This document shows positions 1-8,880 of a stretch of DNA of 8,880 bases, piece by piece. Below the pieces are notes generated by a model that saw nothing but the letters and a program-made list of their open reading frames with translations, was not told the origin of the DNA and searched no databases. The DNA is taken from contig JALTEL010000240.1 of NCBI GenBank assembly GCA_027073945.1, positions 1-8,880 on the forward strand. The letters are read 5' to 3'. The translations under genes were made by a program, and so were the position numbers. Source of the stretch: Caldifarciminota bacterium. Its GTDB lineage: Bacteria; WOR-3; Hydrothermia; UBA1063; CAJXJZ01. How positions within the stretch are numbered: the first letter of the stretch is position 1; each line of letters opens with the position of its first letter.

Positions 1-125
1 TATGTATTATTTGTTTTTCGACTAACAATATACCAGAAAGCGAAAGGCTTTGCACGTTAAAAGTTTATTATTTCAAGAGGTTATACCTCAAATCAGCAGT
101 AAAAATTAAGTCCGAAACTTGAGTT
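1..125 (+). repeat. Right-end part of a MITE-like inverted-repeat element (copy 1)
   Basis: This AT-rich stretch has no convincing reading frame. Its last 18 bases (108-125, aagtccgaaacttgagtt) are identical to 3600-3617, the right end of the inverted-repeat element in the middle of the window. A second shared block, tttcaagaggtta (71-83), recurs at 3582-3594. The distance between the two blocks is about 20 bases longer here, so the copies are diverged relatives rather than recent duplicates. The left end should lie upstream of the window, and that side cannot be seen. Glycosyltransferase coding sequence starts directly after the repeat. Short hairpins are possible at 77-89 (gaggt/acctc, 3-base loop) and 37-51 (aaagc/gcttt), but both are weak. 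Calling it a mobile element is inference from the repeat structure and the broken neighbour; no transposase is visible. Confidence 0.6.
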
Positions 126-629
126 AATGCGCTTAACATCCTTCAAAAGAAGGGTGTCCCATTCAGGGCAAGCATTGCGGGGGACCCCTTTGATGTCACC
201 TTTGATGAAGTGAAGGCCGGGATCAAAAAACTGGGGTTAGATGAAGAGGTTTTTGCCGTGGGGCCAAAGTATGGGGAGGAAAAGTCCAGGCTTTTCCTCC
301 AAGCCGATATTTTTTGCTTTCCAACTTATTATCCTCCTGAAGCTTTTCCACTCGTGCTTCTCGAGGCGATGCAATTTGGAAAACCGGTTGTTTCCACGTA
401 TGAAGGGGCTATCCCTGAGATTGTGGATGAGGGCGTGACCGGCTTTTTGGTACCCCCAAAGGATTTTCACGCGCTTTCCGAGAAATTAGAGATCTTAATA
501 GCAGATTCGGAATTGAGAGAAAGGATGGGTAAGGCAGGGAGAATGAAGTTTTTTGAAAAGTACACAGTGGACATTTTTGAGAGAAATCTTTTGAAGGTTT
601 TTGAGGAGGTGGCAGATGGCATTAGATAA
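126..629 (+). pseudogene. Glycosyltransferase family 4 (GT-B), C-terminal domain only; 5' end lost at a repeat
   Basis: The frame encodes about 167 residues matching the C-terminal, nucleotide-sugar-binding half of GT4-type retaining glycosyltransferases. It opens at once with family-like sequence (NALNILQKKGVPFRASIAGD), then LGLDEEV, ADIFCFPTYYPPEAFP, the catalytic-type E-x7-E pattern (EAFPLVLLE), GKPVVST, and GAIPEIVDEGVTGFLVPP. The family is normally about 350-400 residues, so the acceptor-binding N-terminal domain is missing. An in-frame TGA at 120-122 lies inside the upstream repeat, so the reading frame cannot continue leftwards. A GTG at 210 is the first start codon of a long open frame, but it has no good ribosome site and would drop conserved sequence that reads on upstream of it. 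The simplest reading is a gene cut by insertion of the repeat element, with the 5' half possibly surviving beyond the window. The 3' end is intact and overlaps the next gene. Acceptor and sugar are unknown. Confidence 0.8.
604..610 (+). promoter_or_regulatory. Strong Shine-Dalgarno site deciding the DUF362 start
   Basis: The sequence aggaggt ends 5 bases before the ATG at 616, which is ideal. It lies inside the last codons of the glycosyltransferase frame. It decides in favour of ATG 616 over the upstream TTG at 601, which would place the start on top of the ribosome site. Confidence 0.85.
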
Positions 630-1968
630 GAGTCAGGTCTGGCTTTTCAGGGTTCACCATTACGATACTGCTGTCCTATTTGACAAAATTTTTCCATTCC
701 TGAGAGGTCATAAGGCTGTTAACCCTGGAGATACCGTCATTTTAAAGCCTAATTGGATTAAAGAATCTCACTCGCAAAGAAAAAAAGACTGGGATTATAT
801 CATCACCCATCCCGCTGTAATTACGGCAACATTGAAAGCTGTTTTGAGATTGCTTGATGGAAAGGGTAAGATTATTATTACCGATGGACCACAAACAGAT
901 TCCTCTTTCTCTAATATCCTTGATCGGATGAATGTAGATGAGTGGATTAAAATGGGAAGGGAAAACGGTATAGAAGTTCAACTCCTCGATTTGAGAGAGG
1001 ATGAATGGATTTCAAAAAATGGAATAATAATAGAACGCAGGAAATTACCCGGTGATCCCAAGGGTTCTGTTACTGTAGATATGAAGGATAAAAGTGCTTT
1101 TCAAGGCAAGCCCGTCCCTCCTTTTGGATACTATGGCGCTGATTATAAAAGCGATGAAACTACCTGGGCGCATTCAGGAGGGCGAAATCTTTATAAAGTG
1201 TCCCGTTCAGTGATTGAGGGAGATGTCTTTATTAATTTGCCTAAACTTAAAACACATAGGAAAGCGGGTATAACCGTTTGCATGAAAAACCTGGTTGGCA
1301 TCAATACGTACAGAAATTATTTGCCACATCATGCGGAAGGCAATCCAGAACAAGGCGGAGATCAATTTCCTTCTTACTCAACTAAAACTGTTTTGGAGCA
1401 AGCAATTGTTTCCAGAATTAAGAGGTTTTGGGCAGAGCATCCTTCAAGCGCCAAGTATTTTATCCCTATAAAATCGTTAGGCAAAAAGATTTTTGGTGAT
1501 AATTCTGAGGTTATCAGGGGTGGAAGCTGGTATGGAAACGATACGCTCTGGCGGACTATTATCGATTTAAATAGAATTTTGCTTTACGCAAATTCAGACG
1601 GAACCTTACGAAAAGGGGGACTGATACAAGCCAAACGATATGTCGCGGTGGTAGATGGTATCATCGCGGGCGAGGGAGAGGGGCCAATGGCACCTGATAA
1701 GGTAAACGCTGAAATTTTAATAGCTGGGTTTAATCCATTGGCGGTTGATTGTGTTGCCGCCAAAATTATGGGTTTTGATTACCAAAAGATTCATTATTTA
1801 CGGGAAGCGTTCAATTTATCTGATTACCCGATTGCAGATTTCAATTACGAGGATTTAAGGGTGCATAGTAATAATGAATCTTGGGATTCTTATTTGAAAG
1901 ATATCAGAATTACAGACACATATAAATTCAGGCCCGCTAAAGGTTGGATGGGACATATTGAATTGTAA
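616..1968 (+). CDS. DUF362 domain-containing protein
   Basis: A 450-residue protein of the DUF362 family (PF04015), whose biochemical activity is not established. Visible family landmarks are VILKPNWI (residues 41-48), TDGPQTD (89-95), INLPKLKTH (206-214), CMKNLVGIN (222-230), VVDGI with the glycine-rich EGEGPMAP (345-360) and FNPLAVDCVAAKIMG (372-386). No ferredoxin-type CxxCxxC cluster motif is present, so this is the form without an iron-sulfur domain. No signal peptide or membrane segment is apparent. The ATG at 616 overlaps the preceding frame by 14 bases and has a near-perfect ribosome site, which points to translational coupling. The adenylate-forming enzyme follows after 6 bases, so the two probably act together. 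I infer a role in polysaccharide or sugar modification from context only. Sampled lines have about 35-38 % GC, lower than the oxidoreductase gene downstream. Confidence 0.9.
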   Translation: MALDKSQVWLFRVHHYDTAVLFDKIFPFLRGHKAVNPGDTVILKPNWIKESHSQRKKDWDYIITHPAVITATLKAVLRLLDGKGKIIITDGPQTDSSFSNILDRMNVDEWIKMGRENGIEVQLLDLREDEWISKNGIIIERRKLPGDPKGSVTVDMKDKSAFQGKPVPPFGYYGADYKSDETTWAHSGGRNLYKVSRSVIEGDVFINLPKLKTHRKAGITVCMKNLVGINTYRNYLPHHAEGNPEQGGDQFPSYSTKTVLEQAIVSRIKRFWAEHPSSAKYFIPIKSLGKKIFGDNSEVIRGGSWYGNDTLWRTIIDLNRILLYANSDGTLRKGGLIQAKRYVAVVDGIIAGEGEGPMAPDKVNAEILIAGFNPLAVDCVAAKIMGFDYQKIHYLREAFNLSDYPIADFNYEDLRVHSNNESWDSYLKDIRITDTYKFRPAKGWMGHIEL

Positions 1969-1974
1969 GTCGTG

Positions 1975-3396
1975 ATGGTAAGTTATAGCGAATCTAAATG
2001 GAGACGGTTTTTTTGGAGGCTTCCAAAATTTTTGCAAGACACGGCTGCCTCTCTGTATGGATGGCATCTGGATTCAAAGATTTTTAATGGGTATTATAGG
2101 AAGACTTATAAATTCCTCGAGGAAAGCCAGTGGCATTCCGCTGATAAATTGCGGGACTATCAGGGTAGGCAATTAATTAGTTTTCTCAGGTATGCTGTTA
2201 AAAACGTTCCTTATTACCGTGATTATTTTGCAAGACAAAGTTTAACGGTAGAAGACATAAGGACAGTGGATGACCTGAAACTATTCCCCTTATTAGACAA
2301 AGAAACGGTCCGGTTTAATGCCGATCGATTGATCGCGGAACCTTATAGAAAAAGAACCTCTCAGGTTGTTAATGTTCATACAAGTGGGACCACAGGCAAA
2401 GGCCTGCATTTGAAGTTATCCAAAGAGGCTTTTCAGCGCGAGTATGCCTTTAGATATTTACATCTCTCGTGGGCAGGGATAAAACCTAATATGAAAATGG
2501 CATTTTTCGCAGGGCATCCAGTAACGCCACCGGAGCGTTTGTCTCCTCCTTTTTGGGCTGAAGACAAAATAAATAAAAGAATTTATTTTTCTTCTCAGCA
2601 TATAACGAATGCCACTTTACCAATATATATAGATAAATTGAAAGAATTTAAGCCTGAGCTGATTCGTGGGTATCCAAGCTCTGTCTATCTCATAGGGGTG
2701 GGAATTCTTGAGCATGGAGCAAAAGGCGTTTCACCGAAGGCGGTATTTACAAACTCTGAAACCCTTTTGGGTTATCAGCGCGAGGTTATTGAAAGGGCTT
2801 TTTCATGTAAGGTTTTTGATTGGTATGGAAACACTGAACAGGTCGCGAATATTGTTGAATGTGAGCGGGGAAACAGACATGTAAAGGCTGAACACAGTTT
2901 TGTGGAATTTCTAAAACAGGATGGAATGCCAGCAAAGCCAGGTGAGCTTGCCGAAATGGTATGTACTGGATTTGGAAATTATGCTATGCCGCTTATACGT
3001 TATCGAGTTGGTGATATGGCTGTATTGTCTGATCGCGGTTGTTCGTGTGGCAGAAATGATTTAATCGTTGATAAAATTGTCGGACGGGTTGAGGATATTG
3101 TGGTTACACCAGATGGCAGACATGTCGGAAGGCTTGACCATCTGTTTAAAGACATGTTGAACGTTAAAGAAGCGCAGATTGTACAAGAAATGATAGAGGA
3201 ACTTAAGATTCGCATTGTTAAAAGAAAAGGGTTTAATGATAAAGACTTACAGCTTCTTGAGAAAGAAGCTCGTCTAAGATTGGGCAATAGTATACGCTTT
3301 CAATTTGAATTTGTCGATCATTTAGAAAGGGAACCTTCGGGGAAGTTGAGGTTTGTTATTTCAAGGATCCCGAGAGACGCGCAGGTGATTTTTTAA
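1975..3396 (+). CDS. PaaK/CapK-like adenylate-forming enzyme (phenylacetate-CoA ligase family)
   Basis: A 473-residue member of the ANL adenylating superfamily, in the branch annotated as phenylacetate-CoA ligase or CapK. The core motifs are all present: the phosphate-binding loop TSGTTGKG (residues 136-143), WYGNTE (283-288), YRVGD (343-347), GCSCGR (355-360), GRVEDIV (370-376) and the C-terminal SGKLRFVIS (455-463), whose lysine is the expected adenylation lysine. It should therefore activate a carboxylate as an acyl-AMP, possibly passing it to CoA or another acceptor. CapK-type members are common in capsule clusters, but their substrates are mostly unknown, and phenylacetate itself is unlikely here. 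GTG at 1972 directly precedes the chosen ATG at 1975, neither with a good ribosome site. The stop codon lies in the TTTAAA that borders the downstream inverted-repeat element. The C-terminus looks complete, so the element does not truncate it. Confidence 0.88.
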   Translation: MVSYSESKWRRFFWRLPKFLQDTAASLYGWHLDSKIFNGYYRKTYKFLEESQWHSADKLRDYQGRQLISFLRYAVKNVPYYRDYFARQSLTVEDIRTVDDLKLFPLLDKETVRFNADRLIAEPYRKRTSQVVNVHTSGTTGKGLHLKLSKEAFQREYAFRYLHLSWAGIKPNMKMAFFAGHPVTPPERLSPPFWAEDKINKRIYFSSQHITNATLPIYIDKLKEFKPELIRGYPSSVYLIGVGILEHGAKGVSPKAVFTNSETLLGYQREVIERAFSCKVFDWYGNTEQVANIVECERGNRHVKAEHSFVEFLKQDGMPAKPGELAEMVCTGFGNYAMPLIRYRVGDMAVLSDRGCSCGRNDLIVDKIVGRVEDIVVTPDGRHVGRLDHLFKDMLNVKEAQIVQEMIEELKIRIVKRKGFNDKDLQLLEKEARLRLGNSIRFQFEFVDHLEREPSGKLRFVISRIPRDAQVIF

Positions 3397-3621
3397 ACTC
3401 AAGTTTCGGAGTTAATATATCAGCCTGTAATTAAAGAGTTTTTTTATGCAACACACGAATTAGTCTTATGTTGCTATATTAAACGTATAATATATTAATA
3501 AACTATTACTAATCATTATATATTTTTATTGAATACTGCAACAAAAAATAGAATTTAGCAGACACGGCTATTTTTACTTAATTTTCAAGAGGTTAATCCA
3601 AGTCCGAAACTTGAGTTTAAA
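3392..3621. repeat. MITE-like element with perfect 19-base terminal inverted repeats (copy 2)
   Basis: The segment starts with tttaaactcaagtttcgga (3392-3410) and ends with its exact reverse complement (3603-3621). The outermost six bases on both sides are TTTAAA, itself a palindrome, so they could be a target-site duplication rather than part of the repeat. The core repeat would then be ctcaagtttcgga. The inside is about 190 bases, very AT-rich (one sampled line is 15 % GC), with no open frame and no transposase. The last 18 bases recur at 108-125 in the same orientation, and tttcaagaggtta (3582-3594) recurs at 71-83. Size, terminal repeats, lack of coding and multiple copies fit a miniature inverted-repeat transposable element that would need a transposase elsewhere. 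A chromosomal regulatory or recombination repeat is the alternative. It fills nearly the whole gap between two genes, which is otherwise empty. Confidence 0.75.
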
Positions 3622-3629
3622 GTAGGGAT

Positions 3630-5786
3630 ATGAAACAGTTGACCCAAAAACTAAAATCAGGTCAGATGCGTGTTTTAGAGGTTCCTATTCCATCTCTGGA
3701 ACCGGGGGCTGTGCTGGTCCAAAATTTTTATTCCCTTATCTCAGCGGGGACGGAATCCTCCACTGTTCAGGCCGCCCGCAAGGGTTACATCGGCAAGGCA
3801 AAAGAGCGGCCGAAACAGGTCAAACAGGTTCTTGATACCCTCAAGGCTAAGGGGCCTATTCAAACCTATCGGGCTGTCATGAAAAAGCTGGACGCCTATT
3901 CGCCTCTTGGCTACTCTTGCGTGGGTAAGGTCATTGGCGTGGGCGAGGATATCTTCGATATCCGGGTCGGCGATATGGTCGCCTGTGGCGGGAAAAGTGC
4001 CTGCCACGCGGAGGTGGTTGCCGTGCCACGCAATCTTACAGTCAAATTGCCGGAATTAAACCCTCAAGATCCGGATAAACACATCAGGGTGGCGGCCTAT
4101 AACAGCCTGGGGGCTATCGCCCTTCAGGGAGTCCGCCAGGCAGACACGCGACTGGGAGAGGTTTGCGCCGTCATTGGGCTTGGACTGATCGGGCAATTGA
4201 CATGCCTGATGCTTCGTGCCTCCGGGATAAAAACCATAGGGATTGACATAGATTTGGCCATGGTTGATATGGCGGCGAAACACTGTGCCGATTACGCCCT
4301 GTTACGGGATACCCCAGAGATTGAGGAACGCGTTTACGAAATTACAGAGGGCCTTGGATGCGACAGCGTCATTATCACGGCCGCTACATCTTCTCTTGAC
4401 CCCATTAATTTTGCTGGGGCGATTGCGCGAAAAAAGGCAACGATTGTGGTCCTGGGAGCCGTTCCAACAGGATTTGACAGGGAACCGCATTATTACAAAA
4501 AAGAACTGACCGTTAAGATGTCCTGTTCCTATGGCCCAGGGAGATATGACCCTTTTTATGAGGACAAGGGAATCGATTATCCGGCCGCGTATGTCCGCTG
4601 GACTGAGAATAGGAACATGCTGGCTTTTCAGGAATTTGTCGCTTTGGGGAAGGTAGATCCAACCTATTTAACAACCCATGTTTTCTCGTTAGAGGACTCC
4701 CCCAAGGCCTATGACATGATCATGGAAAAATCAGAACCTTTCGTGGGTATTTTGATTGCCTATGATGGGGAGAAAAAACAGGTTCAGGAAAGGGTCAATT
4801 GCATAAAGATAAAAGGGAACCAGAATAAGGTCGCCATAGGTTTTATTGGGGCGGGTTCATACGCCCAGAGTTACCTTTTGCCTAATATCCCCAAAGACAA
4901 GGCTATCCTTAAAGGGGTTATGACCTCATCTTCGGCAAGCGCAAGATCTGTCGCGGACCGATACGGGTTTGAATTTTGTACGAGCGATGAAGGTGACATT
5001 TTAAATGACCCGGATATAAATGTCGTTTTTATCGCTACCCGCCACAATACGCACTCTAAATATGTGATTGACGCCTTGAAAGCAGGCAAGCATGTTTTTG
5101 TGGAAAAACCTTTGTGTCTCGACAGAGACGAGTTAGAAACGATTAAATCTCTTCTCACGACCTCTGATTTGAGGCTTATGGTTGGGTTTAACCGCAGGTT
5201 TTCTCCGTTGACTGAGTTCTTGCGCGAAAAAATGGGGAGTGGCCCCAAGGCTATGATCTACCGGGTTAATGCCGGAGCGATTCCCGCGGATTCCTGGATT
5301 CAGGACAGGGATGTTGGGGGAGGACGCGTTCATGGAGAGGTGTGCCATTTCGTGGATTACTTGAGTTTCATGGCCGGGTCACTTCCGGTCTCTGTTTTTG
5401 CCCGATCCATGCCGGATCCTCAGGGCTTGAATGATACGCTTAGTGTGTCACTTCAATTTGCTAATGGTTCCATCGGTACTGTCCATTATTTCTCGAATGG
5501 CTCTAAATCCATGCCCAAAGAATACGTAGAAATATATAGCCATGGCACTACCGGGGTGCTGAATGACTACAGAGAGGCTTTGGTGTATTCCCGTGGAAAG
5601 CCAAAAAAGAGAAAATTAATGACCCAAGATAAAGGGCAGAAAGAAGAGGTTCGGTTGTTTATTGAGAGTGTTCTGAAAGGAATCGAATCACCCATTTCCT
5701 GGAAGGATATCCTCAGGGTTACAGAGGTCAGTTTTGCTATTGAAGAATCCCTGCGATCTGGGCGGGTAATAACATTTGAAGGCTGA
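3630..5786 (+). CDS. Bi-domain oxidoreductase: medium-chain dehydrogenase fused to Gfo/Idh/MocA-type dehydrogenase
   Basis: A 718-residue fusion. Residues 1 to about 380 form a GroES-like plus Rossmann medium-chain (zinc-dehydrogenase-like) domain with SLISAGTES (36-44), PLGYSCVGKV and the dinucleotide loop AVIGLGLIG (180-188) followed by an acidic GIDID. After a short lysine-rich linker, residues from about 400 form a Gfo/Idh/MocA oxidoreductase with a second NAD(P) loop, VAIGFIGAGSYA (401-412), the catalytic-type VEKPL (491-495), GFNRRFSP (519-526) and a CHFVDY segment (H573, D576). Both domains keep their cofactor loops, so two redox steps on a sugar or sugar nucleotide are plausible. This fusion recurs in polysaccharide clusters, but its substrate is not established to my knowledge. 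ATG 3630 matches the MKQ- start usual for the family; the ribosome site (aggg, 3624-3627) is close and weak. GC is about 43-60 % in sampled lines, above its upstream neighbours. Confidence 0.92.
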   Translation: MKQLTQKLKSGQMRVLEVPIPSLEPGAVLVQNFYSLISAGTESSTVQAARKGYIGKAKERPKQVKQVLDTLKAKGPIQTYRAVMKKLDAYSPLGYSCVGKVIGVGEDIFDIRVGDMVACGGKSACHAEVVAVPRNLTVKLPELNPQDPDKHIRVAAYNSLGAIALQGVRQADTRLGEVCAVIGLGLIGQLTCLMLRASGIKTIGIDIDLAMVDMAAKHCADYALLRDTPEIEERVYEITEGLGCDSVIITAATSSLDPINFAGAIARKKATIVVLGAVPTGFDREPHYYKKELTVKMSCSYGPGRYDPFYEDKGIDYPAAYVRWTENRNMLAFQEFVALGKVDPTYLTTHVFSLEDSPKAYDMIMEKSEPFVGILIAYDGEKKQVQERVNCIKIKGNQNKVAIGFIGAGSYAQSYLLPNIPKDKAILKGVMTSSSASARSVADRYGFEFCTSDEGDILNDPDINVVFIATRHNTHSKYVIDALKAGKHVFVEKPLCLDRDELETIKSLLTTSDLRLMVGFNRRFSPLTEFLREKMGSGPKAMIYRVNAGAIPADSWIQDRDVGGGRVHGEVCHFVDYLSFMAGSLPVSVFARSMPDPQGLNDTLSVSLQFANGSIGTVHYFSNGSKSMPKEYVEIYSHGTTGVLNDYREALVYSRGKPKKRKLMTQDKGQKEEVRLFIESVLKGIESPISWKDILRVTEVSFAIEESLRSGRVITFEG

Positions 5787-5787
5787 G

Positions 5788-6981
5788 GTGCCAGAGGAAG
5801 AAATCGTTTCTTCACTGAATCGCCTTTTGGCTTGGTGTGAGAAACATGAGTTTAAGGGATGGGATGTTTTTGATGGCTTGAATTCGCGCGTTTTACAAAA
5901 GACTTTCCTTTACAGAAGCCCTTTAATACGACTGGCGTGGATTCAGTTTTTTAAAAGGTCTCCTGTCAATTTCAGGGTCCTTGCCATGGTCCCTAAAGGA
6001 TACAACGCGAAAGGGCTGGCTCTGTTCGCGTCTGGTTTGTTGCGTATGGGCAGGATTGAGGAGGCCAAAAACCTGCTTTTCCGCCTGAGAAAGATGACTT
6101 GTTCCGGCTATCAGGGAATAAGTTGGGGATACAATTTCCCCTGGCAGGCGAGGGCCTTCTATGTGCCTCAAGGGAAACCCAACCTGATTACGACTGTGTT
6201 TGTGGCAAATGCCTTTTTGGACTATTTAGCCGCAGATGAACACAGATTAACGCAAGTAAAGAGGAATAAAGAATATCTTAGAATTGCTGAGGGTGCATGT
6301 GAGTTTATATTAAGAGAGTTAGTTATCTTTGAGGATAAAAACAAGCTCTGTTTTGGATATGTACCGGGGGAAGAAGCGAGGATACACAACGCGAATATGC
6401 TGGGAGCGGCTTTGCTTGGGCGCGTGTATAGCTTAACAAAAAACGAGATCCTTCTTTTAAAATCACGTAAGGCGATGGCCTATTCAATGAACGCTTTAAG
6501 GGATGACTATTCATGGCCATATGGTGAGCGGTCTCATCATCAGTTCGTCGATAATTTTCATACCGGATTTAATTTAGTGGCATTGAAAGAATGGATGGAT
6601 TCTACTGGAGAGCGCATTTGGGAAAATGAGCTTAAAAACGCATATAAGTATTTCCTTGAAACGTTTTGGTTGGAGAATGGATGCCCAAGATATTATAATG
6701 ACTCCCTCTACCCGATTGACATTCATTGTTCAGCCCAGGGAATCGTTACATGTTGCAAACTCGCAAAATATGACCCCAAAAGCATAGATTTCGCAGGTAG
6801 AATCGCGCGATGGGCCTTAGAAAACATGCGAGATAAAGAGGGGTACTTTTATTACCAGAAAAATAGGTGGTATACGGACAGAATAGCATACATTCGTTGG
6901 TCACAGGCATGGATGTTTTATGGTCTAAGCTATTTGATAATCCATTGGTGTAAAACGAATAAGGAAAATCCCTTTGATTAA
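5788..6981 (+). CDS. Conserved protein of polysaccharide clusters, predicted (alpha/alpha)-toroid fold, function unknown
   Basis: About 397 residues rich in W, Y, H and N and in helical spacing, resembling (alpha/alpha)6-toroid carbohydrate-active proteins. Striking motifs are GYSGISWGYNFPWQARAF-like sequence (W113-Q120 core), VPQGKPNLITT, IHNANMLGAALL (199-210), WPYGE (243-247) and HHQFVDNFHTGF (H251, D255, H258). I recognise these as conserved in uncharacterised polysaccharide-locus proteins, but I do not know an activity. Sugar epimerase, lyase or hydrolase chemistry would suit the fold. No signal peptide is seen, so it probably acts in the cytosol on an intermediate. GTG 5788 is preferred because gaagg (5778-5782) sits 5 bases upstream. 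The TTG at 5776 gives four more residues and an 11-base overlap with the oxidoreductase. The 3' end overlaps the epimerase gene by 8 bases. Base composition falls sharply inside the gene, from about 57 % GC at 6121-6180 to about 28 % at 6301-6360. Confidence 0.75.
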   Translation: MPEEEIVSSLNRLLAWCEKHEFKGWDVFDGLNSRVLQKTFLYRSPLIRLAWIQFFKRSPVNFRVLAMVPKGYNAKGLALFASGLLRMGRIEEAKNLLFRLRKMTCSGYQGISWGYNFPWQARAFYVPQGKPNLITTVFVANAFLDYLAADEHRLTQVKRNKEYLRIAEGACEFILRELVIFEDKNKLCFGYVPGEEARIHNANMLGAALLGRVYSLTKNEILLLKSRKAMAYSMNALRDDYSWPYGERSHHQFVDNFHTGFNLVALKEWMDSTGERIWENELKNAYKYFLETFWLENGCPRYYNDSLYPIDIHCSAQGIVTCCKLAKYDPKSIDFAGRIARWALENMRDKEGYFYYQKNRWYTDRIAYIRWSQAWMFYGLSYLIIHWCKTNKENPFD

Positions 6982-8209
6982 GTTATTGTTGATTGCCGGT
7001 GCGCGACCAAATTTCATGAAGATTGCACCTATAATAAGAAGCCTAAAGCTGAAAGCTGAAAGCTCAAAGATAGAAGACAGCAGTCAAAAGCTCAAAGCCA
7101 ACAGCAATCCGCAGACCCGCCTGCCACTCCAAGGCACGAGCGGGCAGGTTACCACAGTACGGTCTCTCGGAGCTACGGGGCAGGCGCAGCAGGTACAGAT
7201 TGAGTATAAACTGGTGCATACTGGTCAGCACTATGATTATGAGATGTCACAGGCCTTCTTTGAGGACTTGGATATCCCAAAGCCGGATTATTTTTTAAAT
7301 GTGGGGTCGGGTAGCCACGCGGAGCAGACAGCCAAAACAATGGTTGAATTTGAGAAGGTATGCGAGAAAGAGAAACCTCATATTGTCATTGTTGTAGGCG
7401 ATGTCAATTCTACATTAGCGTGCAGTATCGTGGCTAAAAAATTCAATATCAAGGTAGCGCACGTGGAGGCAGGGTTGCGTAGCTTCGACTTGACAATGCC
7501 GGAAGAGATCAACCGCATGGTCACGGATGCTATCACGGACTATTTCTTTGTTACTGAACAGAGTGCCATAGAAAACTTGAAAAGAGAGGGGAAACCGGAG
7601 GAGAGGATATACTTTGTTGGGCACGTGATGATCGATAACCTGCTTTATCAGCTTAAAAAAATTGAGAACGCAGGATGCGTTTCGTCAAATTATCAAAGGC
7701 TTAAGCAGGAACTTGGCCAGTATGCCTTTTTAACTTTGCATCGTCCATCCAATGTGGATTCTAAGGAAACCTTGACAGGAATTGTCGAGGCCCTGAATCT
7801 GATTTCTAAAAAGATACCTATCGTTTTTCCCGTGCATCCGAGAACGGCAAAGATGCTCAAATATTTTAGATGTAAATTATCGGAAAGGGTTCATCAGACA
7901 CCTCCTCTAAGATATCAGGATGCCTTGTTTCTCTGGAAGGATGCGAAATTAGTCATGACGGATAGCGGTGGATTGCAGGAAGAGACAACCGCCCTTGGTA
8001 TCCCATGTCTCACGTTAAGAGATAATACGGAACGGCCTATTACCTGCGAGATCGGAACAAATAGGCTGGTTGGCAACAGGCCATCGAAAATAATAAGGGG
8101 ATTTGAAGAAGTAATAAATGGAGGGAAAATTAAAGGAAAAGTTCCACCTATGTGGGACGGTAAAGCGGCCGAGCGTATTGTGGATATTTTGTTGCAAGTC
8201 ATTGAATAG
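6974..8209 (+). CDS. wecB: UDP-N-acetylglucosamine 2-epimerase (non-hydrolysing), with an N-terminal insertion
   Basis: This enzyme interconverts UDP-GlcNAc and UDP-ManNAc in the cytosol, supplying ManNAc-type donors. The GT-B fold motifs are present: GARPNFMKIAPI (residues 9-20), VHTGQHYDYEMS (81-92), VGDVNSTLA (141-149), HVEAGLRS (163-170), PEEINR (176-181), HRPSN (256-260), VHPRT (287-291) and TDSGGLQEE (329-337). These include the residues expected for catalysis and UDP binding. The start is TTG 6974, with aagga (6961-6965) 8 bases upstream and an 8-base overlap with the preceding gene; later starts would destroy the first Rossmann strand. At 411 residues it is about 45-50 longer than the usual 360-380. 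The excess is a low-complexity, repeat-derived block at about residues 26-75, between the first helix and the VHTGQH strand. If that loop is tolerated the enzyme is active, since nothing else is missing. Confidence 0.93.
   Translation: MIKLLLIAGARPNFMKIAPIIRSLKLKAESSKIEDSSQKLKANSNPQTRLPLQGTSGQVTTVRSLGATGQAQQVQIEYKLVHTGQHYDYEMSQAFFEDLDIPKPDYFLNVGSGSHAEQTAKTMVEFEKVCEKEKPHIVIVVGDVNSTLACSIVAKKFNIKVAHVEAGLRSFDLTMPEEINRMVTDAITDYFFVTEQSAIENLKREGKPEERIYFVGHVMIDNLLYQLKKIENAGCVSSNYQRLKQELGQYAFLTLHRPSNVDSKETLTGIVEALNLISKKIPIVFPVHPRTAKMLKYFRCKLSERVHQTPPLRYQDALFLWKDAKLVMTDSGGLQEETTALGIPCLTLRDNTERPITCEIGTNRLVGNRPSKIIRGFEEVINGGKIKGKVPPMWDGKAAERIVDILLQVIE
7045..7198 (+). repeat. Repeat-derived in-frame insertion inside the epimerase gene
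   Basis: Heptads of the form aaagctN run in tandem from 7045 (aaagctg, aaagctg, aaagctc, then aaagata) and reappear at 7087-7100 (aaagctc, aaagcca). A GC-rich part follows in which cgcctgcc (7118-7125) is the exact reverse complement of ggcaggcg (7179-7186), with a third related unit, gggcagg, at 7142-7148. Translated, it gives a Q/S/K/T/G-rich low-complexity segment lacking epimerase family character, while family sequence resumes at IEYKLVHTGQH. The length is close to 150 bases with no stop, so the frame is kept. It looks like an intergenic dispersed repeat that landed in, or expanded within, the gene. That it occurs elsewhere in the genome is a prediction, not something visible here. Confidence 0.65.
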
Positions 8210-8216
8210 AAATATA

Positions 8217-8880
8217 ATGAAAGACATTAGGGAACTTGATAGCTCGAAAGTGAAAAAGGGGCACACCTCTTCTCGGACTATCTCTTTTCTGGGAATCCCC
8301 ATGCATGCCTGGACCATGGAACAGACTGTTCAGGAAATTTCTCGACGTTTGGATAAAAATATATTTACCCAGCATGTTGTGGTAAACGTTGCTAAACTGG
8401 TTAACATGCAGAAAAATTTAGCTCTGTGTGAGGCTGTCTTGGGATGTGACATTATCAATATTGACGGGATGGGCATTGTTTGGGGGGCACGTATACTGGG
8501 CAAAAATGTGCCTGAACGTGTCTCGGGAATTGACTTGTTTCTCAGATTACTTGAACTGGCTTCCGAGCGAGGAGAGAAGGTTTACCTACTGGGAGCTAAA
8601 AAAGATGTGATTGAGAAGGCAGTTGACAACCTTCAGCATGATTTCCCTAATTTGAAAATAGCGGGTTGGCATCATGGATATTTCTGGGATAATGAGGAAA
8701 TGGTTGTTAATGAAATTGCCTCGTCTGGCGCAAAGATGCTTTTTATAGCAATTTCATCTCCCCAAAAAGAAGAATTTATGCATAAATGGCGGGGGAAATT
8801 GGGGGTAAAGTTTGCCATGGGGGTTGGTGGTACCTTTGATATTGTGGCTGGGAAAACAAAAAGGGCGCCAGAATGGATGG
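8217..8880 (+). CDS. WecG/TagA/CpsF family glycosyltransferase (GT26), 3' end outside the window
   Basis: The open frame runs from ATG 8217 to the window edge (221 codons). Family motifs are HVVVNVAKLVNMQ, INIDGMGIVW (82-89 region, with the D83-type acid expected in the active site), RVSGIDLF (101-108), VYLLGA (122-127), AGWHHGYF, ISSPQKEEF (179-187) and GVGGTFDIVAGKTKRAPEW (202-220). Family members transfer ManNAc (TagA) or ManNAcA (WecG) from the UDP sugar to an undecaprenyl-diphosphate-linked GlcNAc at the inner membrane face. The neighbouring UDP-GlcNAc 2-epimerase makes the matching precursor. It starts 7 bases after that gene, without an obvious Shine-Dalgarno site. There is a polar tail of about 20 residues before the conserved ISFLGIPMHAWT. 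The usual PKQE-like motif reads PQKE here. The typical full length is about 240-260 residues, so only the last few dozen are missing; nothing suggests that it is broken. Confidence 0.92.
   Translation, partial: MKDIRELDSSKVKKGHTSSRTISFLGIPMHAWTMEQTVQEISRRLDKNIFTQHVVVNVAKLVNMQKNLALCEAVLGCDIINIDGMGIVWGARILGKNVPERVSGIDLFLRLLELASERGEKVYLLGAKKDVIEKAVDNLQHDFPNLKIAGWHHGYFWDNEEMVVNEIASSGAKMLFIAISSPQKEEFMHKWRGKLGVKFAMGVGGTFDIVAGKTKRAPEWM

Follow-up and report, generated by a model that had tools for sequence, protein, structure and literature searches.

Known elements of this kind

MITEs are well known in bacteria, where they are mostly intergenic and AT-rich according to the available part of a review (PMC10969869). 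A close described example is the Chunjie MITE of Geobacter uraniireducens (Chen et al. 2008), with Chunjie-1 at 235 bp and copies of 178–235 bp in the same text (PMC10969869). Likened by that description, the element analysed here (E2) shares with Chunjie a similar size, terminal and direct repeats, and a Desulfobacterota-type host. One Chunjie copy also lies within an operon, the structure of which is undisturbed according to the title of the description and disrupted according to the review passage (PMC10969869). Ca. Thiomargarita nelsonii, a sulfur-oxidising gammaproteobacterium, harbors many-copy MITEs; compared by the description in the accessible text, these differ in having a 10-bp or TATAG direct repeat (PMC4853749). 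Two groups of insertion sequences are outlined in the part of PMC2266710 considered here. The ISPepr1 subgroup has ends of the form YT-AA-YTT---A, lengths of 1500–1600 bp, duplications of 7–8 bp and AT-rich targets; the IS1634 family has AT-rich duplications of 5–6 bp and ends of the form C-----YT, and is without a complete YREK motif (PMC2266710).

E2 lies between two genes in the 8,880-nucleotide stretch of DNA that was analysed (the window). It is best explained as a non-autonomous MITE whose insertion-sequence lineage is of IS4 type and ISPepr1-like (probability about 0.93). This reading is supported by 13-bp ends held in common, AT-rich duplications of 6–7 bp, near copies elsewhere, longer IS4-type relatives and the empty site of a sibling element. 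MITEs as a kind are long known, and the family bounded by CTCAAGTTTCGGA is a fresh example. A search of the literature by title and abstract start gave no description of a MITE family bounded by CTCAAGTTTCGGA, and the end sequence is not printed on either strand in the open-licence literature; subscription papers and ISfinder lie outside the scope of both statements. The analysis defines the family by its end, target, parent type and copies, and the CTCAAGTTTCGGA end should ease annotation of such elements. The family is abundant in some sulfur-oxidising symbionts and also occurs in Desulfobacterota. E2 itself would illustrate how a MITE can sit at the junction of two operon genes with neither of them broken.

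Structure of E2 and its surroundings

An earlier note on this DNA had described E2 as an AT-rich, non-coding segment bounded by perfect 19-base inverted repeats. The arms are confirmed at 3392–3410 and 3603–3621, and with spacers of up to 250 they form the longest perfect inverted repeat of the window; the longest in 100 dinucleotide-preserving shuffles of the window was 13 (mean 9.6). Perfect as the arms are, the terminal repeat is not 19 bases long: it is a 13-bp repeat plus the 6-bp TTTAAA, which is palindromic and therefore mimics part of an inverted repeat. The sites of relatives show that TTTAAA is the duplicated target. The segment is indeed AT-rich, with GC contents of 0.28 and 0.30 in its two composition windows against 0.36–0.58 in all others, and it is non-coding, the sole ORF of at least 20 aa that touches it being 20 aa long on the minus strand. 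E2 thus has the size and ends of a MITE (<500 bp, perfect 13-bp ends, no ORF above 20 aa) and a target site duplication, TTTAAA, on either side. Collapsing the segment to a single TTTAAA places the stop codon 9 bases (agtagggat) before the oxidoreductase ATG, as the earlier note had calculated.

Table 1. Elements, repeats and genes of the window discussed in the text
Feature	Position	Strand	Basis or remark
E2, MITE proper (preferred reading), 218 bp, non-coding	3398..3615	.	repeats, alignment, ORF check, near copies elsewhere
Left terminal inverted repeat, CTCAAGTTTCGGA, 13 bp	3398..3410	+	read directly
Right terminal inverted repeat, CTCAAGTTTCGGA on minus strand	3603..3615	-	read directly
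Target duplication TTTAAA, left copy	3392..3397	.	holds TAA stop (3394-3396) of PaaK-like gene
Target duplication TTTAAA, right copy	3616..3621	.	
E1, visible end of second element	1..123	-	terminal repeat at 111-123
Glycosyltransferase gene, 3' part, cut by E1	126..629	+	Glycos_transf_1 match
Upstream gene, "PaaK-like" in the earlier note	1972..3396	+	
Downstream gene, two-domain oxidoreductase	3630..5786	+	

Four matches to CTCAAGTTTCGGA occur in the window at ≤2 mismatches, three of them exact, compared with a mean of 0.23 in shuffles. The third exact copy, which the earlier note had missed, is the terminal repeat of E1. In the gene behind it, residues 2–139 align to profile positions 36–170 of the 172 in Glycos_transf_1; because this domain starts at profile position 36 directly behind E1, E1 cuts the gene. 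Over 117 bases E1 is 99% identical to a contig end (L134/L175) from the MAG whose E2 copies are closest, and over its visible length it has 68–72% identity to transposase-proximal insertion-sequence ends from further Desulfobacterota MAGs (among them L147/L185 and L155/L187). The 123 bases of E1 visible in the window hold no transposase sequence. E1 is probably the end of an insertion sequence. Several contigs, the window and L134 among them, stop 117–127 bases inside such an end, which suggests assembly breaks at repeats. The glycosyltransferase gene cut by E1 belongs to the same operon as the E2 site. The upstream gene has no Pfam match at E 0.001.

Copies of E2 in relatives

Several copies per genome, as expected of a MITE, occur in the relative G001 (Desulfobacterota MAG 'Deltaproteobacteria bacterium S016'), which has three full copies (94–96%) and two partial ones. 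Each partial copy has a flank in common with a full one, and assembly duplication may account for the pair. A second genome (G002) has one copy at 86% plus a stretch that resembles the ends only. Across the class of G001, E2 matches were found in 4 of 46 genomes (nine matches at E 1e-5). Mean column identity in an alignment of seven copies is 91%. Both flanks can be read in six copies, window included, and exact duplications of 6–7 bp surround five of these: TTTAAA (window), TAATTAA, TTTAAT, TAATTA and CTTATAA. The sixth (L189) has a damaged right end and is without an exact duplication. The earlier note had proposed a search of relatives for further copies, and they are present elsewhere with duplications of their own; neither of the outcomes that it named against insertion (no other copies, or the same 230 bases conserved at this locus) was observed. 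A blastn search of plasmid records with the element gave five records at E 0.2 to 9, none covering 80%. Matches to a 16-base end in viral contigs (20 stretches, a single match in each) were read as chance and set aside.

A wider family sharing the end

A scan of species genomes with WACTCAAGTTTCGGASTT gave at least 119 stretches; by our own estimate, about 30 matches in the complete scan are due to chance, and the single matches in L052, L063 and L107 look like such cases. End pairs were defined as inward-facing, <2 kb apart and with ≤2 mismatches per end, which gave 50 pairs in the listed loci and the window. Among these matches, 31 of 50 pairs are flanked by exact duplications of 6 bp (15 pairs) or 7 bp (16 pairs), compared with a mean of 1.4 of 50 when flanks are shuffled among pairs. 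The remaining 19 listed pairs comprise one with 10 bp (L116), two with 5, one with 3, four with 1 and eleven with none, and a few of these eleven sit at locus ends. Pair lengths among the matches listed are 45–545 bp, save for L071 (1527 bp), L086 (1638 bp) and L021 (1640 bp). A 7-bp duplication flanks L071 and L086, and none flanks the IS-sized L021.

The titles of the listed matches are mostly from Gammaproteobacteria and Desulfobacterota. Five gammaproteobacterial genomes have 81, 56, 45, 21 and 41 exact ends, versus 0–1 for the reversed pattern. At ≤1 mismatch, four Desulfobacterota MAGs have 11, 15, 2 and 20 ends, with reversed controls of 1, 1, 10 and 5; there is no excess in G003, where the end is rarer than its reversed control (2 vs 10). 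Duplications also flank pairs at two loci from Bacteroidales MAGs (7 bp in L033, 5 bp in L127). The inner sequence of a match in a Saprospiraceae MAG (L092) recurs in Alteromonadaceae MAGs from one and the same series (L042, L059), and the Saprospiraceae contig may be mis-binned.

Some units are very short. In a Thiogranum MAG, a 45-bp unit (L135:2795-2839) consists of two ends and a 19-base spacer within a 7-bp duplication. It has no second copy in about 1.63 Mb of the 2.8-Mb genome, a figure that includes five loci which may overlap, and is either an extremely small mobile element or an in-place deletion. Units of 65 bp (L108:3857-3921) and 78 bp (L089:6567-6644) in Microbulbifer have exact 6-bp duplications. 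Apparent open frames over the joined flanks of L090 and L108 are antisense to other ORFs and were dropped.

Candidate parent among IS4-type transposases

The earlier note had suggested looking for a transposase gene between ends of the E2 type. Longer elements with such genes do exist, and in the copies with exact ends the genes are broken. Open pieces of L071, L086 and L079 match Pfam DDE_5 and DDE_Tnp_1 above cut-offs. Their best NCBIfam model is transpos_IS4_4, and only the first L071 piece passes its cut-off. The transposase frame is broken in L071, L086 and L021, and in a 3.3-kb Colwellia copy (L079:4427-7746) the transposase gene is split by further ORFs, which we take to resemble another insertion sequence, IS3-like. 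In none of the loci read do two exact CTCAAGTTTCGGA ends enclose an intact transposase gene. An unbroken frame of 484 aa occurs in L193, with ends that differ in 2–3 letters and TAACTTA on either side. IS4_4 matches occur in 13 of the 46 class genomes, four of them above cut-off. Neither the L071 transposase nor the IS4_4 family has a match in G001, the MAG nearest to the window, although MAGs often lack repeats. YREK (Y-2-R-3-E-6-K) is present in six of six loci read, and DDE spacers of 102/111 and 104/131 in the two proteins measured fit the IS4 pattern D(60-110)D(100-150)E.

These features can be compared with the ISPepr1 subgroup as far as it is described in PMC2266710. CTCAAGTTTCGGA agrees with every fixed position of the subgroup's end consensus, YREK and AT-rich targets are found here also, and the long copies are near its 1500–1600 bp, two of the three being slightly longer at 1638 and 1640 bp (PMC2266710). 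Subgroup duplications are 7–8 bp, whereas among the listed pairs here 16 of 50 have 7 bp and 15 of 50 have 6 bp; a further difference is that subgroup members have a transposase, which E2 lacks (PMC2266710). IS1634 parentage was the first guess. In the same account its AT-rich duplications of 5–6 bp are similar and its ends (C-----YT) are compatible with CTCAAGTTTCGGA (PMC2266710), but it was rejected because YREK is complete here. The IS1634 NCBIfam model reaches 27 and 19 bits, its cut-off being 100. By the published subgroup description, the putative parent is of the IS4 family and ISPepr1-like, with no claim to subgroup membership.

Filled and empty sites

A clean empty site comes from a sibling MITE in Thiodiazotropha (L037:2247-2494), which is 248 bp long and flanked by TTACAA on either side. 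At the corresponding place in the sister genome G426 the sequence is GATCTGATTTGCAATAGCGGCTATTATAGGG, without an element, and has a single TTGCAA where the filled site has two copies of TTACAA. In 14 more genomes (L290–L303) the flanks are 15–149 bases apart, which is too short for the 248-bp MITE. The comparison thus covers 15 of 21 other matched genomes, six with short matches being left out. The G427 contig also carries an unrelated repeat of about 165 bp (L037:3738-3903), 96–99% identical among many copies in G427 and G426.

None of the 30 oxidoreductase loci checked is an empty allele of the E2 site. For the G002 copy there is likewise no empty site, as relatives match a single flank, and a query with L072 gave many copies and no clean empty site. 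At E 1e-100, 37 of the 395 genomes in the phylum encode a relative of this oxidoreductase. At two of the 30 loci (L223 and L224), a gene like the upstream one (25% and 32% identity) directly precedes the oxidoreductase gene and ends 7 and 12 bases before its ATG, without an insert; in L223 a nearer GTG fits as a start too. These gaps are in line with the 9 bases left by collapsing the segment, without amounting to an empty allele of the same site. That E2 inserted cleanly into an existing operon and duplicated its target, as the earlier note had proposed, is supported by other copies, longer transposase-carrying elements and the insert-free gap in these two relatives.

Proposed origin of E2 and its possible effect on the operon

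A transposase of an ISPepr1-like insertion sequence in the same host would have recognised the ends of E2, and E1 may be the end of that mobilising insertion sequence. E2 would have moved into a TTTAAA site with the upstream gene's stop codon inside it. With the six bases duplicated, the stop would be kept, as would the downstream gene's own start region. An alternative is that an insertion sequence decayed and lost its interior at this very site, as opposed to a MITE having transposed at its present size. It would also have insertion-sequence-like ends, and a 13-base stretch is common to part of the right side of E2 and to E1. Such decay is scarcely credible given units of 217–218 bp with the same interior and different flanks at other places (L140, L142, L144, L141, L190). 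A fixed regulatory or RNA element, such as a promoter, terminator, leader or riboswitch, might merely resemble a transposon, and both the intergenic position and the arms, which can form a long hairpin, suit it. The DNA fold is better than in any of 200 shuffles (z -4.9), an excess that the arms alone would give, and the RNA fold with flanks has z -1.9, with 6 of 200 shuffles equally good. Near copies elsewhere with their own duplications speak against a fixed element, and a conserved RNA was rejected because E2 has no Rfam match at E 1 and none of 48 predicted pairs shows a compensatory change in seven copies. We consider this alternative very improbable.

The earlier note had further proposed that E2 may supply a promoter or uncouple the two halves of the operon, which the sequence features do not bear out: promoter-like sites are at chance level (2 vs 1.2 in shuffles), with one weak site inside E2, and no terminators were found. 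A MITE with a real effect through promoter gain, mRNA stability or lost coupling has precedents in other MITEs, e.g., Correia elements, in the part of the review consulted (PMC10969869). With E2 in place, 233 bases separate the stop from the start, so that any direct translational coupling would be lost, although transcription may run through. With its single promoter-like site at chance level, a real effect seems unlikely, if conceivable. As a MITE of ISPepr1-like lineage, E2 appears to be a near-neutral passenger.

A broader and rather doubtful proposal is that the 13-bp end is a common mobilisation signal, identical in Gammaproteobacteria, Desulfobacterota and probably Bacteroidota. MITEs with unrelated interiors would then arise repeatedly and be mobilised, even from one species to another, by any ISPepr1-like transposase available, and AT-rich, stop-bearing targets would leave insertions at gene ends unpunished. 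Of 44 distinct sites whose duplications are exact, five (L032, L102, L108, L282 and 3392–3397 of the window) have the stop of an ORF of at least 120 aa inside the duplication, compared with 3 of 79 occurrences of identical words elsewhere in those loci, with ORFs called mechanically. These numbers, too few to be more than suggestive, would fit AT-rich targets with a built-in stop making gene ends tolerated landing places. The L108 unit sits between two convergent ORFs, and its putative hairpin might serve as a terminator there.
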